From Brevibacterium yomogidense (GTDB taxonomy: Bacteria; Actinomycetota; Actinomycetes; Actinomycetales; Brevibacteriaceae), in NCBI RefSeq assembly GCF_016107685.1, contig NZ_JABASY010000006.1:186001-250000 (forward strand): a stretch of DNA of 64,000 nt, given 5' to 3'. The notes beneath the pieces were generated by a model, which saw nothing but the letters and a program-made list of their open reading frames with translations, was not told where the DNA came from and searched no databases. Positions 1 through 64,000 of this stretch are shown piece by piece; positions within the stretch are counted from its first letter, which is position 1, and each line of letters begins with the position of its first letter. Position numbers and translations under genes: made by a program.

Positions 1-841
1 TGCCGTTCACCTTCACCACGGTTTGAGTACCGGCTCCCGTTCCGCTCCGGTACCACTGGTAGACGGAGCCACCAGAGCTGCCCGCGACGACACCTCCGGT
101 CGAGTCGTTGGAGGATGCGACGCTCGTCCACGTGTCGACATGCTGCATGCCGGTGACGTTCGAACCGCCGTACTGCAATGTGCCGGGGCTTCCCGCGGCG
201 GCGCCGACGTTGCGGCCCCAGTAGCGGACCGTTCCGTCCGCTGTGATGACGGCGGCGTTGAATCCGCTGCTGGCTGACGAGTCGTCACCGGATATCGAGC
301 CTTTGACCCCGTTGGTGATCGAGACGCTGCTCGTCGTGATGGTGGGCGTCGAGGCGTTATTGCTCGGAGTGCGGGTGAGCTGGATGATCGCGCCCGGTTG
401 TGGCGTGATGGTGCCGATGCTGTAGGCGGTGACACCTTCGAACGTCGCGGCGATCGCGTAGTCGCCGGCAGTGCCGAGTGCGCGGAAGGACGGGACACTC
501 ACGAGCCCGTTCTCGCCGATCTCCACCGTCGCCTCCTGCGACCCGTCGGCAAAGGCGAGGCCGTCAGGAAGGGTCACGACGAGGTGTGTGCCCACCTCTG
601 GATACCCATCTCCGACACGCGCGATGAAGGTCACCGTTCCGGCGGTGACGCTCGCGCAGCGTAGTGCGGCGAATGGTGGTTCGACACCTTCGATCGTCGG
701 TTCGCCAGATGGTGGTGATGCCGCGAGCGCAGGTGCGGCGGCCGCTACTGTGAGAGTCGGCGTCGCCCACGCGATGCCTCTGACGACGGTGCGGCGCGTG
801 GGCGTCCGACGTCCGCCGGACACGGGTGTTCCATGGGTCAT
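1..841 (-). CDS. Secreted RCC1-like repeat protein, 3' end cut by window edge
   Basis: About 280 residues are visible and the frame is still open at base 1, so the C-terminus lies outside the window. The ATG at 841 is preceded by an AGAGGGACC-type ribosome site. Residues 11-22 carry two Arg pairs followed by a hydrophobic stretch ending in ALAA near residue 40, which looks like the Tat-type leader common on actinobacterial surface proteins. Residues 50-150 resemble an Ig-like/bacterial surface domain. From about residue 180 the sequence has RCC1-style repeats with a YWGRN motif near residue 200 and a second YQWYR motif near the edge. Export and beta-propeller fold are inferred from these motifs; the ligand is unknown. 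Confidence 0.75.
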   Translation of the reverse strand, partial: MTHGTPVSGGRRTPTRRTVVRGIAWATPTLTVAAAAPALAASPPSGEPTIEGVEPPFAALRCASVTAGTVTFIARVGDGYPEVGTHLVVTLPDGLAFADGSQEATVEIGENGLVSVPSFRALGTAGDYAIAATFEGVTAYSIGTITPQPGAIIQLTRTPSNNASTPTITTSSVSITNGVKGSISGDDSSASSGFNAAVITADGTVRYWGRNVGAAAGSPGTLQYGGSNVTGMQHVDTWTSVASSNDSTGGVVAGSSGGSVYQWYRSGTGAGTQTVVKVNG

Positions 842-1089
842 GCTGAGGTCCCTCTGCGTTGTGCAGCGTCGTCGGTGCGGGGAGTCCGCGAGACGCCCTT
901 GTCATTGATTGCGAAACACTTGCAGTTAATCACACGGCGTGATGTCCCGCCGCTGCAGAGCTCGACCCGTGCAGTCCGACGACCGGGCGCAGATTCCTTT
1001 CAGTTGCCGACTACCCTGTGGTCAGACAAGACGACAGGGTGTTCCACTGCGACGCTCCTGCTGACGATCACGAACGTAAGGATGATGCG

Positions 1090-2559
1090 ATGTCTGCCGC
1101 TTCGGGATGGACAAGAGCGGCGGCTCTGCTGCCCATAGCCGCTTTCGCGGGGGTCGCGGGTTGTGCGGGGGAGGGCGAAGAAGTCGAACTCACCGAATAC
1201 GAGAGCACCGACCTCACTGCGCCCACGATCGATCTCAGCACGACGTCCGAAGACCGATCGGACGAGTACTTCTTCCTGGGGCCGAAGTCGCGGGAGACGG
1301 GCACCTGGTCCGGCAAGCTCATCGTCGATGAAGAAGGCGAGCCGGTCTGGATCCAGGAGGACGACAATGCCGTCGATGTCGATGAACCCACCTCCGGCTG
1401 GGACCTTCGCGTGCAGGAATATGAAGGCGATCCGGTGCTCACGTGGTGGGAGGGCAGAGTCGACACCCCATTGGCGGAGGGCGAAGTCGTCATCGTCGAC
1501 GAGACGTACGAGGAGATCGCCCGTGTGGGCACGGGCGGCGATCTCCCGCACCGTATGGTCGACCTCCACGAGACGACGATCACCGACGAGGGCACGATGC
1601 TGCTCCTCGCCTATGTACCGGCGCAGGCGGACCTGAGCGACGTGGGCGGTGACGCCGACGGCTGGGTATGGGACGGCGTGGTGCAGGAGATCGACATCGA
1701 GACGGGCGACGTGCTGCTCGACTGGAGTGCGCTCGACCACATCCCTGTCACGGAGTCCGAACGGGCCTTCGACGACGGTGCAGGCACTGAGGATGAGCCG
1801 TACGACTACTTCCACGGCAACTCGGTGACTGTCGACGACGATGGGTCCCTGCTCGTCTCCGCACGGAACACGCACGCGATCTACAACCTCGACCGCACCG
1901 CCGGTGCCGTGAACTGGACGCTGGGCGGACCCGGATCGGATTTCGACATGCCGGAGGATGCGTACTTCGCATGGCAGCACGATGCGGAACGCAGTACCGA
2001 CGGTGCCCTCACCCTTTTCGACAACCAGTCATCGCCGACGCTCGGTGACTCCTCCCGCGGTCTGCGTCTGGACGTCGACACGGACGAGATGACAGTCGAG
2101 GTCCTCGACGAGTTCCTGCCGCCGGTCCCGCGGATCGCGGTGAACCAGGGCAGCTACCAGGAATTGGAGAACGGGAACGTCGTGCTGGGGTGGGGCGCGC
2201 TGCCGTCCTTCACGGAGTACACAGAGGACGGGGAGGTCGTACGTGACGGGACCGCTGGCGCCGACTCGAACTATCGCGCCTACCTCTCCGCGTGGGAGGG
2301 TGCGCCCGCTGAGCCGCCGGCCGCTGCGCTGAAGACCGAGGACGACGAGACGACGGTGTACGCCTCGTGGAACGGTGCCACGGGGGTCGCAACGTGGCGG
2401 GTGCTCGGAGGTCCGGATGCAGGTGCGCGTGCAGAGCTCGCGGTGGCGCCGCGGGACGGGTTCGAAACGGCGATCACCGTCCCGGACGATGCGGACAATG
2501 TCGTGGTGCAGGCACTCGACGAAGACGGCGAGGTGCTCGGCAGTACGACTGCGGAGTGA
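1090..2559 (+). CDS. Arylsulfotransferase (ASST)-family lipoprotein
   Basis: 489 residues. I place the start at ATG 1090, 24 codons inside the longest frame, because AAGGATG lies just upstream and a clean lipoprotein signal follows at once: hydrophobic AALLPIAAFAGVAG then Cys 27, the lipobox. The mature part has the repeated blade-like pattern of arylsulfotransferase family proteins (Arylsulfotran_2 type), including LHETTITDEGTMLLLAY, FHGNSVTVDDDGSLLVS and WTLGGPGSDF, and a C-terminal beta-sandwich from about residue 400. The sequence is very acidic. These proteins form membrane-anchored beta-propellers; whether this one transfers sulfate is not shown. It faces the left-edge secreted gene across 248 bp. 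Confidence 0.8.
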   Translation: MSAASGWTRAAALLPIAAFAGVAGCAGEGEEVELTEYESTDLTAPTIDLSTTSEDRSDEYFFLGPKSRETGTWSGKLIVDEEGEPVWIQEDDNAVDVDEPTSGWDLRVQEYEGDPVLTWWEGRVDTPLAEGEVVIVDETYEEIARVGTGGDLPHRMVDLHETTITDEGTMLLLAYVPAQADLSDVGGDADGWVWDGVVQEIDIETGDVLLDWSALDHIPVTESERAFDDGAGTEDEPYDYFHGNSVTVDDDGSLLVSARNTHAIYNLDRTAGAVNWTLGGPGSDFDMPEDAYFAWQHDAERSTDGALTLFDNQSSPTLGDSSRGLRLDVDTDEMTVEVLDEFLPPVPRIAVNQGSYQELENGNVVLGWGALPSFTEYTEDGEVVRDGTAGADSNYRAYLSAWEGAPAEPPAAALKTEDDETTVYASWNGATGVATWRVLGGPDAGARAELAVAPRDGFETAITVPDDADNVVVQALDEDGEVLGSTTAE

Positions 2560-2632
2560 CCGCACCGGGCTGACCACGACCCGTGGGTCCGTGGGCGCCG
2601 GTAGGTCGGTCCCGATGGTGCTTCGGCGGAGA

Positions 2633-2680
2633 CGGAAGCGGCCCGCACGCTCGTGTTGACGAGTGTGCGGGCCGCTTCCG
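2633..2680. terminator. Bidirectional terminator hairpin
   Basis: An almost perfect inverted repeat with about 20-bp arms (CGGAAGCGGCCCGCAC on the left, GTGCGGGCCGCTTCCG on the right) and a short GTTG loop sits between two convergent genes ending at 2559 and 2722. No long T-run follows, which is usual for GC-rich actinobacterial terminators. Confidence 0.85.
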
Positions 2681-2721
2681 GTCCGACTGCGGACCATGGG
2701 GTGTTCGCGAGCAGGCGCGGA

Positions 2722-3669
2722 TCAGTGCCGGGCGGACCTGCGGGAACCCGCGGGAGGGGTGTCGCCGTCCGTGGTGCGGAGGAACCAGTCGTTGGCCTTC
2801 GGCAACCAGAAGAACAGGATCAGGAGGAGCGACACGATGTTCACGGTGACGGTTCCGGCGCCTCCTGACTCCAGTCCCGCGGCCGTGAGGATGATCGAGT
2901 AGACGATGCTCACAAGTGTGAGGGCAGTGAGGCCGAGTCGTGCCCATTCCGCGCCTTCACGGATCTTGAGCGTGAGGAAGAGCTGGACGACCATCATGGC
3001 GAGGGCGAAGATCATCGTTGCCGCGAAGAGCAGGATCACGCCCCAGCGGATACCGCCGAAGATGCCGACCATCCCCGTCGCGACCAGGATGAACGGGTTG
3101 AAGAGGATGCCGAACACGATGACACCCATCGAGAAGAACCACCCGATGATCGACAGGACGCATCCGACGAGCCAGACCCAGTACCCGATGCGAGCGTCCA
3201 TGGGCATGTGGGCGGTCTGGAAGATGCTGCCGATGCCCCCGCGGAACGACGGTGTCGCGGAGCCGATGGACTTCGGCCAGGCCGTGGGCATCCGGAAGCG
3301 GTAGTCCGTGAAGTCGAAGTACTCGCTCTTCGTCGTGGAGGCGGCGTCTGCCTGTGCGCCCGGAGTGTGGCCGAACCCGCCCTGAGGCTGGCTGTGCGCC
3401 GGCTGCTGTCCCTGATGGAACTGACCGTGAGGAGCCTGAGCCTGCGGGTGTCCGTGTGGAGCCTGTGGGTGTCCAGCCGGGGTGTTCATCTGACCGGGCT
3501 GAGCGTATGAGTGGCCGGGGTGTGGCTGTCCCGGCGCGTACCCCGGCTGTGGTTGCGGATGACTGGGGTGGGCGTGGCCATACTGCGGCGCCTGGGGCGC
3601 CTGCGTCGACGGGGGTGTCGGAGCGTCGGCGCGTGGAGTGTCGCCGCCGCGGATCGGGTCGGTGGTCAC
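2722..3669 (-). CDS. Four-helix membrane protein with Pro/Gln/His-rich N-terminus
   Basis: 315 residues, function not recognised. Residues 1-110 are low complexity, rich in Pro, Gln, Gly and His, and look disordered and cytoplasmic. From about residue 155 there are four predicted membrane segments: one with VGCVLSIIGWFFSMG, one with FILVATGMVGIFGGI, a long hydrophobic one with VILLFAATMIFALAMM, and a last one with NIVSLLLILFFWLP before a basic tail. The pattern resembles the many actinobacterial proteins with a proline-rich head and a small DUF-type membrane domain. It ends at the shared terminator with the ASST-like gene and is followed upstream by rmuC on the same strand. Confidence 0.8.
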   Translation of the reverse strand: MTTDPIRGGDTPRADAPTPPSTQAPQAPQYGHAHPSHPQPQPGYAPGQPHPGHSYAQPGQMNTPAGHPQAPHGHPQAQAPHGQFHQGQQPAHSQPQGGFGHTPGAQADAASTTKSEYFDFTDYRFRMPTAWPKSIGSATPSFRGGIGSIFQTAHMPMDARIGYWVWLVGCVLSIIGWFFSMGVIVFGILFNPFILVATGMVGIFGGIRWGVILLFAATMIFALAMMVVQLFLTLKIREGAEWARLGLTALTLVSIVYSIILTAAGLESGGAGTVTVNIVSLLLILFFWLPKANDWFLRTTDGDTPPAGSRRSARH

Positions 3670-3777
3670 GTTCGATTGCCTTCTGAGTTCGGAAGTATGG
3701 ACAGCGGAAACGGGCCCGTCCGAGAGGAAAGGCCCTTTTTCGCCACCCAGGACGCTATCAGCGAACGCGAGGCGTTT

Positions 3778-4959
3778 TCACAAGTGGTGGCGGGTGTCGG
3801 GTTTGCCGTCGGGGCTGAACTCCCGCGCGGTGAGACCGCGAGTGCGGCCGGACACCTCTTGCGGGTCGGTCAGTGGGGTGTCGGAGACCCCCGTGGCGGC
3901 CAGCTTGCGTGCCGTCGGCAGGAACCGCGATTCGAAGGAGCCGACGAGCCGGTTGTAGTCTTCGACGCTCCGGTCGAGGCTCGAGCCCATCCGGGTGAGG
4001 TGTTCTGTGAGTGTGACGACTCGGTTGTGCAGGTCCCGGCCCAGGTCGAGGATCTGGTGGGCGCTGTTGCTGAGTTCCGCCTGCTGCCAGTTGAGCGCGA
4101 CGGTCTTGAGCAGCCCCAGCAGGGTGGAGGGCGACGCGAGGACCACTCCGGCGGACAGGGCGTCGTCGATGAGGGACGGGTCCTCCTGGCCTGCCGATGC
4201 GAGGAGACCGTCGGAGGGCAGGAAGCACACGACGAAGCGGGGAGCGGGCGTGAACGCCTGCCAGTAGGACTTCTTCGACAGCGCGGATACGTGACGTCGC
4301 ACAGCGCGTGCTTGAACGTCCGCTTGTGGTCGACCGCCGTTGTTCACCGCCGAGGATGCGTCCTGAGGTCGTGAACCTTCTCCCGCTTCGGCGTTGAGGC
4401 CGCTGAGCGGCGCCTTCGCGTCGATGACGATGTGTGCGTCACCGGGGAGGTGCACGACCATGTCGGGTCGGATCCGTCCGGCATCCGTGGAGGCGGTGAC
4501 TTCGACGTCGAAGTCGATGTGCTCCGTCATTCCCGCGAGTTCCACGATGCGGCGCAGCTGGACCTCGCCCCAGTCACCCCGGCCGCTGCCGGCGGACAGC
4601 GCTGTGAGCAGGCCGTGCGTGGAGGACTGGAGGCGCTGGTTCTGCTGGGCGAGCTGACGCAGCTGCTCATCGAGCCCCGCCAGTCGCGCTGCCTGCTGGC
4701 GGTCCTGTCCCGTCACCTGTTGGGCGAGTGTGCGCACATCGGAGGTGAGCGGCCCGACGGCGGCCGTGAGCTCACCGGCGACCTGGGCATCGGCTTCGAG
4801 CGCCTCCGTGCGCTGCGACAGGATCTGCGCGGTCGTCTCTGCGCGGACCAGCCGATCCTGCGACTGCGCGCGTGCACGGATGGTGCCCAGCCACCATCCG
4901 ATCGCGATGCCGGCGGCGAGGACGAGCACGAGGGCGACGGCGAGGGTGAGCGCTTCCAT
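3778..4959 (-). CDS. rmuC: DNA recombination protein RmuC
   Basis: About 393 residues from the Met at 4959; Met at 4968 or a GTG at 4989 are possible alternatives. One N-terminal membrane helix (ALTLAVALVLVLAAGIAIGWW) is followed by a coiled coil (about residues 25-110) and the RmuC domain, recognised by GDWGEVQLRRIVELAGM, RPDMVVHLPG and the stretch VIDAKAPLSGL. RmuC proteins are endonuclease-fold DNA-binding proteins that limit chromosome rearrangements at inverted repeats. The C-terminal part contains VALNWQQAELSNSAHQI, typical of the family. Transcribed divergently from ychF, with 71 bp between the starts. Confidence 0.9.
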   Translation of the reverse strand: MEALTLAVALVLVLAAGIAIGWWLGTIRARAQSQDRLVRAETTAQILSQRTEALEADAQVAGELTAAVGPLTSDVRTLAQQVTGQDRQQAARLAGLDEQLRQLAQQNQRLQSSTHGLLTALSAGSGRGDWGEVQLRRIVELAGMTEHIDFDVEVTASTDAGRIRPDMVVHLPGDAHIVIDAKAPLSGLNAEAGEGSRPQDASSAVNNGGRPQADVQARAVRRHVSALSKKSYWQAFTPAPRFVVCFLPSDGLLASAGQEDPSLIDDALSAGVVLASPSTLLGLLKTVALNWQQAELSNSAHQILDLGRDLHNRVVTLTEHLTRMGSSLDRSVEDYNRLVGSFESRFLPTARKLAATGVSDTPLTDPQEVSGRTRGLTAREFSPDGKPDTRHHL

Positions 4960-5030
4960 GGTGACCATGCAAGCACGCGCCACGGACACGGCGTCGAAGG
5001 CGGTGCAAGGACCGACTAGACTCCACTCCT

Positions 5031-6113
5031 GTGGCTCTTACTATCGGAATCGTCGGACTGCCCAACGTCGGCAAGTCGACCATGTTCAATGCGCTGACCA
5101 AGAATCAGGTGCTCGCCGCGAACTACCCCTTCGCGACCATCGAGCCGAATGTGGGCGTCGTCCCGCTGCCTGACCCCCGACTGAACCGGTTGGCGGAGGT
5201 GTTCGGTTCGGAGAAGATCCTCCCGGCGACCGTCAGCTTCGTCGACATCGCGGGGATCGTCCGCGGCGCTTCGGAAGGGGAGGGGCTCGGCAACCAGTTC
5301 CTCGCGAACATCCGCGAGGCGGATGCGATCTGCCAGGTGATCCGCGCGTTCTCCGATGAGGACGTCGTGCACGTCGACGGCAAGGTGTCGCCGTCGGACG
5401 ACATCGACACGATCAACACGGAGCTGATCCTCGCGGATCTCCAGACGATCGAGAAGGCTCAGCCGCGGATCGAGAAGGAGGTCAAGCAGAAGAAGACCGA
5501 TGCTGCTGTCCTCGACGCGATGACCAAGGCGCAGACGATCCTCGAAGAGGGCCGGACGCTCTTCCAGGCGATGGGCGACGGGTTCGACGCCGAACCGCTG
5601 GAGGACCTCCAGCTCATGACGACGAAGCCGTTCCTCTACGTCTTCAACGTCGACGACGACATCCTGGAGGACGAGGCGAAGAAGGACGAACTGCGGTCTC
5701 TCGTCGCCCCGATCGAGGCGATCTTCCTCGACGCGAAGTTCGAGTCCGAACTCGCGGAGCTTGACGAGGCCGAGGCCGCAGAGATGCTCGAGATGAGCGG
5801 CCAGGACGAGGCCGGGCTGGACCAGCTGGCTCGCGTGGGCTTCGACACCCTGGGACTGCAGACGTACCTCACTGCGGGACCGAAGGAATCGCGGGCGTGG
5901 ACGGTCCCGAAGGGTGCGACCGCTCCCGAGGCCGCGGGCGTCATCCACACCGACTTCCAGAAGGGCTTCATCAAGGCCGAGGTCGTGTCCTTCGCGGATC
6001 TGGACGAGCTGGGTTCCATGGCTGCGGCCAAGGCTGCCGGCAAGGTGCGGATGGAGGGCAAGGACTACATCATGGTCGATGGCGACGTGGTCGAATTCAG
6101 GTTCAATGTCTAA
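5031..6113 (+). CDS. ychF: Redox-regulated ATPase/GTPase YchF
   Basis: 360 residues, full length for the family. Starts with GTG at 5031. The G1 loop GLPNVGKST is at residues 9-17, the DIAGIVRGASEGEGLGNQFL switch region follows near residue 68, and the C-terminal TGS domain carries the signature IHTDFQKGFI. YchF binds ribosomes and hydrolyses ATP; it is nearly universal. The last codons before the stop (GAA TTC AGG TTC AAT GTC TAA) use AGG and AAT, unlike the GC-rich codons of the rest of the gene. This fits replacement of the gene end by an integrated element, because a GC-rich synonymous version of the same codons reappears at 12612-12636. Confidence 0.95.
   Translation: MALTIGIVGLPNVGKSTMFNALTKNQVLAANYPFATIEPNVGVVPLPDPRLNRLAEVFGSEKILPATVSFVDIAGIVRGASEGEGLGNQFLANIREADAICQVIRAFSDEDVVHVDGKVSPSDDIDTINTELILADLQTIEKAQPRIEKEVKQKKTDAAVLDAMTKAQTILEEGRTLFQAMGDGFDAEPLEDLQLMTTKPFLYVFNVDDDILEDEAKKDELRSLVAPIEAIFLDAKFESELAELDEAEAAEMLEMSGQDEAGLDQLARVGFDTLGLQTYLTAGPKESRAWTVPKGATAPEAAGVIHTDFQKGFIKAEVVSFADLDELGSMAAAKAAGKVRMEGKDYIMVDGDVVEFRFNV
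6089..6113 (+). other. Putative attL: ychF 3' end, left border of island
   Basis: These 25 bases encode the end of YchF (Val-Glu-Phe-Arg-Phe-Asn-Val-stop). The same eight codons recur at 12612-12636. 20 of 25 bases are identical and all five differences are synonymous third- or first-position changes (GAA/GAG, AGG/CGG, TTC/TTT, AAT/AAC, TAA/TAG). That is what integration into a gene's 3' end leaves when the element brings its own copy of the gene tail. Confidence 0.75.
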
Positions 6114-7011
6114 ATAGCCGCTTTGACCAGGGATTTTATCTTCTCGGTCTTCGGTTGGGGCTGATAGGCGAGTTCCGATCGACTAACAGTTGCTAAGCGT
6201 TTATCCTGCTGACCTGGGATTTTGATCGTCCCCTGCGGAGCTCCCGCCAGGGCCGATTCTCTTTTGTGCGGTGCGGTTGCGTCTCTGGCAAGCCGCCTCG
6301 GCTGGCCCATTCTGGGGCGGGTGCGAGTCGTTCGACGTGCGATGTCTCGGCAGGCCCGCTGACTCAAAAATCAGTCTGACTCAATAATCGGAACTCGACG
6401 GGGATCGATCGTTGCAGGTGCTCGCGTCACCGGTTGCCTAGTTACCGGCATCTCGCCGCTCGAACACGATCAATGCGCTCACCGATGCAACCACTCACCA
6501 CGTTGCCATCGCTATGCCTACCGGTGCCAGGTCGAGGAGACCTATGGTCCGATAGTCATCGAGGAGCTGGATGCCGGCCGATCGAGAAAGCGCTGCGGAA
6601 AGAGGAAGAGCGCCAGTCTAGAGATGGCGAGTCTGAGTACGAGCGGCACCACTATCACGGCAGTCACGGTGAAGCTGCTGGCCAAGACGGTGGCTGAGGC
6701 CCGCTCGACCAGCGCGTGCGCATCCCTCTCGAAGCCAATGACTGTCCAATGTCGGGACCTTGTGAGATGGTTCCCCAGTGAGTATCGACCACGACGTCAA
6801 GAACTGGCCAATGCGGCTTGGCGAGACTTATTGCTCCGGATTAGTTGCCCAGGCGTGGCCACCAATATTGTCCGCGGATGCGGGACGCGGTTCGGGGCTA
6901 GCCGTCGAGGCGACTCTGTAGTGCTTCTATGTCGCCCTCCGGCACGGAGTCTGGTTGGGACGGTGCGGACCGCACTTATGCTCGATACGACAATCAATGC
7001 AACGGAGAGTC
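6114..7011. other. Left island segment without a convincing gene
   Basis: About 900 bp with lower GC than the flanks. It contains the first 107-bp direct repeat (6285-6391). Open frames here are short, lack ribosome sites and have no recognisable domains. On the minus strand around 6560-6760 a frame without a good start codes for a hydrophobic stretch and could be a remnant of a membrane protein. The promoter of the CBASS operon should lie in its last 200 bases, but I could not assign -35/-10 boxes with confidence. Confidence 0.5.
6285..6391 (+). repeat. 107-bp direct repeat, copy A (left of CBASS)
   Basis: Pairs without gaps with 8613-8719; I count 13 mismatches in 107 (about 88% identity). 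The last part, from GCTGACTCAAAAATC onward for 27 bases, is identical and contains two TGACTCA boxes. The first 21 bases are also identical. The two copies bracket the CBASS operon. Confidence 0.9.
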
Positions 7012-7899
7012 ATGGTTACTGAAGAGAAATTGGCTGGGTGGACAGGTCCCTCGAGTCCGACCGAGAAAGACAAACAGGAGCGCACCGAGCGAATGATTCG
7101 AGAGGCGATCGACGCTCATGAGGGATTCGATGGCTACCGAAGCGACTTCGCCATATACGCGAAAGGCTCCTACGCCAACAACACGAACGTAAAGTCAGAC
7201 AGCGACGTCGACATCGTCATCGAGTGCACAGATGTTTGCTACTGGCAGGAGCACGATCCTGCCAAGGGTGGACACCCTGCAGGGAGTCCTTACACGGGTC
7301 CATGGACCCCGGAGAAGCTTAGGGCGGAGATCGCCGCAGCGCTTGAGAAGAAGTTCCCCGGGGCTGTCACCGCGGGGTCGACGGCGTTCGAGGTTGATGC
7401 CAGTTCGGCACGCGTCAACGCCGACGTGGTGCCCTCTTTCACGTACAAGCTCTACTTCTCAGATGGCAGCTATCGCCAGGGTACGAAGGTCTTCAAAAAA
7501 GACGGCACGGCCATCGTCAACTATCCGAAGCTCCAGCTTGAGCGCGGCAAGGAAAAGAACGTGCGTACAAATGGTCTCTACAAGAAAACTGTGCGCATCT
7601 TCAAGCGACTGGAGAACGAGCTCGTCGCGAAGGGCCTGACCGAGGAAGTTCCGTCCTACCTTCTCGAGTGCCTTATATACAACTGCCCCGAAGAGAACTT
7701 CTCGCGAGACACGTGGCGTGGGACGATGCGCGGATGCCTGGCAAAGATCTTCAACTCCACCATGGGACCTGAGCCTGACGAGGATCGCTGGATGGAAGCG
7801 AATGGTTCGAAGTTCTTGTTTCACCCTGCTCAGAAGTGGACGAGAGCGCAGGTTCATAAGTTCGCGAGCGACGCCTGGGATTACATGGAGTTCGAATGA
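7012..7899 (+). CDS. CBASS CD-NTase (cGAS/DncV-like nucleotidyltransferase)
   Basis: 295 residues from ATG 7012, which has ACGGAGAG directly upstream; the longer frame from 6955 has no such site. The CD-NTase signature is present: GS at residues 52-53, then D65-V-D67 in KSDSDVDIV, and the third metal-binding Asp at 138 in VNADVVPSF. A C-terminal helical domain follows with NYPKLQLERG and VPSYLLECLIYNCP, typical of SMODS-type enzymes. Such enzymes make a cyclic di- or trinucleotide on phage infection; which nucleotide cannot be read from the sequence. The stop overlaps the next start (ATGA), so the two are translationally coupled. No Cap2 or Cap3 gene is adjacent, so this would be a minimal (type I) CBASS operon. 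Confidence 0.88.
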   Translation: MVTEEKLAGWTGPSSPTEKDKQERTERMIREAIDAHEGFDGYRSDFAIYAKGSYANNTNVKSDSDVDIVIECTDVCYWQEHDPAKGGHPAGSPYTGPWTPEKLRAEIAAALEKKFPGAVTAGSTAFEVDASSARVNADVVPSFTYKLYFSDGSYRQGTKVFKKDGTAIVNYPKLQLERGKEKNVRTNGLYKKTVRIFKRLENELVAKGLTEEVPSYLLECLIYNCPEENFSRDTWRGTMRGCLAKIFNSTMGPEPDEDRWMEANGSKFLFHPAQKWTRAQVHKFASDAWDYMEFE

Positions 7900-8522
7900 T
7901 TAGCGGGATCCTTATTCGAGTGCTCGTGGTAATCGTCTCCGTGGTTTTTGTCGTCGGATCGTGGATTACCACTGGTGCGCCTAACCTGAGCCTGTTCAGC
8001 TTCTTCTCGATCGCTGTTCTCGTGTGCACGATCTTGTTCATCCTGTGGGACCAATGGCTCTGGAAGTCGAAGCTCACCCAAATGATCCCGGGAGTGAGTC
8101 GCAACTTGAGTGGCACCTGGGAAGCCACCCTCGAGTCGTTGTGGATCAATCCCGCGACGAGTTCGTCGCCGCCCGCGAAGACCGTCTACATGGTTATTCG
8201 GCAGACAAGCTCCACCGCGTCTGTCACGCTCATCTCGGATGAATCCAAGTCGAAGTCGTCGCTTGCGCGCGTGGTCAAGGAGGACGGGTCTTGGCTGCTT
8301 CACTACGTCTATACAAATGAGCCTCGTCTCGAGAGCCGAGGGCGAAGCCCAATCCACCACGGGTCAGCGGTGCTTGCTGTGACCGGCTCGCCGGCGAAGC
8401 GCCTAGAGGGTCGTTACTGGACAGACCGTGATTCGAAGGGGCAGCTCAAGCTGATGAAGCGATCGAAGACGCTCGCTGAGGACTTCGAGGAAGCTCGTGA
8501 AGCATTGAAGGATAAGGACTAG
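7896..8522 (+). CDS. cap15: Cap15-like CBASS effector (2 TM + beta-barrel)
   Basis: 208 residues, overlapping the CD-NTase stop by four bases. Two membrane helices come first: about residues 5-25 (LIRVLVVIVSVVFVVG) and 33-53 (FSFFSIAVLVCTILFIL). A soluble domain then begins at NLSGTWEATL (about residue 70) and continues with VYMVIRQTSSTASVTLIS, LHYVYTNEP, HHGSAVLAV and LEGRYWTDRDSKGQLKL, alternating strands that match the eight-stranded cyclic-nucleotide-binding barrel of Cap15. Cap15 effectors oligomerise in the membrane on ligand binding and damage it, stopping phage spread. Assignment is by pattern and gene order; I could not run a profile search. Confidence 0.88.
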   Translation: MISGILIRVLVVIVSVVFVVGSWITTGAPNLSLFSFFSIAVLVCTILFILWDQWLWKSKLTQMIPGVSRNLSGTWEATLESLWINPATSSSPPAKTVYMVIRQTSSTASVTLISDESKSKSSLARVVKEDGSWLLHYVYTNEPRLESRGRSPIHHGSAVLAVTGSPAKRLEGRYWTDRDSKGQLKLMKRSKTLAEDFEEAREALKDKD

Positions 8523-8612
8523 CCATGCGCTCGACGTCGTTGTCCGGATCTCTTTCGTGGTGGTCCCGGTGCGCCATCCGTGCGAGTTCGAAGCGATTCT
8601 GCATGAGCGTAG

Positions 8613-8719
8613 CTGGCAAGCCGCCTCGGCTGGTCAGCTCCGGGGCGGGTTCGAGTCGTTCGGCGCGCGATCTCTCGGCAGGTGCGCTGACTCAAAAATC
8701 AGTCTGACTCAAAAGTCGG
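8613..8719 (+). repeat. 107-bp direct repeat, copy B (right of CBASS)
   Basis: Gap-free partner of 6285-6391. It begins 90 bp after the effector stop codon and ends 20 bp before the stop codon of the minus-strand gene at 8740. A GGGTTCGAGTC segment resembles a tRNA T-loop, but no tRNA can be folded around it. Confidence 0.9.
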
Positions 8720-8739
8720 TTGCCTCAACAACGCGGGGT

Positions 8740-9627
8740 TCACTCTGGCAGGTCTCGTTCTGCCAGAGTGCGAGTGATCTCGTCCCACTGGGAGCTCGCG
8801 ATCAGTTGGCGGTGCCGGTGCATGGCGGTCTGCCATGCCCCGAACTCTGTTGGGAGCTCACGCCACTTGATGCCAGTGCGGGTCTTGTAGAGAGCCGCGT
8901 CGACGATCGTGCGTACGTCAGTGCGTGGCCGCCCGCGGCGGGGGCTCTCCTCTGAATGAACGATGTGCTTGATCCAGCTCCATTGCTCATCTGTAAGTCG
9001 TTGATAGTCAGACTGGAGGCCCTCGATGTCGCTGCTGTCGTCACCATCCTTCGCCTGGTCATCGATTCGCACGGCTTTGACCACGCCGCGGATGACAGCA
9101 CATTCGGTGCATTGGACGGTTGGTTCAACGTTGCGAGGGAAGTGCCCGGCCAAGGTCTCGACGTGCTGGCAGGTCAGTTCTACGCGCCAGGTGGCGCTGC
9201 GGTCGACGTGCAATGAGGGTGGGTATAGGGGCTGTCGGAGCTCATCGCGCTGAGCCGGCGAAAGTGGCGGGAACGGACAGCACAGGTGGCAGTGCTCCAC
9301 CCTGTTGTTCTCGAGACGCCAAACACCCATGTTGCATGCCTTGTGTTCTGCTCGGAACTCGGCATTGTCGGCGTCGATCAGCGCGAGGCTCTCTTCATCA
9401 GTACCCAGAGCTGGCTCACCGAGAAGGGCGCGCCCGCACGCGCGGCATGGTTCGCCTGCTGCATAGGCTCCGTACGTCAGCTGGCGGTCGTTGCCTGCCC
9501 GTTCCCTCCGCTTCGCCTCCTCTGCTGGGGCCCACGATTCCGAGAGCAGTGCCGTGCTGCGTGATGTGTGCAGGACGCGGGGGAGAGCTGTCGAGCTCCC
9601 GTCGGGGATCTGCTGCGAATCGGGCAT
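8740..9627 (-). CDS. Cys-rich zinc-binding-like protein fused to IS5-type transposase N-domain (DUF4096)
   Basis: 295 residues from ATG 9627, which has a perfect AAGGAG at the right distance; the frame stays open further upstream but with shadow-like composition. Residues 60-130 carry clustered Cys/His (CRACG, EHKAC, HCHLCC) suggesting one or two zinc sites. The last 90 residues (from LTDEQWSWIKHIV through GRPRTDVRTIVDAALYKTRTGIKWRELP) match the DUF4096 N-terminal domain of IS5-family transposases, but no DDE catalytic domain follows, so it is not a working transposase. It may be a domesticated DNA-binding protein. It is divergent from an XRE regulator. Function unknown. Confidence 0.75.
   Translation of the reverse strand: MPDSQQIPDGSSTALPRVLHTSRSTALLSESWAPAEEAKRRERAGNDRQLTYGAYAAGEPCRACGRALLGEPALGTDEESLALIDADNAEFRAEHKACNMGVWRLENNRVEHCHLCCPFPPLSPAQRDELRQPLYPPSLHVDRSATWRVELTCQHVETLAGHFPRNVEPTVQCTECAVIRGVVKAVRIDDQAKDGDDSSDIEGLQSDYQRLTDEQWSWIKHIVHSEESPRRGRPRTDVRTIVDAALYKTRTGIKWRELPTEFGAWQTAMHRHRQLIASSQWDEITRTLAERDLPE
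8741..8770 (-). terminator. Hairpin overlapping the 3' end of the DUF4096-protein gene
   Basis: Arms CACTCTGGCAG (8741-8751) and CTGCCAGAGTG (8760-8770) pair perfectly over 11 bp with an 8-base loop. The structure includes the stop codon of the minus-strand gene. No T-run follows. It may act as a terminator or stabilise the transcript end. Confidence 0.5.
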
Positions 9628-9707
9628 CGTCACGCTCTCCTTCGAGGTCTGATGCGGCCGCAGTGCGAGTCGTGCGCGACCCACCTCGACAGCAACTGGA
9701 AGCGATA

Positions 9708-9720
9708 ACTTCCTGGAAGT
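9708..9720. promoter_or_regulatory. Palindrome abutting the XRE start codon
   Basis: ACTTCC-T-GGAAGT is a perfect 13-base palindrome one base before the ATG at 9722. A second GGAAG...CTTCC pair overlaps it on the left. Its place in the divergent intergenic region makes it a good operator candidate for the XRE protein. Confidence 0.5.
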
Positions 9721-9721
9721 C

Positions 9722-9964
9722 ATGACTACCAAACCTGAGGCTGGATGTGTGACAGAACCGCTGAAAAAGGTGCTTGGAGCGCAGGTGCGCGACCTGCGTC
9801 TTGCGCGCCACCTGTCGCAGGAAGGTCTTGCCGAAGAACTCGAAGTGTCGACTCGGTACCTTGTCGGCATCGAGCGTGGCGAGCGCAACCTCACCCTGGA
9901 CTCCGTCGATGCCCTGGCGGAGCAACTCGGCGTTGAGGCCCATGAATTGGTCGTCCCTCGGTGA
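9722..9964 (+). CDS. XRE/Cro-family helix-turn-helix regulator
   Basis: 80 residues, essentially one HTH_3 domain: VRDLRLARHLSQEGLAEELEVSTRYLVGIERGERNLTLDSVDALAEQL. The start at ATG 9722 has no Shine-Dalgarno, so the transcript may be leaderless; GTG 9749 is an alternative. It is divergent from the DUF4096-type gene (94 bp between starts) and probably controls that promoter and its own through the palindrome at 9708-9720. In defence islands such small regulators often keep the cargo silent; that role here is inference. Confidence 0.85.
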   Translation: MTTKPEAGCVTEPLKKVLGAQVRDLRLARHLSQEGLAEELEVSTRYLVGIERGERNLTLDSVDALAEQLGVEAHELVVPR

Positions 9965-10226
9965 CGTTCGGCGCTCGAGTCACTCTTGCGCGGCGAACTG
10001 GATGGGCATCATGGATGCCTGGCTAAGCAGACACGACTTCGGGCGAGATGAAAGAATGTCAGTAATGCCGTCTACTTTCAGTGTTGGTTAGGCGGCATCA
10101 CCAGTACCAGCTTCGTCGCCGCGCCGCTCGGCTCCGCCGTGTCAGTGCCAGCGTCGCTGGTGGCTGTCGTTGCGGAGCATGGGCGGGCGCTACTGCGCCT
10201 GCGGTGTGGCGTGGGATCATGGACCC

Positions 10227-10412
10227 ATGGCTACTGATGACATCGAGCGCGCGCCGAAGGTCATCCGCTGTGAGCACTGGTCTGAGGAGCTTGGTCGCTT
10301 CGGCGGCTGGCACCACCACGAGGGTCCTCACGCGTGCGACTGGGGGAACCACGATGGCGCGTGTCCGTACTGGGTCAGCGTTGGCGGAAGGCCGAACCTT
10401 GAATCTCAGTAG
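10227..10412 (+). CDS. Small His/Cys-rich hypothetical protein
   Basis: 61 residues from ATG 10227. Unusually rich in His, Trp and Cys (GWHHHEGPHACDWGNHDGACPYW), which suggests a metal site. No family recognised and the ribosome site is weak, so it may not be expressed. It lies inside the island between the XRE gene and the DUF6119-like gene, with no close operon partner. Confidence 0.4.
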   Translation: MATDDIERAPKVIRCEHWSEELGRFGGWHHHEGPHACDWGNHDGACPYWVSVGGRPNLESQ

Positions 10413-10582
10413 AGGGAGTCGTGCAGCCATGGCAAGCGGTCCAGTGTCGTCTGCTGGCTCTCCTCGCGACTCCCATTAACCATGTCGTAGCCGCGAGCCT
10501 TGCCCGAGACCTTGAATCGGCGTGGCTCGCCGTTGATTCGTTAGCTTGTCCGACCGTCCAACTTCTGGGCAGGCATCCGCCG

Positions 10583-12220
10583 TTATTGCTCCAAAGCCGG
10601 AGGCGGGGGCGCGATCGTAGCTACGCGAACCTTCACATCAAGGTAGCGAAGCGCGTCGTACTGCTTGACCAGGTTCACCTTCGTGAAGGTAAACAGGGTG
10701 TCGACCGTGATCGGATCCTCCTTGCCAATTGCGAGGACCACTTCCCTGAGCTCGGCCTTGTCGACCACTCCCTTGCTCTCCTCAGCAATGCGTTTCGTCC
10801 ATGCATTGCGTGCACTCTCATCTCGTGCGAGGGCGTCAGTAGACACAAGTCCTTGCGCGAGAAGGTGGCTGAGGTCAGCCGACTGCCGCCCGCGCTTCAC
10901 ATGGATCAGGGTGCCCGGAGCGACGAACACGTCGCAGGGTTCGATCCCGCCACGCGAATGAAGCGGAGTTGTGATCAGCTTCCTGTCCAAGCAGTACCCC
11001 GACAGGGCCTCGGCGGCGTGCTTGTTGTAGGCATCCTCGTACTCCTCACCCCACGGAGGCATGGTTACTGAGGCAGGCTCAGACAGAATCTCACGAACGC
11101 GGTCGTCGATTCGGGCAAGGTACTGGTCATCCATCCGGTACCAGTTTCCATCGTGCAGACAGAATCGTTGGCCGTCTTCCTCGACCTCGAATGCGAGCCA
11201 CCGCCGCAGTGGCACAGGCGTGGAAACAAGCGTATGGACCTGGGGATCTGCCTCGCTGTGCAGCTCGATCTTCACGGATTTCAGACGGTCGAGGATCGCC
11301 TCTCTTGGTGTATCCGCGAGCCACTCGATCACGTCGCTCGTGTCGGGCGCTTGGTCAAAGACCCGCCGTTTGCGATCCCCCAAGCCGGTGACTTTGACGC
11401 TCATCATCGGGCCGTAGGCATCAAGACGCTCGTGCGGCCAGGACACCCCGAGGCGCTTGCCCGCATCTGACTTCAAGGCGTCAACGAGCTTCTCGTCGAG
11501 CGCAGGTACTCGGCTGTCCTTGGCCTTGAGCGCGACGAGTTGCTCAAGGCTCTCCAAGCCTGTTCGGACGGGCTGACGCAACAGATCATCGAGAACCTTG
11601 AGGTCTGCGAGCAAAGGTCCTGCTGACTTTGCGAGTGGTGCTTTCAGAGAGTCCGCCGCGCTCAGCTGCACGACCTTGTCTCCAACACTGAGGTCACTGA
11701 TCCGCGCCTTCGCCTCAATCCTGCTGACGACCTCGCCGTAGCCGTCTACTCCGAGATCACGAATCGTGCTTCCGTTCGGCATCGAACTCCGATCCACACG
11801 AGCTCTGTGGTCCAAGATGGTCTTCGTCAGCGACTTGATTTCCGAGGGAAGCGCAGACCGCGCAACGATGCGCGAGCCGAAGCCGAAGTCAATCTGCTCC
11901 GAATCCAAGAAGTGGAACCCGGTGCCCCAGGTGATGGCCCAGATTACGTCTCCAGTGTCCTGGAGCAATAGGGCAGCGCCGGGGGAGCGGTTCTTGAGGT
12001 CAACGGTTTGGCCGGTGAGGAGCTTCAGATCCGCCGACCACTTGGCCTTGGTCGTGATGGAGCCGGAAACAAGGCGCGCGGGTCGATCTTCTACCTGGAG
12101 GTCGGTGACGTTGAAGTTGTCATCTGTCTCTCGCCGAGACTCGGTCAGCGCTGTCTCAAACGTGCTTCCGTCAAGCATCCTGTAGAGCGTTGTCCGCTTC
12201 GTCGCAACAATCTGCACCAT
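10583..12220 (-). CDS. TIGR04141/DUF6119-like sporadically distributed protein
   Basis: 545 residues from ATG 12220; the 53 codons upstream in frame look non-coding. The N-terminus (TLYRMLDGSTFETALTE), the internal DVIWAITWGTGFHFL and FGSRIVARSALP, and the C-terminal DVFVAPGTLIHVKRGRQSADLSHLLAQGLVS are the pattern I associate with the family named TIGR04141 (DUF6119), which occurs patchily in bacteria and tends to sit in accessory or defence regions. Its biochemical function is not known to me. It is a lone gene on the minus strand within the island, and its codon use is less GC-rich than in flanking genes. Family call is from memory, not a search. Confidence 0.65.
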   Translation of the reverse strand: MVQIVATKRTTLYRMLDGSTFETALTESRRETDDNFNVTDLQVEDRPARLVSGSITTKAKWSADLKLLTGQTVDLKNRSPGAALLLQDTGDVIWAITWGTGFHFLDSEQIDFGFGSRIVARSALPSEIKSLTKTILDHRARVDRSSMPNGSTIRDLGVDGYGEVVSRIEAKARISDLSVGDKVVQLSAADSLKAPLAKSAGPLLADLKVLDDLLRQPVRTGLESLEQLVALKAKDSRVPALDEKLVDALKSDAGKRLGVSWPHERLDAYGPMMSVKVTGLGDRKRRVFDQAPDTSDVIEWLADTPREAILDRLKSVKIELHSEADPQVHTLVSTPVPLRRWLAFEVEEDGQRFCLHDGNWYRMDDQYLARIDDRVREILSEPASVTMPPWGEEYEDAYNKHAAEALSGYCLDRKLITTPLHSRGGIEPCDVFVAPGTLIHVKRGRQSADLSHLLAQGLVSTDALARDESARNAWTKRIAEESKGVVDKAELREVVLAIGKEDPITVDTLFTFTKVNLVKQYDALRYLDVKVRVATIAPPPPALEQ

Positions 12221-12603
12221 AGCTCTTGGTAGCACGGGTTGTGTTGCCGTAGGTGCTGGCCGCGCGAGTCGAGACCCATAAGTTATTCGTCGGTCATGGA
12301 GGATTGCCGAGCAGTCCCGAGCGTTATGCGACTCTGGCTGCTCTTGGCGCTGTGTCAGTGAGACGCCTGACGCGCGCACTTGGCCAAAGGACCCAGGGGA
12401 GCGGCGCGAGCTCCCCGGCCCGTCCGATCCAGCGTCTATCAGTCCTCAGGATGACCTCGACGAGCCCCGGATGCTAATCTGGTCTCTGGTGCTCCAACTG
12501 GCGCAGGTCTCCCTCTGCGTAGTTGCTCCTCGCACTAAAGACCCAGGTCAGACTGCATTTGTTAGCCAGGGAACAGCCTTAGCACCAAAGGTTCCGAAAG
12601 CAT

Positions 12604-12623
12604 CGGAACTCGGTCGAGTTCCG
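12604..12623. promoter_or_regulatory. 20-base palindrome at the right island border
   Basis: CGGAACTCG-GT-CGAGTTCCG has perfect 9-base arms. Its right arm overlaps the start of the duplicated ychF tail and it is 47 bp upstream of higB. It could be a recombinase core-site dyad or a HigA operator; the sequence alone does not decide. Confidence 0.4.
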
Positions 12624-12636
12624 GTTTAACGTCTAG
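12612..12636 (+). other. Putative attR: second copy of the ychF 3' end
   Basis: Encodes Val-Glu-Phe-Arg-Phe-Asn-Val-TAG with GC-rich codons (GTC GAG TTC CGG TTT AAC GTC). No reading frame runs into it, so it is not part of a gene. It is the natural partner of 6089-6113 and marks the right edge of the island. The GC-rich codons suggest that this copy is the original chromosomal end of ychF. Confidence 0.75.
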
Positions 12637-12669
12637 CGTTATTGACGGTCCGCGTTATATGCTGGCCTG

Positions 12670-12951
12670 GTGATCAGATCGTTTGGCAGCAAGGACACCG
12701 AACGGCTGTGGCGTCGTGAACGCGTGCGCTCGATCGATCCGAGGATCCATCGGGTGGCGCTGCGCAAGCTTCGTCAGGTGGGGTCCGCGGGGTTGCTCGA
12801 TGACCTCCGCGTCCCACCCGGTAACCGGCTCGAGGCGCTGAAGGGCGATCGGGCCGGGCAGCACAGCATCAGGATCAACGACCAGTGGCGGATCTGCTTC
12901 GTGTGGACCGACGCAGGACCGGAGGAGGTGGAGATCGTTGACTACCATTGA
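12670..12951 (+). CDS. higB: HigB/RelE-type toxin (mRNA endonuclease)
   Basis: 93 residues starting at GTG 12670. The sequence MIRSFGSKDTERLWRRE, HRVALRKLRQVGSAGLLDDL, PPGNRLEALKGDRAGQHSIRIN and WRICFVWTDAG is the classic host-inhibition-of-growth HigB pattern. HigB toxins cleave mRNA on the ribosome. The toxin gene precedes the antitoxin and overlaps it by 14 bases, the usual hig order. It starts 33 bp after the attR-like site, just outside the island. Confidence 0.92.
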   Translation: MIRSFGSKDTERLWRRERVRSIDPRIHRVALRKLRQVGSAGLLDDLRVPPGNRLEALKGDRAGQHSIRINDQWRICFVWTDAGPEEVEIVDYH

Positions 12952-13240
12952 CAAGATCGATCCGATCCACCCCGGAGAGGTCCTCATGGAGGACTTCATC
13001 GAGGGGTTCGGCATCACGCAGAACAAGCTCGCCGTGTCGATCGGCGTCCCGCCGCGCCGGATCAACGAGATCGTGCACGGCAAGCGGGGGATCACGGCGG
13101 ACACCGCCCTGCGCCTCGCGAAGTACTTCGGCACCTCGGCGGAGTTCTGGATCAATCTGCAGAGCCACTATGAGCTCGACCGCGCGGAGGATCTAGCGGG
13201 GGAGCAGATCGCCTCGATCACGCCGCTGAACGTCGCATGA
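12938..13240 (+). CDS. higA: HigA-type antitoxin (XRE family)
   Basis: 100 residues starting at TTG 12938, preceded by GGAGGAGGTGGAG inside higB. IHPGEVLMEDFIEGFGITQNKLAVSIGVPPRRINEIVHGKRGITADTALRLAKYFGTSAEFWINLQ is the HigA helix-turn-helix. It neutralises HigB and represses the operon. Its stop overlaps the ATG of the following kinase gene (ATGA), so three genes are translationally coupled. Confidence 0.93.
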   Translation: MTTIDKIDPIHPGEVLMEDFIEGFGITQNKLAVSIGVPPRRINEIVHGKRGITADTALRLAKYFGTSAEFWINLQSHYELDRAEDLAGEQIASITPLNVA

Positions 13241-13782
13241 CCTCTGGGGTGACCGGCTCGGAGAGTTCTCGTCTGATCATCATCCGCGGGAACTCGGGCA
13301 GTGGGAAGTCGCATTTGGCGCAGGCGATCCGAGTTGCGCGACCGCGCGGCGTGGCGATCATCGGCCATGATGTGCTTCGGCGAGAGATCCTCCATGTTCG
13401 CGACCATCCGGGCGCGTTGAGCGTGCCGTACATCGATCTGTCGGCGCGGTTCGCGCTCGACAACGGCCTCGACGTCGTGATCGAAGGCATCCTGCATTCC
13501 GAGAGCTATGGCGAGATGCTCGCTCAGCTGCGAAAAGATCATGCTGGTCTGACTCGCTGCTACTGCTATGAACTCGACCTTGACGAGACGCTCGAACGGC
13601 ATCGAACGAAGGCATTGGCCGCGGAGGTGTCGGAGGCCGATGTCGCGTCCTGGTACCGCAGTGCAGACCGGGTCGCTGCCCTGGATGAGTCAGTATTCGA
13701 TGCCACGGTGAGCGCCGCCGACGCTCTGCAGCAGGTCCTCGCGGACGTGGGGTGGAGCAAGGCGCTCGATATCGGTTCATGA
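13237..13782 (+). CDS. P-loop kinase (zeta-toxin/AAA-like) coupled to higBA
   Basis: 181 residues. Walker A GNSGSGKS at residues 18-25; then GHDVLRREIL, a conserved hydrophobic stretch DNGLDVVIEGILHSESYGEML and LDETLERHRTK, the pattern of small actinobacterial P-loop kinases related to zeta toxins and chloramphenicol phosphotransferases. The substrate is unknown. The start overlaps the higA stop, so it is expressed with the toxin-antitoxin pair. It could be a passenger enzyme or a modifier of the HigBA module; no sequence feature decides. Confidence 0.75.
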   Translation: MTSGVTGSESSRLIIIRGNSGSGKSHLAQAIRVARPRGVAIIGHDVLRREILHVRDHPGALSVPYIDLSARFALDNGLDVVIEGILHSESYGEMLAQLRKDHAGLTRCYCYELDLDETLERHRTKALAAEVSEADVASWYRSADRVAALDESVFDATVSAADALQQVLADVGWSKALDIGS

Positions 13783-13887
13783 ATGACACTTGTGATGCTG
13801 GCCGACGGCAGACCGAAAGGTCCTGAAGCGCATCAAAACGCTCTTGTCGAGCTTCCGGGCCGCATTGCCGTCGACGTTATAAGGCGT

Positions 13888-14610
13888 TTACGACTGAAGG
13901 TAGAGGTGTGCCTCCACTTGCTCGTCGTCGACCGTGATGAAGTGTGACTCGAGTCCAGCTCTGGCGGCCAGCTGCTGGAACTCGTGGGGGTCGTACCAGT
14001 GGATGATCCACTCGCGGTCCGTGACAATCGACTCCGCGTCGGTGATGAGTTCAAAGCGAATGGTCGTCGTGCGGGTGCGACTGGCTGTGTCGTAGTCCTC
14101 CTGGATCACGGTGGAGCGTGCGATCGCCTCCCCGGCTCGGGCTGATTGCATCACGCCGATCTGACGCGTGGGCGTTGGCGGCGGAATCCACAGTGGCACG
14201 AGAGCGGCCCCTTCGGATTCCAAGTGATCTGCAATGGCGCGCAGGGCTCGGAGTGCTGTGGCGTCATCGGGAAGCAGGTTGAAGGTCGGCCCGGCCAGGT
14301 AGATGCTGGCGAATCTCCGATCCAGCTTCAGCTCCTCCATCCGTTGATGGTGGACAGCGGCGTCGGCCCCCTCTGCGGCGAGGCGCTCACGTCCGCGTCT
14401 CACCATGTCTGCAGACGAGTCCACTCCCTCGAGGTCCAGGCCCATAGCCGCCAGCTCATAGAACGGGCCATCGTCCCCGCACCCCAGTTCGAGCGCGGGG
14501 CTGCCGTGTCCCTGGATGAACGTGCGGTAGCGTTCGGCGCTGAAGTGGGTGCTCCGCAAGACGTTGAAGACCGTCGGGACTATTCCAGTGTAGAACTCCG
14601 CTGGATCCAT
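13888..14610 (-). CDS. Class I SAM-dependent methyltransferase
   Basis: 240 residues. Motif I LELGCGDDG at 40-48, acidic motif II near GVDSS (about residue 61), and a post-motif LAGPTFNLLPDD. A C-terminal IIHWYDPHEFQQLAARAG is typical of small-molecule methyltransferases of this fold. Substrate not recognisable. It stands alone, facing the end of the kinase gene. Confidence 0.8.
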   Translation of the reverse strand: MDPAEFYTGIVPTVFNVLRSTHFSAERYRTFIQGHGSPALELGCGDDGPFYELAAMGLDLEGVDSSADMVRRGRERLAAEGADAAVHHQRMEELKLDRRFASIYLAGPTFNLLPDDATALRALRAIADHLESEGAALVPLWIPPPTPTRQIGVMQSARAGEAIARSTVIQEDYDTASRTRTTTIRFELITDAESIVTDREWIIHWYDPHEFQQLAARAGLESHFITVDDEQVEAHLYLQS

Positions 14611-14733
14611 CGCCTCATGGTATTAGCTGCACTTTTGTCGACAAGGTCGTTTATCGACTGGGATCCCAGATTCCGTTCAGCCCTCGCAACGGCACTCGCC
14701 GTCCCCGCAGGATTGGTCTGACTGCGAGGCGGA

Positions 14734-14765
14734 GCGCTCCCGCGGTTTCGAAGGCCCGGGAGCGC
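14734..14765 (-). terminator. GC-rich terminator hairpin after the OYE-reductase operon
   Basis: GCGCTCCCG (14734-14742) pairs with CGGGAGCGC (14757-14765). It lies 34 bp past the stop of the reductase gene in the direction of transcription. Confidence 0.65.
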
Positions 14766-14798
14766 GAAGCTTCTCCAGGGACTGAACCTCCGGGTGGT

Positions 14799-15482
14799 CT
14801 AACGGGCCAACGCCATGCGGATCGGCGTGCTGCCGCGGCCGTACTCGATGGTCTTGCGAACCGTCGACGCAATGTCCAGAGCGTCGACGATCGTCTGAGC
14901 GACGTCGCTGCGGGAGATGTTGCGCTCACCGTTCGGCCCCGGCCCCCGACGGTCGCCGCCGAACTCTTCGATCGGCCCCAACCCGATGGTGCCTACGGGC
15001 TCGTCGTCGGTGAGGAAGCCGGGACCGAGGACCGTCCACTCGAGGCCTGAGCTCCGCAGGTGGGCATCCGCCTCGGTCTTCGCCTGGACGTAGGGGTAGA
15101 AGCCGTGGTCCTGGGGAAACCCGTGGTCGGGGGACGAACCCTGGTACGACACCATGATGTATCGCGTGACACTCGCGCGTTCCGCCGCGTCCATCGAGCG
15201 GATCGCGGCGTCGCGATCGACGGCGAAGGTGAACTCACGTCCGGCCCCGCCCGCACCGGCGGACCACACGACCGCGTCATGTTCGCTGATGACTTCGGCC
15301 AGTTGGGCAGTCGTCGCCTCCTGCAGGTCCAGCACCAGCGGCGCTGCGCCGGTCGCTTCGATCGCGGCAACCTGATCCGCGGAGCGGATCGTAGCTGTCA
15401 CCGCATACCCCGAGTCGACGAGCTTTCGGTTGGTGAGCAGGGCGACTTTGCCGTGGCCGCCGAAAACGATGATCTTGTGCAT
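14799..15482 (-). CDS. NAD(P)H-binding (NmrA/atypical SDR) oxidoreductase
   Basis: 227 residues from ATG 15482, preceded by CAAGAAAG. The N-terminal dinucleotide-binding loop is IIVFGGHGKVALL (residues 3-15), and the strand pattern with VWSAGAGG and a C-terminal DVAQTIVDALD fits the YwnB/NmrA-like atypical short-chain dehydrogenases. It follows the old yellow enzyme gene by about 30 bp on the same strand and is probably co-transcribed. Substrate unknown; together the pair suggests handling of reactive electrophiles. Confidence 0.85.
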   Translation of the reverse strand: MHKIIVFGGHGKVALLTNRKLVDSGYAVTATIRSADQVAAIEATGAAPLVLDLQEATTAQLAEVISEHDAVVWSAGAGGAGREFTFAVDRDAAIRSMDAAERASVTRYIMVSYQGSSPDHGFPQDHGFYPYVQAKTEADAHLRSSGLEWTVLGPGFLTDDEPVGTIGLGPIEEFGGDRRGPGPNGERNISRSDVAQTIVDALDIASTVRKTIEYGRGSTPIRMALAR

Positions 15483-15512
15483 GAAGTCCAACTTTCTTGA
15501 GGCCTGAGGGAA

Positions 15513-16622
15513 TCAGAGCGCGTACGCGTACTGGTCGATGAATCGGGGACTGGTGCCCAGTTCCAGAGCAGCGTCGTTCGCCCAGGAGGGGTTGCGCAGC
15601 AGTGGACGCCCGAGGAAGATCGCATCGGCCTTCTCATGAGCGATGAGTCCATTCGCCTGCTCGGGAGTGCTGATGCGACCCACTGCCGCGGTGAGAACGC
15701 CGCTCTCGGCCCGGACCGCGGCCGCATTGCGGGTCTGGTAGTCCTCGGCATGTGGGATCGGGACGACGTCGATACCGCCTGAGGAGCAATCGATGAGGTC
15801 GACTCCCCGTTGCGCCGCCCGCCTGGCGAGTTCCACTGTCTGGGGGAGTGTCCAGGCTTCGCGGAAGTCGCCGACGTTCTCCTCGACCCAGTCGGTGGTC
15901 GAGACGCGCAGGAAGACCGGTTTATCGACGGGCCACACCGCGCGGACCGCGTCGATCACCTCGAGTACGATGCGGGCGCGGTTTTCCGGTGATCCCCCGT
16001 ACTCGTCAGTCCGCTCGTTCGCGATGGGGGAGAGGAAGGAATGCAACAGGTAGCCGTGAGCTGCGTGGATCTCAATGACGTCGAACCCGGCGGCTTCCGC
16101 TCGCTTGGTCGCTTCCGCGAAAGCCTGGACGACCTCTGCGATTTCAGTGCGCGTGAGCTCATGCGGGACTGGGGACCCGGGGAACGCCGTTGCTGACGGG
16201 GACACAGGCAACCAGCTGTAGTCCTCTTCGCCTTCCGGGCTTTCTGCGTCTGCGGAGCCGAAGCGGGCCCAGGGCCGATGGCCGGATGCTTTGCGGCCCG
16301 CGTGCGCGAGCTGGATTCCCGGGACCGCGCCCCCGTCCCGAATGCCCTGCGCGATCCGGGCGAAGCCGCCGATCTGACCGTCCGCCCAGATGCCGAGGTC
16401 ATAGGGGGAGATACGGCCTTCGGGGGTGATGCCGGTCGCCTCCACCATCACCAAGCCGAGGCCGCCGGCTGCCCGCGCCGTGTAGTGGGCGTAATGAAAG
16501 TCGTTCGGCTTGCCGGCCTCGCCGGACTGCGGGTCCGCTGTGTACGTGCACATCGGCGACATCCAGACACGATTGGGAATCTCCACCCCACGGATCTGGA
16601 TCGGGTCGAACAGGGTTGTCAC
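15513..16622 (-). CDS. Old yellow enzyme family NADH:flavin oxidoreductase (YqjM type)
   Basis: 369 residues. FMN-binding TIM barrel with the YqjM-class features: Cys25 in SPMCTY, His186 and His189 in EIHAAHGY with Tyr191, NERTDEYGGSPENRARI, and the C-terminal FLGRPLLRNPSWAND. These enzymes reduce activated C=C bonds such as enones, quinones or maleimides with NADPH and are often induced by electrophile stress. First gene of a two-gene operon that diverges from an ArsR-type regulator across a shared operator region. Confidence 0.93.
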   Translation of the reverse strand: MTTLFDPIQIRGVEIPNRVWMSPMCTYTADPQSGEAGKPNDFHYAHYTARAAGGLGLVMVEATGITPEGRISPYDLGIWADGQIGGFARIAQGIRDGGAVPGIQLAHAGRKASGHRPWARFGSADAESPEGEEDYSWLPVSPSATAFPGSPVPHELTRTEIAEVVQAFAEATKRAEAAGFDVIEIHAAHGYLLHSFLSPIANERTDEYGGSPENRARIVLEVIDAVRAVWPVDKPVFLRVSTTDWVEENVGDFREAWTLPQTVELARRAAQRGVDLIDCSSGGIDVVPIPHAEDYQTRNAAAVRAESGVLTAAVGRISTPEQANGLIAHEKADAIFLGRPLLRNPSWANDAALELGTSPRFIDQYAYAL

Positions 16623-16643
16623 AGTCGGATCTCCACTCGCTAC

Positions 16644-16665
16644 TTGTACGGAGGTTCTCGTACAA
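16644..16665. promoter_or_regulatory. ArsR-type operator candidate
   Basis: TTGTAC (16644-16649) and GTACAA (16660-16665) form a 22-base inverted repeat in the OYE promoter. Further GTAC boxes occur at about 16677 and 16687. The site lies between the divergent regulator and the oxidoreductase operon. Confidence 0.6.
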
Positions 16666-16747
16666 CGATGGTGAGCGTACTACAAGGTACGATGAAGGTG
16701 GTACTTCGCGGCGAGCGGTAGCATCGCCTGACCATCGAAAGGATCAC

Positions 16748-17089
16748 GTGGCTCGAGAGCTCTACCACCCCGACATCGCGACGGTTCCCCTGGACGCGGT
16801 CCTGGCCGCCTTGTCTGACCCGATCCGACGGGAGATCGTCACGCAGCTCTCCCGTGGGCACGATGATCAGGCGTGCATCGCCTTCGAGCTGCCGGTCTCG
16901 AAGTCCACGTCCACTCATCACTTCCGGGTTCTGCGGGAAGCAGGCCTGATCAATCAGCGCTATGTGGGTACCGCGATTCTGAACAACCTGCGGTGCGATG
17001 ACATGGATGTCCGGTTCCCAGGTCTTCTCGACGCCGTGATCGAAGCTGAATGCCGCGACCGGACGGATGGGGTGCCTGCCTCCTCCTGA
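16748..17089 (+). CDS. ArsR-family winged-helix regulator
   Basis: 113 residues from GTG 16748 with AAAGGA upstream; the 44 in-frame codons before it cross the operator and are not credible. The fold signature is LDAVLAALSDPIRREIVTQLSRG, then the recognition helix KSTSTHHFRVLREAGLI. It is divergent from the old yellow enzyme/reductase operon and presumably represses it through the inverted repeat at 16644-16665. The single Cys residues could sense electrophiles, but this is inference. Confidence 0.9.
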   Translation: MARELYHPDIATVPLDAVLAALSDPIRREIVTQLSRGHDDQACIAFELPVSKSTSTHHFRVLREAGLINQRYVGTAILNNLRCDDMDVRFPGLLDAVIEAECRDRTDGVPASS

Positions 17090-17204
17090 CGCGGCCGTCT
17101 GACACGCGCGTGCACGAGGTCAGCGGGCTTTCAGCGGGTTCCGGTTGAATGTGTGGATCCGCGTACGCCGGGTTCGCATCTGGGCGGGGAGAAGGGGGAT
17201 CTCC

Positions 17205-17645
17205 ATGTGCGACAGACCTGTTGTCCCCTCGTTCAAGCCGTCTGAGGAGTGGCACGAAGACTGGCCCTACGGCGAGTCGACATCGGTTCAGGTCTTGGCG
17301 TCGATCAGCGGTGCTGCCGCAGGTTGTGCGGTGGCGAACTTCCTGAGGCCCCTCACTCTCAACCCGGACGCGGATGTTCCCGCGGACGTCGACCTCTACT
17401 ACCAGGGTGGATTCACCGCTGAGTCCATGCCTCCGTCTGACGGTGGACCATGGCGGATCATCCTGGCGTCGGCGGGCCAGGATGGATTCGACTCCTTGAT
17501 CGGCGCGGCGGATGACCTCACCGACGCGCTGCGTGCGACGCCCGGCGAAGTCCGACTCACCTGGCAGGAGCTGGCTGCCACCAGTGTGGACTCGCCTGCG
17601 CAGTCGCCGCGGAGAGCTCGGCCGCCGCACGGTACCGGGGGCTGA
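17205..17645 (+). CDS. Hypothetical protein
   Basis: 146 residues from ATG 17205, chosen because AAGGGGGAT lies directly upstream; the frame extends back to 17145 without a ribosome site. Sequence is mixed, with YYQGGFTAESMP and WRIILASAGQDGFDSLIGAADDLTDAL in the middle and a basic Pro-rich tail. No family recognised and no membrane segment. Base composition fits a real gene. Confidence 0.55.
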   Translation: MCDRPVVPSFKPSEEWHEDWPYGESTSVQVLASISGAAAGCAVANFLRPLTLNPDADVPADVDLYYQGGFTAESMPPSDGGPWRIILASAGQDGFDSLIGAADDLTDALRATPGEVRLTWQELAATSVDSPAQSPRRARPPHGTGG

Positions 17646-17724
17646 GGCTATTCGCTGAACTACTAGGATGGCTGGTTGGAGTACCGGCCGGATCCGTCCG
17701 GCCCTGACGAAGGAGAAATCAGCG

Positions 17725-18165
17725 ATGAGCTTTTCCGTCTATCTTTCCGGCGAGATCCACACCGACTGGCGCGACGAGATCCAGCGTGGCGCGGAGGCCG
17801 CAGGGCTGGACGTGGTTTTCACCGCGCCGGTGACCGACCACCCCGCGAGCGATGCCGCAGGCGACCACCTGGGCGAGAACAGCAGCCAGTTCTGGCGCGA
17901 CCACCAGTCGTCCAAGGTCAATGCCATTCGTACGCGCACCCTGATCGAGAAGAGCGACCTGGTGGTGGTGCGCTTCGGTGACAAGTACAAGCAGTGGAAC
18001 GCTGCCTTCGACGCCGGCTACTGCGCCGCGCTCGGCACGCCCTACATCACTCTGCACGACGAGGACATCGTCCACCCGCTCAAGGAAGTCGACGCCGAAG
18101 CCCAGGCATGGTGCACGACTACTGACCAGGTGGTGGAGACGCTGCGCTACGTGCTCAAGGCATGA
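17725..18165 (+). CDS. YtoQ family protein
   Basis: 146 residues from ATG 17725 behind GAAGGAGAAAT, an excellent ribosome site. SVYLSGEIHTDWRDEIQ, the segment FTAPVTDHPASDAAGD, VNAIRTRTLIEKSDLVVVRFGDKYKQWNAAFDAGYCAALG and ITLHDE are the YtoQ family signature. The fold is related to nucleoside 2-deoxyribosyltransferases; the reaction is not established. It precedes the pseudouridine synthase gene by 20 bp on the same strand. Confidence 0.9.
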   Translation: MSFSVYLSGEIHTDWRDEIQRGAEAAGLDVVFTAPVTDHPASDAAGDHLGENSSQFWRDHQSSKVNAIRTRTLIEKSDLVVVRFGDKYKQWNAAFDAGYCAALGTPYITLHDEDIVHPLKEVDAEAQAWCTTTDQVVETLRYVLKA

Positions 18166-18185
18166 GCCCGCGGTAACGCACAGCA

Positions 18186-19235
18186 ATGTCGACTCGGGAT
18201 CGCGATGACGTCGTGAGTGGCGAGGCTTCGAGGCTTGCCGCGGACCACCTCGGCGAGGGGAATAGACGCAGGTCCGACGCTCCGCGATCGGGACCGGGAG
18301 GCGCTGGGCGCAGCGAGCCGGCCCGCACGATCACGATCGACAGTGAGCATGCAGGCCGACGGTTGGACAAGTTCCTGCGCTCCCGTCTCAAAGGAGTGCC
18401 GGCCGGTCTGGTGTTCCGGCTGCTGCGCCAGGGGCGGCTGCGTGTCAACGGGCGCAAGGCGCAGCAGAACTACCGCCTTCACGAAGGCGACGTCATCGAC
18501 GTCCCGGAACTGCGGGTCGACTCCGCGCCTGCGCCACCAGCGAAGGTCCCGCCTTCGCTGATCGCACAGGTGCGAGGTGCAGTGCTCCACGAGGACGGGG
18601 ACCTCCTGATCGTCGACAAGCCAGCGGGTGTGGCGGTCCACAAGGGCACGGACGTGCCTGCTGGGGTGATCGAAGCGCTCCGACAGCTCCGGCCGGAACT
18701 GCCGGAGCTGGAGCTCACCCATCGACTCGACCGCGAAACGTCCGGTGTGCTCGCCCTGGCGAAGAGCCCCTCGATGCTGCGGTACCTCCACACCCTGCTG
18801 CGGGACAGGGAAGACGAGATCGAGCGTCACTACCTGGCCATCGTCGCCGGACGATGGCCGTCGGAGACGCAAATCGTGGACGCGCCATTGCGTCGCGCGG
18901 AAAACGGTGTCGTCGTCGACCCGGACGGTCAGAGGGCCGAGACCCACGTCTCTGTGAAGAGACGCATCGGAAACAGAGCCACCCTCCTGAACGTCCGACT
19001 GCTGACGGGTCGGAAGCACCAGATCAGAGTCCACCTGCAGCATGCAGGTCATCCCATCGCCGGCGACGTCCGCTACGGGAACGCCGGCTTCAACCACCGC
19101 GTGGAACGAGCCGGTGGCACAGGGCTCTATCTGCATGCCGCCAAGCTCGTCGTCCCCAAGCCCGACGGCACGGATCTCGTAGTCACCGCGCCGACGCCGC
19201 GCCGGTGGGGCCAGCTGCTCAAAGCGGGACTGTGA
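18186..19235 (+). CDS. RluC/RluD-type pseudouridine synthase
   Basis: 349 residues. A 40-residue disordered head is followed by an S4 RNA-binding domain (GRRLDKFLRSRLKGVPAGLVFRLLRQGRLRVNG) and the RluA-family catalytic domain with HRLDRETSGVL, the catalytic Asp being residue 182. GRKHQIRVHLQHAGHPIAGDVRYG is the second family motif. It isomerises uridines in 23S rRNA; which position (955/2504/2580 as RluC or 1911/1915/1917 as RluD) cannot be fixed from the sequence. The longer head could also reflect a start further inside. Confidence 0.9.
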   Translation: MSTRDRDDVVSGEASRLAADHLGEGNRRRSDAPRSGPGGAGRSEPARTITIDSEHAGRRLDKFLRSRLKGVPAGLVFRLLRQGRLRVNGRKAQQNYRLHEGDVIDVPELRVDSAPAPPAKVPPSLIAQVRGAVLHEDGDLLIVDKPAGVAVHKGTDVPAGVIEALRQLRPELPELELTHRLDRETSGVLALAKSPSMLRYLHTLLRDREDEIERHYLAIVAGRWPSETQIVDAPLRRAENGVVVDPDGQRAETHVSVKRRIGNRATLLNVRLLTGRKHQIRVHLQHAGHPIAGDVRYGNAGFNHRVERAGGTGLYLHAAKLVVPKPDGTDLVVTAPTPRRWGQLLKAGL

Positions 19236-19337
19236 CCGTCTCCGTGCGCGTGGCAACCTGCGGTGCCACGTCGACGACCGCACCTCTCCTGAGGGTTGTT
19301 GGCCCGCCCTCCTTGATCCCCACCTGAAGAGGAAGAC

Positions 19338-20072
19338 ATGACACGCCCCAGAATCATCTGCCACATGCACACGCTGCTGAACGGGAAGATCGACGGTATC
19401 GCCAACCCCACGTCCGTCGGGATGCGCTCCCAGAAGCTGTATTTCGATCTGTTCCTGGGCGAAGACCGGTACTACAAGAAACACCGCGGGTGGCTGAGCG
19501 GCAGCGGGACGAGCAGGGCCCTCATGGGTGGAACGCCCCCGACCGACCTCCCCGAGTCGCACGAACCCGTTCCGGCCGGTGACTTCATCGCCGATCCCGA
19601 TGCCCAGGTGTACTACTTCGCGGTCGACAATTCCGGGACCCTCGCCTGGGACCGGAACTCCTTCACCTACTTCGATGTCGAAGCCCACATCGTCGAACTG
19701 ATCCCAGCCACGGCGAGCGATGCCTTCAAGGCTCACCTGAGGTCTGTCGGGGTGTCGTACATCCTTGCGGGCGAGGGACGGTTGGACATGGCACAGGCGG
19801 TCAGTCGGATCGGCGAGGTCTTCGACGTGGACGAGCTGATCCTCGGAGGCGGCGGAAACCTGAATTGGTCGATGGTCCGTGACGGACTCTGCGACGAGAT
19901 CAGCCTCGTCCTCATGCCGACGGCAGACGGGGAGAACCACACGAACTCGCTGTTCGAGGCGAATGAGAATTATTCCGCCCCTGTCCCGATCGGGTTCTCG
20001 CTGAAGAACGTCGAGCCGCTCGAGGACGGCAGTGTCTGGTTGCGGTACGACGTCGATGGGCCTGTCGACTGA
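19338..20072 (+). CDS. RibD C-terminal/dihydrofolate-reductase-like protein
   Basis: 244 residues, with GAGGAAG before the ATG. RIICHMHTLLNGKIDG at the start, VSYILAGEGRLDMAQAV in the middle and the hallmark ELILGGGGNLNWSMVRDGLCDEISLVLMP near the C-terminus place it in the DHFR-like RibD C-terminal family, which uses NADPH. Substrate unknown. Its stop codon lies inside a 23-nt tandem repeat that continues into the intergenic region. Confidence 0.88.
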   Translation: MTRPRIICHMHTLLNGKIDGIANPTSVGMRSQKLYFDLFLGEDRYYKKHRGWLSGSGTSRALMGGTPPTDLPESHEPVPAGDFIADPDAQVYYFAVDNSGTLAWDRNSFTYFDVEAHIVELIPATASDAFKAHLRSVGVSYILAGEGRLDMAQAVSRIGEVFDVDELILGGGGNLNWSMVRDGLCDEISLVLMPTADGENHTNSLFEANENYSAPVPIGFSLKNVEPLEDGSVWLRYDVDGPVD

Positions 20073-20127
20073 GGTATGGGTGGTCGGTCGACTGAGACAT
20101 GGGAGCCGATGAGCTGAGGCCTTTGGG
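20064..20127 (+). repeat. 23-nt degenerate tandem repeat spanning a stop codon
   Basis: GTCGACTGAGGTATGGG at 20064 recurs at 20087 (GTCGACTGAGACATGGG) and, more degenerate, near 20110 (GAGCTGAGGC...GGG). The first copy contains the stop codon of the RibD-like gene. Confidence 0.75.
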
Positions 20128-20186
20128 TCGAGGTCGGACGAGCCGGCCGGTTGCTCATACCCGCATCCGGTGGGGTGCTGACGTGC

Positions 20187-20927
20187 TTACTGCGCCCCGT
20201 GCGAGTCGGTGGCGCTTGTGTCCGCGACGTCAGAACGCGCAGCTCCCTCGGCCAACTGCACAGGCTGGAGAAGCATATGCGTCTGCGCGGTGGTCAGTGC
20301 CGGAACCGGCAGGTCGGAGGACGCGTTGCCCGCGCGGAGTCCGTCGAGCGCTATCCACAGGTACCGGCGATACAGCTGCGCGGTGTCCTCACGGTCGTCG
20401 AGTCGGGGTCCATCCTGCGCCACGATCGCGACGGAGCTGAACGCGATCTGGAGGAAGATCAGGTCCGTGCCGGTCGCGTCGCCTCGGAGCACTCCGGCAT
20501 CACGCGCCCGTTCGGCCACCTGGTTGACCAGCGGTGCCAGCCGATCCCGCGTTTCGTCGTGCGTGTGTGCACGGCCGTACCGTCCGGCGAAGATCTGCGC
20601 CATGCCCCGGTCCTTCGCCTGGAGGGCGAGGGAGCGTTCGAGGTACAGCACCAGCCCCTTCCACGGGTCCGGTTCGGCGAGTGCCGCGTGGAGGATCTGC
20701 TCCATCTCCTCGTCCTGGCGCTCCAGGATCGCATCGATGAGCTCACCCTTGTTCGCGAACCGCCGGTAGGCGGTGCCGACGCCGACGCCGGCGTGATGGG
20801 CGACGTCGTTGAGCGTGATTCCCAGACCATGACGGGCGAACAGGTCTCGTCCGGCTGCCAGGAGGCGCTCGCGGTTGGCGGCGGCATCCTTGCGCAGCTT
20901 CTGCTCGTTCGTGCTCGTGGAGGTCAT
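20187..20927 (-). CDS. TetR-family regulator
   Basis: 246 residues from ATG 20927; the frame continues upstream but would overlap the divergent promoter. The HTH reads NRERLLAAGRDLFARHGLGITLNDVAHHAGVGVGTAYRRFANKGELIDAIL (about residues 18-68). The ligand-binding part ends in a tail rich in Ala, Ser and Thr. It is divergent from the aldo/keto reductase gene and probably represses it. Confidence 0.9.
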   Translation of the reverse strand: MTSTSTNEQKLRKDAAANRERLLAAGRDLFARHGLGITLNDVAHHAGVGVGTAYRRFANKGELIDAILERQDEEMEQILHAALAEPDPWKGLVLYLERSLALQAKDRGMAQIFAGRYGRAHTHDETRDRLAPLVNQVAERARDAGVLRGDATGTDLIFLQIAFSSVAIVAQDGPRLDDREDTAQLYRRYLWIALDGLRAGNASSDLPVPALTTAQTHMLLQPVQLAEGAARSDVADTSATDSHGAQ

Positions 20928-20958
20928 GGACCCCAGCCTACCGGAAGCGGATTCTGGA

Positions 20959-21002
20959 CATCCGGATGCGTGGTAGCCTGAATATGTGGATGTACCCCAT
21001 CC
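20959..21002. promoter_or_regulatory. Operator candidates between TetR and AKR genes
   Basis: CATCCGGATG (20959-20968) is a perfect 10-base palindrome. GGATG-TACCC-CATCC (20988-21002) is a 15-base inverted repeat built from the same half-site. Both lie in the 108-bp gap between the divergent starts. Confidence 0.6.
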
Positions 21003-21035
21003 GTTTACGCGCCAATCCGTCGAGAGGATCCATCC

Positions 21036-21914
21036 ATGACGACGACACAGCCTCACTTCACCCTCAACAGTGGTGTCGAGTTGCCACACGTCGGATTCGG
21101 TGTCTTCCAGACACCGCAGGACGAGACCGCTGACGCCGTGCAGACGGCGTTCGAAGTCGGCTACCGGCACATCGACACCGCGGCCGTCTATGGCAACGAG
21201 GAAGGGGTCGGCGACGCGCTCAGACGTTCAGAGCTCGCTCGCTCCGACGTCTTCCTCGAGACCAAGATCTGGGTCGTCGACTACGGGTACGAGCAGACAC
21301 TCCACGCGTTCGACAAGAGCGCGGCGAAGCTCGGCGTCGACCAGATCGACCTCCTGATCCTCCATCAGGCCGACCCGCAGGCGTTCGACAGGACGATCCA
21401 GGCGTACAAGGCCCTCGAGGCACTGCTGGCCGACGGCAGGGTCCGTGCGATCGGCGTGAGCAACTTCCTGCCGGTGCGGCTGGAGCGGCTGATGCATGAG
21501 ACGGACATCGTTCCGGCGGTCAACCAGATCGAAGTGCACCCCTACACCCAGCAGCGTGAACTGCAGGCATTCAACCGTGAGCACGGCATCCTCACGCAGG
21601 CGTGGTCGCCCATCGGCGGTCTGCGCACGTACAACGGCGGAGACACGCCCCTCGCCAACGACACCCTCGTCGCCATCGCGCAGGCGCACGGAAAGACGCC
21701 TGCGCAGGTCATGCTGCGCTGGCATCTTCAGGAAGGCCGGCAGGTGATCCCGAAGTCCGTCCGGCCGGCCCGGATCGCGGAGAACTTCGACGTCTTCGAC
21801 TTCGAACTCTCGCCTGAGGAGATCGCGCGCATCGACGAGCTGGAACAGGGCATGACGATGGTCCCGGACGACGTCGACTTCGATGCACTGGGCATCGAGA
21901 TCCCCGAGTCGTGA
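21036..21914 (+). CDS. Aldo/keto reductase
   Basis: 292 residues, ATG behind GAGAGGATCC. The catalytic tetrad is visible: Asp47, Tyr52, Lys77 and His110 (HIDTAAVYGNE, LETKIWV, DLLILHQADP). IGVSNFLPVRLERL and QAWSPIGG, and the NADPH-binding IPKSVRPARIAENFDVFDFELSPEEIARID, complete the family pattern. It reduces aldehydes or ketones with NADPH; substrate unknown. Probably controlled by the divergent TetR protein. The stop codon lies in a 23-nt tandem repeat. Confidence 0.93.
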   Translation: MTTTQPHFTLNSGVELPHVGFGVFQTPQDETADAVQTAFEVGYRHIDTAAVYGNEEGVGDALRRSELARSDVFLETKIWVVDYGYEQTLHAFDKSAAKLGVDQIDLLILHQADPQAFDRTIQAYKALEALLADGRVRAIGVSNFLPVRLERLMHETDIVPAVNQIEVHPYTQQRELQAFNREHGILTQAWSPIGGLRTYNGGDTPLANDTLVAIAQAHGKTPAQVMLRWHLQEGRQVIPKSVRPARIAENFDVFDFELSPEEIARIDELEQGMTMVPDDVDFDALGIEIPES

Positions 21915-21963
21915 CCACCGAGTTCCCCGAGGCGTGACCACCGAGTTTCCCGAGGCGTGACAC
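21895..21963 (+). repeat. 23-nt tandem repeat x3 spanning the AKR stop codon
   Basis: Three consecutive 23-base units (21895, 21918, 21941) of the form CCGAGTTCCCCGAGGCGTGA plus three bases. The first unit is the last codons and stop of the AKR gene; the other two are non-coding near-copies. Confidence 0.85.
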
Positions 21964-22183
21964 CGGCCCGCGGGAGAATCCCGCGGGGGAGCGCAGCGCG
22001 TGCAGGACCGCCGTGGGTATTCAGCCTCGCTCCTTCTCGACGGCTAGGCGTCAGCACACCGCTGAGGGGCACGGGGTACTGTCGAGGGGAGCTCGCCCCG
22101 TCGCAGGACGAGGCGAGTTCGCTGTGGTGCGGATGCCTGGGCCCGACAGGGGCTCACCGCTCATGAGAAGGATGTGACGACGG

Positions 22184-22555
22184 GTGACTTCCGCTTCGAC
22201 GGCAGACACACTGCCTGCGTGCCCCGAATGCCGCGAGGAATACACGTACGAGCAGGGCGCCCTGCTCGTCTGCCCCATGTGCGGGCACGAATGGACCGCA
22301 GGTGAGGCCGACGATGCCGCCGCATCCGCCCAGGTGACCGACGCTGTGGGCAACGTGCTGGCAGACGGCGACACGGTCACGATCGTCAAGAGTCTCAAGG
22401 TCAAGGGATCCGGCAGCGGCACACTGAAGATCGGCACGAAGGTGCGCGGCATCAGGCTGACCGGCGACGCCGGCGATGGTCACGACATCGACGCGACGGT
22501 CCCGGGGTTCGGCCGGATGAAGCTGAAGTCCAGCATCGTGAAGAAGGTCCTCTGA
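22184..22555 (+). CDS. yjdM: Zinc-ribbon protein YjdM (PhnA family)
   Basis: 123 residues starting at GTG 22184 with AAGGA upstream. An N-terminal zinc ribbon (CPECREEY ... CPMCGHEW) is followed by the compact PhnA domain: DAVGNVLADGDTVTIVKSLKVKG and IKVRGI-like strands ending in MKLKSSIVKKV. Despite the old name, the family is not phosphonoacetate hydrolase; its role is not known. Stands alone. Confidence 0.92.
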   Translation: MTSASTADTLPACPECREEYTYEQGALLVCPMCGHEWTAGEADDAAASAQVTDAVGNVLADGDTVTIVKSLKVKGSGSGTLKIGTKVRGIRLTGDAGDGHDIDATVPGFGRMKLKSSIVKKVL

Positions 22556-22597
22556 CCTGAGGACCGACCACATCGTGTGTTTCGAGGAGGACACCCC

Positions 22598-22969
22598 ATG
22601 GAACTGAGCATGGACAAGGGCAACCAGTTCGTCGAGGAGACCCAGTCTCCGGACAGCGCCGCGGCGTGGAAGCAGCAGCTGGACGAGTATGCTCCCGGCG
22701 CATCCGACTGGGTGGTGGGTGCGGTCTTCGGCGGCACCTACCAGCGTGAGGGGATCGAGCTGCGCGACCGCCAGATGCTCAACATGGCGGCACTGGCGGC
22801 GATGGGTGGAACCGAACCGCAGCTGACCGGCCACATCAGGACGGCGGTCGACGTCGCCGGGATGAGCCGGGAAGAGGTCGCGGAGTGCTTCGTCCACCTG
22901 ATGCCGTACATCGGAGTGCCGAAGACACTCGCTGCGATGCGCTGCATGAAGACCGCTTTCGAAGGCTGA
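22598..22969 (+). CDS. Carboxymuconolactone decarboxylase family protein
   Basis: 123 residues from ATG 22598 behind GAGGAGGACAC. The CMD helical domain is recognised by LRDRQMLNMAALAAMGGTEPQLTGHIRTAVDVAGMSREEVAECFVHLMPYIGVPKTL. There is no CxxC pair, so it is not an AhpD-type peroxidase. Possible gamma-carboxymuconolactone decarboxylase relative; the reaction is unknown. It ends 9 bp from the convergent hydrolase gene. Confidence 0.88.
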   Translation: MELSMDKGNQFVEETQSPDSAAAWKQQLDEYAPGASDWVVGAVFGGTYQREGIELRDRQMLNMAALAAMGGTEPQLTGHIRTAVDVAGMSREEVAECFVHLMPYIGVPKTLAAMRCMKTAFEG

Positions 22970-22978
22970 TCGCGGGTC

Positions 22979-23878
22979 CTATTCGTGGGTTGCCTCCGCC
23001 GTGCGCAGGAGCCAGTCCCGGACCTCGGGCCACAGGGTGTCGTGCAGGCCGCGGCGAAAGAACCCGGCGTGGCCGATCGCCGGGACACCGCCCTGCTGAG
23101 GCGTGTAGGTGCGGCGTTCGACCCGCGCCGATGTGAGGGGGTCGAAGATCGCGTCGACCTGTGCCGGTGTGGCCCACGGGTCGTCGGTGAAGCCGATCGC
23201 CAGCACGTCCGTGGAGACCGCCGCGGCGCGTGCCCCCGCGTCCATGGTCGGGTCGTCGAAGAAGTAGCCCGGGAGGCGTGACCAGCGGCTCCATTCGAGC
23301 ATCGCCGCACCGGGCATGTCCTCCCCGATGCCGAGGCGCCGGCCCGGTACGTAGCCGAGCAGCCGGGCCGTGGCCGGTCCGATGACGCGCAGGATCGCGC
23401 CGACCCGCAGCCGTTCGCCCCTGGTCGGGATCGTCTTCGTCACCCCCGCGTGCGAGGCGACGGTGACGAATCCTGCGAGCCCCGCGGTGCCGTTGTCGAG
23501 GGCGAGGGCGTGCCCGCCGATGCTGTGGCCCACCGCCAGCTGCGGGAGCCCGGGGAACCGTTCGCGCGTCCACGTGGCGACTGCGGGGACGTCCGCGCTC
23601 ATCCAGTCCCGCATCCTCAGTCCGCGATGCGCGCGCGCCGCTCCCGAGGCCCCGGTTCCGCGATAGTCGTACGTCACCACCGCGAACCCGCCATCCACGA
23701 GGTGTTCGGCGAAGTGCGTGTAGAGGCGTTCCGGGACGGCGGTCGCCGGGTGGACGACCACCGCGGCGCGGGGCGGGTCCTCGGGAGGGCTCCACACGGT
23801 TCCGACGATCGTGCCGCCTTCCGCAACCGGGATCGAGACCCGCTCGCGGACAGCGGACTTCACACCATTGCTTCGCAT
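22979..23878 (-). CDS. Alpha/beta hydrolase (YheT/serine aminopeptidase-like)
   Basis: 299 residues from ATG 23878. VVVHPATAVPERLY and VTYDYRGTGASG are the early strands, with nucleophile elbow GHSIGG (Ser about residue 118), and a late His in PAIGHAGFF. No signal peptide, so cytoplasmic. Substrate unknown. TACACT lies 6 bases before the ATG, the spacing of a -10 box for a leaderless mRNA, and the ATG is the centre of a 14-base palindrome. Confidence 0.85.
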   Translation of the reverse strand: MRSNGVKSAVRERVSIPVAEGGTIVGTVWSPPEDPPRAAVVVHPATAVPERLYTHFAEHLVDGGFAVVTYDYRGTGASGAARAHRGLRMRDWMSADVPAVATWTRERFPGLPQLAVGHSIGGHALALDNGTAGLAGFVTVASHAGVTKTIPTRGERLRVGAILRVIGPATARLLGYVPGRRLGIGEDMPGAAMLEWSRWSRLPGYFFDDPTMDAGARAAAVSTDVLAIGFTDDPWATPAQVDAIFDPLTSARVERRTYTPQQGGVPAIGHAGFFRRGLHDTLWPEVRDWLLRTAEATHE

Positions 23879-23884
23879 GCGAAG
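23871..23884. promoter_or_regulatory. 14-base palindrome centred on a start codon
   Basis: CTTCGCATGCGAAG is perfectly self-complementary and contains the ATG of the hydrolase gene. With a -10-like TACACT just upstream the transcript would start at or next to the ATG, so a protein bound here would block initiation. Confidence 0.35.
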
Positions 23885-23918
23885 AGTGTAGGGGCTGGGT
23901 GCGTGTGGCCCGGGCGGC

Positions 23919-24018
23919 GGTCGACCCGAGCAGGAGGGCAGACGGTCGTCCCTGGCAGGAGGGCCTACGGACGATCCTGGCAGGAGACTTCGCGGTCGTC
24001 CCTGGCAGGAGGGCTCGT
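23919..24018 (+). repeat. 25-nt tandem repeat x4 between divergent genes
   Basis: Four adjacent 25-base units start at 23919, 23944, 23969 and 23994. Shared core GGTCGTCCCTGGCAGGAGGG, with a few changes per unit. The array fills half of the 200-bp gap between two divergent starts. Confidence 0.85.
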
Positions 24019-24077
24019 CATCCGCCAGGATGGGGTGCGGACAGTTCAGGACCACCACGGGGGAGGGGACCGGTGTG

Positions 24078-24785
24078 ATGCTCGGAGCAGTGATCTGGGG
24101 TGCTGTCGCAGCCTCTTCCCTGCTGTGCGGTGCCCTCCTGTCGATGGTCCGCACCTGGAGCGACAGGTCGATCGGGATCGTCCTGGGATTCGGTGCGGGA
24201 GCACTCATCGCAAGCGTCTCCTTCGAACTCGCGGAGGACGGGTTCCACGGCGGGGGAGCGCTGCCCGTCGCGATCGGGCTGGCGTGCGGGGCGATCGCCT
24301 ACTTCGTGGCGAGTGAGTTCGTCGAACGGTCGAGTGCGCGCTCCGGCCGGACGACCGCGGGGACCACGCTGGCGCTGGGAGCGCTGCTGGACGGGATCCC
24401 CGAACAGGCGGTCCTCGGACTGGGGCTGGGAGCAGGGGAGTCCGTGAGTATCGCCCTGCTCGTCGCGGTGTTCGTGTCGAACCTGCCGGAGTCGGCCGGG
24501 TCGTCGGCGGAGATGCTCCAGGCGGGTCGTCCGCGCTCCTTCGTGCTGGGCCTGTGGTCGGTGGTGACCGTCGTCTGCATCGCGGCCACGTGGGCAGGCG
24601 CGGCGGTGTCCACTGCCGTGAGCACGGAGCTCACGGCAGGGATCAAGGGGTTCGCGGCGGGGGCTCTGCTCGTCATGCTCGTCGATTCGATGATCCCCGA
24701 TGCCAAGGCGAAGGCGCGCGACCTGGCGGGCCTTGCGACCGTCGTCGGGTTCGCGCTCGCTGCGGGGATGTCTCTGCTGGCCTGA
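24078..24785 (+). CDS. ZIP-family-like metal transporter
   Basis: 235 residues; start ATG 24078 (GTG 24075 is equally possible) behind GGGGGAGGGG. About seven to eight membrane helices. The metal-site helices keep ZIP-like motifs: LDGIPEQAVLGLGL in place of the usual HN-P-E motif and VSNLPESAGSS. The His residues of classic ZIPs are absent, so the metal could differ or the protein may be a distant member. It is followed 150 bp later by a lipoprotein gene. Confidence 0.75.
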   Translation: MLGAVIWGAVAASSLLCGALLSMVRTWSDRSIGIVLGFGAGALIASVSFELAEDGFHGGGALPVAIGLACGAIAYFVASEFVERSSARSGRTTAGTTLALGALLDGIPEQAVLGLGLGAGESVSIALLVAVFVSNLPESAGSSAEMLQAGRPRSFVLGLWSVVTVVCIAATWAGAAVSTAVSTELTAGIKGFAAGALLVMLVDSMIPDAKAKARDLAGLATVVGFALAAGMSLLA

Positions 24786-24802
24786 CCTCTGCTGGCCTGA
24801 CC
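24773..24802 (+). repeat. 15-nt tandem duplication spanning a stop codon
   Basis: TCTGCTGGCCTGACC occurs twice in a row (24773-24787, 24788-24802). The first copy holds the stop codon of the ZIP-like gene. Weaker copies of GGCCTGA follow to about 24855. Confidence 0.85.
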
Positions 24803-24937
24803 TTCCCGACCCTCGCTGCCCGGCCCTCCCGGCCAGACCCTGTTGGCCTGATCCTGCCTTGGAGTCGTAGTATCTGCGGTCGTGCCCGTTCGAGAGCGGG
24901 CGGCCGATCATCCGCATCCAGATCCCGGAGGAAACCG

Positions 24938-25480
24938 ATGTCCCTGTCCCACCGTGTCACTGCCGTCTGCGCCACGGCCATGCTCGTCCTGGGCGCGAGT
25001 GCGTGCACCGGGCAGGAGTCGCCGCCGGACGAGGCAGGGGCGTCGACCGCCTCGCCCGCCACGGACGACGCGGAATCGGTGCCGTCCGATTCCGCGCCGG
25101 TGCCTGAGGCCAGCATCGAGCCGGACGAGGACACCAGTGCCATGGAGGTCGATGTGGTCGGAGACGAGGGCATCTTGGCTCTCCAGTACTCCGGCGCGAT
25201 CGCTGACGGGGCGGCAGGGCCGTCCGGCGGCAAGCTCATCACCGGGCCGGGCGGCTGCTTCGCGCTCACCGACGATGACAGGCCTCGTCTGCTGGTCTTC
25301 CCCGACGACGCCACGTTCGAGCTGCAGCACGGCAAGCCGTCAGCCACCTTCGGCGGTGCGGAGCTTTTCGTCGGCCAGAGGTTCACGGCGGACCTCACGG
25401 AGGTGCCCCAGTCGTCCGTCACGGGGATCCCGGAGCGCTGCAGCAAGGGTGCGGGCGACACGGTCCTCGTCATCGAGTGA
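24938..25480 (+). CDS. Lipoprotein of unknown function
   Basis: 180 residues from ATG 24938 behind a strong CGGAGGAAAC site. A short signal peptide ends in MLVLGASAC, a lipobox with the acceptor Cys near residue 21. A Ser/Pro/Asp-rich linker runs to about residue 60, then a small beta-rich domain with two Cys (GGCFAL and PERCSKG) that could form a disulfide. No family recognised. Convergent with the next hydrolase gene. Confidence 0.82.
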   Translation: MSLSHRVTAVCATAMLVLGASACTGQESPPDEAGASTASPATDDAESVPSDSAPVPEASIEPDEDTSAMEVDVVGDEGILALQYSGAIADGAAGPSGGKLITGPGGCFALTDDDRPRLLVFPDDATFELQHGKPSATFGGAELFVGQRFTADLTEVPQSSVTGIPERCSKGAGDTVLVIE

Positions 25481-25484
25481 CCAT

Positions 25485-25505
25485 CGGCCGCCGCCCGAGC
25501 GGCCG
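25485..25505. terminator. Hairpin between convergent genes
   Basis: CGGCCGC (25485-25491) and GCGGCCG (25499-25505) fill the 27-bp gap between the ends of the lipoprotein and hydrolase genes. No T-run. Confidence 0.6.
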
Positions 25506-25507
25506 GG

Positions 25508-26149
25508 TCACCTGTTCAGCGCCTCGATGACTTCGGGCAGCTCTGTGGCCCCGTGAGCGGCGAGGAAATGTCGTGCTCCCGCGACCACGCGGGTCCGTGC
25601 CCCGAGGCCTTCAGCGAATGCGTCCGACAGGTGCGGCGCCACCAGGGGGTCGTCGTCGGAGCGGATCACTGTCACCTCGCCCAGGAGCGGCCGCACCCGG
25701 GCGAGGTCGACACCGTCGAGGAACGGGGCCAGACCGGTCGACGCGAACTCGTCGAGCCCTTGGTCACCCGTGTGGGTGAGCGGATCGGAGAACGGGGAGA
25801 CGGCCACGAACGCGCCCAGTGCGGAAACTCTGTGTCCACGGTCATTCGCACCCGTGATCCCAGAAGTGCTCGTGTGCTCGAACGCGAGCCTCTGCACTGT
25901 CCGCACAGCCGTGACGCAGCCGAGGCTGTGGGCGACGACCGCGACCTCGGGCCCCGGAGCACCGATCGCCCGGGTGACGGAGTCGACCCACGCCTCGGCG
26001 TCGGGGGAGGCGGAATCAGGCAGGGCGACGACCTCGGCGCCAGGGACCGCCTCCGCGATCCACGGGAACCAGTGGTGCTGCGGGGAGGCGCGGAAGCCGT
26101 GCACGACGACGACCCGCTCGAACGGTGTGGTGTGAGGCGAGAGTCTCAT
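25508..26149 (-). CDS. RBBP9/YdeN-type serine hydrolase
   Basis: 213 residues. VVVVHGFRASPQHHWFPWI at the start, nucleophile Ser in AHSLGCVTAV (about residue 75), acidic residue in IRSDDDPLVAP and a C-terminal His in GARHFLAAHG fit the RBBP9 family of small alpha/beta hydrolases. Substrate unknown. On the same strand as the flavin reductase gene to its right, 78 bp downstream of it. Confidence 0.88.
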   Translation of the reverse strand: MRLSPHTTPFERVVVVHGFRASPQHHWFPWIAEAVPGAEVVALPDSASPDAEAWVDSVTRAIGAPGPEVAVVAHSLGCVTAVRTVQRLAFEHTSTSGITGANDRGHRVSALGAFVAVSPFSDPLTHTGDQGLDEFASTGLAPFLDGVDLARVRPLLGEVTVIRSDDDPLVAPHLSDAFAEGLGARTRVVAGARHFLAAHGATELPEVIEALNR

Positions 26150-26227
26150 GCGGGGAAGGATACGCGGATGCGGAGCTGATGGTCTGGGAGTTGCGGACCT
26201 GCAGGTCTGGGCGGTGGGGGAGCGGGC

Positions 26228-26833
26228 TCAGGGGTGGATCGCGCGCTCGTCGCTGCTGCGGCCGGCGACCAGGTGGCCCACATCGGACAGGCGCAGGGGA
26301 GCGAAGTGACCGGTGGTGGTCGCGGAGACCACCCGGGCGGTGACGCAGATGTGGTCCCCGCCGTCGTCCAGCATCGCAAGCCGCTGCACGACCAGCCGGT
26401 GCGGGACCGCGGCGAGCAGCGGCACGGCGGCCAGGAGGGACGCGGGCTCGGGCCCGGCGGCGGTGCCGGTGTCGGATGAGGGGCCGGTGCCGGGCTCGTT
26501 GTCGATGCTGGGCTCGGTGCCGACGTCGGGGACGGTATCGACGTCGATCCCGGAGAACTTGTCCGTGTCGCCGCCGGAGACCGTCCCGAAGTGCTCGGCC
26601 ACGGAGACATCGTCGCGGGTGAGGAAATGGAGGCCGAAGTGCGCGGACCGCAGGCTCACCCGGTAGGTGTGGTTGGCCTTCGACAGCCAGAAGCAGTACT
26701 GCTCCGAGGAGATGCTCGACTGCGTGTGGAAGCCCACCAGGCAGCCGGCCTGCTCACCCTCCGCCGCCGTGGTCACGACGATGAGCGGGGAATCTGTCGA
26801 CGACATAAGCGTGCCGAAGGCGTCCGCGCTCAT
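26228..26833 (-). CDS. Flavin-reductase-like FMN-binding protein
   Basis: 201 residues from ATG 26833. SADAFGTLMSSTDSPLIVVTTAAEGEQAGCLVGFHTQSSISSEQYCFWLSKANHTY is the flavin-binding split barrel. A Gly/Thr/Pro-rich insert (about residues 105-140) interrupts the domain before the last strands. Its start overlaps the stop of the upstream RibD-like gene by four bases, so they are translationally coupled. Likely role: reduces or uses FMN; substrate unknown. Confidence 0.8.
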   Translation of the reverse strand: MSADAFGTLMSSTDSPLIVVTTAAEGEQAGCLVGFHTQSSISSEQYCFWLSKANHTYRVSLRSAHFGLHFLTRDDVSVAEHFGTVSGGDTDKFSGIDVDTVPDVGTEPSIDNEPGTGPSSDTGTAAGPEPASLLAAVPLLAAVPHRLVVQRLAMLDDGGDHICVTARVVSATTTGHFAPLRLSDVGHLVAGRSSDERAIHP

Positions 26834-27612
26834 GCTGTTCCGTCCTCCGTGCGTGCTGCGCCGCCCACGGTGCGTGCCGCTTCGTAGCGGAGGAACAGTG
26901 TGTGGTCCTCCACCAGCGTGCTCTTCAGCTCGAACTGTGCGATGCCCGCCCCGGGCGGTGCAACGCTGACCGGCAGGAGGTCCCCGCCCATCAGCGGGGA
27001 GACGGACAGCAGCAGCTCGTCGAGGCGGTCGGCCGCGACGAGCTCGCCCAGCCACCGGGGGCCGCCCTCGCAGAGCACGACCCGGTGGCCCCGGTCCGCC
27101 AGTGCCTGCATCGCGGCCTCCGGTTCGACGCTGCTATGACCGGCGACGATCACCGTCGCGGCCCGTTCCGCCTCTGCCAGGCGGTCGGGGTCCGCCGTCG
27201 CGCAGGTGAGGACATGCGTGCGGGCGTCCGGCGACGCCTCCGTGAAGACCCTCCCCGACCAGTCGAGGTCCAGGCTCCTGCTCACGACGACGACCGGCGG
27301 ATTCGAGGACCGCCCCTGCGCGCGGCGGTGCGCCTGCACGTCGTCGGGCAGCTGTATCGGCGCATAGCCTTCGCGGCGGATCGTCTCCGCGCCCACCAGC
27401 ACGACGTCCGCGATCTGGCGCATGCGGCGGAAGAGCACCTGGTCCGGTGCGGTGGACAGGGCACCGACCCGCCCGTTGATCGCGGCTGTGCCGTCCAGAC
27501 CGGCGACCATGTGGCCCGTCACCCAGCATTCGTGTCGGGGCCGGGACCTGTCGACCGCGAGGTAGGGGGTCAACGGGTCCGGAATGTCAGTGGTGCGCTC
27601 GAGAAGCTCCAT
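26830..27612 (-). CDS. Pyrimidine reductase family (RibD C-terminal) protein
   Basis: 260 residues from ATG 27612. The NADPH-dependent reductase fold is recognised by CWVTGHMVAGLDGTAAINGRVG, the strand VVLVGAETIRREGYAPIQ, VVLCEGGPRWLGELVAADRLDELLLSVSPLMGGD and a C-terminal LFLRYEAA. It resembles the riboflavin-pathway reductase but lacks a deaminase domain and other rib genes nearby. Coupling to a flavin-binding protein suggests a shared flavin- or pterin-related task, which is inference. Confidence 0.85.
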   Translation of the reverse strand: MELLERTTDIPDPLTPYLAVDRSRPRHECWVTGHMVAGLDGTAAINGRVGALSTAPDQVLFRRMRQIADVVLVGAETIRREGYAPIQLPDDVQAHRRAQGRSSNPPVVVVSRSLDLDWSGRVFTEASPDARTHVLTCATADPDRLAEAERAATVIVAGHSSVEPEAAMQALADRGHRVVLCEGGPRWLGELVAADRLDELLLSVSPLMGGDLLPVSVAPPGAGIAQFELKSTLVEDHTLFLRYEAARTVGGAARTEDGTA

Positions 27613-27695
27613 GCGTTCACGGTACTGACTGCCGCCGCGTTCCGATACCTCTCCGGACAGCAAGGCGCCTTACTGTGTGGGGGGCGGAGTGCGGT

Positions 27696-28493
27696 CTAGC
27701 CTTCCGGCACAGCTTCGCTCATCGCGCTGATCTGGAAGGTCGCCCCTTCGGGATCGGCGACGGTGGCGATCCGTCCGAACGGGGAGTCGACCGGCCCGTC
27801 GAGCAGGCGACCGCCCAGTTCGGCCACCTTCTGCGTGGCGGCATCGCACGACTCGACACCCAGGTAGATGCGCCACCCGGCAGCTTCCTCCGGCATGACC
27901 CCGGTGGCGTCGCCCAGACCCCAACTGGCGGTCCCGTCCGGGCTGTTGGTGGCATAGCGGAAGCTCTCGTCGTCCATCGATTCGGACATCGACACGAGGT
28001 TCGCGTCGAAGACGGCGGTGTAGAACTCCGCAGCGAGGTCGAACTCGTGGGTCATGAGTTCGAACCACACGGGAGAGCCGGGCTGACCCGTGAAGTCGTA
28101 TCCGTCCAGGTCCTGCGGCTCCCACAGGCTGATCGCTGATCCGGTCGGATCGATGATCATCGCCATCCGTCCGGATTCGCCGATCTGCTCCGCCGGCATC
28201 GCGATGATCGCCCCCTGCTGCTCCGCTTTCGCCAGTCGTGCGTCGAGGTCGTCGACGGTGAGGTAGACGCTCCATTCGGAGGGGATCGGCCGGCCCAGGG
28301 GGCAGGTCATGCCGGTGACGTCCATCGCGCCGCCCACCAGCCCGTCACCGTTGTGGATGAGGTTGTAGTTGTTCACCTCGTCTCCCAGCTGCTCGAACGT
28401 CCACCCGAAGAGTCCGGTGTAGAAGTCCTTCGCCGCCGCGAGATCGTGTGCGCTGAAGTCGATCCATGCGCTGGTCCCGGTGGTCCTCGTCAT
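27696..28493 (-). CDS. VOC family protein, two glyoxalase-like domains
   Basis: 265 residues with two tandem beta-alpha-beta modules. The first starts WIDFSAHDLAAAKDFYTGLFGW, the second WFELMTHEFDLAAEFYTAVFDA, and both end in DPTGSAISLW / DPEGATFQIS. This is the arrangement of CFP30-type hydroxylase/glyoxalase-like proteins. Metal ligands are only partly conserved. Substrate unknown. Confidence 0.88.
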   Translation of the reverse strand: MTRTTGTSAWIDFSAHDLAAAKDFYTGLFGWTFEQLGDEVNNYNLIHNGDGLVGGAMDVTGMTCPLGRPIPSEWSVYLTVDDLDARLAKAEQQGAIIAMPAEQIGESGRMAMIIDPTGSAISLWEPQDLDGYDFTGQPGSPVWFELMTHEFDLAAEFYTAVFDANLVSMSESMDDESFRYATNSPDGTASWGLGDATGVMPEEAAGWRIYLGVESCDAATQKVAELGGRLLDGPVDSPFGRIATVADPEGATFQISAMSEAVPEG

Positions 28494-28638
28494 GATTCCT
28501 CCTGTGTCTGGCGGGCACGCGGCCCGGCTGGTCCTTCCACGCTAGAAGGCGGAGGGTGCTCCGTCTTTGTCCGATACTGCGGAGTGTGATCCTGCCGGAC
28601 CGTCGCCGAGGCCCCGGTCTCCGTCCGCAGAATCCGTG

Positions 28639-29385
28639 TCACCGGCTGCAGAGACTGGGCAGAGCTGTGAGGAGAGGCATGGGTCGTCTCGCCGCTGACG
28701 TGTCGAACGAGAGTGTGACGACCTGTGATCGGGTGACTGGCGCGGGATGGACGGCGACGGTCGGTTCCACGGGTGCGAGCTGATCAAACGCATCGGCATG
28801 GGTGGGGACGGCGAATCCCAGCAGGTAGGGCGCGCCTGCGCACAGGGGGAGGTCGACGGCCTGTGTCCCGGAGATCAGGATGCCGGACAAGGGCAGGCCG
28901 ATCGGTGCCGGGCGCGGGAACCAGCCCACCCAGATGTGAGGATCGCCGCGAGGGCTGACGTCCGCCGGGAGGTCGAAGACCACTCGGACGCTGCCGGCGC
29001 CCGGTGTGAGCAGGCTGAAAGGTCGCGGGGGTCTGTCGCTGATCTGGTCGGCGAGTCGACGCAGCCGCGCGGGTGGCACTCCGACGGTCGCGCGGAAGCG
29101 CCTGCTGAAGCTGGAGAGTGAGTCGAACCCGACGGCGGAAGCGACGTCGATGACTGATTCGGTCTGTGTGAGGAGCAGGTGCTTGGCGCGGTCGATCCGC
29201 AGTGCCGTGAGGTACTGGCCGGGGCCGATCCCCACGTGGCGTGCGAAGAGTCGGGAGAAGTGGAAAGGACTGTACCCGGCGTGATCCGCGAGGTCGGACG
29301 CACTCAGCTCCGCAGGGCGTTCGCGTGCGAGCGCAACGGCTGAGGACACGAGAGTCTCCGTCGCAGATTCTGTGAGCGGCGCCAC
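28639..29385 (-). CDS. AraC-family regulator with N-terminal HTH
   Basis: 248 residues. The double HTH is at the N-terminus (LSASDLADHAGYSPFHFSRLFARHVGIGPGQYLTALRIDRAKHLLL and the second helix pair IDVASAVGFDSLSSFSRRFRATVGVPPARLRR). The C-terminal 120 residues form a beta-rich domain like the sensing part of AraC/GyrI-like proteins. Ligand and target are unknown; the VOC gene just downstream is a candidate. Confidence 0.9.
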   Translation of the reverse strand: MAPLTESATETLVSSAVALARERPAELSASDLADHAGYSPFHFSRLFARHVGIGPGQYLTALRIDRAKHLLLTQTESVIDVASAVGFDSLSSFSRRFRATVGVPPARLRRLADQISDRPPRPFSLLTPGAGSVRVVFDLPADVSPRGDPHIWVGWFPRPAPIGLPLSGILISGTQAVDLPLCAGAPYLLGFAVPTHADAFDQLAPVEPTVAVHPAPVTRSQVVTLSFDTSAARRPMPLLTALPSLCSR

Positions 29386-29409
29386 ATGTCAGAGTGTACT
29401 CGGGCCCGC

Positions 29410-29478
29410 CACCGCCCTACCAGGGTGCAGGCCACCGGCTTTCCACGGTGCAGGCCACCGGTTTTGCACGGCGCAGGT
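29410..29478 (-). repeat. 23-nt tandem repeat x3 downstream of pspC-like gene
   Basis: Three adjacent 23-base units with core GTGCAGGCCACCGG (plus-strand reading). They lie 26 bp beyond the stop codon of the PspC-domain gene in the direction of its transcription. Confidence 0.85.
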
Positions 29479-29503
29479 CGAGCGGACCCGCTCCGTGGTC
29501 GTG

Positions 29504-29758
29504 TCAGAGCTGCGTGCGCCCGCCTCCGAACGCCTGCTCGAGCGGGATGCTGTCGTCCTGCCACGGGGTCAGCACCCACACGAGCAGGTACACGCCGAGT
29601 CCCATGACGGGAAGCAGGAACGACAGGAGGATCAGGAGGCGGACCAGCCACACGTTGAGACCGAGCTTCACGGCGAGGCTGCCGCCGATCCCGGCGACGA
29701 GCCGCTGCGGTCCTCGGCGGAATCCGAGGTTGCGGAGGGAATCGAAGAATGCGTTCAT
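29504..29758 (-). CDS. PspC-domain membrane protein
   Basis: 84 residues from ATG 29758. NAFFDSLRNLGFRRGPQRLVAGIGGSLAVKLGLNVWLVRLLILLSFLLPVMGLGVYLLVWVLTPW is one complete PspC domain with one or two membrane segments. In actinobacteria these small proteins accompany envelope-stress sensing. No partner kinase is adjacent. Confidence 0.92.
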   Translation of the reverse strand: MNAFFDSLRNLGFRRGPQRLVAGIGGSLAVKLGLNVWLVRLLILLSFLLPVMGLGVYLLVWVLTPWQDDSIPLEQAFGGGRTQL

Positions 29759-29830
29759 GACCTCAACGGTATGCAGACGCGACCGGTATCGCACTGGTGC
29801 TGACCCAGACATCCGACGGAGGAAAACCCC

Positions 29831-31054
29831 CTATCCCGTGACCGGGTGCGGGTGGCCCACGTCCCGTCCCTGGAAGCTCAGAATGCTCGGGTTGATGATG
29901 ACGCCGTCGCGGATCTCGATCGCGCGGGACACCGTGGGGACCTCCGCCCACGCGGCGGGCCCTTCCATCACCGTGCGCAGGAACGGCAGGAGCGCGGCGC
30001 TGATCTCCCACGTGGCCGAATTCCACAGGTACGACGGGCTGTGGTCGACGGCGTAGTAGTTGACACCTTCCCCCACCGTGAACATCGGTGCGTCGAAGGA
30101 GGTGGGCTGCGCCCATTCGAAGCCCATCCCCGCATCGCAGGACACGTCGATGATGAGGCTGCCCGCACGGAAGTGCTCGAGGTCCTCGGATCGCAGATAG
30201 GTGAGCGGCGCGGAGACGTCCTGCAGCGTGCAGTTGACGACGAGGTCGTGTGAGGCGAGGAACTCCGGCAGCAGGATGTCGCCGTCGCGGGTGGGGACGG
30301 TGCTGAGATGGGTCGGGCCGTCGTCGGTGTTGAGCTGGGTGATGTGCGCCGTGTGGATCGGCGACCCGACGGCGGCGACCCCGCGCTGGGTGAGCACCTG
30401 GATGTCGTGGACACCGTGGGCCTTCAGCGCGGTCACCGCACCGCGAGCCGTCGCCCCGAACCCGATGACGACGGCGCTGAGGCGCGGTCCATAGTCGCCG
30501 GTGCACCCCACGAGGCTCAGTGCGTGCTGGACGGAGCAGTAGCCGGCGAGCTCGTTGTTCTTGTGGAACACGTGCAGGCTGAAGTCGCCGCGCCTGGTCC
30601 AGTGGTTCATCGCCTCGAACGCGATGAGCGTGAGCCGGCTGTCGATGGCGGTCTGGGTGATCTGCGCGTCCTGGACGCAGTGCGGCCAGCCCCACAGGGT
30701 CCGGCCCGCGGGGATCGCTGCGACGTCGGCGGCCTGTGGCTTGGGCAGAAGCAGGACGTCAGCGGCTGCGAGGACCTCGTCGCGGTCGGCGACCCTGCCC
30801 ACACGCGCTTCGAGGTATCCGGGCTCCAGCTGGAAGTCAGCGCCGTAATCGCGTTCGACGACCATGTGCGCACGCAGGTCCGCATCGATCTGATCCAGGT
30901 GGTGGGGGTGGAGCGCCAGGCGACGCTCGTTCTCCATCGAGGAGTCCGCCAGCAGGCCGAGGGTGAGCAGGTCGGTGCGGGGCGGGCTGGAGGACGGGAC
31001 ACCGCTGGACGGTGAGCTGGGGACTACGGTGAAAGGTTGAGCGGTGCCGGGCAT
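29831..31054 (-). CDS. N5-(carboxyethyl)ornithine-synthase-like dehydrogenase
   Basis: About 407 residues from ATG 31054, which has GGGAGG close upstream; ATG 31066 or 31069 are alternatives. Recognised by TLGLLADSSMENERRLALHP, HWTRRGDFSLHVFHKNNELAGYCSVQHALSL and the NAD-binding SAVVIGFGATARGAVTALKAHG. The family belongs to the alanine dehydrogenase/transhydrogenase fold and makes N5-(1-carboxyethyl)ornithine from ornithine and pyruvate in Lactococcus. VNYYAVDHSPSYLWNSATWEIS is the late conserved block. Substrate here is unproven. Divergent from the thiamine operon. Confidence 0.78.
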   Translation of the reverse strand: MPGTAQPFTVVPSSPSSGVPSSSPPRTDLLTLGLLADSSMENERRLALHPHHLDQIDADLRAHMVVERDYGADFQLEPGYLEARVGRVADRDEVLAAADVLLLPKPQAADVAAIPAGRTLWGWPHCVQDAQITQTAIDSRLTLIAFEAMNHWTRRGDFSLHVFHKNNELAGYCSVQHALSLVGCTGDYGPRLSAVVIGFGATARGAVTALKAHGVHDIQVLTQRGVAAVGSPIHTAHITQLNTDDGPTHLSTVPTRDGDILLPEFLASHDLVVNCTLQDVSAPLTYLRSEDLEHFRAGSLIIDVSCDAGMGFEWAQPTSFDAPMFTVGEGVNYYAVDHSPSYLWNSATWEISAALLPFLRTVMEGPAAWAEVPTVSRAIEIRDGVIINPSILSFQGRDVGHPHPVTG

Positions 31055-31275
31055 CCGGCCTCCCATCATGGGGGAGCCTGAGTCGGCTCCTCCCTCGAGA
31101 CTACGCGTCCCCGCCTGGCCCGGAGACCACACGCAGACGGAGACCGCACAGACAGAGACCGCGCAGACCGGCTGAGCACTGCTCGTCTCGTCGCACGGCT
31201 CCCTGCGCCGCACCGGGAGCCGCGTCTGTACGATGGTGGGCAGTGCGGCCGCACCACGAGTGCTGTGGCCGCCGA

Positions 31276-31356
31276 CACTGCGGGAGCCCGGAAGGGCTGA
31301 GAGGGCTGTGGAAGCCGACCGTCGAACCTGATGCGGGTAATGCCGCCGAAGGGAAG
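31276..31356 (+). ncRNA. TPP riboswitch (THI element)
   Basis: The conserved thi-box segments are present in order: GGGCTGAGAGGG, then GAACCTGATGCGGGTAATGCC and CGAAGGGA. It precedes thiO by about 12 bases, so TPP binding could hide the ribosome site (GGGAAGGGAAAC) and shut the operon off. Boundaries are approximate to 10 bases. Confidence 0.93.
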
Positions 31357-31367
31357 GGAAACAGATC

Positions 31368-32663
31368 ATGGGGTCGCCACATGCGTCCGTCGACTGCGTC
31401 GTCGTGGGCGCCGGGGTCATCGGCCTGTCGACGGCGTGGGAGCTTCACCGGCACGGTCTGCGCGTCGCCGTCGTCGACCCGGATCCGGGCGGCGGTGCCT
31501 CGCGTGCGGCAGCCGGGATGATCGCACCGGCCAGCGAGGTCGTCTACCAGCAGCACGCCCTGTACCCGCTGATGACGGCCTCGGCCGCGGAGTATCCCGC
31601 CTTCGTCGGGGACATCGAGGCCGCCGCCGAGGTCGACGTCGCCTACCGCAGCACCGACACCCTGGTCTGTGCCGCCACGCCCGCCGACCGGCAGGCGCTC
31701 GCGGATCTTCGGGCCTACCAGCGGCAGCAGCGGATGGACGTCGAGCAGCTCACGACACGGGCGGCCCGCGCCCTGGAACCGGCGCTGTCCCCGCGGCTGG
31801 CCGCAGCGTTCCGTGCGGCAGGCGACCACCAGGTCGACCCGCGGCGGCTCGTGGCGGGTCTGCTGGCCGCGCTGGAATCGGGGGAGCGCCGGAACGACTC
31901 CACAGTCGTGCGGCAGCGGGCGGTCGCCCTGCTGCGCGGCGCGGACGGGCACGTCCAGGGTGTCCGGTTGGCCGACGGCTCCCGGATCATGGCTGCCGAG
32001 ACTGTCGTCGCGAACGGGTTGGGCGGGCCGGAAGAGCTGCTGGGATCCCTGCGCCTGCCGCTGCGCCCCGTCCACGGGGACATCCTGCGGATGCGCGCGC
32101 CCGCGGGCACACCGCCTCTGATCGAAAGGACCATCCGCGGTCTGGTCCACGGATTCGCCGTCTACCTGGTGCCGCGTGCGGACGGGGAGATCGTCGTCGG
32201 CGCCACAACCCGTGAGGACGGCATGGCCGGGGTGAGCGCGGGCGGCGTGTTCCGCCTGCTGCGTGACGCGCAGGCGCTGGTCCCCGGCTCGCAGGACCTC
32301 GTCCTCGAAGAGGTGATGGCGCGCGCCCGGCCGGCGACTCCCGACGACCTGCCGTTCCTGGGCCGAGGCCGCAGCGAGAACGGCGAGGAGATCCCCGGGC
32401 TCATCGTCTCGACCGGCTACTTCCGTCACGGCGTCCTGCTCGCCCCGCTCGCCGCCCGGCTCACCGCCGAGCTGGTGATCGGTAGTCGGACAGCCGGGGG
32501 ACCCGTGGAGGGGGCCCTGGAAACCGGGGACCGGCTCGCCGGTACACCTGTGGTGGAAGCCCCGGTGACCGGCGGCCCAGCCGCCGGGAGGCCTCCGGAC
32601 AGCGACCCCGATGCCACCGCACTGGCCGCCATCGATCCCCACCGCTTCGCCGCGCCCCGCTGA
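31368..32663 (+). CDS. thiO: Glycine oxidase ThiO
   Basis: 431 residues. FAD-binding loop VVVGAGVIGLSTAWEL (GxGxxG at 14-19), RAAAGMIAPASE, DHQVDPRRLVAGLLAA, and the C-terminal STGYFRHGVLLAPLAARL, all typical of ThiO. It oxidises glycine to the iminoacetate used for the thiazole ring. First gene of the riboswitch-controlled operon. The C-terminal 60 residues form a Gly/Ala-rich extension not needed by the family. The stop codon lies in a 21-nt tandem repeat. Confidence 0.93.
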   Translation: MGSPHASVDCVVVGAGVIGLSTAWELHRHGLRVAVVDPDPGGGASRAAAGMIAPASEVVYQQHALYPLMTASAAEYPAFVGDIEAAAEVDVAYRSTDTLVCAATPADRQALADLRAYQRQQRMDVEQLTTRAARALEPALSPRLAAAFRAAGDHQVDPRRLVAGLLAALESGERRNDSTVVRQRAVALLRGADGHVQGVRLADGSRIMAAETVVANGLGGPEELLGSLRLPLRPVHGDILRMRAPAGTPPLIERTIRGLVHGFAVYLVPRADGEIVVGATTREDGMAGVSAGGVFRLLRDAQALVPGSQDLVLEEVMARARPATPDDLPFLGRGRSENGEEIPGLIVSTGYFRHGVLLAPLAARLTAELVIGSRTAGGPVEGALETGDRLAGTPVVEAPVTGGPAAGRPPDSDPDATALAAIDPHRFAAPR

Positions 32664-32720
32664 GGCAGAACCAGCAGTCGCTGGCAGCGAATCATGACGC
32701 GCTGGAAGCGAACCACTCGA
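32658..32720 (+). repeat. 21-nt tandem repeat x3 spanning the thiO stop codon
   Basis: Units at 32658, 32679 and 32700 share CGCTGGNAGCGAANCA. The first holds the last codon and the TGA of thiO (CGC TGA GGC AGA). They fill most of the thiO-thiS gap. Confidence 0.85.
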
Positions 32721-32763
32721 CCTATGACGACGAACCACCACTCACCGATAGGGAGGAGACACC

Positions 32764-33003
32764 GTGCACACGCTCACGCTCAACGGCGCGGCCCATGACG
32801 TCGCACCCGGCTCTCGACTCATCGACCTCATCGCGGAGGTCACCACACGTTCCCTCAACACGGACGGCACGCCGGAGGACGGCGGACGGCTGGGGGTCGC
32901 AGTGGCGGTCGACGCGACCGTGGTGCCGCGCAGCCAGTGGCATGCCACGGAGCTCACCGACGGACAGAACGTCGAGATCATCACTGCGATGCAAGGAGGC
33001 TGA
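32764..33003 (+). CDS. thiS: Sulfur carrier protein ThiS
   Basis: 79 residues starting at GTG 32764 behind TAGGGAGGAGAC. Ubiquitin-like fold, ending in the required Gly-Gly (AMQGG), which ThiF adenylylates and converts to the thiocarboxylate. VAVAVDATVVPRSQWHATELTDGQNVEIITAMQGG is the conserved second half. An insert around residues 33-42 makes it longer than the usual 65-70 residues. The stop is immediately followed by thiG. Confidence 0.93.
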   Translation: MHTLTLNGAAHDVAPGSRLIDLIAEVTTRSLNTDGTPEDGGRLGVAVAVDATVVPRSQWHATELTDGQNVEIITAMQGG

Positions 33004-35198
<2,195 letters not shown>

Positions 35199-35238
35199 CG
35201 TTCTCAGCGCTGCGGAGCTCTGACCGGCGTACAGGCTC

Positions 35239-35272
35239 CTGATGGTCGGGGGCATGGGTCCCAGACCATCAG
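35239..35272. terminator. Inverted repeat after the thiamine operon
   Basis: CTGATGGTC (35239-35247) and GACCATCAG (35264-35272) pair perfectly around a 16-base loop, 40 bp after the thiF stop and 57 bp before the end of the convergent TetR gene. Probable bidirectional terminator; no T-run. Confidence 0.55.
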
Positions 35273-35328
35273 GCGCGACGCTCGCGTGCCCGGTGGGGCA
35301 TCCCTCCGGGTGTCAGGTTGCGGTGTGC

Positions 35329-35967
35329 TCACTCCGACAGTCCGCGCGCCCGCTCCTCCGCGACCGCCCGAGCGGGGTCCAGCAGGCGCCGCATCCCCGT
35401 GTTGAAGACGGAGCGGTCCGGGAGGACGCCTCCGGCGAGGAGGACCAGCCCCGCGCCCTGGTCGAGGGTCAGCAGCAGGGTGCCGAGGTCCGAGGAGGAC
35501 AGGGGCTCGCCCTCCGCCCGCGATGTCTTCGCGAGCTCCTTGTAGTACTCGAGTCCCGCGTCCAGGCGCTGGTGCAGCTGAGGCGCGAGCGTCTCATCCC
35601 GGGCCGCGGTGGCGATGAATTCCAGTGTCGCCAGGGCGAATCCCTTCACGGCGTCCGTCGGGTAGCCCTCGCGATCCGCCGGATCGCGGTCGGTCGATGT
35701 GGGCTGGGTGAGCTCCTCGAACGGGTTGCGCCGCTCCGCGATCGATTCCTGCAGATTCACATCCATGACCGCCAGGAACAGATCGGACTTCCCCGCGAAG
35801 TTGGAGTAGACGGCGCCTTTCGAGTAGCCGGCCACACGGGCGATCCGGTCCAGGCTCGCAGCGTGATAGCCGTCGTTCGAGAACACGTCGCGAGCCGCGA
35901 CGATGAGCGCGTCACGCGTCTGCTGCTGCCGGTCCTGACGGGACGGAGGATCGGGAAGCTGTGTCAT
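35329..35967 (-). CDS. TetR-family regulator of the divergent ABC exporter
   Basis: 212 residues. HTH: TRDALIVAARDVFSNDGYHAASLDRIARVAGYSKGAVYSNFAGKSDLFLAVMD. The C-terminal ligand domain has LGTLLLTLDQGAGLVLLAGG. Divergent from the ABC transporter operon with a near-perfect palindrome between, so it likely represses both. Ligand unknown. Confidence 0.92.
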   Translation of the reverse strand: MTQLPDPPSRQDRQQQTRDALIVAARDVFSNDGYHAASLDRIARVAGYSKGAVYSNFAGKSDLFLAVMDVNLQESIAERRNPFEELTQPTSTDRDPADREGYPTDAVKGFALATLEFIATAARDETLAPQLHQRLDAGLEYYKELAKTSRAEGEPLSSSDLGTLLLTLDQGAGLVLLAGGVLPDRSVFNTGMRRLLDPARAVAEERARGLSE

Positions 35968-36017
35968 TCCTCGAGCATATGTCGAACCACCTCTTGACGT
36001 ACCGCTGGTATCCGAAT

Positions 36018-36043
36018 ACCGTCAGTATTCCAATACTGGCGGT
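36018..36043. promoter_or_regulatory. Operator palindrome between TetR and ABC genes
   Basis: ACCGTCAGTATT-CC-AATACTGGCGGT: 26 bases, arms of 12 with one mismatch. A further ACCGCTGGTAT half-site is at about 36001. A TTGACG -35-like box at 35994 lies next to it. Confidence 0.75.
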
Positions 36044-36057
36044 ATGTGAGGGGCGGC

Positions 36058-37089
36058 ATGGACGACGACAGGGACACCGATGTCCTCCGCATCACCGGTC
36101 TCACGCGCAGCTTCGGACCGGTCCGTGCGAACGACGACATATCACTGCGCGTGGGCCCCGGCGACATCGTCGGGCTCCTGGGCCACAACGGTGCGGGGAA
36201 GACCACACTGGTGTCCCAGGTCGTGGGCCTCCTCCGACCCGATGAGGGGGAGATCCGGGTGGGGCGGGTGGATGCCGTCAGGAGCCCCGGAGCCGCACGC
36301 CGGCACGTGGCCCTCCAGCCGCAGGCACAGGCACCCATCGACGGGCTGACCCCGCGATCCGCGATTGAGATCGCAGGCCGACTGCGCGGACTATCCACCC
36401 GGGATGCACGAGCGGCCGCCGTTGCGCTCGCGGAAGAACTGGACATCGGCCCGTGGCTGGACAGGCGCGCGCTGCCCGAGGGCGGCGGCCTGTCCGGAGG
36501 GATCCGACGGCTCACGGGGTTCGCGATGGCGGTGACCGCGCCCACTCCACTCCTCATCCTGGACGAGCCCACCAACGACATCGACGCCTCGCGCCGTCGC
36601 CTGCTGTGGGAGGCGGTGCGCCGCCGCGGTGACGACGGCAGCGGAGTCCTGCTCGTCACCCACAACGTGGCGGAGGCCGAAAGGATCGTCGACGACCTCG
36701 TCATCCTCGAACGAGGTCGGGTGATCGCCCACGGTTCGCCGGCACGCCTGAGAGGAACGCAGGACAGCGACCTGCGACTGGAGCTGCACGTGCCGACGGG
36801 CAGCGCGGACCCGTCCGACGCGGCATCGGATCTAGCGGTGCGGCGGCGCGTGAGGACCGGACGGCGCACACTGCTCACCGTCGCGGCGGCAGAGGGAGCC
36901 TCCGCCGTCTCCTGGGCCACCGCCCAGCACGCAGAGGGCCGGATCGAAGGCTTCTCGCTGGCCCCGGCCACACTCGAGGACGCCTACCTGTCCCTGACCG
37001 CACGGAGTTCCGCGACCGCGCAGAATTCCGCGACCGCGCAAAGCTCATCGTCAACGCAGAGCGATCCCGGGGCGGCCACTCATGTCTGA
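36058..37089 (+). CDS. ABC transporter ATP-binding protein
   Basis: 343 residues from ATG 36058 behind GAGGGGCGG. Walker A GHNGAGKTT (42-50), a Q-loop in VALQPQAQAPIDGLTP, signature LSGGI from 145 (the usual Gln is Ile), Walker B LLILDEPTNDID and switch His in LVTHNVAEAE. The C-terminal 80 residues form the extra domain of drug/Nod-type exporters, then an 18-nt-repeat tail rich in Ala, Ser and Gln. It overlaps the permease start by eight bases. Export substrate unknown. Confidence 0.92.
   Translation: MDDDRDTDVLRITGLTRSFGPVRANDDISLRVGPGDIVGLLGHNGAGKTTLVSQVVGLLRPDEGEIRVGRVDAVRSPGAARRHVALQPQAQAPIDGLTPRSAIEIAGRLRGLSTRDARAAAVALAEELDIGPWLDRRALPEGGGLSGGIRRLTGFAMAVTAPTPLLILDEPTNDIDASRRRLLWEAVRRRGDDGSGVLLVTHNVAEAERIVDDLVILERGRVIAHGSPARLRGTQDSDLRLELHVPTGSADPSDAASDLAVRRRVRTGRRTLLTVAAAEGASAVSWATAQHAEGRIEGFSLAPATLEDAYLSLTARSSATAQNSATAQSSSSTQSDPGAATHV
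37006..37059 (+). repeat. 18-nt tandem repeat in the 3' end of the ABC ATPase gene
   Basis: Two close copies of AGTTCCGCGACCGCGCAG and a third weak one (starts 37006, 37024, 37042). They encode the repeated tail SSATAQN/SATAQS, in frame. Confidence 0.8.
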
Positions 37090-37885
37090 GCCGATAGGCT
37101 CACCGGTTGCGCCCACCGCGCAGAGCCGGACCGTCGCACCGGTCCAGGTGAGCCTGTGGACGACCTTCCGCACGATGCTGCGGTGGTCGCTCGCGTCGAT
37201 CGGATCACTGCTGCCGCTCATCGTCATCATCCAGGCCGCTCTGGCCGCGGGCATCATCATCGGATTCGGCTTCCTCATCCCGGACATCGACCCGGCCAGC
37301 GCTCTGTTCCTGTCTTCCGGTGCTCCCACGGTCCTGCTGCTCACCGTCGGCCTGGTGATCGCCCCGCAGGGGGTGTCACGCGCGAAGACGACCGGTGCGT
37401 TCGACTACCAGCGTGCGCTCCCGGTGGCGCGGCCGCTGCTGCTGGTCGTCGACCTCGTGGTGTGGGCACTCGTCGCGCTGCCCGGTGTCGCCGTCGGCCT
37501 CCTGGTGGCATGGCTGCGCTACGACGTCGCGCTCTCCTTCGACTGGCCACTGCTGACGATCGCCTCCCTCCTGGTCACGACGATGGCCACCGCCGTCGGA
37601 TACGCGATCGCGGTGAGCTGCCAACCCATGCTGGCGCAGCTGATCAGCCAGGTCCTGGTGTTCTTCGTCCTGCTGTTCTCACCGATCACCTTCCCCGCGA
37701 CTCAGCTGCCCGATTGGTTCCGGACTCTGCACGACCTCCTGCCGATCCAGGCGTCGGCACACCTCATGCGCGCAGGAGTCGCAGCGGACGTCTTCACCTT
37801 CGAAGTGCGCGACCTGCTGCTGCTGGCGCTCTGGACCGCAGCGGGTCTGCTGGTCACGACGCGTGCGCTGGTGCGCCGCAGATGA
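37082..37885 (+). CDS. ABC transporter permease
   Basis: 267 residues, six predicted membrane helices of the ABC-2 type (for example SLLPLIVIIQAALAAGIIIGFGFL, LVVDLVVWALVALPGVAVGLLVAW and VLVFFVLLFSPITFPATQLPDWF). The last motif, with SPITFPATQLPDWFRTLHDLLPIQ, is characteristic of ABC-2 exporters. Eight-base overlap with the ATPase gene shows tight coupling. Substrate unknown. Confidence 0.92.
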   Translation: MSEPIGSPVAPTAQSRTVAPVQVSLWTTFRTMLRWSLASIGSLLPLIVIIQAALAAGIIIGFGFLIPDIDPASALFLSSGAPTVLLLTVGLVIAPQGVSRAKTTGAFDYQRALPVARPLLLVVDLVVWALVALPGVAVGLLVAWLRYDVALSFDWPLLTIASLLVTTMATAVGYAIAVSCQPMLAQLISQVLVFFVLLFSPITFPATQLPDWFRTLHDLLPIQASAHLMRAGVAADVFTFEVRDLLLLALWTAAGLLVTTRALVRRR

Positions 37886-37999
37886 CCGTGTGGACTGCGG
37901 ACGGATCTGTGCAGAGTGCTGGCCAGCCGGGCCCGTGCGTGCACATACTCTGAGGGACACACTCCCGCAGTCCAGGGACCCCGTGACCGGAGGAGCATC

Positions 38000-38359
38000 A
38001 TGGAAGGCACAGCGCACCACGCACTGAGCTACATCGAGTTCGGCGTCACCGACCTCGCAGCGACCCGCGCGTTCTACGAAGCGGCATTCGGGTGGCGGTT
38101 CAACGACTACGGGCCGTCCTACAGCGGCATCAGAGCCGCGGACGGCGAAGGCGAGATCGGCGGGCTGAACCCCGGGGCGGAACCCTCTGCCGGGGGACCC
38201 CTCGTCCTGCTGTTCTCCGACGACCTGGACGCCTCCGTGACAGCCGTTCAGGACGCGGGCGGAGCCGTCATCGCAGGCCCCTACGAATTCCCCGGTGGAC
38301 GCAGGTTCGAGTTCACCGACCCCAGCGGCAACCGGCTAGGAGTGTTCAGCGGCGCATGA
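38000..38359 (+). CDS. VOC family protein (glyoxalase-like)
   Basis: 119 residues from ATG 38000 behind CCGGAGGAGC. LSYIEFGVTDLAATRAFYEAAFGWRFNDYG, VLLFSDDLDASVTAVQDAGG and FEFTDPSGNRLGVFS form one complete glyoxalase/dioxygenase-fold domain. Substrate unknown. Its stop overlaps the ATG of the O-methyltransferase gene. Confidence 0.92.
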   Translation: MEGTAHHALSYIEFGVTDLAATRAFYEAAFGWRFNDYGPSYSGIRAADGEGEIGGLNPGAEPSAGGPLVLLFSDDLDASVTAVQDAGGAVIAGPYEFPGGRRFEFTDPSGNRLGVFSGA

Positions 38360-39045
38360 CAGCCAACAGAGAGAAGCACGACCCGGCAGCCGAATGGCGT
38401 GCGGTCGACGAGTACTTCACGGCGGAACTCCTCGACGAGGACACGGCGCTCGCCGCCACCCGCACCTCCAGTGCGCGCACAACGGCGCCGCACATCGAGG
38501 TCGCCCCGAACCAGGGCGGTCTGCTCAGCCTCCTCGCGCAGATGACCGGTGCGACGCGGGTCCTCGAGTTCGGCACCCTCGCCGGCTACTCGACCCTGTG
38601 GTTCGCGCGAGCCGTGGGGGAATGCGGACGTGTGGTGTCGCTGGAGCTCGAAGAGCAGAACGCGGCCGTCGCACGCGAGAATCTCGACCGCGCAAGACTG
38701 GGTGACCGTGTCGACGTCCTCGTGGGCCCCGCGGCGGATTCGGCGCAGCGTCTCATCGAGGACGGGATGGAGCCGTTCGACCTCGTGTTCATCGACGCGG
38801 ACAAGCCGAACAATCCCGTCTACCTTGCCGCAGCGCTCTCACTCACCCGCCCGGGGGCGGTGATCGTCATCGACAACGTGGTGCGCGGTGGGGCGGTGGT
38901 GGACGCCGACAGCGACGATCCGCGTGTCCAGGGAGTGCGCCAGGTGGTGCGCGACGTGTCCTCCCACCCGGACCTGGACGCCACCGCGATCCAGACGGTG
39001 GGAGAGAAGGGCTGGGACGGGCTGCTCATCGCCCGGAGACGGTAG
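38356..39045 (+). CDS. O-methyltransferase (caffeoyl-CoA/catechol type)
   Basis: 229 residues from ATG 38356 (ATGA overlap with the VOC gene). ATRTSSARTTAPHIEVAPNQGGLLSLLAQMTGATRVLEFGTLAGYSTLWFARA, DLVFIDADKPNN and GAVIVIDNVVRGG are the motif I, metal-binding Asp and post-motif of class III O-methyltransferases, which need a divalent metal and SAM. Substrate unknown. Confidence 0.92.
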   Translation: MTANREKHDPAAEWRAVDEYFTAELLDEDTALAATRTSSARTTAPHIEVAPNQGGLLSLLAQMTGATRVLEFGTLAGYSTLWFARAVGECGRVVSLELEEQNAAVARENLDRARLGDRVDVLVGPAADSAQRLIEDGMEPFDLVFIDADKPNNPVYLAAALSLTRPGAVIVIDNVVRGGAVVDADSDDPRVQGVRQVVRDVSSHPDLDATAIQTVGEKGWDGLLIARRR

Positions 39046-39162
39046 GCCTCGGGCCCACCCCCGTGGCTCCATCGGTCCTTGCAGACCCATCGACCGCTGC
39101 GGACCCTGGTCTCGTGCAGATCCGAGGTCTTCGCGGGCACTGGACGCGTTCGTGCCCGGGGC

Positions 39163-39603
39163 TCATTCGTGCCCGGGACGCCTGCGGTTGCGCTTGATCT
39201 CCGCGCGCTTGCGCTTCGCCTCCAGGCGGCGTCGCTTCGAGCCGCGGGTCGGTCGGGTCGGGCGACGCGGAACGGGCGGGGCGACCGCTTCGCGCAGGAG
39301 CGCAGCGAGGCGCTCACGAGCGGCGACGCGGTTGCGTCGCTGCGACCGGTGCTCATCCGCGCTCAGGGTGATGACCGTGCCCGTGAGACGCGTCGCGAGC
39401 GCCTTCATGACACGCGTGCGCTGCACATCGTCCAGAGCGGTCGTCGTCGCGAGGTCGAGGCTGAGCTGGACACGCGAATCGGCCGTGTTCACGTGCTGGC
39501 CGCCGGGGCCGGACGACCGTGAGAACTGTTCGACCAGTTCTGCTGCGGGCACGACGAGGCCGCGGGGCGCTCCGGGGCCCGGGCTCACGTGCAGGTCGTC
39601 CAT
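39163..39603 (-). CDS. arfB: Alternative ribosome-rescue factor ArfB
   Basis: 146 residues from ATG 39603. The class I release-factor core with the catalytic GGQ motif is seen in VEQFSRSSGPGGQHVNTADSRVQLSLDL, then a basic tail (TRGSKRRRLEAKRKRAEIKRNRR) that reaches into the mRNA channel. It releases peptides from ribosomes stalled without a stop codon. Length and order match ArfB (YaeJ). Confidence 0.94.
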   Translation of the reverse strand: MDDLHVSPGPGAPRGLVVPAAELVEQFSRSSGPGGQHVNTADSRVQLSLDLATTTALDDVQRTRVMKALATRLTGTVITLSADEHRSQRRNRVAARERLAALLREAVAPPVPRRPTRPTRGSKRRRLEAKRKRAEIKRNRRRPGHE

Positions 39604-39745
39604 CCCTCCAGTGTCCCGCACAGCAGGCCTGTGCCGCCGGGGAGGGCTCACACGCCGAGGCGCCCCCCATCCGCTGCGGACACCTGATCCGTCGGGCCGG
39701 AAGAGTCGAGAGGAAGCCTGTCGGCGGAGCGGCTTCAATGTCAGA

Positions 39746-40507
39746 ATGAAGGGCATGGCGGCAATGCAGGGTGGCAGTGCGGAGACCAGCTCTACACCTC
39801 CTGACCGTGCGCACGCCTCGTTCAGACGCGTCGTCGCCTGGAGCCCAGGAACCGACACCCTCATCGCAGCAGCGACGCTAGTGGTCTTCTGGGGCTGCTA
39901 CTGGGCGGGCACCACCGTGAACGAATGGTTCCTGCTGGCCGGTGTCATCGTCGTCGGCACCCTCATCCCGGCATGGACGGTGCTCCAGCAGCGGGGGGAG
40001 GGTCTGGAGGGCCTCGGGATCCGACGACGGTTCCTCGTCGTCTCCCTCATCATCGCCGGTGTCATGGGTGCCGGTTCCGCTTACCAGCTCTTCACACTGG
40101 CGGCGGCTCAGGACGTGGCGGTCCTGCCCCACCTCGTGGGAAACCTGCTGGTGTTCTGGGAGCCGCTCTTCGTCTTCGGATGGCTCTACCTGCGGTGGGA
40201 GCGGGCCTTCGGCTGGCTGCCCGCGATCCTGCTCACCGGGGCCGGCTTCGTCCTGCAACACATCGGATCCGTGCCGTTCGAGGCGGCCCTGGGCTTCGGA
40301 GGATTCGCGGTGGTGTTCGCGATCGCGTTCGCGTGTGTGCGCAACCTGGCGATCCTGTGGCCGCTCTTCTACCCCGTTGCCAGCGGGATCGGTACGCTGC
40401 AGGCGGGCTTCGTCATGGGCTGGTCCTCGGTCGGGTCAGGCGCGCTGCTGCTCGCCGTACAGGGTTTCGTCCTGGCCGGCGTCTGGTGGACTGTCCACAG
40501 GAAGTGA
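39746..40507 (+). CDS. Membrane protein, CPBP-protease-like
   Basis: About 253 residues; ATG 39755 and 39764 are alternative starts and the last one has the best spacing to AAGGG. Roughly eight membrane helices. The segment ENLLVFWEPLFVFGWLYLRW followed by AILLTGAGFVLQHIGSVPFEAALGF resembles CPBP (Abi/CAAX-type) intramembrane proteases, but the usual EExxxR motif is not intact (WEPLFVFGWLYLRW), so activity is doubtful. Followed three bases later by a VOC gene. Confidence 0.65.
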   Translation: MKGMAAMQGGSAETSSTPPDRAHASFRRVVAWSPGTDTLIAAATLVVFWGCYWAGTTVNEWFLLAGVIVVGTLIPAWTVLQQRGEGLEGLGIRRRFLVVSLIIAGVMGAGSAYQLFTLAAAQDVAVLPHLVGNLLVFWEPLFVFGWLYLRWERAFGWLPAILLTGAGFVLQHIGSVPFEAALGFGGFAVVFAIAFACVRNLAILWPLFYPVASGIGTLQAGFVMGWSSVGSGALLLAVQGFVLAGVWWTVHRK

Positions 40508-40510
40508 GGA

Positions 40511-40849
40511 ATGCCCATGTACTCCCGCATGCTCGCCAACATCGCGGTGTCCGACCAGGATGTGGCGGAGGACTGGTACAGCCGACTACTGGATCGTGCG
40601 GTGGACGCGCGACCGATGGCACGGCTTGCCGAATGGCACCTCGCAGAATCCTTCGCGGTGCAGACCTGGCTCGATTCGCAACGCGCGGGGCATACCACCG
40701 TCGTCCTCGAGGTGAGTGACCTCGATGCCGAGATGAGCCGCCTGGATTCTGTGGGCATCAAGCACGGCGGGGCGCAGCCTGGAGGAGGAGCACGCATCCT
40801 GCAGATCTCCGACCCGGACGGCAACACGATCGTGCTTGCCGGGCCGTAA
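40511..40849 (+). CDS. VOC family protein
   Basis: 112 residues, three bases after the membrane-protein stop. MLANIAVSDQDVAEDWYSRLLDR, HTTVVLEVSDLDAEMSRLDSVG and ILQISDPDGNTIVLAG are one glyoxalase-fold domain. Co-expression with the membrane protein is likely from the spacing. Substrate unknown. Confidence 0.88.
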   Translation: MPMYSRMLANIAVSDQDVAEDWYSRLLDRAVDARPMARLAEWHLAESFAVQTWLDSQRAGHTTVVLEVSDLDAEMSRLDSVGIKHGGAQPGGGARILQISDPDGNTIVLAGP

Positions 40850-40881
40850 GCGGTGCGGCCGCGAGGGTTCGCCTCGGGAAC

Positions 40882-41490
40882 TCACACCCCGTCGCTGTGT
40901 GGGTGCCGGGACCTCGAACACCCGCGGGCCTCTTCTCGCAGCCTGGGCTCCACGCGCTTGTGCGGATGGAACCCGGACTTGTCCGCGTAGAACGCGCGGA
41001 TGCGGTCCATGTCGCCTGCGATGTCACCGGTCAGCTCGATCGTCGGGCCCAGGCCGGTCGTCCGAGTCGGACGGTCGACGTAGCCCAGCGTGACGGGCAT
41101 GCCCGTCTCCCGGGCGATCCGGTAGAAACCGGACTTCCAGTGCGTATGCCCGCCGCGCGTGCCGTCGGGCGTGACGACCAGGCCGAACACCTCACCCGCG
41201 TGCACCTGCCGGACGATGTCGTCGACGACACGGCCGGGATCGTCCCGGTCGACGGGAACCCCACCCAGCGCGCGCATGAGCGGCCCCCGCCACCCGGCGA
41301 AGAGGCTGATCTTCCCCAGCCACCGCACGTCGATGCCCTGCCGCCACGCGATGGCGAGCATGAGGACGAAGTCCCAGTTGGAGGTGTGCGGTGCGCCGAT
41401 GAGCACGGTGGGACGCTGTGGCGGGGGCTGTGTGACCAGCTTCCAGCGACTGAACGTCCAGTACGCGCGGGCGGCGAGACGACGGATCAT
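40882..41490 (-). CDS. PlsC-type 1-acylglycerol-3-phosphate acyltransferase-like protein
   Basis: 202 residues from ATG 41490; a GTG at 41529 would add 13. The acyltransferase HX4D motif is HTSNWD (His35, Asp40), then KISLFAGWRGPLMRALGGVPVDR and TPDGTRGG in the substrate pocket. It transfers acyl groups to a lysophospholipid-like acceptor at the membrane. Convergent with the VOC gene. Confidence 0.88.
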   Translation of the reverse strand: MIRRLAARAYWTFSRWKLVTQPPPQRPTVLIGAPHTSNWDFVLMLAIAWRQGIDVRWLGKISLFAGWRGPLMRALGGVPVDRDDPGRVVDDIVRQVHAGEVFGLVVTPDGTRGGHTHWKSGFYRIARETGMPVTLGYVDRPTRTTGLGPTIELTGDIAGDMDRIRAFYADKSGFHPHKRVEPRLREEARGCSRSRHPHSDGV

Positions 41491-41618
41491 GACCCCACGG
41501 TAGAGGACACGGGACAGCAGGCGGCGCACGACCGGGGATGTGAGAGGGAGCAGGTCGCGGAGTCGCCCCCTCTAGGATGGACGGGCGGCGCCGGAGTGCG
41601 CCTGCCGGACAGGAGCGG

Positions 41619-43286
41619 ATGATGACGGCGACACTGGTGGCTTCAGGCGTGGCCGGAGGCTACGGGCACCGCACGCTCTTCGACTCCCTCGACCTCACGG
41701 TGGCTCCCGGCGATGTCGTGGGTGTCGTCGGGGCGAACGGTGCGGGGAAGACGACGCTGCTCAAGCTGCTCGCGGGGATCGACGGACCGCAGGCCGGCAC
41801 GATCTCCCTGGCGCCCACGGACGCCTTCGTCGGGTGGCTTCCGCAGGAGCACGAACGCGTGCCGGGTGAGACGGTCACCGACTACATCGCCCGGCGCACC
41901 GGCTGCGCCCGTGCCACCCGTGAGATGGACGCCGCGGCAGCAGCCCTCGCCGGACCGTCGCCGTCCACCGCGGTCGAGGACGCCTACGCCGTGGCACTCG
42001 ACCGCTGGCTGACCAGTGGTGCCGCAGACCTGGACGAACGCATCCCGGTAGTGCTGGCAGACCTGGGATTCGACACGGTCGCCACCGGTGGCACACCCGT
42101 CGAAGCGGTGCACATGATGGCACTGTCCGGCGGCCAGGCCGCGCGCGTCGGACTGGCAGCACTGCTGCTGTCACGCTTCGACATCGTGCTGCTGGACGAG
42201 CCGACCAACGACCTCGACCTCGACGGCCTGGCACGGCTGGAGTCCTTCGTGCAGGGGCTGCGCGGCGGTGTCGTGCTGGTGAGCCACGACCGCGAATTCC
42301 TCGCCCGCTGCATCACGACCGTGCTGGAACTGGACCTGGCCCAGCACTCGAACCGCGTGTACGGCGGCGGCTACGACTCCTACCTCGAAGAGCGCGCGAC
42401 GCTCCGTCGCCATCAGCGGGAGCAGTACGAGGAATTCGCGGACCGGAAGGCGGACCTGGTCACACGTGCACGGACGCAGCGCGAATGGTCGAGCAAGGGC
42501 GTGCGGAACGCCATGAAGAAGGCCCCGGACAACGACAGGATCCGGCGCAGGGCGTCGGTCGAATCGAGCGAGAAGCAGGCGCAGAAGGTGCGGCAGATGG
42601 AGAGCCGGATCGCACGCCTCGACGAGGTGGAGGAGCCGCGCAAGGAATGGAGGCTGTCCTTCACGATCGGATCCGCACCCCGCTCCAGCACCGTCGTCAC
42701 GACACTCAGCAACGCGGTCTACAAGCGGGGCGATTTCACCCTGGGGCCCGTGTCGCTGCAGGTGAACGCGGGGGAGCGGATCGGCATCACCGGCCCGAAC
42801 GGTGCGGGGAAGTCGACGCTGCTGCGCGGGCTGCTGGGGCAGCTCGCACCCGCATCGGGTTCCGCGAGTCTGGGTGCCAGCATCCGGATCGGGGAGATCG
42901 ACCAGGCCCGCGCCCAGCTGGCAGGGCCCGGGCCTCTGGCCGACACCTTCGAAGCGCTCGTGCCGGACTTGGCGTCCGGGGAGGTGCGGACGCTGCTGGC
43001 GAAGTTCGGTCTGCGCGCCGACCACGTCCACCGGGCCGTCGACGAACTCTCACCGGGCGAGCGCACGCGGGCCGGGATGGCGCTGCTGCAGGCGCGCGGC
43101 GTCAACCTGCTGGTCCTCGACGAACCGACCAACCACCTCGACCTCGAGGCGATCGAACAGCTGGAGCAGGCGCTGGAGTCCTACGAAGGGGCACTGCTGC
43201 TCGTCACCCATGACCGGCGCATGCTTGCAACGGTCCGCATCGACCGGCACTGGAACGTCGAGGCGGGACACGTCACCGAACTCTGA
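41619..43286 (+). CDS. ABC-F family ATPase
   Basis: 555 residues from ATG 41619 behind AGGAGC. Two ATPase cassettes on one chain: Walker A GANGAGKTT at about 38 and GPNGAGKST at about 392, each with LSGGQ/LSPGE-type signature and LLDEPTNDLDLDGL / VLDEPTNHLDLEAI. No membrane domain, so not a transporter. The linker (about 265-345) is basic. Some ABC-F proteins act on the ribosome as translation factors (EttA) or protect it from antibiotics. Which, here, is unknown. Confidence 0.93.
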   Translation: MMTATLVASGVAGGYGHRTLFDSLDLTVAPGDVVGVVGANGAGKTTLLKLLAGIDGPQAGTISLAPTDAFVGWLPQEHERVPGETVTDYIARRTGCARATREMDAAAAALAGPSPSTAVEDAYAVALDRWLTSGAADLDERIPVVLADLGFDTVATGGTPVEAVHMMALSGGQAARVGLAALLLSRFDIVLLDEPTNDLDLDGLARLESFVQGLRGGVVLVSHDREFLARCITTVLELDLAQHSNRVYGGGYDSYLEERATLRRHQREQYEEFADRKADLVTRARTQREWSSKGVRNAMKKAPDNDRIRRRASVESSEKQAQKVRQMESRIARLDEVEEPRKEWRLSFTIGSAPRSSTVVTTLSNAVYKRGDFTLGPVSLQVNAGERIGITGPNGAGKSTLLRGLLGQLAPASGSASLGASIRIGEIDQARAQLAGPGPLADTFEALVPDLASGEVRTLLAKFGLRADHVHRAVDELSPGERTRAGMALLQARGVNLLVLDEPTNHLDLEAIEQLEQALESYEGALLLVTHDRRMLATVRIDRHWNVEAGHVTEL

Positions 43287-43311
43287 GCCGACCGCACTCT
43301 GGGGCGACCGC
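43280..43311 (+). repeat. 16-nt tandem duplication spanning the ABC-F stop codon
   Basis: ACTCTGAGCCGACCGC (43280) and ACTCTGGGGCGACCGC (43296) are adjacent. The first contains the TGA stop of the ABC-F gene. Confidence 0.8.
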
Positions 43312-43396
43312 ATGTAAGTGCGGGGTAAGCCTCGTCCTCGAGCATGGACCGCCACGTGGAGCACCACGGCTCCACGAAGCGGAAGGATGCAACACG

Positions 43397-44206
43397 ATGA
43401 CGTACGTCTTCACCGAAGCGGACATCACCACCGAGGCCCAGAGGCTGCGCGACCAGTCGGCAGCGCTCGACCCGCTCACAGCACGACTTCTTCGAAGTGC
43501 GGGGCTGGAACCCGGGATGCGGGTGCTCGACATCGGCTGCGGGGTGGGATCGGTGACCGCACTGGCAGCCGAGGCGGTCGCACCCGGTGGCCACGTCATC
43601 GGGATCGACCGATCGGACGAAGCCGTGGCCGGAGCCCGGGCCCTGCTGGGGGACAGTAACGACGTCGAGTTCCGTGTGGCGGACGCGAACGAACTCGACG
43701 GCATCGAGAAGGGCTTCGACGCGGTGATCGGACGGATGGTGCTCGTGCACGTACCCGACCCGGTCGCCGTTCTGCGGACCGCCGCGGACCACGTGCGGCC
43801 GGGAGGCGTGATCTGCATGCACGAACCGGACATGACCTACGCGTGGACGGGCCGACCGACACCGCTGTGGAACCACGTGCGCGACGGGATCCTCGCGTCG
43901 TTCGACCACGTGGGCGCGCACAGCCGGCTGGGGAGGAACCTGTTCTCCGTGTTCCGGGACGCCGGGCTGAGCGACCCGGAGCAGATCATGGAAGCCCCGG
44001 TGGGCGGAGGCTCCTCCTCGCCCGCCTTCGGCTGGGCCAATGCCTACGCCGCGCTGCGGCCACTCATGGAGAGCGTGGGAATCGACATCGACGAGACGGT
44101 GCCGACGGAGGGCCTCACCGAAGCCCTTGACGCGGATGCCGCAGCCCACAGCGGCACGGTGATCGGGCCGCTCATGTACGGGGCGTGGACCAGGGTGCCC
44201 GGCTGA
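43397..44206 (+). CDS. Class I SAM-dependent methyltransferase
   Basis: 269 residues. Motif I VLDIGCGVGSVT near residue 44, acidic Asp in GIDRSDEAV, and the post-motif VIGRMVLVHVPDPVAVLRTAADHVRPGGVICMHEPD fit the UbiE/MenG-type fold. The C-terminal 100 residues are longer than in the minimal family. Substrate unknown. Stands alone between the ABC-F and acyltransferase genes. Confidence 0.9.
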   Translation: MTYVFTEADITTEAQRLRDQSAALDPLTARLLRSAGLEPGMRVLDIGCGVGSVTALAAEAVAPGGHVIGIDRSDEAVAGARALLGDSNDVEFRVADANELDGIEKGFDAVIGRMVLVHVPDPVAVLRTAADHVRPGGVICMHEPDMTYAWTGRPTPLWNHVRDGILASFDHVGAHSRLGRNLFSVFRDAGLSDPEQIMEAPVGGGSSSPAFGWANAYAALRPLMESVGIDIDETVPTEGLTEALDADAAAHSGTVIGPLMYGAWTRVPG

Positions 44207-44283
44207 GCCCGGGACGCGCGCGTTCGGACGCACATTTCGTCGGACGCGCGACTGATCGGCGTGCTCTGTGGAAGACTGCCCAA

Positions 44284-45540
44284 ATGAGTACTGTCGGTCC
44301 AGCTGCGCGAGGCACGCCCAGCGTGGAGACCATGACTGAGGCGGTGACCATGGCGGATGTGCGACCTCCGCGCAGTGCTGCGCTGGGCCCCTGGTACCGG
44401 ACGGTGCTGGCGGGCATGCGCCGCGCCGTGTTCGGCCCCGTGCGTCGCGGTGGAACGGATCCCGGTCCGCGCACTCGCCCGCGCCTCATCCTCGCAAGCC
44501 ACCGCAACGGTGCTGCCGACGGGCCCGTCGTCCTGTCCGCGTTCCCGTACGCGCAGCACCTCGTCTCGATGCAGCTGCTGCGCGGCCCCCTGCGCGCCCT
44601 CTTCACCGGCATCCCCGTCATCCGCAGCAAGGACGTGGAACGCTACGGCATGGACCGGTCGAGCATCACCGATCCCGTCACCGCGGCCGTCGAACACCTG
44701 TCTGCCGGTGGGGACCTCGTGATCTTCCCCGAGGGCACCAGCGAATGGCGGCACGCCCCAGGCACCTACCAGCGGGGTGCGGCGAAGATCTGGTGCCGCC
44801 TGCGTGACGCGGGTGTCGACGTCGACGTGCTGCCCGTCGGCCTCTTCTACGCCGCCCCGGAACGCTACTGCTCGCTCGCCGAACTGTGGGTGGGCCCCGC
44901 CGTCGACCTGCCCGACACCGTCGACGGGCCGCGCACCAGCCGGGAGGAGCACGCGCACGCGCTCCTGACCGACGCACTCGACGCCGTGTCCGTGAACTGC
45001 CCCGATCCGCTGACGTTCGACCGCGTCCAGCGCCGCGCCACCGCCCGAGCCCGCGCCGGCGAACCCTTCGCCGCCGCCTTCCTCGACGAGCAGCGCGCAA
45101 CAGCGGCCGCAGGGCTGACCCCTGCCGAGCCGGGGCCTCGGGAGCAGACATCCGCAGGGTCTGCACCTGCCCAGCGGGGGCCTCGGGAGCAGACAACCGC
45201 CGCCGAGGCCCCCATCGGTCCGTGGCCCCGTCGCCTGGGACTGGCCCTCCACTGGCCGGTCGCCCCCGTCCTGTGGGCCGCCGCGTGGGTGGGCCGGAAG
45301 GCGGACGCGCGGAACACGGTCACGTTCTATCGGATGCTCGGCGGCAGTGGTGCCGCGGTCGGCTGGGCGCTCGTCCTCGTCGTCACCGGAGTGTGGGCGA
45401 CGCTCGCCGGAACCAGAGCCGGAACCGGAGCCGGGGCCACTGTGGCCGCCGTCGCCGGTGCCGGACTGCTGAGTCTCGTGGCGGGACGTGCGATCGTGCG
45501 CGCTCGCCGCTGGCAACCCGACACCGCACCCCTCACCTGA
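44284..45540 (+). CDS. PlsC-domain acyltransferase with two C-terminal membrane helices
   Basis: 418 residues from ATG 44284 (GGAAG upstream; ATG 44332 or 44350 are alternatives). Acyltransferase motifs: SHRNGAADG with His73, then GIPVIRSKD, and FPEGTSEWRHAPGTYQRGA. The His-to-Asp spacing is one longer than the common HX4D, as in related acyltransferases. A repeated Pro/Ala/Gln linker (about 280-310) leads to two membrane helices (GWALVLVVTGVWATLAG and AAVAGAGLLSLVAGRAIV). The acceptor is unknown. Confidence 0.82.
   Translation: MSTVGPAARGTPSVETMTEAVTMADVRPPRSAALGPWYRTVLAGMRRAVFGPVRRGGTDPGPRTRPRLILASHRNGAADGPVVLSAFPYAQHLVSMQLLRGPLRALFTGIPVIRSKDVERYGMDRSSITDPVTAAVEHLSAGGDLVIFPEGTSEWRHAPGTYQRGAAKIWCRLRDAGVDVDVLPVGLFYAAPERYCSLAELWVGPAVDLPDTVDGPRTSREEHAHALLTDALDAVSVNCPDPLTFDRVQRRATARARAGEPFAAAFLDEQRATAAAGLTPAEPGPREQTSAGSAPAQRGPREQTTAAEAPIGPWPRRLGLALHWPVAPVLWAAAWVGRKADARNTVTFYRMLGGSGAAVGWALVLVVTGVWATLAGTRAGTGAGATVAAVAGAGLLSLVAGRAIVRARRWQPDTAPLT
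45121..45210 (+). repeat. In-frame 45-nt duplication in the acyltransferase gene
   Basis: Copies start at 45121 and 45166. They encode PAEPGPREQTSAGSA and PAQRGPREQTTAAEA, a 15-residue duplicated linker between the acyltransferase and membrane domains. Confidence 0.85.
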
Positions 45541-45544
45541 GCTT

Positions 45545-45589
45545 CCACCCGCACCACCCGCACCACCCGCACCACCCGCACCACCCGCA
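45545..45589 (+). repeat. 9-nt tandem repeat (CCACCCGCA) x5
   Basis: Five perfect copies of CCACCCGCA follow the acyltransferase stop codon by 4 bases and end 8 bases before the AGAGGAGAC ribosome site of the next gene. No frame uses it on the coding strand. Confidence 0.92.
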
Positions 45590-45603
45590 CCAGAGGAGAC
45601 CGC

Positions 45604-48102
45604 ATGTCCCGCATCATCGACTTCGGCCATGACGACGCCACCCGCCTGGACGTGTCCGGAGGGAAGGGCGCGAGCCTCGCGAAGTCCGCGCGCGACCTCC
45701 CCGTGCCGCCCGTCATCATCGTGACAGCGGAGGCGTACGCTGCGATCCTCGCGCCCGTGCGTCAGCAGATCCGCGGGATCCTGCGGGAGAGCACGATCGA
45801 GGGAGCGGCCGCACGGGTGCAGCAGCTGCTCCTCGACATGGAGCTGGAGGACGGGTGGGTCGAGGAGATCGACGCGGCCCTCCGGCAGGCGGGCCTTGCC
45901 GACCGTGCGGTCGCCGTGCGCTCGTCCGGGACGATGGAGGACCTCCCCGGCGCGGCCTTCGCCGGCCAGCACGACACGTTCCTGGGGGAGCGGGGTGCCG
46001 CCTCCGTCGCCCGCGCCGTCCAGCGCTGCTACGCGTCCCTGTGGAACGCGCACGCGATGAAGTACCGCGACCGGCTGGGACTCGACCACCTTCAGGCGTC
46101 CATGGCCGTCGTCGTCCAGCAGATGGTCGAGGTGGGGGCTGAGGAGGCCGCCGGTGTCGCGTTCTCGATCGACCCGGTCCGGGGAGACCTGTCCACCGTC
46201 CTCGTGAATGCCGCCTACGGCCTCGGCGAGACGGTGGTGGGTGGTGAGGCGGAGGTCGACGAATACCTGCTGAGCCGCGACGGCACCGAGGAGCGGGAGA
46301 TCCGGGTCGCCGCGAAGCCGGTCGCCCTTGTCGTCGACGGGGACGGCGGGACGCGGGAGGTCGCCGTCGATCCGGCGCTCGCCGATGCGGCAGCGATCGA
46401 TGCGGACCTGCGTCAGGCCGTGGCCCGCCTGTCGGTGCAGGCGGAGCATCACTTCGGGTTCCCGCAGGACATCGAATGGGCCGTGAGCGACGGCGAGCTG
46501 TTCCTCCTGCAGTCGCGTCCGATCACCCGGGTGGCAGCGCGGTGGACGCGCGACGAATCCGCCGAACGCTACCCGAACCCCGTCACCCCGCTCACATGGG
46601 ACCTCGTCGAAGCGGGCTTCCACGCATCGCTGCGCCACAGCTTCCAGCTCATGGGTCTGCCGCCTTTCGGCGACAAGTGGTTCGCGATGAAGGACTTCTA
46701 CATCTATGGCAACCAGACGGCGGTCGACCTGTACAGCGGCCGTTTCCCCGCAGCGATGCTCCGCGACATCGACAGCATCCGTGAGGCCCTGCCGGAGATC
46801 GCCCGACGATACGCGTGGGTGCAGGACCTGCCCGTGCAGTGGATGCGCGACCTCGACACCTACCTGCTGGGGATCGGCAGGCTCTCCCACGAGCCGCTGG
46901 ACGGCAAGGACCTCGCGGGCCTGTGGGACCACGTGCGGGAGATCAGCGACCTGGGGTCCACGTACTTCCTGCCGAACATCGCGATCTCGCTCACCCAGAC
47001 CACCCTGTACAAGGGGCTCCTCACACTGCTGTCGATGAAGCTGCCGCAGGAGCAGGCGCAGGCCGTGTTCGACCAGCTGCTGGGGCAGACGGACACGAAG
47101 ACGGGGCAGGTCAACGACGAGCTCTGGGAGCTGTCGCGCACCATCAGGACGACCCCGGACCTGCTCGACTGGTTGGACGCCGCGCCCAGCGCGGAAGGGC
47201 GGATGGACGAGCTGCGTGCGGAGTTCCCGGCGTTCGCCGCTGACCTCGACGCGTTCCTGGACCGCCACGGGCACCGCGAGCTCGACTTCGATGCCTACCA
47301 CCCCACGTGGATCGGGGCTCCCCACATCGTCGTGAACCAGCTGCGGGTGCTTGCGCACCGTGAGGAGAGCGCGCAGGCCTCGCCCAACCAGCTGCGGGCG
47401 AAGCAGGCGGAGGTCGAACGGCAGGTGCTGGACGCTGTGCCGGACGACCTGCGCTACTTCCTGCAGGAGGTCATCCACCTGGCGCGCACCTACACGGCGC
47501 TGGACGACCTGGAGCACTACCAGACGACCCGGCTGACCCTGCCGATGCGCAGGGCACTCGCCGCGCTGGGGCAGCGGCTGGTCGATGCGGGAGTGCTCGA
47601 TCACGTGGATGACGTGTACTTCCTGCACGCAGACACCCTCGAAGAGGCGCTGCGTGACGGGTCCGCGGATGCGCTCCGGACGCTGCGGCCGGAGGCCCGG
47701 ACGCTGCGCGCCGGTTACGGAGCGGCGCTCGAGACCGATCCGGACTGGGTGCACGGGCAGACCGGTGAAGATCTGTCCGCGGAGGCGGACATGAGGGGCA
47801 CGGCCGGCAGCCCCGGGCAGGTGGAGGCGGAGGTCTTCGTGGTGCACAGCCCCGACGACTTCCCGCTGTTCCCCGCTGGTGCGGTCCTCGTCGCCCGGAC
47901 GACGAACCCCGCGTGGACGGCGCTGTTCTACCAGGCTGCAGGTGTCATCACCGAAAGTGGCGGTGCACTGTCGCACGGCGCGGTGACTGCGCGGGAGCTT
48001 GGCATTCCCGCTGTCATGAGCATCCGGGACGCGACCCGGCGCTTCACGAACGGGCAGCGTGTGTGTCTGGACGGTGCGCAGGGCACGGTCGTGCTGGTGT
48101 GA
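45604..48102 (+). CDS. PEP-utilising phosphotransferase, rifampicin-phosphotransferase-like architecture
   Basis: 832 residues. An N-terminal ATP-grasp domain (GGKGASLAKSARDLPVPPVIIVTAEAY, then AVRSSGTMEDLPGAAFAGQHDTFL, FPQDIEWAVSDGELFLLQSRPITR), a middle domain of about 400 residues, and a C-terminal swivelling domain with catalytic His791 in GGALSHGAVTARELGIPAV. This ATP-grasp/substrate/His order without the PEP-binding TIM barrel is that of Rph, not of PEP synthase. The middle domain sets the acceptor, and I cannot say whether it is rifampicin. It has its own ribosome site. Confidence 0.85.
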   Translation: MSRIIDFGHDDATRLDVSGGKGASLAKSARDLPVPPVIIVTAEAYAAILAPVRQQIRGILRESTIEGAAARVQQLLLDMELEDGWVEEIDAALRQAGLADRAVAVRSSGTMEDLPGAAFAGQHDTFLGERGAASVARAVQRCYASLWNAHAMKYRDRLGLDHLQASMAVVVQQMVEVGAEEAAGVAFSIDPVRGDLSTVLVNAAYGLGETVVGGEAEVDEYLLSRDGTEEREIRVAAKPVALVVDGDGGTREVAVDPALADAAAIDADLRQAVARLSVQAEHHFGFPQDIEWAVSDGELFLLQSRPITRVAARWTRDESAERYPNPVTPLTWDLVEAGFHASLRHSFQLMGLPPFGDKWFAMKDFYIYGNQTAVDLYSGRFPAAMLRDIDSIREALPEIARRYAWVQDLPVQWMRDLDTYLLGIGRLSHEPLDGKDLAGLWDHVREISDLGSTYFLPNIAISLTQTTLYKGLLTLLSMKLPQEQAQAVFDQLLGQTDTKTGQVNDELWELSRTIRTTPDLLDWLDAAPSAEGRMDELRAEFPAFAADLDAFLDRHGHRELDFDAYHPTWIGAPHIVVNQLRVLAHREESAQASPNQLRAKQAEVERQVLDAVPDDLRYFLQEVIHLARTYTALDDLEHYQTTRLTLPMRRALAALGQRLVDAGVLDHVDDVYFLHADTLEEALRDGSADALRTLRPEARTLRAGYGAALETDPDWVHGQTGEDLSAEADMRGTAGSPGQVEAEVFVVHSPDDFPLFPAGAVLVARTTNPAWTALFYQAAGVITESGGALSHGAVTARELGIPAVMSIRDATRRFTNGQRVCLDGAQGTVVLV

Positions 48103-48111
48103 AGGACGCGG

Positions 48112-48891
48112 TCATCGACCAGGACGGCTGGCACTCGGGCCCGTCCTGCGCACGATTGCGAGGACGATCATCACCTGTGCCGCGATGTAGGTCGACATGA
48201 TGAGGAAGTCGTGCGCGGGCAGGCTGATCCCCGCGAGTGACCGCACTGCGATGAGCCCGTCGGAGACGAAGAAGACCGCACCGCCGATGCCCGCGAGGAC
48301 TCCCAGTCCTGTCGCGAGGACGGCCATCGTCATCAGCGCCACCCCGTAGAGGATGACGGGGACGAGGAGATTCCCCGCGTGGGGAGCACACAGGACGAGG
48401 AGGAGTGCGAAGAGGCCGAGGTAGGGCAGAAGCCAGACCGGTCCGAGGCGACGGGCCGCGACGGAGTATCTGCGGGAGGGCCAGAACGCCACGATGTACA
48501 CGATCTGGGCGATGAGGAACATGCCCACGAGCGTGAGGAACGCGGTGTCACCCGCCAGGAAGCGGGGGACCGTGTCACCCAGCCAGGAGAAGAATAGGGC
48601 CACGAGCACCAAGCGCACCAGCCGGGCGTGAGGTTCAGATTCGCCGCTGTGGAGTGGGACGCTGTGCCGTTGAACGCTCTGCTTCTGAACACGGCGGCGC
48701 GCTTTCACCGCGGTGAGGAAGCACCACACGAGGAGCGGCATGAGCAGCACCTGCGTGACATCCGCGATGACACTCTCCGGCGCCCGCAGCTGCGTGCCGA
48801 GGTGGACGAGGGTCGCACCAGCCAGAAGGCCAGCGGGGACGGCCCAGGGGACGCGTCGGGAGAGGGGGACACTCGTCGTCGGGTCGCTCAT
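48112..48891 (-). CDS. YhhN-family lysoplasmalogenase-like membrane protein
   Basis: 259 residues with about eight membrane helices. LVALFFSWLGDTVPRFLAGDTAFLTLVGMFLIAQIVYIVAFW and LGVLAGIGGAVFFVSDGLIAVRSLAG carry the Asp residues typical of the YhhN/TMEM86 family, which hydrolyses the vinyl-ether bond of lysoplasmalogens in animals. Substrate in bacteria is not established. Convergent with the Rph-like gene. Confidence 0.88.
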   Translation of the reverse strand: MSDPTTSVPLSRRVPWAVPAGLLAGATLVHLGTQLRAPESVIADVTQVLLMPLLVWCFLTAVKARRRVQKQSVQRHSVPLHSGESEPHARLVRLVLVALFFSWLGDTVPRFLAGDTAFLTLVGMFLIAQIVYIVAFWPSRRYSVAARRLGPVWLLPYLGLFALLLVLCAPHAGNLLVPVILYGVALMTMAVLATGLGVLAGIGGAVFFVSDGLIAVRSLAGISLPAHDFLIMSTYIAAQVMIVLAIVRRTGPSASRPGR

Positions 48892-48951
48892 GAACCGGAC
48901 AGTACCTCACGCCCGGGCCCGGGCGACGGACGGTGAAGGAGCGGAGATCTA

Positions 48952-49073
48952 CAGGAAACTTCGCCACCTACATACGAATAACAGCGCAGCTGGCGAGCGG
49001 ATGTGCAGCTGGCGAAGTTTCCTGCAGGTGGCGAGCGAACGTGCAGCGCGTCACCGCTGCGCGTTCGCTCACC
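48952..49073. repeat. Hairpin cluster with 19-nt repeats after the MFS gene
   Basis: CAGGAAACTTCGCCA (48952-48966) is the reverse complement of TGGCGAAGTTTCCTG (49010-49024). A second large hairpin spans 49027-49073 with arms around GCGAGCGAACG. Three 19-nt units starting GCAGCTGGCGA, GCAGCTGGCGA and GCAGGTGGCGA lie at 48986, 49005 and 49024. Located just past the stop of the MFS gene, so it may act as terminator. Confidence 0.7.
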
Positions 49074-49080
49074 TCCCCAC

Positions 49081-50520
49081 TCACTTGATGCTGTCGCGGG
49101 GGACCCGTGTCGTGGGCCCGTGCGAGTTCTTGATGAAGAACGCGCCGATGATGCCCATGAACGCCACGATGCCCGCCACGAGGAACGAGGTGTTCGCCCC
49201 GTGGACCAGGCCTGCGGCGCCATACACCTCCGGGTCGCGTGCGGTGCCGACCATGACGGTGACGAGCACCGCGGTTCCCACGGAGGCCGCGATCTGTCGC
49301 ATCGTGTTGTTGAGTGCGGTGCCGTGGGGGATGAGCCGGGGCGGCAGCTGGTTGAGGGCCGCCGTCGTCACCGGCATGATGACCATCGCCGTGCCCAGCA
49401 TGCGCACCGTGTTCACCGCCGCGATGTAGAAGAACGTCGTGTCGACGGTGAGGATGGACAGCATGAACGTGGCCACGGTCAGCAGCGTGAAGCCGATGAC
49501 TGCCAGCCACTTCGCGCCGACCGCGTCGAACACCCGCCCGGTGATCGGCGACATGACACCCATGAGGACTGCACCCGGAAGCAGTGCCAACCCCGATTCC
49601 ATCGCGGTGAAGTCGCTCATGTTCTGCATGAACATCGGAATGATGAGCATCCCGCCGATCATGGCGACGAACACGAGCATGCCCAGCAGGGTGTTGAGGG
49701 TGAACATCGGGTACTTGAGCACGCGCAGCTCGAGGATCGGCTGCTCGAGCTTCAGCTGGCGGAAGATGAACCACACGAGCGTGACGGTGCCGACTGCCAG
49801 GGGGACCAGGACCGAGGCGCTGGTCCAGCCGTAGTCACCGGCACCTCCGAAGCCGAACAGCAGGCCACCGAAACCGAACGACGACAGGATGATCGACAGG
49901 ACGTCCAGTCGGGGGTGCGTCTGCTCGGTGACGTTGCGGAGGACGAAGTACGCGAACACCATCGCGATGGCAGCGATCGGCAGCATCATGAAGAACAGCG
50001 TCTCCCACGGGAAGTGGTCGACGATCCAGCCGGAGAGGCTGGGGCCGATCGCGGGGGCGAACGAGATGACCAGTCCGAACGTTCCCATCGCCGTACCGCG
50101 CTGGTGCACGGGGAAGATGGCGAACAGGATCGTCTGCATGAGCGGGATGATGAGCCCGCCACTCGTCGCCTGGACGACGCGGCCCGCGAGGAGCATGGGG
50201 TAGATCGGTGCGAACGCGCAGATCAGCGTTCCGGCGATGAAGAGCCCCATCGCCGTGAGGAAGAGACCGCGCGTGGTGAACTTCTGGATGAGGAACGCGG
50301 TCACGGGGATCATGATGCCGTTGACCAGCATGAAGATCGTCGTCACCCACTGGGCTTCGCTGGCCGTGATGCCGAAGTCCAGCATGAAGGCGGGAAGTGC
50401 CGTGTTGAGGAGTGTCTGGTTGAGGATGATGACGAACGCGCCGGACAGGAGCACGGCCATGAGCACGGTCCTGTTCACCGGCAGACGGTCGCCTGCGCCT
50501 GTGGAGGGGGATTCACTCAT
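49081..50520 (-). CDS. MFS multidrug efflux transporter (DHA2 / EmrB type)
   Basis: 479 residues from ATG 50520, overlapping the TetR stop. Fourteen-helix pattern with the family signatures LNQTLLNTALPAFMLDFG, QWVTTIFMLVNGIMIPVTAFL and the motif C-like IISFAPAIGPSLSGWIVDHFPWETLFF. Proton-driven drug exporter of the inner membrane. Second gene of a TetR-MFS operon, so it is probably self-regulated by its partner. Substrates unknown. Confidence 0.95.
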   Translation of the reverse strand: MSESPSTGAGDRLPVNRTVLMAVLLSGAFVIILNQTLLNTALPAFMLDFGITASEAQWVTTIFMLVNGIMIPVTAFLIQKFTTRGLFLTAMGLFIAGTLICAFAPIYPMLLAGRVVQATSGGLIIPLMQTILFAIFPVHQRGTAMGTFGLVISFAPAIGPSLSGWIVDHFPWETLFFMMLPIAAIAMVFAYFVLRNVTEQTHPRLDVLSIILSSFGFGGLLFGFGGAGDYGWTSASVLVPLAVGTVTLVWFIFRQLKLEQPILELRVLKYPMFTLNTLLGMLVFVAMIGGMLIIPMFMQNMSDFTAMESGLALLPGAVLMGVMSPITGRVFDAVGAKWLAVIGFTLLTVATFMLSILTVDTTFFYIAAVNTVRMLGTAMVIMPVTTAALNQLPPRLIPHGTALNNTMRQIAASVGTAVLVTVMVGTARDPEVYGAAGLVHGANTSFLVAGIVAFMGIIGAFFIKNSHGPTTRVPRDSIK

Positions 50521-51191
50521 CGGTCGCACCCGCCTTCCTCGGCCGGCGAGACCGATGCAGAGGCCGACGAGGGTGCGCAGGCGAGGAGCCCCTGTTCGAG
50601 CATGTCGAAGGCTCGGAGGAGCATGTCGCTCAGCTTCTCCTCGTCGCTTGCCGCCCATCGCAGGACCGTGAGTCGCAGGGCGGTCCCCGCGACCCCGGCG
50701 ACCAGGGAGGGGCGCATGTCCGTGCTCGCGTCGACGCCCAGTCTCAGGGCGACAGCATCGCTCACGGACTGCTCCATGAGGACCTGCTGGTGGAGCTGTC
50801 GCGCCACGAGGGTGGGATGCTGATGCACGAGTTTCTGACGGGCGAGTGTCCGGTCGCGATCCGTGTTCATGAGGGAGAAGATGTCGTTCTCCGCGATCAC
50901 CGCGCGGATGGCGTGGAGCGGGGACTCCTCAGCGGGACGCGCGACGATCTGGGGGTGAAGTGCCGCGGCTGCCGCAGCGGCGTCCGTCACCAGCGCGTCC
51001 TCCTTGTGGGAGAAGTAGTTGAAGAATGTGCGCGGCGAGATCCCTGCGCCGTGGGCGATCGCCTCCACGGTGAGGGCCTCAAGGCCGTTCTCCGTCGCGA
51101 GGTCCAGTGCGACCTGGCGGATCGTACGGCGGGTGTCCAGCTTCTTGCGTTCGCGCAGACCGATGTCTGCTGTCAGGTTGTTCGAAGTCAT
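50517..51191 (-). CDS. TetR-family regulator (efflux operon)
   Basis: 224 residues. HTH: LDTRRTIRQVALDLATENGLEALTVEAIAHGAGISPRTFFNYFSHKEDALV. Stop overlaps the MFS start by four bases, so both are made from one mRNA. It should repress its own promoter through the inverted repeat at 51215-51229, relieved when it binds a drug. Divergent from the TDT transporter gene. Confidence 0.93.
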   Translation of the reverse strand: MTSNNLTADIGLRERKKLDTRRTIRQVALDLATENGLEALTVEAIAHGAGISPRTFFNYFSHKEDALVTDAAAAAAALHPQIVARPAEESPLHAIRAVIAENDIFSLMNTDRDRTLARQKLVHQHPTLVARQLHQQVLMEQSVSDAVALRLGVDASTDMRPSLVAGVAGTALRLTVLRWAASDEEKLSDMLLRAFDMLEQGLLACAPSSASASVSPAEEGGCDR

Positions 51192-51214
51192 TGCTTGTTA
51201 CATTAACTGCATAA

Positions 51215-51229
51215 TTGCATGTTGTGCAA
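51215..51229. promoter_or_regulatory. TetR operator candidate
   Basis: TTGCA-TGTTG-TGCAA, a perfect 15-base inverted repeat in the AT-rich 62-bp gap between the TetR start (51191) and the TDT start (51254). Confidence 0.6.
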
Positions 51230-51253
51230 TGTTGAGGTGCGGGATGTGAGTGT

Positions 51254-52360
51254 GTGAATGGCAACAGCCACAATGGGACCGTGACTGCCGCGACCCGACC
51301 CTCCCCGCATCGACTCGACCACGCCCTTGCAGGGCTGTCGCCCGGGTACTTCGCGCTCGTCATGGCCACGGGGATCGTCGGCATCGGCCTCGACGCGGTG
51401 GGTGTGGTGTGGGCGGCGGCGCTGCTCAAGGTGATCGCACTCGTGGCGTACGTGGTGCTGGCGGTGCTCTACATCGTCCGCTGGTTCCGCCACCGCGCAC
51501 AGGTGAGGCATGACCTGCGCGATCCGGAGAGGACCTTCGGCTACTTCACGATCGTCGCGGGTACCGGCGTGCTCGCGACCGGCCTGCTGGGGACGCGGTT
51601 CGAGCAGGTGTCCATCGGCCTGGTGGTCGTGGCCGCCGCGATCTGGATCGTGCTGGGCTACGTCCTGCCGTGGCAGGTGCTCATGAGCCGCGACGGGGAG
51701 CCGATCCTCGCACGCACGAACGGCACGTGGTTCGTCTGGTCGGTCGCCTCGCAGTCGGTGGCCGTCGCGCTCGCCGGGATCCTGCCGCTCGTCCCGCAGT
51801 TCTCGCACCTCATCGGGATCCTCACGGTGATGACGTGGTCCGTCGGCACGCTGCTCTACGCCGGTATCGCCGTGCTCGTGACCCTGCGCTTCGTCCACCA
51901 CGGGGTGACGCCGCAGCAGTTCGAGCCGCCGTACTGGGTGGCGATGGGTGCGCTTGCGATCTCCGTCGTCGCCGGGACGGGCATCGTGGACATGCCGTCG
52001 ACGCCGATGATCGACGCCTCCCGCTCGCTCATCGGCTCCACAGTCGTGATCTTCTGGTGCTTCGCCGCATGGCTCATCCCGATGTTCGCGGGCGCCGGCA
52101 TCTGGCGGCACGTGGTCCACCGGGTGCCGCTGCGCTACACACCGGCCCTGTGGTCGATGGTCTTCCCGCTGGGGATGTTCGCGGTCGCCTCGATCCGGCT
52201 GGGCCGTGTCGACCGCATCCCCGCGCTCGAGGTCGCAGGCACCGTCTTCCTGGGCGTCGCCGTGCTCGCCTGGCTGCTGGTGGCAGTGGGGTTCGGCGTG
52301 AACCTCGTGCGCGGAGAGCGTCCGCTCGTCACACAGGAGGATGCTGATGTTCGATCGTGA
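51254..52360 (+). CDS. TDT-family (SLAC1/TehA-like) transporter
   Basis: 368 residues starting at GTG 51254. Ten predicted helices with LSPGYFALVMATGIVGIGL at the start and LSLIVLPWQVLMSRD-like loops; the repeated helix-hairpin pattern and conserved GTG, GIVDMPSTP and FPLGMFAVASIRLGR are those of the tellurite-resistance/dicarboxylate/SLAC1 anion channel family. Substrate unknown. Overlaps the start of the next small membrane protein by 14 bases. Confidence 0.88.
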   Translation: MNGNSHNGTVTAATRPSPHRLDHALAGLSPGYFALVMATGIVGIGLDAVGVVWAAALLKVIALVAYVVLAVLYIVRWFRHRAQVRHDLRDPERTFGYFTIVAGTGVLATGLLGTRFEQVSIGLVVVAAAIWIVLGYVLPWQVLMSRDGEPILARTNGTWFVWSVASQSVAVALAGILPLVPQFSHLIGILTVMTWSVGTLLYAGIAVLVTLRFVHHGVTPQQFEPPYWVAMGALAISVVAGTGIVDMPSTPMIDASRSLIGSTVVIFWCFAAWLIPMFAGAGIWRHVVHRVPLRYTPALWSMVFPLGMFAVASIRLGRVDRIPALEVAGTVFLGVAVLAWLLVAVGFGVNLVRGERPLVTQEDADVRS

Positions 52361-52787
52361 GCGACTGATCTCGGCACACGACAGGAAGCAGCGACGCAGT
52401 GGCATCAAGCTCATCGTCGTGTCAGGACTGTTCGTCGTGGCCGGTCTGATCCTGTTCGTAGGGACCGGGGAGCCCGTGGGGCTCGTGGCGCTGCTGTTCT
52501 TCGGCGGCTGCCTGCTGGTCGGGGTCCACCTCGTCATGGGGGAGGATCGACTGGCCGGGCGGGCCCTCCTCGTCATCGCCGCCTTCATCGCTGCGGCGGG
52601 CTGCGCCAGTGGAGCGGTGTATTCCTCGCTGGGCTTCCAGATCGGACGGTCCTGGCAGACCGCGGAGTACATCGTCCCCGTCATGATCGTCGCCGCGATG
52701 CTGTTCGGGGGAGCTGGAATCGTCTCACTGGTGCAGCTGGTGCGGTTCCGGGGGCCGAACGACGGCGGCAAGAGGCGATCACGGTAA
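52347..52787 (+). CDS. Small four-helix membrane protein
   Basis: 146 residues from ATG 52347 with AGGAGG six bases upstream (the earlier ATG at 52341 is too close to it). Four membrane segments with charged ends, no recognised family. It overlaps the TDT gene, so they form an operon and may work together, which is inference. Confidence 0.75.
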   Translation: MFDRERLISAHDRKQRRSGIKLIVVSGLFVVAGLILFVGTGEPVGLVALLFFGGCLLVGVHLVMGEDRLAGRALLVIAAFIAAAGCASGAVYSSLGFQIGRSWQTAEYIVPVMIVAAMLFGGAGIVSLVQLVRFRGPNDGGKRRSR

Positions 52788-52808
52788 GCCGTGCACCACA
52801 ATGGGCGT

Positions 52809-53450
52809 ATGACCTCGACGAGCCCTCTTGCTGATGTCCCGGCGAAGCCCCACGCAGTCTGGGAAGACCTCTTCGGCATGGCGACGGGGGTGATCCTCGT
52901 GTCCCTGGGATTGCACGCGCTGGGGATCGCCCGCCTGGTGACCGGTGGAACAGCCGGGCTGTCGCTGCTGCTGGCGCAGGGCACCGGGGTGGGCTTCGGC
53001 CTGCTCTTCCTGCTGGTGAACCTGCCGTTCTTCATCCTGGCGATCCGGCGGAAGGGCTGGGTGTTCTCCGCGAAGTCGGCGGTGTCGATCGTCGCGGTGT
53101 CCGCGCTCGCCTCCCTCCACGAGCACTTCCTGCCCACCCTCCCGCTGCTCGAGGACGCCGCGGGAGGCGTCTATGCCGCGATCCTGGGCAATCTGCTCGC
53201 CGGCACGGGACTGCTCATCCTGTTCCGCCACGGGTCGTCACTGGGCGGGTTCAACATCGTCGCGCTCATCGCGCAGGAGCAGTTCGGGTGGCGTGCCGGC
53301 TACGTCCAGATGGTGCTCGACCTCTGCGTGGTCCTGGGCGCCCTGTTCGTCGTGCCGGTCTCCCACGTGCTCATCTCCGCGCTGGGGGCGGCGCTGCTCA
53401 ACGTCGTCCTCGTGCTCAACCACAAGCCGGGCCGCTACACGGGGTACTGA
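52809..53450 (+). CDS. YitT/YczE-like membrane protein
   Basis: 213 residues from ATG 52809 (GTG 52791 would add 6). About five to six helices. SLGLHALGIARLVTGGTAGLSLLLAQGTGVGFGLLFLLVNLPFF and LFRHGSSLGGFNIVALIAQEQFGW are typical of the YitT family of unknown function. Stop codon sits in a 20-nt tandem repeat. Convergent with the SurA-like gene. Confidence 0.85.
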   Translation: MTSTSPLADVPAKPHAVWEDLFGMATGVILVSLGLHALGIARLVTGGTAGLSLLLAQGTGVGFGLLFLLVNLPFFILAIRRKGWVFSAKSAVSIVAVSALASLHEHFLPTLPLLEDAAGGVYAAILGNLLAGTGLLILFRHGSSLGGFNIVALIAQEQFGWRAGYVQMVLDLCVVLGALFVVPVSHVLISALGAALLNVVLVLNHKPGRYTGY

Positions 53451-53520
53451 CCGCTGCGCCGGGGTGCTGAGCGCTGATCGGTTGCTGAGCGGCTCACCTT
53501 CAGAGGTGGGCTCACCTCAG
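53440..53520. repeat. Stop-codon-spanning repeats between convergent genes
   Basis: 20-nt units at 53440, 53460 and 53480 (CGGGGTACTGACCGCTGCGC, CGGGGTGCTGAGCGCTGATC and a weaker third); the first contains the YitT-like stop. Then GGCTCACCT...CAGAGGTGG occurs twice to 53525, and this second pair contains the stop of the minus-strand SurA-like gene. Confidence 0.8.
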
Positions 53521-54311
53521 AGGTGGACGGTCACGTCCGCCTCTTCGCGCAGCTCGGTCGCGAGGCTGTCGGTCGCCTCTGCTTCCTTCTGTCCGGTGAC
53601 CTGCTCCTCGAGCTGGGGCTTGACGTCCTCGAGCGGCGGCATCTCCTGCGCGGCCTGTTCGCCCTCCTGGGGCTGCTGGGCGCTCATCTGCTCCTGCTGG
53701 GACTTCGCCTGGTCGTAGGCCTCCTGCAGTTCGTCATCGCTCGCCTCGAACGGGCCGGCCTCGTCCTCGACAAGCTTGGCCACCGTCTCCTGCGATGCGA
53801 CCTGGGTGCGGACCTCGTCCTCCGGCATGCCCTGCTCTTCCATCGCGGCGAGGAAGTCCTCCGGGCTCATCTGGTTCGTCTCCGCGGTCTCCGCCAGCGC
53901 GTCCTCGACGTCTGCATCGGACACCTCGATGCCGCGGTCAGAGGCTTCCTGCTCGAGCAGCTCGACACCGATCAGGCTCTCCACCGTGTCGTTCTTCAGC
54001 TGGTCCTGGTCGACTTCCTGACCGGTCTGCTGCGACTGCATCGCCATCTGCTGGAACTGGCTCTCGTAGACGCCCGTGAACTCGTCCTTCGTGATCTCCG
54101 TGCCGTTGACCTCCGCGACGACGTCCGGGACGCCTTCGAGGTCGGGATCCTGCGCCGAGGCCTCCTCACCGCCTGCTGCCGGGTCCTCTCCCTGCGCGGC
54201 CGAGTCCTGCGCGTCAGGGGCCTCCTCCGGTGCGCCGGAGCCGCCGCACGCGCCCAAGGCGAAGGCGATCCCCGCCGCACCGATTGCGATTCCCATGGTT
54301 CTGAACTGCAC
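53517..54311 (-). CDS. SurA N-terminal-like periplasmic chaperone lipoprotein
   Basis: 264 residues. Signal peptide with lipobox IAFALGACGG (Cys about 22), then an acidic Asp/Glu/Gln linker and the SurA_N-type domain VVAEVNGTEITKDEFTGVYESQFQQMAMQ ... NDTVESLIGVELLEQEASDRGIEVSDADVEDAL. No PPIase domain follows. It is probably a membrane-anchored folding factor for secreted proteins, by analogy with PrsA/SurA. Stands alone. Confidence 0.88.
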   Translation of the reverse strand: MQFRTMGIAIGAAGIAFALGACGGSGAPEEAPDAQDSAAQGEDPAAGGEEASAQDPDLEGVPDVVAEVNGTEITKDEFTGVYESQFQQMAMQSQQTGQEVDQDQLKNDTVESLIGVELLEQEASDRGIEVSDADVEDALAETAETNQMSPEDFLAAMEEQGMPEDEVRTQVASQETVAKLVEDEAGPFEASDDELQEAYDQAKSQQEQMSAQQPQEGEQAAQEMPPLEDVKPQLEEQVTGQKEAEATDSLATELREEADVTVHL

Positions 54312-54441
54312 GAAGTCTCCTGACTGATCGTCTGCGGCCCCGGTCGAGAATGAGCGGGTGCTGGTCGCTGTCCGGCAGTCGAGGCTAGTCGCCCCGGCTG
54401 ACCGGGCGGGGTGCTCCCACTGGGTGCGGGCTGAACCGTAC

Positions 54442-54547
54442 GAAAGGAGGGGTGGGGGAAGGGTGCTGGAAAGAGGAGGGCAGGAGGAAAGGAGAGGCCG
54501 GAAGAAGGGAGGGGCCGGAGGGAAGGAGGAGTGGACGAGTGGAGGGG
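54442..54547 (+). repeat. Polypurine tract
   Basis: About 105 bases that are nearly all A and G on the plus strand (for example AAAGGAGGGGTGGGGGAAGGG), with only scattered C or T. It lies in the 281-bp gap between the divergent SurA-like and DUF2695 genes. Confidence 0.85.
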
Positions 54548-54592
54548 GCAGTGCGGGACGGTTGTGTCCGTGCCGTCTGGGAGAGTTCGTTT

Positions 54593-55012
54593 ATGGAAAC
54601 GAACACGCCATCCGCAGAAGCGGAGAACATCGTCCGACTGGCCGCGCGCACGATCCTCACTCCTGATGTGGGGGAGTGCCTGGTCTGCTACGTCGACCGG
54701 CAGCTGCGCGCATTCGGGTGCGACGGCACACACCGGTTCGCGCAGCAGTACCGGGAGGCATCGGCACCCCGATCGACCGCACTCGTCAAACGGCTCGCGC
54801 GTGTGGGGGCGTGCTGCTGTGACTGCGAGATCTTCCTCAATGCCTGCGAGCCCGCATTCGCACTGTGGACGGAGGATCGCTGGGTCGACGATCCGGAGCA
54901 GGGGGAGGTGTTCGTCGAATCGCAGCCGCCGGCGGTCATGCCCGCCTGCGCAGGGGTGCCGCGCGGTGCCGTGGACCCGTGTCGCAACTGGGCGCGGGCC
55001 GCGAAGTGGTGA
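54593..55012 (+). CDS. DUF2695 domain protein
   Basis: 139 residues from ATG 54593; the frame extends back through the polypurine tract and gives no sensible sequence there. GECLVCYVDRQLRAFGCDGTHRFAQQYREASAP and LARVGACCCDCEIFLNACEPA match the Cys-rich DUF2695 pattern, including DCEIF. A metal site is likely. The C-terminal Cys (AVMPACAGVP, DPCRNW) are unusual. Stop codon is in a 31-nt repeat. Confidence 0.75.
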   Translation: METNTPSAEAENIVRLAARTILTPDVGECLVCYVDRQLRAFGCDGTHRFAQQYREASAPRSTALVKRLARVGACCCDCEIFLNACEPAFALWTEDRWVDDPEQGEVFVESQPPAVMPACAGVPRGAVDPCRNWARAAKW

Positions 55013-55061
55013 GGCGGTTCGTGACGTGAGCGCGAAGTGGTGAGGAGCCTCGTGAGGTGAA
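55000..55061 (+). repeat. 31-nt tandem repeat spanning the DUF2695-gene stop codon
   Basis: CGCGAAGTGGTGAGG starts at 55000 and again at 55031, period 31, with a decayed third copy near 55070. The first copy contains the last Trp codon and TGA. Confidence 0.85.
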
Positions 55062-55123
55062 GAGGCCCCGCGAAGTGAGGGAGAAGTATTCCGCTGAGCC
55101 CGTGCGAACCGTACTCTTATCCT

Positions 55124-55552
55124 ATGAATGAGAGCCTCGCCACATACATCGCCCTCCCCGGCACCACGGCTGAAGCCTTCGAGCACTGGCATGACGTTCT
55201 GGGTGGCGAATTGGACATCACCCGGTACGGCGATGTCCCCATGGCGGGCATGCCGTTCGAGCCCGCCCCGGGCGCCGTCGCCCACGTGACGCTGTCGACA
55301 CCCGCGGGTGAGATCGCCGGGGGTGACGCGATGGACGACGGGAGCGACTACCCGATCCGCGGCACCGCGTACTCACTGCTCTACACCGCATCCACACCGG
55401 AGCGTGCACGGGAGATCATCAAGGCGTTCACGGACGGCGGCGGTGAGGCGACGATGCCGTTCGAGAAGGCGCCGTGGGGTGAATGGTACGGGCAGGTGTT
55501 CGATCGGTACGGCGTGATGTGGGCGCTGAGCGTCAGCAGCGATCAGGACTGA
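55124..55552 (+). CDS. VOC family protein (PhnB/YjdN-like)
   Basis: 142 residues. TYIALPGTTAEAFEHWHDVLGGELDITRYGDVP, AHVTLSTPAGEIAGGDAM, LYTASTPERAREIIKAFTDGGGEATMPFEKAPWGEWYGQVFDRYGVMWALSV is the PhnB-type glyoxalase fold. No ribosome site precedes the ATG, so the mRNA may be leaderless. Its end overlaps the convergent MFS gene by ten bases. Confidence 0.9.
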   Translation: MNESLATYIALPGTTAEAFEHWHDVLGGELDITRYGDVPMAGMPFEPAPGAVAHVTLSTPAGEIAGGDAMDDGSDYPIRGTAYSLLYTASTPERAREIIKAFTDGGGEATMPFEKAPWGEWYGQVFDRYGVMWALSVSSDQD

Positions 55553-57063
55553 TCGTCACGTGAGGGTCGATCGTCACGCACGGGCTGACCGTCACGTGCG
55601 GGCTGACCGTCACGCGTGGACTGATCCGTACGTGCGGGCTGGGCGGCGAGCGCACTGTCGATCGCGTGGTTGCTGAGTCTGCGCACCACGATCAGAAGCG
55701 CGCACAGCATGCCGGTCGCGGTCAAGAGGAACACGGAGCGCAGCGCCCATTCGCGCCCCACGAACGGCTCCATGGCAGCGACGACCAGTCCGCCCGTCAA
55801 GGAGCCGACTGCGATCGTCCCCCACCCGAACAGCCGGTAGACGGAGTTCACGCGGCCCAGCAGGTGATCCGGGATGATGCGCTGGCGGAACGACACCGTG
55901 ACGATGTTCCACACGACGACGAAGAACCCTTCGACGGCCCCGGCCGTCCACACGACCGCCGCATGGGAACTCAACGCGATGACGAGCGTCGCCACCACCA
56001 TCCCGGACACGCTCAGCGACAGCGCCGTGCCTGGGCGCAGTCGCTCCGTCACGCGGTCGCCCACGAGTGATGCGATGACTGCGCCGACGGCCATGCCGGT
56101 GAGCATCAGCCCGAACTGCCAACCCGCGAACAGTCCCAGCACGTCTTGGACGAAGAGCACGAAGACGGCCGACGTGAGCGCTCCCAGCATGTTCATCGCC
56201 CCGAGCGTCAGAGCGAGATCGCGCAGGACCCGGTGAGACCACAGCCACCGGAAACCCTCCACGATGTCTGCGGACCAGGACGCTGAGTGTGCGTGAGCAG
56301 CGTGACCGGCTTGAGCGCCGTGAGCGGTCTGAGGAGTGTGAGCGCTCTGACCATTGGGGCCGCACGCAACGTTCCGTGGACTCGTCCGTGACGGGGTCGT
56401 CGTCCGCGCAATGCTCGCGACGAGCACCGCAGCGATCGCCAGCAGCCCGGCGTTCACCCCGAACGGCACCGCGGCCGCCACACCGATGAGTGCTCCGGCC
56501 ACAGGTGGCCCGAGGAAGCTGTTCGTCACGGTCTCCACACCCCAGAGGCGTCCATTGGCCGTCTCCAGTCGAGCATGAGGCACGATCGTGGGCAGCATGG
56601 TCTGCGCCGCATTGTCGCGGACCACCTCTGCCAGACCCAGGAGGAACGCGGCCGTGCAGAGTGCGGCGAGCACCCACCCTGAACCTGCGGCAGGGGCGGC
56701 GCCTGCGGCGATCTGCGCCGGATCGGGCAAGTCGTCCTGGACGAGGACGACCGCCGCAGTGAGTACCGTGACGAGGGCCGCGCGGACGGCGTCCATCCAC
56801 GCGACGAGGCGCACGCGGTCATACCGGTCCGCCAGCACGCCCGCGTGGAGGGTGAACAGGAGCCACGGCAGGCGCGAGGCCAGCGCCACCACGGTGATGA
56901 GCACCGGATCACGGGTGAGGGATGTCGCCAGCCAGACGACCGCCACCGCCATGAGCCCGTCGCCCAGGTTGGCGGCTGCCGCGGACCCGAGCAGCCGCAG
57001 ATACCGCGGGCCCAGCGGCGGACGCGGGGTGCCGGCCTGAGCGCGGGCGGCATGCTCATCCAC
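55543..57063 (-). CDS. MFS transporter (MFS_3 / EntS-type)
   Basis: 506 residues with twelve helices. Family marks: LLGSAAAANLGDGLMAVAVVWLATSLTRDP, SRLPWLLFTLHAGVLADRYDRVRLV, RLETANGRLWGVETVTNSFLGPPVAGALIG. A long His/Ala-rich loop separates the two halves. The C-terminal tail is built from six-residue repeats (DGQPAR type) encoded by an 18-nt tandem repeat. Probably co-transcribed with the ArsR gene upstream (43-bp gap). Exported substrate unknown. Confidence 0.92.
   Translation of the reverse strand: MDEHAARAQAGTPRPPLGPRYLRLLGSAAAANLGDGLMAVAVVWLATSLTRDPVLITVVALASRLPWLLFTLHAGVLADRYDRVRLVAWMDAVRAALVTVLTAAVVLVQDDLPDPAQIAAGAAPAAGSGWVLAALCTAAFLLGLAEVVRDNAAQTMLPTIVPHARLETANGRLWGVETVTNSFLGPPVAGALIGVAAAVPFGVNAGLLAIAAVLVASIARTTTPSRTSPRNVACGPNGQSAHTPQTAHGAQAGHAAHAHSASWSADIVEGFRWLWSHRVLRDLALTLGAMNMLGALTSAVFVLFVQDVLGLFAGWQFGLMLTGMAVGAVIASLVGDRVTERLRPGTALSLSVSGMVVATLVIALSSHAAVVWTAGAVEGFFVVVWNIVTVSFRQRIIPDHLLGRVNSVYRLFGWGTIAVGSLTGGLVVAAMEPFVGREWALRSVFLLTATGMLCALLIVVRRLSNHAIDSALAAQPARTDQSTRDGQPARDGQPVRDDRPSRDDQS
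55549..55638. repeat. 18-nt tandem repeat x5
   Basis: Units at 55549, 55567, 55585, 55603 and 55621 of the type CTGACCGTCACGTGCGGG. The first unit contains the stop codon of the VOC gene; all five encode the C-terminal repeats of the minus-strand MFS protein. Confidence 0.9.
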
Positions 57064-57106
57064 TCCGGAGCGCTCCTCGGCACCGTCGCCGCCCCCCCGG
57101 GCTCAC

Positions 57107-57730
57107 TCATGGCATGCCGCCGTCGCCCGTGTCCTCCGGTGCCGGCAGGGTCGTCCTGGTCGTCGCGTACAGCGCGAGCGTGAGCCCGTAGACGGTGTCA
57201 CCGCTGCGCGGCTGATCCGCGAACTCGACGAGGAGCGCGTTGAGCCTCTCCTGCCATTCCGCAGCCCGCTCCGGGGAGATCCGCACATGCCGCACGTTCG
57301 CGTCCACCTCATCGACCGGCGCCACAGCGACCTCCGCCGCCGCGTCGCGCAGGATGCGTGTGGGGCGGTCGGCGGCATCGTGCACGTGCATATAGCGGAA
57401 GACACGCGCTGTGCGTCCGTAGTACTTCGCCTCGATCGCCCGGACCTTCTTCGTCCGCACGACCCTGATGAGCCCCGCGGCCTCGAGCACCTTCATGTGG
57501 TGTCCGACCGTGCCCTTGGGGCGGCCCACGGTCTGGGCGACCTCCTGCGTGGTGGCTGCCCGTTCGTTCAGGAGCGCGACGATCCGACTGCGGAGATCGT
57601 CGAACAGGGCGCGGTACTGCGCGGGTTCGGTGAGGACACGTTCGTCGTCAAGCGCGTAGTCGAGGGTGTGCCCCGGCCCGGGAGTGTGCCCCGGTTCGGG
57701 GGTGCGGGAGGGACTCGAACTGTCGGCCAT
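57107..57730 (-). CDS. ArsR-family regulator
   Basis: 207 residues from ATG 57730. A short Pro/Ser head is followed by LDDERVLTEPAQYRALFDDLRSRIVALLNERAATTQEVAQTVGRPKGTVGHHMKVLEAAGLIRVVRTKKVRAIEAKYYGRTARVF, a winged helix with wing. It should control its own promoter and the following MFS gene through the palindrome at 57736-57759. Inducer unknown. Confidence 0.9.
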   Translation of the reverse strand: MADSSSPSRTPEPGHTPGPGHTLDYALDDERVLTEPAQYRALFDDLRSRIVALLNERAATTQEVAQTVGRPKGTVGHHMKVLEAAGLIRVVRTKKVRAIEAKYYGRTARVFRYMHVHDAADRPTRILRDAAAEVAVAPVDEVDANVRHVRISPERAAEWQERLNALLVEFADQPRSGDTVYGLTLALYATTRTTLPAPEDTGDGGMP

Positions 57731-57735
57731 AGTCA

Positions 57736-57759
57736 AATGGTCGAGCAATCCCGACCATT
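57736..57759. promoter_or_regulatory. ArsR operator candidate
   Basis: AATGGTCG (57736-57743) and CGACCATT (57752-57759) are perfect 8-base inverted arms, six bases upstream of the ArsR start. A further AATGGTC half-site is at about 57764. Confidence 0.7.
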
Positions 57760-57832
57760 CGTCAATGGTCCGCGTCGGAGACACGGCACGTACTCTGGAG
57801 TGGACCCGACCCTGTGGAGCAAGGGGGAGTGC

Positions 57833-58378
57833 ATGCTCACGGAGTTCGCCCGCGACCACGCCTTCACGATCGCGTGGTTCGGGCTCATGGCAGTCGTCTG
57901 GTTCGGATGGGCGCAGGAGGACCCGCCACCGCGATGGCGGTGGGCGCTGGGGGTGGGATCCGTCCTCGGTGTCGCCGTCGCAGGGGTGTTCGGCTACACG
58001 GTCGGCCTGCGCTGGAACGAGAGCTCCGCCCTGGAGGGCGTCTACGAGTGGTTCGGCGTCCTCACCCTCGCCGAAGTCGTGCTGGCCGCCGCCGGTGCCC
58101 TCATCCTGTGGAGGCGCGGGGCGTCGCGATGGTCCGCGTGGTGGGTCGCCTTCGTCGTCGCCCTGCACTTCATGCCGCTGGCGTTCCTCCTGCGCGACTG
58201 GTCACTCATCGTGCTGGGGGTGGTGCAGGTGCTCGCCCTGGCGGCCCTGATCCCGCGGCTGCAGCGGGACGAGACCGTCTCCAGCCGCCTGGTGGGCCCC
58301 GTCATGGGTGTGTCGCTGCTGCTGTTCGCCGCCGTGTCGATCGTCGTGTTCTACCGGGCAGAGGGTCTGCCGTGGTGA
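57833..58378 (+). CDS. Hypothetical six-helix membrane protein
   Basis: 181 residues from ATG 57833 with AGGGGGAG upstream. Segments such as FTIAWFGLMAVVWFGWAQ, VGSVLGVAVAGVFGYTVGL, AWWVAFVVALHFMPLAFLL and IVLGVVQVLALAALI give five to six helices. Family not recognised. It is divergent from the ArsR gene and could share its operator. Confidence 0.78.
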   Translation: MLTEFARDHAFTIAWFGLMAVVWFGWAQEDPPPRWRWALGVGSVLGVAVAGVFGYTVGLRWNESSALEGVYEWFGVLTLAEVVLAAAGALILWRRGASRWSAWWVAFVVALHFMPLAFLLRDWSLIVLGVVQVLALAALIPRLQRDETVSSRLVGPVMGVSLLLFAAVSIVVFYRAEGLPW

Positions 58379-58391
58379 ACACGCGCGCAGC

Positions 58392-58967
58392 TCAGCCTTT
58401 CTTCTCCCGGGGGACGCGTCCCATGAGGTAGAACTCCGGGTTGGGCTGCATCCCGCCGATGAGCGCCATCCTGTTCGACAGGCCGAAGAAGCCGGTGATC
58501 GCGGCGATGTCCCACGCGTCCTCGTCGTCGAAGCCGTGTGCGGCGAGCGCATCGTGGTCCGCGTCGTTCACCGCTGCCGGATCCTGACTCACCTTCATCG
58601 CGAAGTCGAGCATCGCCCGCTGCCGGGGCGTGATGTCCGCGTGGCGGTGGTCGACCGCGACCTGGTCCGCGACGTACGGGTCCTTCGCGAAGATCCGCAG
58701 GACCGCACCGTGTGCGACGACGCAGTACAGGCAGCCGTTCGCCGCCGAGGTCGCGGTCACGATCATCTCCCGGTCCGCTTTCGTGAGGTTGCCGGTCTCC
58801 TTCTCCATGAGTGCGTCGTAGTAGGCGAAGAACGCGCGGAACTCCGCGGGCCTGCGTGCGAGGCCGAGGAAGACGTTCGGCACGAAGCCGGACTTCTCCG
58901 CCACGGCGAGGATGTGTTCGCGGATGTCTTCGGGGACGTTGTCGATGTCTGCAAGGGGATAGCGCAT
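58392..58967 (-). CDS. AhpD-like/peroxidase-related carboxymuconolactone family enzyme
   Basis: 191 residues. The redox pair Cys79 and Cys82 in CLYCVVAHG with His86, and LTKADREMIVTATSAAN, mark the AhpD-type hydroperoxidase subfamily. YPLADIDNVPEDIREHI and NPEFYLMGRVPR are typical of uncharacterised peroxidase-related proteins. It probably reduces hydroperoxides or disulfides. Convergent with the membrane-protein gene, 13 bp apart. Confidence 0.92.
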   Translation of the reverse strand: MRYPLADIDNVPEDIREHILAVAEKSGFVPNVFLGLARRPAEFRAFFAYYDALMEKETGNLTKADREMIVTATSAANGCLYCVVAHGAVLRIFAKDPYVADQVAVDHRHADITPRQRAMLDFAMKVSQDPAAVNDADHDALAAHGFDDEDAWDIAAITGFFGLSNRMALIGGMQPNPEFYLMGRVPREKKG

Positions 58968-59017
58968 AGGGACAGACTAGCGACCTGCGTCACAGTTCGG
59001 TGCGCTACCGTCGAAAC

Positions 59018-60550
59018 ATGCATGTTTCCGCGCCTTCCGACATCGATCTTGCGTCGCTCGTGTCCGCCCGTGACGGCGGACGCAGCATGGACGTGCACTG
59101 CCCGTTCGACAAGTCTCTGATCGGGTCCCTGCCCGTCTCGACACGGGACGACGTCGCTGCGGCGTTCGCCACGGCGCGTTCCGCTCAGGCCGAGTGGGTG
59201 CGCACGCCTATGCGGGAGCGCACCCGCATCCTCACGCGCTTCCGCGACCTCGTGCTCGACCACAACACGGAGCTCCTCACGTGGATCCAGCAGGAGACCG
59301 GCAAGTCGCGGGCGAACGCCTTCGAGGAGGTGACCGATGTCGCGCTCTGGGCGGGCCACCTCGCCCACCACGGACCCGGTGTGCTGAGGGAGCGCCGCCG
59401 TGCCGGTGCGATCCCGGTCCTCACGCGGACGCATGAGCGTCGCGTGCCCTACGGAGTGGTCGGCATCATCACGCCGTGGAACTACCCCTTCACACTCCCC
59501 GTCACGGATTCGCTGCCCGCGCTCCTGGCCGGCAACGCCGTGGTCCTCAAACCCGATGACAAGACCCCGCACACCGCTCTGCGAGCCCTGTCCCTCCTGC
59601 TGGAGGCGGGACTGCCTCCCGGTCTCCTCCAGATCGTCCTGGGCGACGGGTCCACGATCGGCGAGGAGATCGTCGAACACGCGGACCACATGGTGTTCAC
59701 CGGGTCGACCGCCACCGGGCGCACCATCGCCACCCGCTGCGCGGAGCGGCTCATCGGGGTGGCCGCGGAACTGGGTGGCAAGAACCCGATGCTCGTGCTC
59801 GAGGACGCAGACACCGACCGTGCGGCGGCAGGCGCCGTGACCGCCTGCTTCTCCAACTCCGGTCAGCTCTGCATCAGCGTGGAGCGCATCTACGTCCACG
59901 ACTCCCAGTGGGACGCGTTCACCTCCCGGTTCGTCGAGCACGTGCAGACGATGACCGTTCGCGCGGGCTGCACGTGGGATGCGGACATGGGCTCGCTCAT
60001 CAGCGCACAGCAGCTGGAGACGGTGACGCGCCACGTGGACGACGCCGTGCAGAAGGGCGCACGGGTGCTCGCGGGAGGACGGGCCCGCCCGGACCTCGGG
60101 CCGTACGTCTTCGAGCCGACCGTGCTGACGGACGTGCAGCCGGACATGGAGCTGCATTCCGCGGAGACCTTCGGCCCCGTCGTGAGCCTCTACCGGGCCC
60201 ACAGCGACGAAGAGGCGGTCGCCGCGGCGAACGACACCGACTTCGGCCTGAACGCGAGCGTCTGGTCGAAGCGGCACGGCCCTCGCGTGGCCCGGCGGCT
60301 GCACGCCGGAAGCGTGAACATCAACGAGGGCTACGCGGCGACCTGGGCGTCCCACGACGCGCCGATGGGCGGGGTGAAGGACTCCGGGATCGGCCGCCGC
60401 CACGGGATGGACGGCATCCTCGGGTACACGCAGGCGCAGACCATCGCACAGCAGAGGCTCCTGCCGATCGCCGGACCCCGCGGGCTCTCCCACGAGCGCT
60501 GGGCGTCGCTCATGCACGCCGGCGTCCGTGTCCTCAGCCGCCTGCCCTGA
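59018..60550 (+). CDS. gabD: Succinate-semialdehyde (NADP+) dehydrogenase-like ALDH
   Basis: 510 residues from ATG 59018. Catalytic Cys285 in NSGQLCIS and Glu251 in AAELGGKNP; NAD(P) loop VFTGSTATGRTIA; PWNYPFTLP. Best fit is the actinobacterial succinate-semialdehyde dehydrogenase (GabD2 group), but other aldehydes are possible. No other GABA-pathway genes are nearby. Upstream TACCGT followed by six bases suggests a leaderless transcript. Confidence 0.85.
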   Translation: MHVSAPSDIDLASLVSARDGGRSMDVHCPFDKSLIGSLPVSTRDDVAAAFATARSAQAEWVRTPMRERTRILTRFRDLVLDHNTELLTWIQQETGKSRANAFEEVTDVALWAGHLAHHGPGVLRERRRAGAIPVLTRTHERRVPYGVVGIITPWNYPFTLPVTDSLPALLAGNAVVLKPDDKTPHTALRALSLLLEAGLPPGLLQIVLGDGSTIGEEIVEHADHMVFTGSTATGRTIATRCAERLIGVAAELGGKNPMLVLEDADTDRAAAGAVTACFSNSGQLCISVERIYVHDSQWDAFTSRFVEHVQTMTVRAGCTWDADMGSLISAQQLETVTRHVDDAVQKGARVLAGGRARPDLGPYVFEPTVLTDVQPDMELHSAETFGPVVSLYRAHSDEEAVAAANDTDFGLNASVWSKRHGPRVARRLHAGSVNINEGYAATWASHDAPMGGVKDSGIGRRHGMDGILGYTQAQTIAQQRLLPIAGPRGLSHERWASLMHAGVRVLSRLP

Positions 60551-60627
60551 GACGCTGCGCACACCGCAGAGGAGGACCTGCAGGCGAGGCCCACACGTGA
60601 TCGGGCCATACGTGATGATCGTGACAA

Positions 60628-60643
60628 ACCGTTCATGAACGGT
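60628..60643. promoter_or_regulatory. 16-base palindrome upstream of nagB
   Basis: ACCGTTCATGAACGGT is perfectly self-complementary, 120 bp before nagB. It may be the site of a GntR/ROK-type sugar regulator; it does not match the DasR consensus. Confidence 0.55.
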
Positions 60644-60762
60644 ATGTGAATGCCTGCGGACGCCTCGCTGTGTGTACGCTTTCCACAAGCGGAGGGCCCG
60701 AGGTCTTCCTGCCAGTCCTCGACGGGCTGGGCACACCGGGCACCTGATGCGGAGAGTTGTTT

Positions 60763-61494
60763 ATGAGGATCACCACCGACGCGGACATCACACACCTGAT
60801 CACGCGGGCGGCCGATGCGATCGAGGATCTGGTGCGGGACACCCCGGACGCGGTCCTGGGCATCGCGACCGGATCCACCCCGGAACCGCTGTACGCGGAG
60901 ATCACCGCTCGCGCCTCACGAGGGCTCGATCTCAGCAGGCTGCGGATCACCTGCCTGGACGAGTACGTGGGGCTCGATGCGCGCCATCCGCAGAGCTACC
61001 GCCACTACATCGTGCAGCACGTGCTGGAGCCGTGGGGGATCGACCCGGAGGCGACCGTCCTCCCCACCGGTGACTCGGACGACCCGGACGCGGCCGCGGC
61101 GGACTTCGAGCGCCGCATCCTCGGCCTGGGCGGGGTGGACCTGCAGATCCTGGGAGTCGGCCCGAACGGTCACATCGCGTTCAACGAACCGGGCTCCTCG
61201 TTCTCCTCGCGGACCCGTGTCGTGGGGCTGACCCCCAGCACCCGCGAAGCGAACTCACGCTTCTTCGCAGACAAGGCCGAGGTCCCATCGCGGGCGATCT
61301 CGCAGGGGATCGGCACCATCCTCGAATCCCGGCACGCGCTCATGCTCGCGTTCGGTGAGGGCAAGGCGCCCGCGGTCCGTGCGATGCTCGAGGGTCCCGC
61401 GACGGAGGACGTCCCGGCCAGCGCCCTGCAGAAGCACGCGGACGTCGACGTGTACCTGGATGACGCGGCCGCCTCACTCCTCGCGGACCGCTGA
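60763..61494 (+). CDS. nagB: Glucosamine-6-phosphate deaminase
   Basis: 243 residues from ATG 60763, behind GGAGAGTTG. Key residues match E. coli NagB: Asp66 in CLDEYVGL (active-site base), GVGPNGHIAFNEPGSS with His137, ATGSTPEPLY and PSRAISQGIGTI. It converts glucosamine-6-P to fructose-6-P and ammonia, feeding amino sugars into glycolysis. No other nag genes are close. Its end overlaps the SRPBCC gene on the other strand by 21 bases. Confidence 0.94.
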   Translation: MRITTDADITHLITRAADAIEDLVRDTPDAVLGIATGSTPEPLYAEITARASRGLDLSRLRITCLDEYVGLDARHPQSYRHYIVQHVLEPWGIDPEATVLPTGDSDDPDAAAADFERRILGLGGVDLQILGVGPNGHIAFNEPGSSFSSRTRVVGLTPSTREANSRFFADKAEVPSRAISQGIGTILESRHALMLAFGEGKAPAVRAMLEGPATEDVPASALQKHADVDVYLDDAAASLLADR

Positions 61495-61980
61495 CTCCTC
61501 CAGTCTCCTGCGGAGGCCGTGGAGCCCTCCGTCCATCACCCGTCTGTGTGTCCACGCGGAAGCACCCCGCGCGGCCTTCGCGATCCGGCTGCGGGTGACG
61601 ACGCACCACACGATCTCGACACGGCACCCGGTGCCGTCCTCCACGGCATGCCAGTGGCCGTGACCGCGGAGGTCCCCTGCGACGTCGACGCGGGCGGCCA
61701 CCGGGGGCGTGGCCCGGGTGACCGTGAGGATCAGACGGAGGTCCCGCACGAGAGGGCGATGGACCCGGAGCGCCGCGCGGGCACCCTGGGATCCGGCCCG
61801 GGCAGCCCCGTTCAGCGTCGTCGAGTCGCGGACCCCGGGCCACCACTCGTGCCAGCGGCCGATGTTCTGGAAGACCTCCCACACACGTGCGGACGGCTGG
61901 GAGAAGTGCCAGTGAGTCGCGAAGTGGAACGGCGCCGACTCACCCGGTCGCGGGACGACGTGCGTGTGGTCAGCTGACAC
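61474..61980 (-). CDS. SRPBCC-superfamily protein
   Basis: 168 residues starting at GTG 61980, ten bases after the proC stop, so co-transcribed with proC. HFATHWHFSQPSARVWEVFQNIGRWHEWWPGVRDS followed by ATPPVAARVDVAGDLRGHGHWHAVEDGTGCRVEIVWCV is the polyketide-cyclase/START-like fold with a hydrophobic pocket. Ligand unknown. Confidence 0.85.
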   Translation of the reverse strand: MSADHTHVVPRPGESAPFHFATHWHFSQPSARVWEVFQNIGRWHEWWPGVRDSTTLNGAARAGSQGARAALRVHRPLVRDLRLILTVTRATPPVAARVDVAGDLRGHGHWHAVEDGTGCRVEIVWCVVTRSRIAKAARGASAWTHRRVMDGGLHGLRRRLEESAVREE

Positions 61981-61990
61981 GGACGTGGCT

Positions 61991-62773
61991 TCAGCCCTCG
62001 GTGACCCGCGAGTGGAGTCCGTCGAGAGCTGCCGTGAGCGATGCGACGCCGTCCGCGTCGAAGAACTCCTTGCGCAGCTGCTCGTTGAGCCCGCCCGGTG
62101 TCTCGTGCGCAGTGACGACGTCGTCGACCGGGGTGTCGGTGTCGAGGACCGCCGGCGCCAGGCCCGCGAAGAGCCCCCGCAGGAACTGTTCCGCGGCCTC
62201 CCGCGGCACTCCCTGGGATTCGGCCCAGCCGCACACGACCGCCAGGTAGTTCAGGTAGCCGGAGACCGCGCCGGTGGCGGCAGAGAACACTGCGAGCGCG
62301 TCCTCGTCCGCAACCGCCAGCGTTCCGCCCAGCCGGTCGAACAGAGAGGACGCGACAGGGTGCTCCGGAGTGATGACGGTGGCGACGGCCCGGTTCCGGA
62401 TCGGCGGCATCGGGATGGCGCGGACGACCGGCACGTCGGCTCCCAGAGCGGCCCGCACCTCGGCGATGGTGACACCTGCCAGCGCACTGATGACGACATG
62501 GGAATCGCGGAGGGTGAGCGGTTCGAGGACCTCGTCCACCTGGTCCGGCAGCACCGCGACGACGAGGGTGTCCGCGGCGTCTGCGACCGCCTGATTGTCC
62601 GCGGCGACCGTGACACGGTCGGGGAACCTCTCCGTCAGGGAGGCGACATTGTCACGGCCGCGCGGGGAGAGGACCAGGGGAGGCGGGGGCGTGTCCGCCG
62701 TGGAGAGGCCTTCGACGATTGCCGTCGCGATCTCGCCCACGCCGATGAAACCGATCGTTCCTGCCGCTGTCAT
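61991..62773 (-). CDS. proC: Pyrroline-5-carboxylate reductase (ProC-like)
   Basis: 260 residues. NADPH loop IGFIGVGEIATAIVEGL at residues 7-23, VVAVLPDQVDEVLEPL, VRAIPMPPIRNRAVATVITP and GGLNEQLRKEF near the C-terminus (family TPGGT-like loop reads TPGGLNEQ). It makes proline from P5C; a paralogue with another substrate is possible. Sequence is shorter than E. coli ProC by a few residues. First gene of an operon with the SRPBCC gene. Confidence 0.88.
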   Translation of the reverse strand: MTAAGTIGFIGVGEIATAIVEGLSTADTPPPPLVLSPRGRDNVASLTERFPDRVTVAADNQAVADAADTLVVAVLPDQVDEVLEPLTLRDSHVVISALAGVTIAEVRAALGADVPVVRAIPMPPIRNRAVATVITPEHPVASSLFDRLGGTLAVADEDALAVFSAATGAVSGYLNYLAVVCGWAESQGVPREAAEQFLRGLFAGLAPAVLDTDTPVDDVVTAHETPGGLNEQLRKEFFDADGVASLTAALDGLHSRVTEG

Positions 62774-62895
62774 GAGGACTCCGTTCTCCGCGCGAATGCG
62801 CTACGTCGTGTACCGGGTGTCACACCCACACTACGCACGGCCCCTCGTCGTGGGGACGAGAGGCCGGAAGAGCTGCCGCAGGGGAGCGGCAGGCT

Positions 62896-62925
62896 CGCGT
62901 CGAAACGGCACGCGTCGAAACGGCA
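62896..62925. repeat. 15-nt tandem duplication
   Basis: CGCGTCGAAACGGCA occurs twice in a row (62896, 62911), about 30 bases past the stop of the small minus-strand gene at 62956. Confidence 0.8.
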
Positions 62926-62955
62926 CCGGGGTTCGGTGTGGCACCGGGTGACGTG

Positions 62956-63117
62956 TCAGCGCGTGTCTTCCGCCTGCAGGATCGAGCGTCGGAGACGTTC
63001 GGCGAGCTCCTGCGTCTTCGAGTGCTCCTCGACGGAGATAGTCGAGGAGAAGCCCGATGCGTATTCATCCAAGGCCAGGCAGATCAGATTCTTCTCGTCT
63101 GCAGTGAGGCGTGGCAT
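62956..63117 (-). CDS. Small conserved-looking hypothetical protein
   Basis: 53 residues from ATG 63117 with GGAG eight bases before it; a Met at 63132 would add five. Sequence PRLTADEKNLICLALDEYASGFSSTISVEEHSKTQELAERLRRSILQAEDTR is helical and charged with no recognised family. Composition and the ribosome site favour a real gene, but evidence is thin. Confidence 0.5.
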   Translation of the reverse strand: MPRLTADEKNLICLALDEYASGFSSTISVEEHSKTQELAERLRRSILQAEDTR

Positions 63118-63569
63118 GAGAGTCAACTCCATCTGACGGGATCCCACGGGATGGGTGGTACGAGGGGATCCATCGCCCTTTCAATGTATCCGCGATTCCG
63201 TCTCTTCGGTAGAGGGCTTCCAGGGATTACCCGTCAGTAACCGAAAGGTTCGCGCACGTGCGCCGCATCTCCATTCTTTCCTCGCCCGGATGTAAGCGTT
63301 GAAATCGCGGATCCCAGCGGTCGTTGCGCCAGGTGCAACCCGGTCACCTGCGCAGACGAATGATTCGAAAACATCAATGCGGCATGTTGGAATGAGCGAT
63401 GAATGCCGAGGCCGACGACCTGCCGCGGTCACCCAGACTGACCGAGTGGCGGGAATCGAAGCAAAGTTTCACGCCGACATAAAGTCCAGAGCGACATCAA
63501 ACAGAGTCCCAGAACGGCATCAAACCGAACATCAGGACGACATCAGAAAGCGGGTCCAGCATCCGCTGA
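63118..63569. other. Gene-poor, lower-GC intergenic stretch
   Basis: About 450 bp with less GC than its neighbours. No open frame has a convincing start and product. It contains a 23-nt tandem repeat near its right end (63475-63560) and otherwise nothing recognisable. Confidence 0.5.
63475..63560. repeat. 23-nt tandem repeat downstream of the aminotransferase gene
   Basis: Three units at 63492, 63515 and 63538 sharing CGACATCAAAC, after a 17-base partial copy at 63475. It ends ten bases from the stop of the class V aminotransferase. Confidence 0.75.
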
Positions 63570-64000
63570 TCACAGACGGCGGATTGCTCCGATGAGAGCG
63601 TCCGCGTCTTCGGCGGTGTTGTACAGGTGGAAGCCCACGCGGACATTGCCCGCGCGCACGGTTGCGCGGATGCCCTGGTGCGCGAGCGCGGCCTCGAGCC
63701 CGGGAGCATCGAGTGCGACGATCGCGGAATCGGCGGGCTCCATGCCCGCAGCCTCCCGCACGCGGTTCGCCAGCCCTACGCAGTGCCGTTCGACCTCGTG
63801 CATGTCGAGGCCGGCGAGCCAGGGGAGGGCGATGCCGGCACCCAGCATCGCGTGCCACGCCGGGGACACGTCGAAGCGGCGGGCGTCGGCGGCCAGCAGC
63901 GGCGGGTGCGCGTACGTGTTCGACCAGGGGTCCTCCGAGGAGTACCAGCCTGCGGAGTGCGCCGTGAGCGTGGACGCGAAAGGCTCCCGCAGCGACATCC
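63570..64000 (-). CDS. Class V aminotransferase, C-terminal part (5' end cut by window edge)
   Basis: 143 codons are visible and the frame is open at base 64000, so only the C-terminal domain is seen. The Met at 63998 is internal. WHAMLGAGIALPWLAGLDMHEVERHCVGLANRVREAAGM, the strand SAIVALDAPGLEAALAHQGIRATVRAGNVRVGFHLYNTAEDADAL is the C-domain of class V PLP enzymes (cysteine desulfurase/isopenicillin epimerase-like). The PLP Lys lies outside the window. Substrate unknown. Confidence 0.85.
   Translation of the reverse strand, partial: MSLREPFASTLTAHSAGWYSSEDPWSNTYAHPPLLAADARRFDVSPAWHAMLGAGIALPWLAGLDMHEVERHCVGLANRVREAAGMEPADSAIVALDAPGLEAALAHQGIRATVRAGNVRVGFHLYNTAEDADALIGAIRRL

Follow-up and report, generated by a model that had tools for sequence, protein, structure and literature searches.

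Controller (C) proteins of Type II restriction-modification (R-M) systems act through twin operators on their own promoter, activating it first and repressing it later (PMC12707154), and in Mycoplasma a member of the same family, HsdC, stands ahead of a Type I hsd operon (PMC5282649). RptR, in Gammaproteobacteria, is a small regulator of an island carrying Type I R-M and other embedded defence, and its TAGCTA sites lie in three direct repeats (PMC12255303). Among mobile elements, the Brevibacterium ICE BreLI (96-100 kb) targets the 3' end of a ribonucleotide reductase gene, where its insertion produces a duplicated core (PMC6579920), and a pneumococcal prophage is located between dnaN and ychF, i.e., upstream of ychF and at a different site from the one considered here (PMC6375853). 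Here we describe a locus in a 64,000-nucleotide stretch of Brevibacterium yomogidense DNA (henceforth the window), where a small XRE gene and a divergent gene for a Cys/His-rich protein, P0001, share an island at the 3' end of ychF. We consider it probable that the two genes make up the control module of a group of integrase-less ychF islands, with a controller-like XRE and P0001 as a DNA-binding accessory.

The XRE gene (plus strand) encodes an HTH_3 protein (Pfam) and stands back-to-back with the P0001 gene, as an earlier note on this DNA had described; the 80 residues given there are most likely 71, read from GTG 9749 (9749..9964). Of 14 copies compared, L005, L010 and L013 have a stop after seven codons in the frame from ATG 9722, and L008, L010 and L016 have ATC or ATA in place of this ATG, on which grounds this start was rejected; every one of the 14 has an open frame from GTG 9749, which is very probably the true start. 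A dN/dS of 0.11 points to purifying selection on XRE (this value and those for P0001 below are pairwise means over related sequences, in which the window's own branch is not isolated). Its closest PDB match is C.AhdI (E 1.8e-7), followed by other R-M controller chains at E 2e-5, and its top PADLOC model is Control_protein (1.1e-13).

Between the two genes lies a perfect 13-bp palindrome, ACTTCCTGGAAGT (9708-9720), which the earlier note had correctly recognized and which has a single exact copy in the window. It proved to be the overlap, and so the centre, of two 16-bp palindromes set in tandem 17 bp apart, GGAAGCGATAACTTCC (9698..9713) and GGAAGTCATGACTACC (9715..9730), in the arrangement GGAAGCGATAACTTCC-T-GGAAGTCATGACTACC. 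With XRE very probably starting at GTG 9749, 18 nt beyond the end of these palindromes, the contact with the start codon that had been proposed is not supported. Across ten copies, 29 of the 33 positions of the palindrome region are invariant, versus 37 of 70 in the remaining intergenic region (p = 4e-4, an optimistic value, as the ten sequences are related by descent). The tandem palindromes are present in the relatives examined, within each element at this place only, and a separate tandem-palindrome site of this form belongs to the second XRE gene of L043 (61% identical). We regard them as a putative double operator, most likely of the controller type, upstream of the XRE gene. A scan of the element for sigma-70-type promoters gave matches no more numerous than in shuffles.

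Much like C.AhdI and C.Esp1396I from Type II R-M systems, XRE is thus a small HTH_3 protein with twin palindromes upstream and a divergent second gene, i.e., it combines relation to solved C proteins with a double palindromic operator ahead of its own gene. It departs from the Type II C proteins in that it goes with Type I hsdMSR, has P0001 and not a methyltransferase as divergent partner, and uses palindromes that differ in sequence from the AGTC-type C-box. With HsdC of the Mollicutes it shares the position of a C-protein homologue within a Type I hsd operon; HsdC, however, has short GTGTTA direct repeats, whereas XRE has 16-bp palindromes, is actinobacterial, travels in a mobile ychF island and is paired with P0001. 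RptR is similar as a small regulator of an island of comparable content, and is set apart from XRE by its TAGCTA direct repeats and by the gammaproteobacterial setting in which its association was described. The earlier statement that no described system has this arrangement needs qualification for the regulator, which is not wholly new given that Type I C proteins have been described (HsdC, PMC5282649). The gene directly downstream of XRE is hsdM in 13 of the 15 relatives with a readable right flank, and hsdM is absent in the window. Its place among the genes and the form of its operator make it most likely that XRE works like an R-M controller protein. It is also intact without hsdMSR in the window, in L043 and in L044 (which has a Type IIG-like system on the opposite strand), which means that it must serve more than R-M control, unless the losses are recent.

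The divergent gene (8740..9627, minus strand) encodes the 295-aa P0001, in which ordered Cys/His pairs (CRACG, H..C, HC..CCP, CQH and C..C, approximately residues 56-185) make up a zinc-type domain and residues 211-284 match DUF4096 over the whole domain (E 2.3e-19, the sole Pfam match). For the Cys/His-rich part no match was obtained in Pfam, NCBIfam, PADLOC or PDB, nor were relatives retrieved in a search for viral and phage homologues; the entire protein has no match among PADLOC defence families at E 0.1 and no relatives in PDB. On the NCBIfam model of IS5 transposases (NF033580) it covers positions 3-84 of 258 and scores 67 bits against a cut-off of 110. Thus, as the earlier note had read from the ORF, and as Pfam and NCBIfam now confirm, a Cys/His-rich region is joined to the N-terminal domain of IS5-family transposases and the DDE catalytic domain is absent, so that P0001 is not a full-length transposase of this family. 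The structure prediction that had been suggested for the Cys-rich domain was run with AlphaFold2 (nine close homologues) and reached a mean pLDDT of 41 for P0001, with blocks of 26-35 in the zinc-type domain and only the DUF4096 part near 70-80.

A protein of this make-up could be a decayed or chimeric IS5 fragment, with XRE as an orphan regulator and both genes hitch-hiking. Another ORF of this genome is 42% identical to the DUF4096 part, and the P0001 copies of L011, L013, L014 and L015 are interrupted by later insertions, as such a scenario would have it. However, the frame is open in 9/9 full-length copies, dN/dS is 0.26 overall (0.10 for residues 56-125, 0.29 for the DUF4096 part), and the same fusion of zinc-type domain and DUF4096 is kept in the diverged copy of L043, at 42-43% identity. 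Judging from these comparisons, both parts of P0001 are under purifying selection. The dN/dS values and open frames rule out a decayed IS fragment as the identity of P0001, the very outcome that the earlier note had named as fatal to its proposal, and the hitch-hiking scenario as a whole is largely refuted and extremely improbable. In contrast to IS5 transposases, P0001 carries its DUF4096 behind a zinc-type domain and appears to be selected in its own right. A DNA-binding role of its DUF4096 part is presumed from the family. Our best guess, made with low confidence, is that P0001 is a DNA-binding, defence-associated accessory.

In one scan of genome contigs, relatives of P0001 (82-90% identical) were recovered at 14 loci from nine genera (Propioniciclava, Brevibacterium, Gulosibacter, Microbacterium, Agrococcus, Kocuria, Brachybacterium, Micrococcus and Bowdeniella), and the whole protein is present in only 6 of 396 genomes of the order. 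XRE adjoins P0001 wherever the flank is readable (in L043 with an IS1380-like insertion between them), and all copies examined are island-borne, i.e., the pair does not occur mostly outside islands. Relatives of the zinc domain without DUF4096, most of them with a coiled-coil-like C-terminus (judged by eye), adjoin AbiEi/AbiEii in Rhodococcus plasmids, a ThsB-type TIR gene together with Type I R-M in a Microbacterium plasmid, and Wadjet JetB/JetC. Four other neighbourhoods of such relatives, with one neighbour examined in each, yielded no recognized defence gene.

The pairing also bears on the suggestion that P0001 and XRE are a defence or addiction pair of their own, with P0001 as the effector and XRE as its repressor or antitoxin. 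The strict pairing, the shared operator region, the purifying selection and the persistence of both genes after loss of hsdMSR are what such a pair would display. Yet P0001 has no toxin or nuclease match in PADLOC, Pfam or NCBIfam, the presence of XRE is explained by the downstream hsdM in most copies, and tblastn around the zinc-domain relatives without DUF4096 gave no match to XRE. We therefore consider a self-contained pair, as the earlier note had envisaged it, distinctly improbable; its other proposal, a switch controlling island cargo, agrees with XRE being C-protein-like and having a twin operator ahead of hsdMSR.

The island itself could be delimited in the window. Its insertion site is the 3' end of a GTPase gene (5031..6113, plus strand) that we take from its protein to be ychF, a relative of which occurs in 54/54 good genomes of the genus. 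The element supplies the final 29 bp of ychF (6085..6113, plus strand; GAATTCAGGTTCAATGTCTAA type), which constitute attL, and the same 29-bp end recurs before a second element in L011 and in L043/L018. The element left end (6114..6391, plus strand) is kept beside ychF in nearly all relatives, and the right end (12465..12636, plus strand) contains attR (12608-12636), to which the native 3' end of ychF has been displaced. In five Brevibacterium congeners the site is empty (L081, L093, L096, L103 and L104): ychF runs directly into the sequence found after position 12633 of the window, with HigBA-like genes behind. Given the duplicated ychF end and the empty site, the region from about 6114 to 12633 is, as read from these junctions, a 6.5-kb insert at the 3' end of ychF. 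A HigB-like toxin gene with an XRE antitoxin (12670-13240, plus strand) lies directly downstream of attR and belongs to the native flank in congeners; in genome G037 (locus L107), HigB-like/XRE genes are found between two ychF-end-like copies.

Another B. yomogidense locus, L071, carries a related element of 14.2 kb with the same right flank as in the window. The right junction reads CGGAAC-N8-GTTCCG in L071 and is a perfect CGGAACTC-GGTC-GAGTTCCG in the window, an inverted repeat with the form expected of a tyrosine-recombinase core. The unit is located 3' of ychF in every relative with a readable left flank, and fourfold sites differ far more in ychF (0.51) than in P0001 (0.20), in 36/36 pairs, which shows that the unit moved independently of its neighbour. 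The element thus has a defined attL and attR, a duplicated core and an empty site and no integrase gene of its own, as no integrase or recombinase was recognized among its gene-like ORFs; matches to PF00589 among those listed for the genome fall on contigs C10, C11 and C12 and none on the contig of the window (C15). We infer that the island is mobilized by a recombinase acting in trans. No tRNA that could serve as insertion target is present in the window, and the post-ychF repeat gave no Rfam match up to E 1. BreLI also inserts at the 3' end of a gene and leaves a duplicated core, but in a different gene and at a far larger size than the ychF elements, which span 6.5-14 kb and had no integrase in the copies examined. 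We found no description of defence islands at the 3' end of ychF in actinobacteria in the open-access literature, which is weak evidence of novelty.

Several other loci show variation around ychF. Genomes G047, G025 and G022 have several full or 3'-half ychF copies each, which suggests other elements with longer ychF 3' fragments. At and beyond the right end of the island of L074 (G373; 15419-16735, minus strand), three ychF-end-like copies 0.5-0.75 kb apart resemble a tandem array of small cassettes. A large serine recombinase-like ORF (L043 607-2154, G019; by eye) lies near an altered ychF end and probably belongs to a different element that uses this gene as well.

Comparison with L071, L045 and L074 divides the insert into framework pieces (6114-6391; 8600-10132, with P0001 and XRE; 10134-10472; 12465-12636) and cargo slots. 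Slot 1 is flanked in the window by 113-bp direct repeats, copy A (6279-6391) at the left end and copy B (8607..8719, plus strand), which is 87% identical to it. Each copy holds two TGACTCAAWA iterons with a 17-bp spacing (from 6359 in copy A and from 8687 in copy B), a pattern that had 0 occurrences in 200 mononucleotide shuffles of the window; the iterons and their fixed spacing are found in nearly all relatives. The cargo of slot 1 is a CBASS operon, in which the genes for the cyclase (CD-NTase; 6955..7899, plus strand, ORF start unrefined; PADLOC Cyclase, E 3e-121) and the 2TM effector (7896..8522, plus strand; PADLOC Effector 2TM, E 2.6e-75) overlap. Elsewhere this slot contains a Ser/Thr kinase with an OLD-like ATPase (L004/L071 and L008) or the kinase with a bSEFIR/TIR protein (L007), or is empty (L003, L005, L006, L009, L010 and L044).

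Slot 2, behind XRE, is the site of the R-M genes: L003-L010 and L012-L016 have hsdM there, with hsdS and hsdR after it in loci of sufficient length (Pfam identified the hsd genes of L003 and the hsdM of L004, and the rest were recognized by similarity to these). In L044 the slot is occupied by a Type IIG-like system and in L043 by two Pycsar-type cyclases; it is empty in the window, where a junction at 10132..10134 replaces the approximately 8 kb (hsdM-hsdS-hsdR, XRE-ImmA/DUF4411) of relatives; against both L071 and L045 the left match stops at 10132 and the right match starts at 10134. The right-hand framework module (10134..10472, plus strand) is 85% identical to L071 787-1144 and 84% identical to L045 over 10134-10370. 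A small Cys/His/Trp-rich ORF (10170-10412, plus strand; ..IRCEHWSEELGRFGGWHHHEGPHACDWGNHDGACPYW..) is conserved in this module in L071 and L045. Slot 3 contains a DUF6119 gene (10583..12379, minus strand; PF19614, E 2e-111); its product has no PADLOC match, the slot is empty in L071, and this is possibly an uncharacterized defence gene. Cargo of the R-M, OLD/kinase, bSEFIR or Pycsar type is found in relatives from other genera.

Such a modular layout could also arise without any site-specific element, if ychF were a hotspot whose cargo is swapped by homologous recombination between conserved flanks. The lack of an integrase agrees with this, cargo could be exchanged by homology through the framework modules and the 113-bp direct repeat, and the R-M slot is cleanly missing in the window. 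However, duplicates of the ychF end occur at the right junction and within tandem arrays, an empty site exists, and the ychF gene beside the insert has diverged far more than the insert itself, which makes this a rather unlikely account of the whole; homologous cargo exchange may occur in addition to site-specific insertion.

Site-specific insertion brings up a further role for P0001, that of a mobility factor, i.e., an excisionase- or directionality-like protein that binds the iterons near attL while the recombinase is provided in trans. Nearly all copies have P0001 beside the left end or the repeat of that end, its DUF4096 is transposase-derived, and the strictly spaced iterons of the left end are recognizable, although diverged, even in L043. 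Yet the island of G037 has the same left end, iterons, right end with attR and site but neither P0001 nor XRE, so that the two are not required for insertion there unless they were lost later, and zinc-domain relatives occur away from ychF beside other defence systems. This role is unlikely, and because one element has the same ends without P0001, we consider an integration factor less likely than a defence-associated accessory. The G037 island also suggests that P0001 and XRE are common passengers of the framework that are not indispensable for insertion. Its interior (L107 1347-7090) carries apparently metabolic cargo, sugar-phosphate isomerase-like and enoyl-CoA hydratase-like (by eye).

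Returning to the control module that we favour, XRE would bind the twin palindromes between the genes and regulate its own promoter together with that of the divergent P0001, and in most relatives it would also regulate the co-oriented hsdMSR operon. Such timing could allow an incoming island to become established before restriction grows strong. In the window the hsd operon would have been lost, leaving CBASS and DUF6119 as cargo and XRE in control of itself and P0001. P0001 may bind DNA through its zinc-type domain and IS5 DNA-binding part and be kept for a defence-related role.

A more far-reaching and quite tentative reading is that these elements represent an undescribed family of modular, integrase-less defence islands at ychF, with a C-type switch and with P0001 as a new class of accessory that aids the cargo. 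If true, the P0001 class would help defence cargo to establish, act or move. On this reading the islands would pass from one actinobacterial family to another and enter ychF at its 3' end. They provide a precisely bounded mobile unit, with ends, an empty site, a framework and cargo slots, by which CBASS, Type I R-M, OLD/kinase, bSEFIR and Pycsar-type systems are spread among actinobacterial families. They point to a control module that the islands have in common and to a family of zinc proteins that is also found beside Wadjet, AbiE and ThsB-type TIR genes, and they give direct experimental access to the movement of small islands that lack an integrase and to the safe onset of restriction after arrival in a new host.

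Follow-up and report, generated by a model that had tools for sequence, protein, structure and literature searches.

We observed that a gene of the DUF6119/TIGR04141 family in the 64,000-nt window (the whole stretch of DNA analysed here) occupies its own cassette within an island at the 3' end of ychF, and that relatives of this gene recur beside DNA-methylation-based defence systems. We give roughly even chances to the reading that DUF6119 is a single-gene anti-phage cassette, in which a DNA-holding RdgC/RexA-like N-domain, a middle domain and a PD-(D/E)XK-like nuclease would be combined within a modular defence island. The observations behind this reading are the family identity, the island borders, the separate cassette, the sporadic spread, the enrichment for methylation-based defence and a set of invariant residues.

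10583..12220, minus strand: DUF6119/TIGR04141 gene, 545 aa, stop codon included in the coordinates

The reading frame starts with the ATG at 12220 on the minus strand and stays open upstream to a GTG at 12379; the plus-strand reading of 10583-12220 is broken by four stops. The protein was matched by Pfam PF19614 DUF6119 (E 2.1e-111, 374 bits at a cut-off of 27, profile positions 2-523 of 524) and by TIGR04141 of NCBIfam (E 2.2e-95, 320 bits at a cut-off of 35, positions 2-516 of 516). Since both profiles are matched end to end and far above their cut-offs, the protein is a full-length member of the family and the match is not due to chance. DUF6119 was the sole Pfam match at E up to 0.01, PADLOC-DB gave 0 matches at E 0.01, and a housekeeping family was ruled out, none having been matched in Pfam, NCBIfam or PADLOC. 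A PDB sequence search with the family profile listed 60 rows, all of them beta-2-microglobulin (best E 0.14), which we took as chance.

The distribution of the family is sporadic. Within the family group 3 of 60 genomes are carriers, and in a sample of the phylum 12 of 396 (the window's own genome counted in both); a sample of the phylum to which G502 belongs, itself picked as a known carrier and counted, gave 10 of 398, and the control genomes gave 0 of 14. This agrees with the sequence-only reading that had placed the 545-residue protein in a patchy TIGR04141/DUF6119 family. At E 1e-5, DUF6119 was present in 25 of 72,556 plasmid records and in 1 of 50,697 phage records, and three IMG/VR contigs were found by one pattern. 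In a quick tree of 57 members (L049 left out), the window protein groups with the copies of G033 and G366 (40% identity, SH-aLRT 99), and these three fall in an actinobacterial clade of seven. The sequence family is already known, without an attached function and named only for its scattered distribution; no account of its function was found in open-licence PMC papers, and a description outside that set is possible.

We next consider the island, whose borders and cassette are placed as follows.

6089..6113, no strand: left border, proposed attL, the ychF 3' end (BLAST blocks and repeat comparison)
12612..12636, no strand: right border, proposed attR, an imperfect copy of the ychF 3' end (BLAST blocks and repeat comparison)
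10473..12464, no strand: DUF6119 cassette, ~2.0 kb absent from G055 (BLAST blocks; ends approximate)

The final 25 bp of ychF (6089-6113) have an imperfect second copy at 12612-12636. Close behind this copy, at about 12670-13240, comes a toxin-antitoxin-like pair that we take, by eye, to be higBA. In two relatives (G044 and G046) the higBA block comes directly after ychF, with the two matches overlapping by ~23 bp, and a third (G010) has two higBA-type blocks, the first one abutting ychF. We read this as a ~6.5-kb island inserted at the ychF 3' end in the window, and the island borders that had been proposed from the letters alone are borne out by the two ychF 3'-end copies and by the direct ychF-higBA junctions in these three genomes. 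No integrase was recognised by eye inside the island, no RNA family reached gathering scores in 5900-13400, and the window holds no tRNA genes. A small AAA/zeta-toxin-like kinase ORF lies at 13237-13782, just past the right border.

The cargo of sister genomes at the ychF site differs from that of the window, and much of it is defence-like. In G055 it comprises a protein kinase, an OLD-like ATPase and a type I R-M system (names by eye), and a PADLOC scan of ychF-downstream ORFs from 13 genomes, which covered 77 of the 99 ORFs listed and had no control set, gave matches of AriA, type II and type III methyltransferases, Old and GajA to two or three ORFs each. The ychF 3' end is likely a defence-island site in this genus. 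Partial ychF 3'-end copies of 400-490 bp were also seen downstream of ychF in two relatives, G025 and G022 (L076, L077), and suggest tandem islands at the site. Genome G047 has five near full-length ychF matches on contigs C3 and C34, four of them on one contig, which is either an assembly fault or repeated islands.

G055 shares window positions 10134-10472 and 12465-12666 and lacks the interval that holds DUF6119 and its upstream region (BLAST). Because it keeps both flanks but not the ~2 kb DUF6119 segment, DUF6119 is a separate cassette, which was gained in the window genome or lost in G055. The cassette ends are approximate, as a global alignment with G055 loses its clean match after 10407 and regains it at 12485.

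The remainder of the island between ychF and the cassette contains the following features.

7012..7899, plus strand: CBASS CD-NTase (PADLOC Cyclase E 3e-121; Pfam/NCBIfam; start placed by eye)
7896..8522, plus strand: CBASS Cap15-like 2TM effector (PADLOC E 2.6e-75; Pfam Cap15_CD_rec E 1.3e-15)
6279..6391, no strand: 113-bp direct repeat, copy 1, left of CBASS (repeat comparison)
8607..8719, no strand: 113-bp direct repeat, copy 2, 87% identical, right of CBASS (repeat comparison)
8740..9894, minus strand: ORF with a C-terminal IS5-type DUF4096 part (profile search; island scaffold common to G055)
9722..9964, plus strand: putative XRE-type HTH ORF, 80 aa (read by eye)

The CD-NTase and Cap15-type effector genes overlap and form a two-gene CBASS; its presence in the same island as DUF6119, claimed earlier, is confirmed by both PADLOC and Pfam. 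The 113-bp repeat on either side of the CBASS module may be a trace of its entry: one copy is found ~165 bp after ychF in the sister genomes G037 and G055, and G014 has one copy on a different contig from its ychF. The ORF at 8740-9894 joins a Cys-rich N-part to the IS5-type DUF4096 part. Given that G055 carries positions 8747-10132 at 89% identity, this ORF may be a fragment of a transposase that has been domesticated. The ORF at 9722-9964 presumably encodes an XRE-type HTH protein, judged by its motif.

To characterize the surroundings of the family, we dereplicated 60 DUF6119 loci at 75% identity, which left 48 (817 kb), and set these against 57 control regions (984 kb), which came mostly from the carriers' own genomes and mostly from contig 1; the window's own genome, G496, the plasmid and viral records and three short contigs were without control regions. 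Neighbourhood ORFs were called by a simple script and clustered by single linkage, most clusters being named from one or two members. An HsdM cluster was present in 12 of the 48 dereplicated loci and in 0 of the 57 control regions (Fisher p 3.6e-5, relatedness ignored). HsdM is on the same strand as DUF6119 in 8 of these 12 loci (8 of all 48) and within 6.5 kb in 11 of the 12. An HsdR cluster was found in 5 loci and a RhuM-type cluster in 3, each in 0 of the control regions, and an integrase-like cluster (a putative label) in 7 loci and 1 control; other neighbour clusters were equally common or commoner in the controls (6 vs 7, 3 vs 8). Of the 141 nearest ORFs, 7 were matched by PADLOC models of type I specificity; no such model is among the 25 of 58 listed for 128 control ORFs (141 minus thirteen long ORFs left out). 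The PADLOC models with any match numbered 442 for the nearest ORFs and 58 for the control ORFs (25 of each listed); these models are redundant, so the two figures are not gene counts. By Pfam, which was run without a control, the 141 nearest ORFs include Methylase_S (7), N6_Mtase (6), Eco57I (5), Phage_integrase (4), RhuM (3), N6_N4_Mtase (3) and HSDR_N (3).

DUF6119 is also placed within operons. The gene order hsdM-DUF6119-hsdS was found in L034 (checked with Pfam) and, by cluster membership, in L040 and L043. L029 has hsdM, two small ORFs and then hsdS-DUF6119-hsdR (hsdS checked with Pfam), L101 has hsdM-RhuM, a 398-aa ORF (presumably hsdS) and DUF6119-hsdR (hsdR checked with Pfam), and L024, L045 and L048 show hsdR-DUF6119 by cluster membership. 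A complete DISARM operon, drmD-drmMI-DUF6119-drmA-drmB-drmC, lies at L092:1822-16792, the one locus in which such an operon was checked, with genes that abut or are a few bases apart; abutting or overlapping genes are also seen in the R-M orders. The G033 and G366 copies adjoin an Eco57I-type methyltransferase and a second protein without a Pfam or PADLOC match that we take, by eye, for a restriction enzyme. Copies on Streptomyces plasmids lie near type I R-M genes on the opposite strand, and in L054 DUF6119 comes two places after an IetS-like peptidase. Most DUF6119 loci lie outside R-M operons.

The recurrent partners are DNA-methylation systems, namely type I R-M, a type II-like pair and DISARM, and no CBASS was recognised among them. 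The sequence-only reading had named a lack of enrichment near defence genes, or a match to a housekeeping family, as grounds against it; on this sample, HsdM stands at 12/48 vs 0/57 and no housekeeping family was matched. Its proposal of a role in defence or mobile-element biology gains support from this enrichment, but the enrichment found is with methylation-based defence rather than with CBASS. When R-M labels were assigned by hand to the tree, 'any R-M neighbour' required a minimum of 13 changes and 'R-M operon' a minimum of 8, which means that R-M partners come and go; the labels are somewhat clustered, with 4 changes each between two labelled groups against a shuffled mean of 6.6. A whole-genome N6_Mtase search of the window's genome gave one weak match, to a 1601-aa protein on contig C12, none in the island and no ordinary HsdM. 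As this single match lies in a protein elsewhere, a type I partner is not expected in the window genome.

Several further settings were observed. The 1601-aa protein (L168:6338-11143) is a helicase-methyltransferase, type ISP-like by eye, and near it on the same contig lies a 458-aa protein that matches Mrr_cat (L168:3091-4467). In L099 and L100, a radical-SAM gene and a 237-aa gene are directly upstream of DUF6119 on the same strand, a context unlike R-M. Pseudomonas phage vB_PaeS-D14B (L051) carries its DUF6119 homologue close to the end of the record, with an annotated integrase gene on each side.

The protein itself was divided into three predicted domains, with four invariant residues in the last of them.

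11576..12220, minus strand: N-domain, residues 1-215, RdgC/Iml3-like predicted fold (window model, viral library, L028 domain model)
11078..11563, minus strand: putative middle domain, residues 220-381 (weak roadblock/PAS-like matches)
10601..11059, minus strand: C-domain, residues 388-540, predicted PD-(D/E)XK-like nuclease fold (EndoMS Z 6.5, FokI 6.4, SduA 5.7, CdiA-CT 5.6)
11036..11038, minus strand: E395, invariant (57/57), on the helix before the sheet (alignment and model)
10940..10942, minus strand: E427, invariant (57/57), role proposed (alignment)
10931..10933, minus strand: D430, invariant (57/57), proposed catalytic Asp (alignment)
10895..10903, minus strand: H440-V441-K442, proposed xxK strand; K442 57/57 (alignment)

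In the model of the window protein (pLDDT 77, pTM 0.74), the best eight structural rows are EndoMS, FokI, SduA and CdiA-CT, twice each, at Z 6.5-5.2, and all but one cover residues ~388-545; these proteins are PD-(D/E)XK-type nucleases or toxins. All 57 aligned members have E395, E427, D430 and K442, as do all 28 in a smaller alignment, and further conserved positions are D412 and Q456 (56/57 each) and N399, C429 and H452 (55/57 each). These four acidic and basic residues suggest an enzyme centre of some kind. The canonical PD-(D/E)XK motif has an acidic residue two before the Lys. At position 440, two before K442, 51 of 57 members have His, and the others have Cys (2), Leu (2), Phe (1) or Gln (1); the position is never acidic and not fixed, and E427 may replace the missing acid. 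The conserved Asp and Lys of PD-(D/E)XK members are thus present (D430 and K442, 57/57) and the acid two before the Lys is absent, so we call the domain PD-(D/E)XK-like only. The order Asp..x-Lys would fit D165, E179 and K181 of EndoMS, residues named in PMC7343888, in a form four residues shorter, when paired from the aligned ranges.

The N-domain gave a second predicted fold. Residues 6-218 of the window model match RdgC (Z 4.1) and kinetochore chain L (Z 3.6 and 3.4). The domain was also modelled alone from the first 366 residues of a relative, L028, 18% identical to the window protein (pLDDT 86.5, pTM 0.81). The first seven rows for this model are RdgC twice (Z 6.3), Iml3 and four kinetochore chains L, the last five at Z 4.7-4.1; we take the chains L for CENP-L/Iml3. 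The RdgC match covers 163 residues at rmsd 4.3, the match to lambda RexA is a poor row (Z 3.7 but rmsd 13.2), and once RdgC, the kinetochore chains and RexA are set aside, the highest-scoring match to these residues is at Z 2.9. In a viral structure library, phage RdgC proteins have the top two probabilities (0.60 and 0.57) of the 50 rows listed, at E ~0.01-0.02. PMC11077077 assigns one common fold, with a role in DNA binding, to RexA, RdgC and IML3/CHL4, and gives a DALI Z of only 4.4 between RexA and RdgC. Between the two outer domains, residues 222-365 of the L028 model have weak roadblock/PAS-like matches at Z 3.9 and below.

Both folds are known from prediction only. In none of the three Foldseek searches, viral library included, did a match reach E 0.001, and the Z of 6.3-6.5 of the domain matches is within the range that unrelated models can give. 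The RdgC family profile (PF04381) does not match the DUF6119 ORF in Pfam at E up to 0.01, hhalign of the N-domain with 24 RdgC sequences gave P 0.17, and hhalign of the C-domain with 21 Mrr sequences gave P 0.032, the best of 8 comparisons and uncorrected. Profile homology of DUF6119 to Mrr or RdgC is thus not significant by hhalign. Given Foldseek E above 0.001, Z values that can arise by chance, failed profile tests and no acid before K442, we write that DUF6119 'works like' these proteins and not that it 'is a member' of their families.

DUF6119 is probably a DNA-sensing nuclease that serves defence and not housekeeping. In the mechanism that we propose, the RdgC/RexA-like N-domain would hold DNA, probably as a dimer, and would sense a DNA state born of infection, such as replication or recombination intermediates, ends, or unmodified DNA passed on by a restriction system; the nuclease C-domain (E395, E427, D430, K442) would then cut the sensed DNA. 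Within type I R-M operons, which hold a good share of carriers, and in one DISARM, DUF6119 would act as an accessory nuclease, and the window copy would act without an R-M or DISARM partner in its island. Because the fold matches are middling (Z 6.3-6.5), the profile tests failed and there is no acid before K442, we infer the function of DUF6119, that is, DNA binding, cleavage, the trigger and protection against phages. A bolder version, which we hold only tentatively and think more doubtful than probable, is that DUF6119 is a widespread unnamed defence nuclease, with a DNA-encircling sensor of RexA/RdgC type fused to a PD-(D/E)XK-like nuclease of unusual centre; it would serve as a solo cassette and be repeatedly recruited into type I R-M or DISARM systems as a second line that destroys DNA once the primary system is blocked or has cut.

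The operon positions also fit a guard like PrrC, held silent by the type I R-M or DISARM complex, freed when a phage inhibits that complex, and then cutting DNA or RNA and stopping the cell. The gene prrC sits at such places in type I R-M operons, and DUF6119 lies just before hsdR in L029 and L101 and between hsdM and hsdS in L034, L040 and L043, with some overlapping genes, as well as inside the DISARM operon of L092. However, most loci lie outside such operons, and the window has no N6_Mtase match in its island and no ordinary HsdM in its genome (one weak match, in the 1601-aa protein), so we consider a guard unlikely. Somewhat less probable still is a gene for mobile-element maintenance or phage-encoded exclusion, which would serve its carrier element, for instance against competing phages, as RexA does for lambda. 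The Pseudomonas phage D14B copy, flanked by annotated integrase genes on both sides, the three IMG/VR contigs, the 25 plasmid records and an integrase family in 4 of the 141 nearest ORFs are consistent with such a gene; phage copies are rare (1 in 50,697 records) while HsdM occurs in 12 of 48 loci, and the putative integrase-like cluster is found in only 7 loci vs 1 control.

An accessory role in DNA repair or recombination, in which an RdgC-like protein with a structure-specific nuclease processes cut ends and limits self-damage by restriction, would account for DUF6119 adjoining restriction enzymes and for RdgC-like and EndoMS-like matches, both being to DNA-repair or recombination proteins. 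We think this improbable, as a sporadic distribution and cassette behaviour misfit a repair gene and no repair operon was recognised by eye in the recurrent neighbours. Finally, DUF6119 shares its island with CBASS, ~2 kb away, and could be a functional part of it as an extra effector, but this seems to us very improbable indeed. The gene is on the opposite strand, with the repeat, the IS5-type ORF and the HTH ORF in between; G055 is without the cassette yet has its flanks; the CBASS already has its own 2TM effector; and no CD-NTase was recognised in the 45 neighbour clusters listed or in the 25 listed of 442 PADLOC models. Membership of CBASS was accordingly rejected on the opposite strand, the separate cassette and the lack of a PADLOC match. 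As DUF6119 forms a one-gene cassette of its own and lies on the strand opposite to CBASS, their adjacency in the window is probably incidental.

If the anti-phage nuclease reading is true, it ties the DNA-binding fold of RexA, RdgC and kinetochore proteins to a nuclease as well as to the operons of R-M and DISARM, and these systems gain an accessory gene. Neither the domain reading nor membership of DUF6119 in DISARM or R-M operons was found in open-licence PMC papers. The domain reading, the named residues and the set of partners make DUF6119 testable.

Among known families, the window protein is a full-length member of TIGR04141/PF19614, well above both curated cut-offs. With PrrC and other R-M-linked ORFs, DUF6119 shares a place inside type I R-M operons; it differs in that many copies, the window's included, have no R-M neighbour, and PrrC domains are unlike those of DUF6119. 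Lambda RexA and RdgC (PF04381) resemble the predicted fold of the N-domain, without a sequence match to DUF6119 and, for RexA, with a poor structural row (rmsd 13.2); neither is known to carry a nuclease domain. PMC11077077 describes RexA as a DNA-binding protein of phage exclusion. EndoMS/NucS and the FokI cleavage domain gave the best structural rows for residues 388-545 and likewise have an Asp followed by x-Lys. FokI has an Asp at the site matching His440 of DUF6119. EndoMS has E179 (PMC7343888) where DUF6119 has His440 or another non-acid. The Shedu and DUF4263 models of Pfam and PADLOC do not match the DUF6119 ORF at E 0.01, and DUF6119 differs from Shedu in its RdgC-like N-domain and in having no acid two before the Lys. 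Shedu (SduA) is a single-protein PD-(D/E)XK defence nuclease with an N-terminal sensor-like part, and DUF6119 resembles it in being a single protein with a predicted nuclease fold at the C-terminus (137 residues matched to SduA at Z 5.7) behind an N-terminal part that may act as a sensor.
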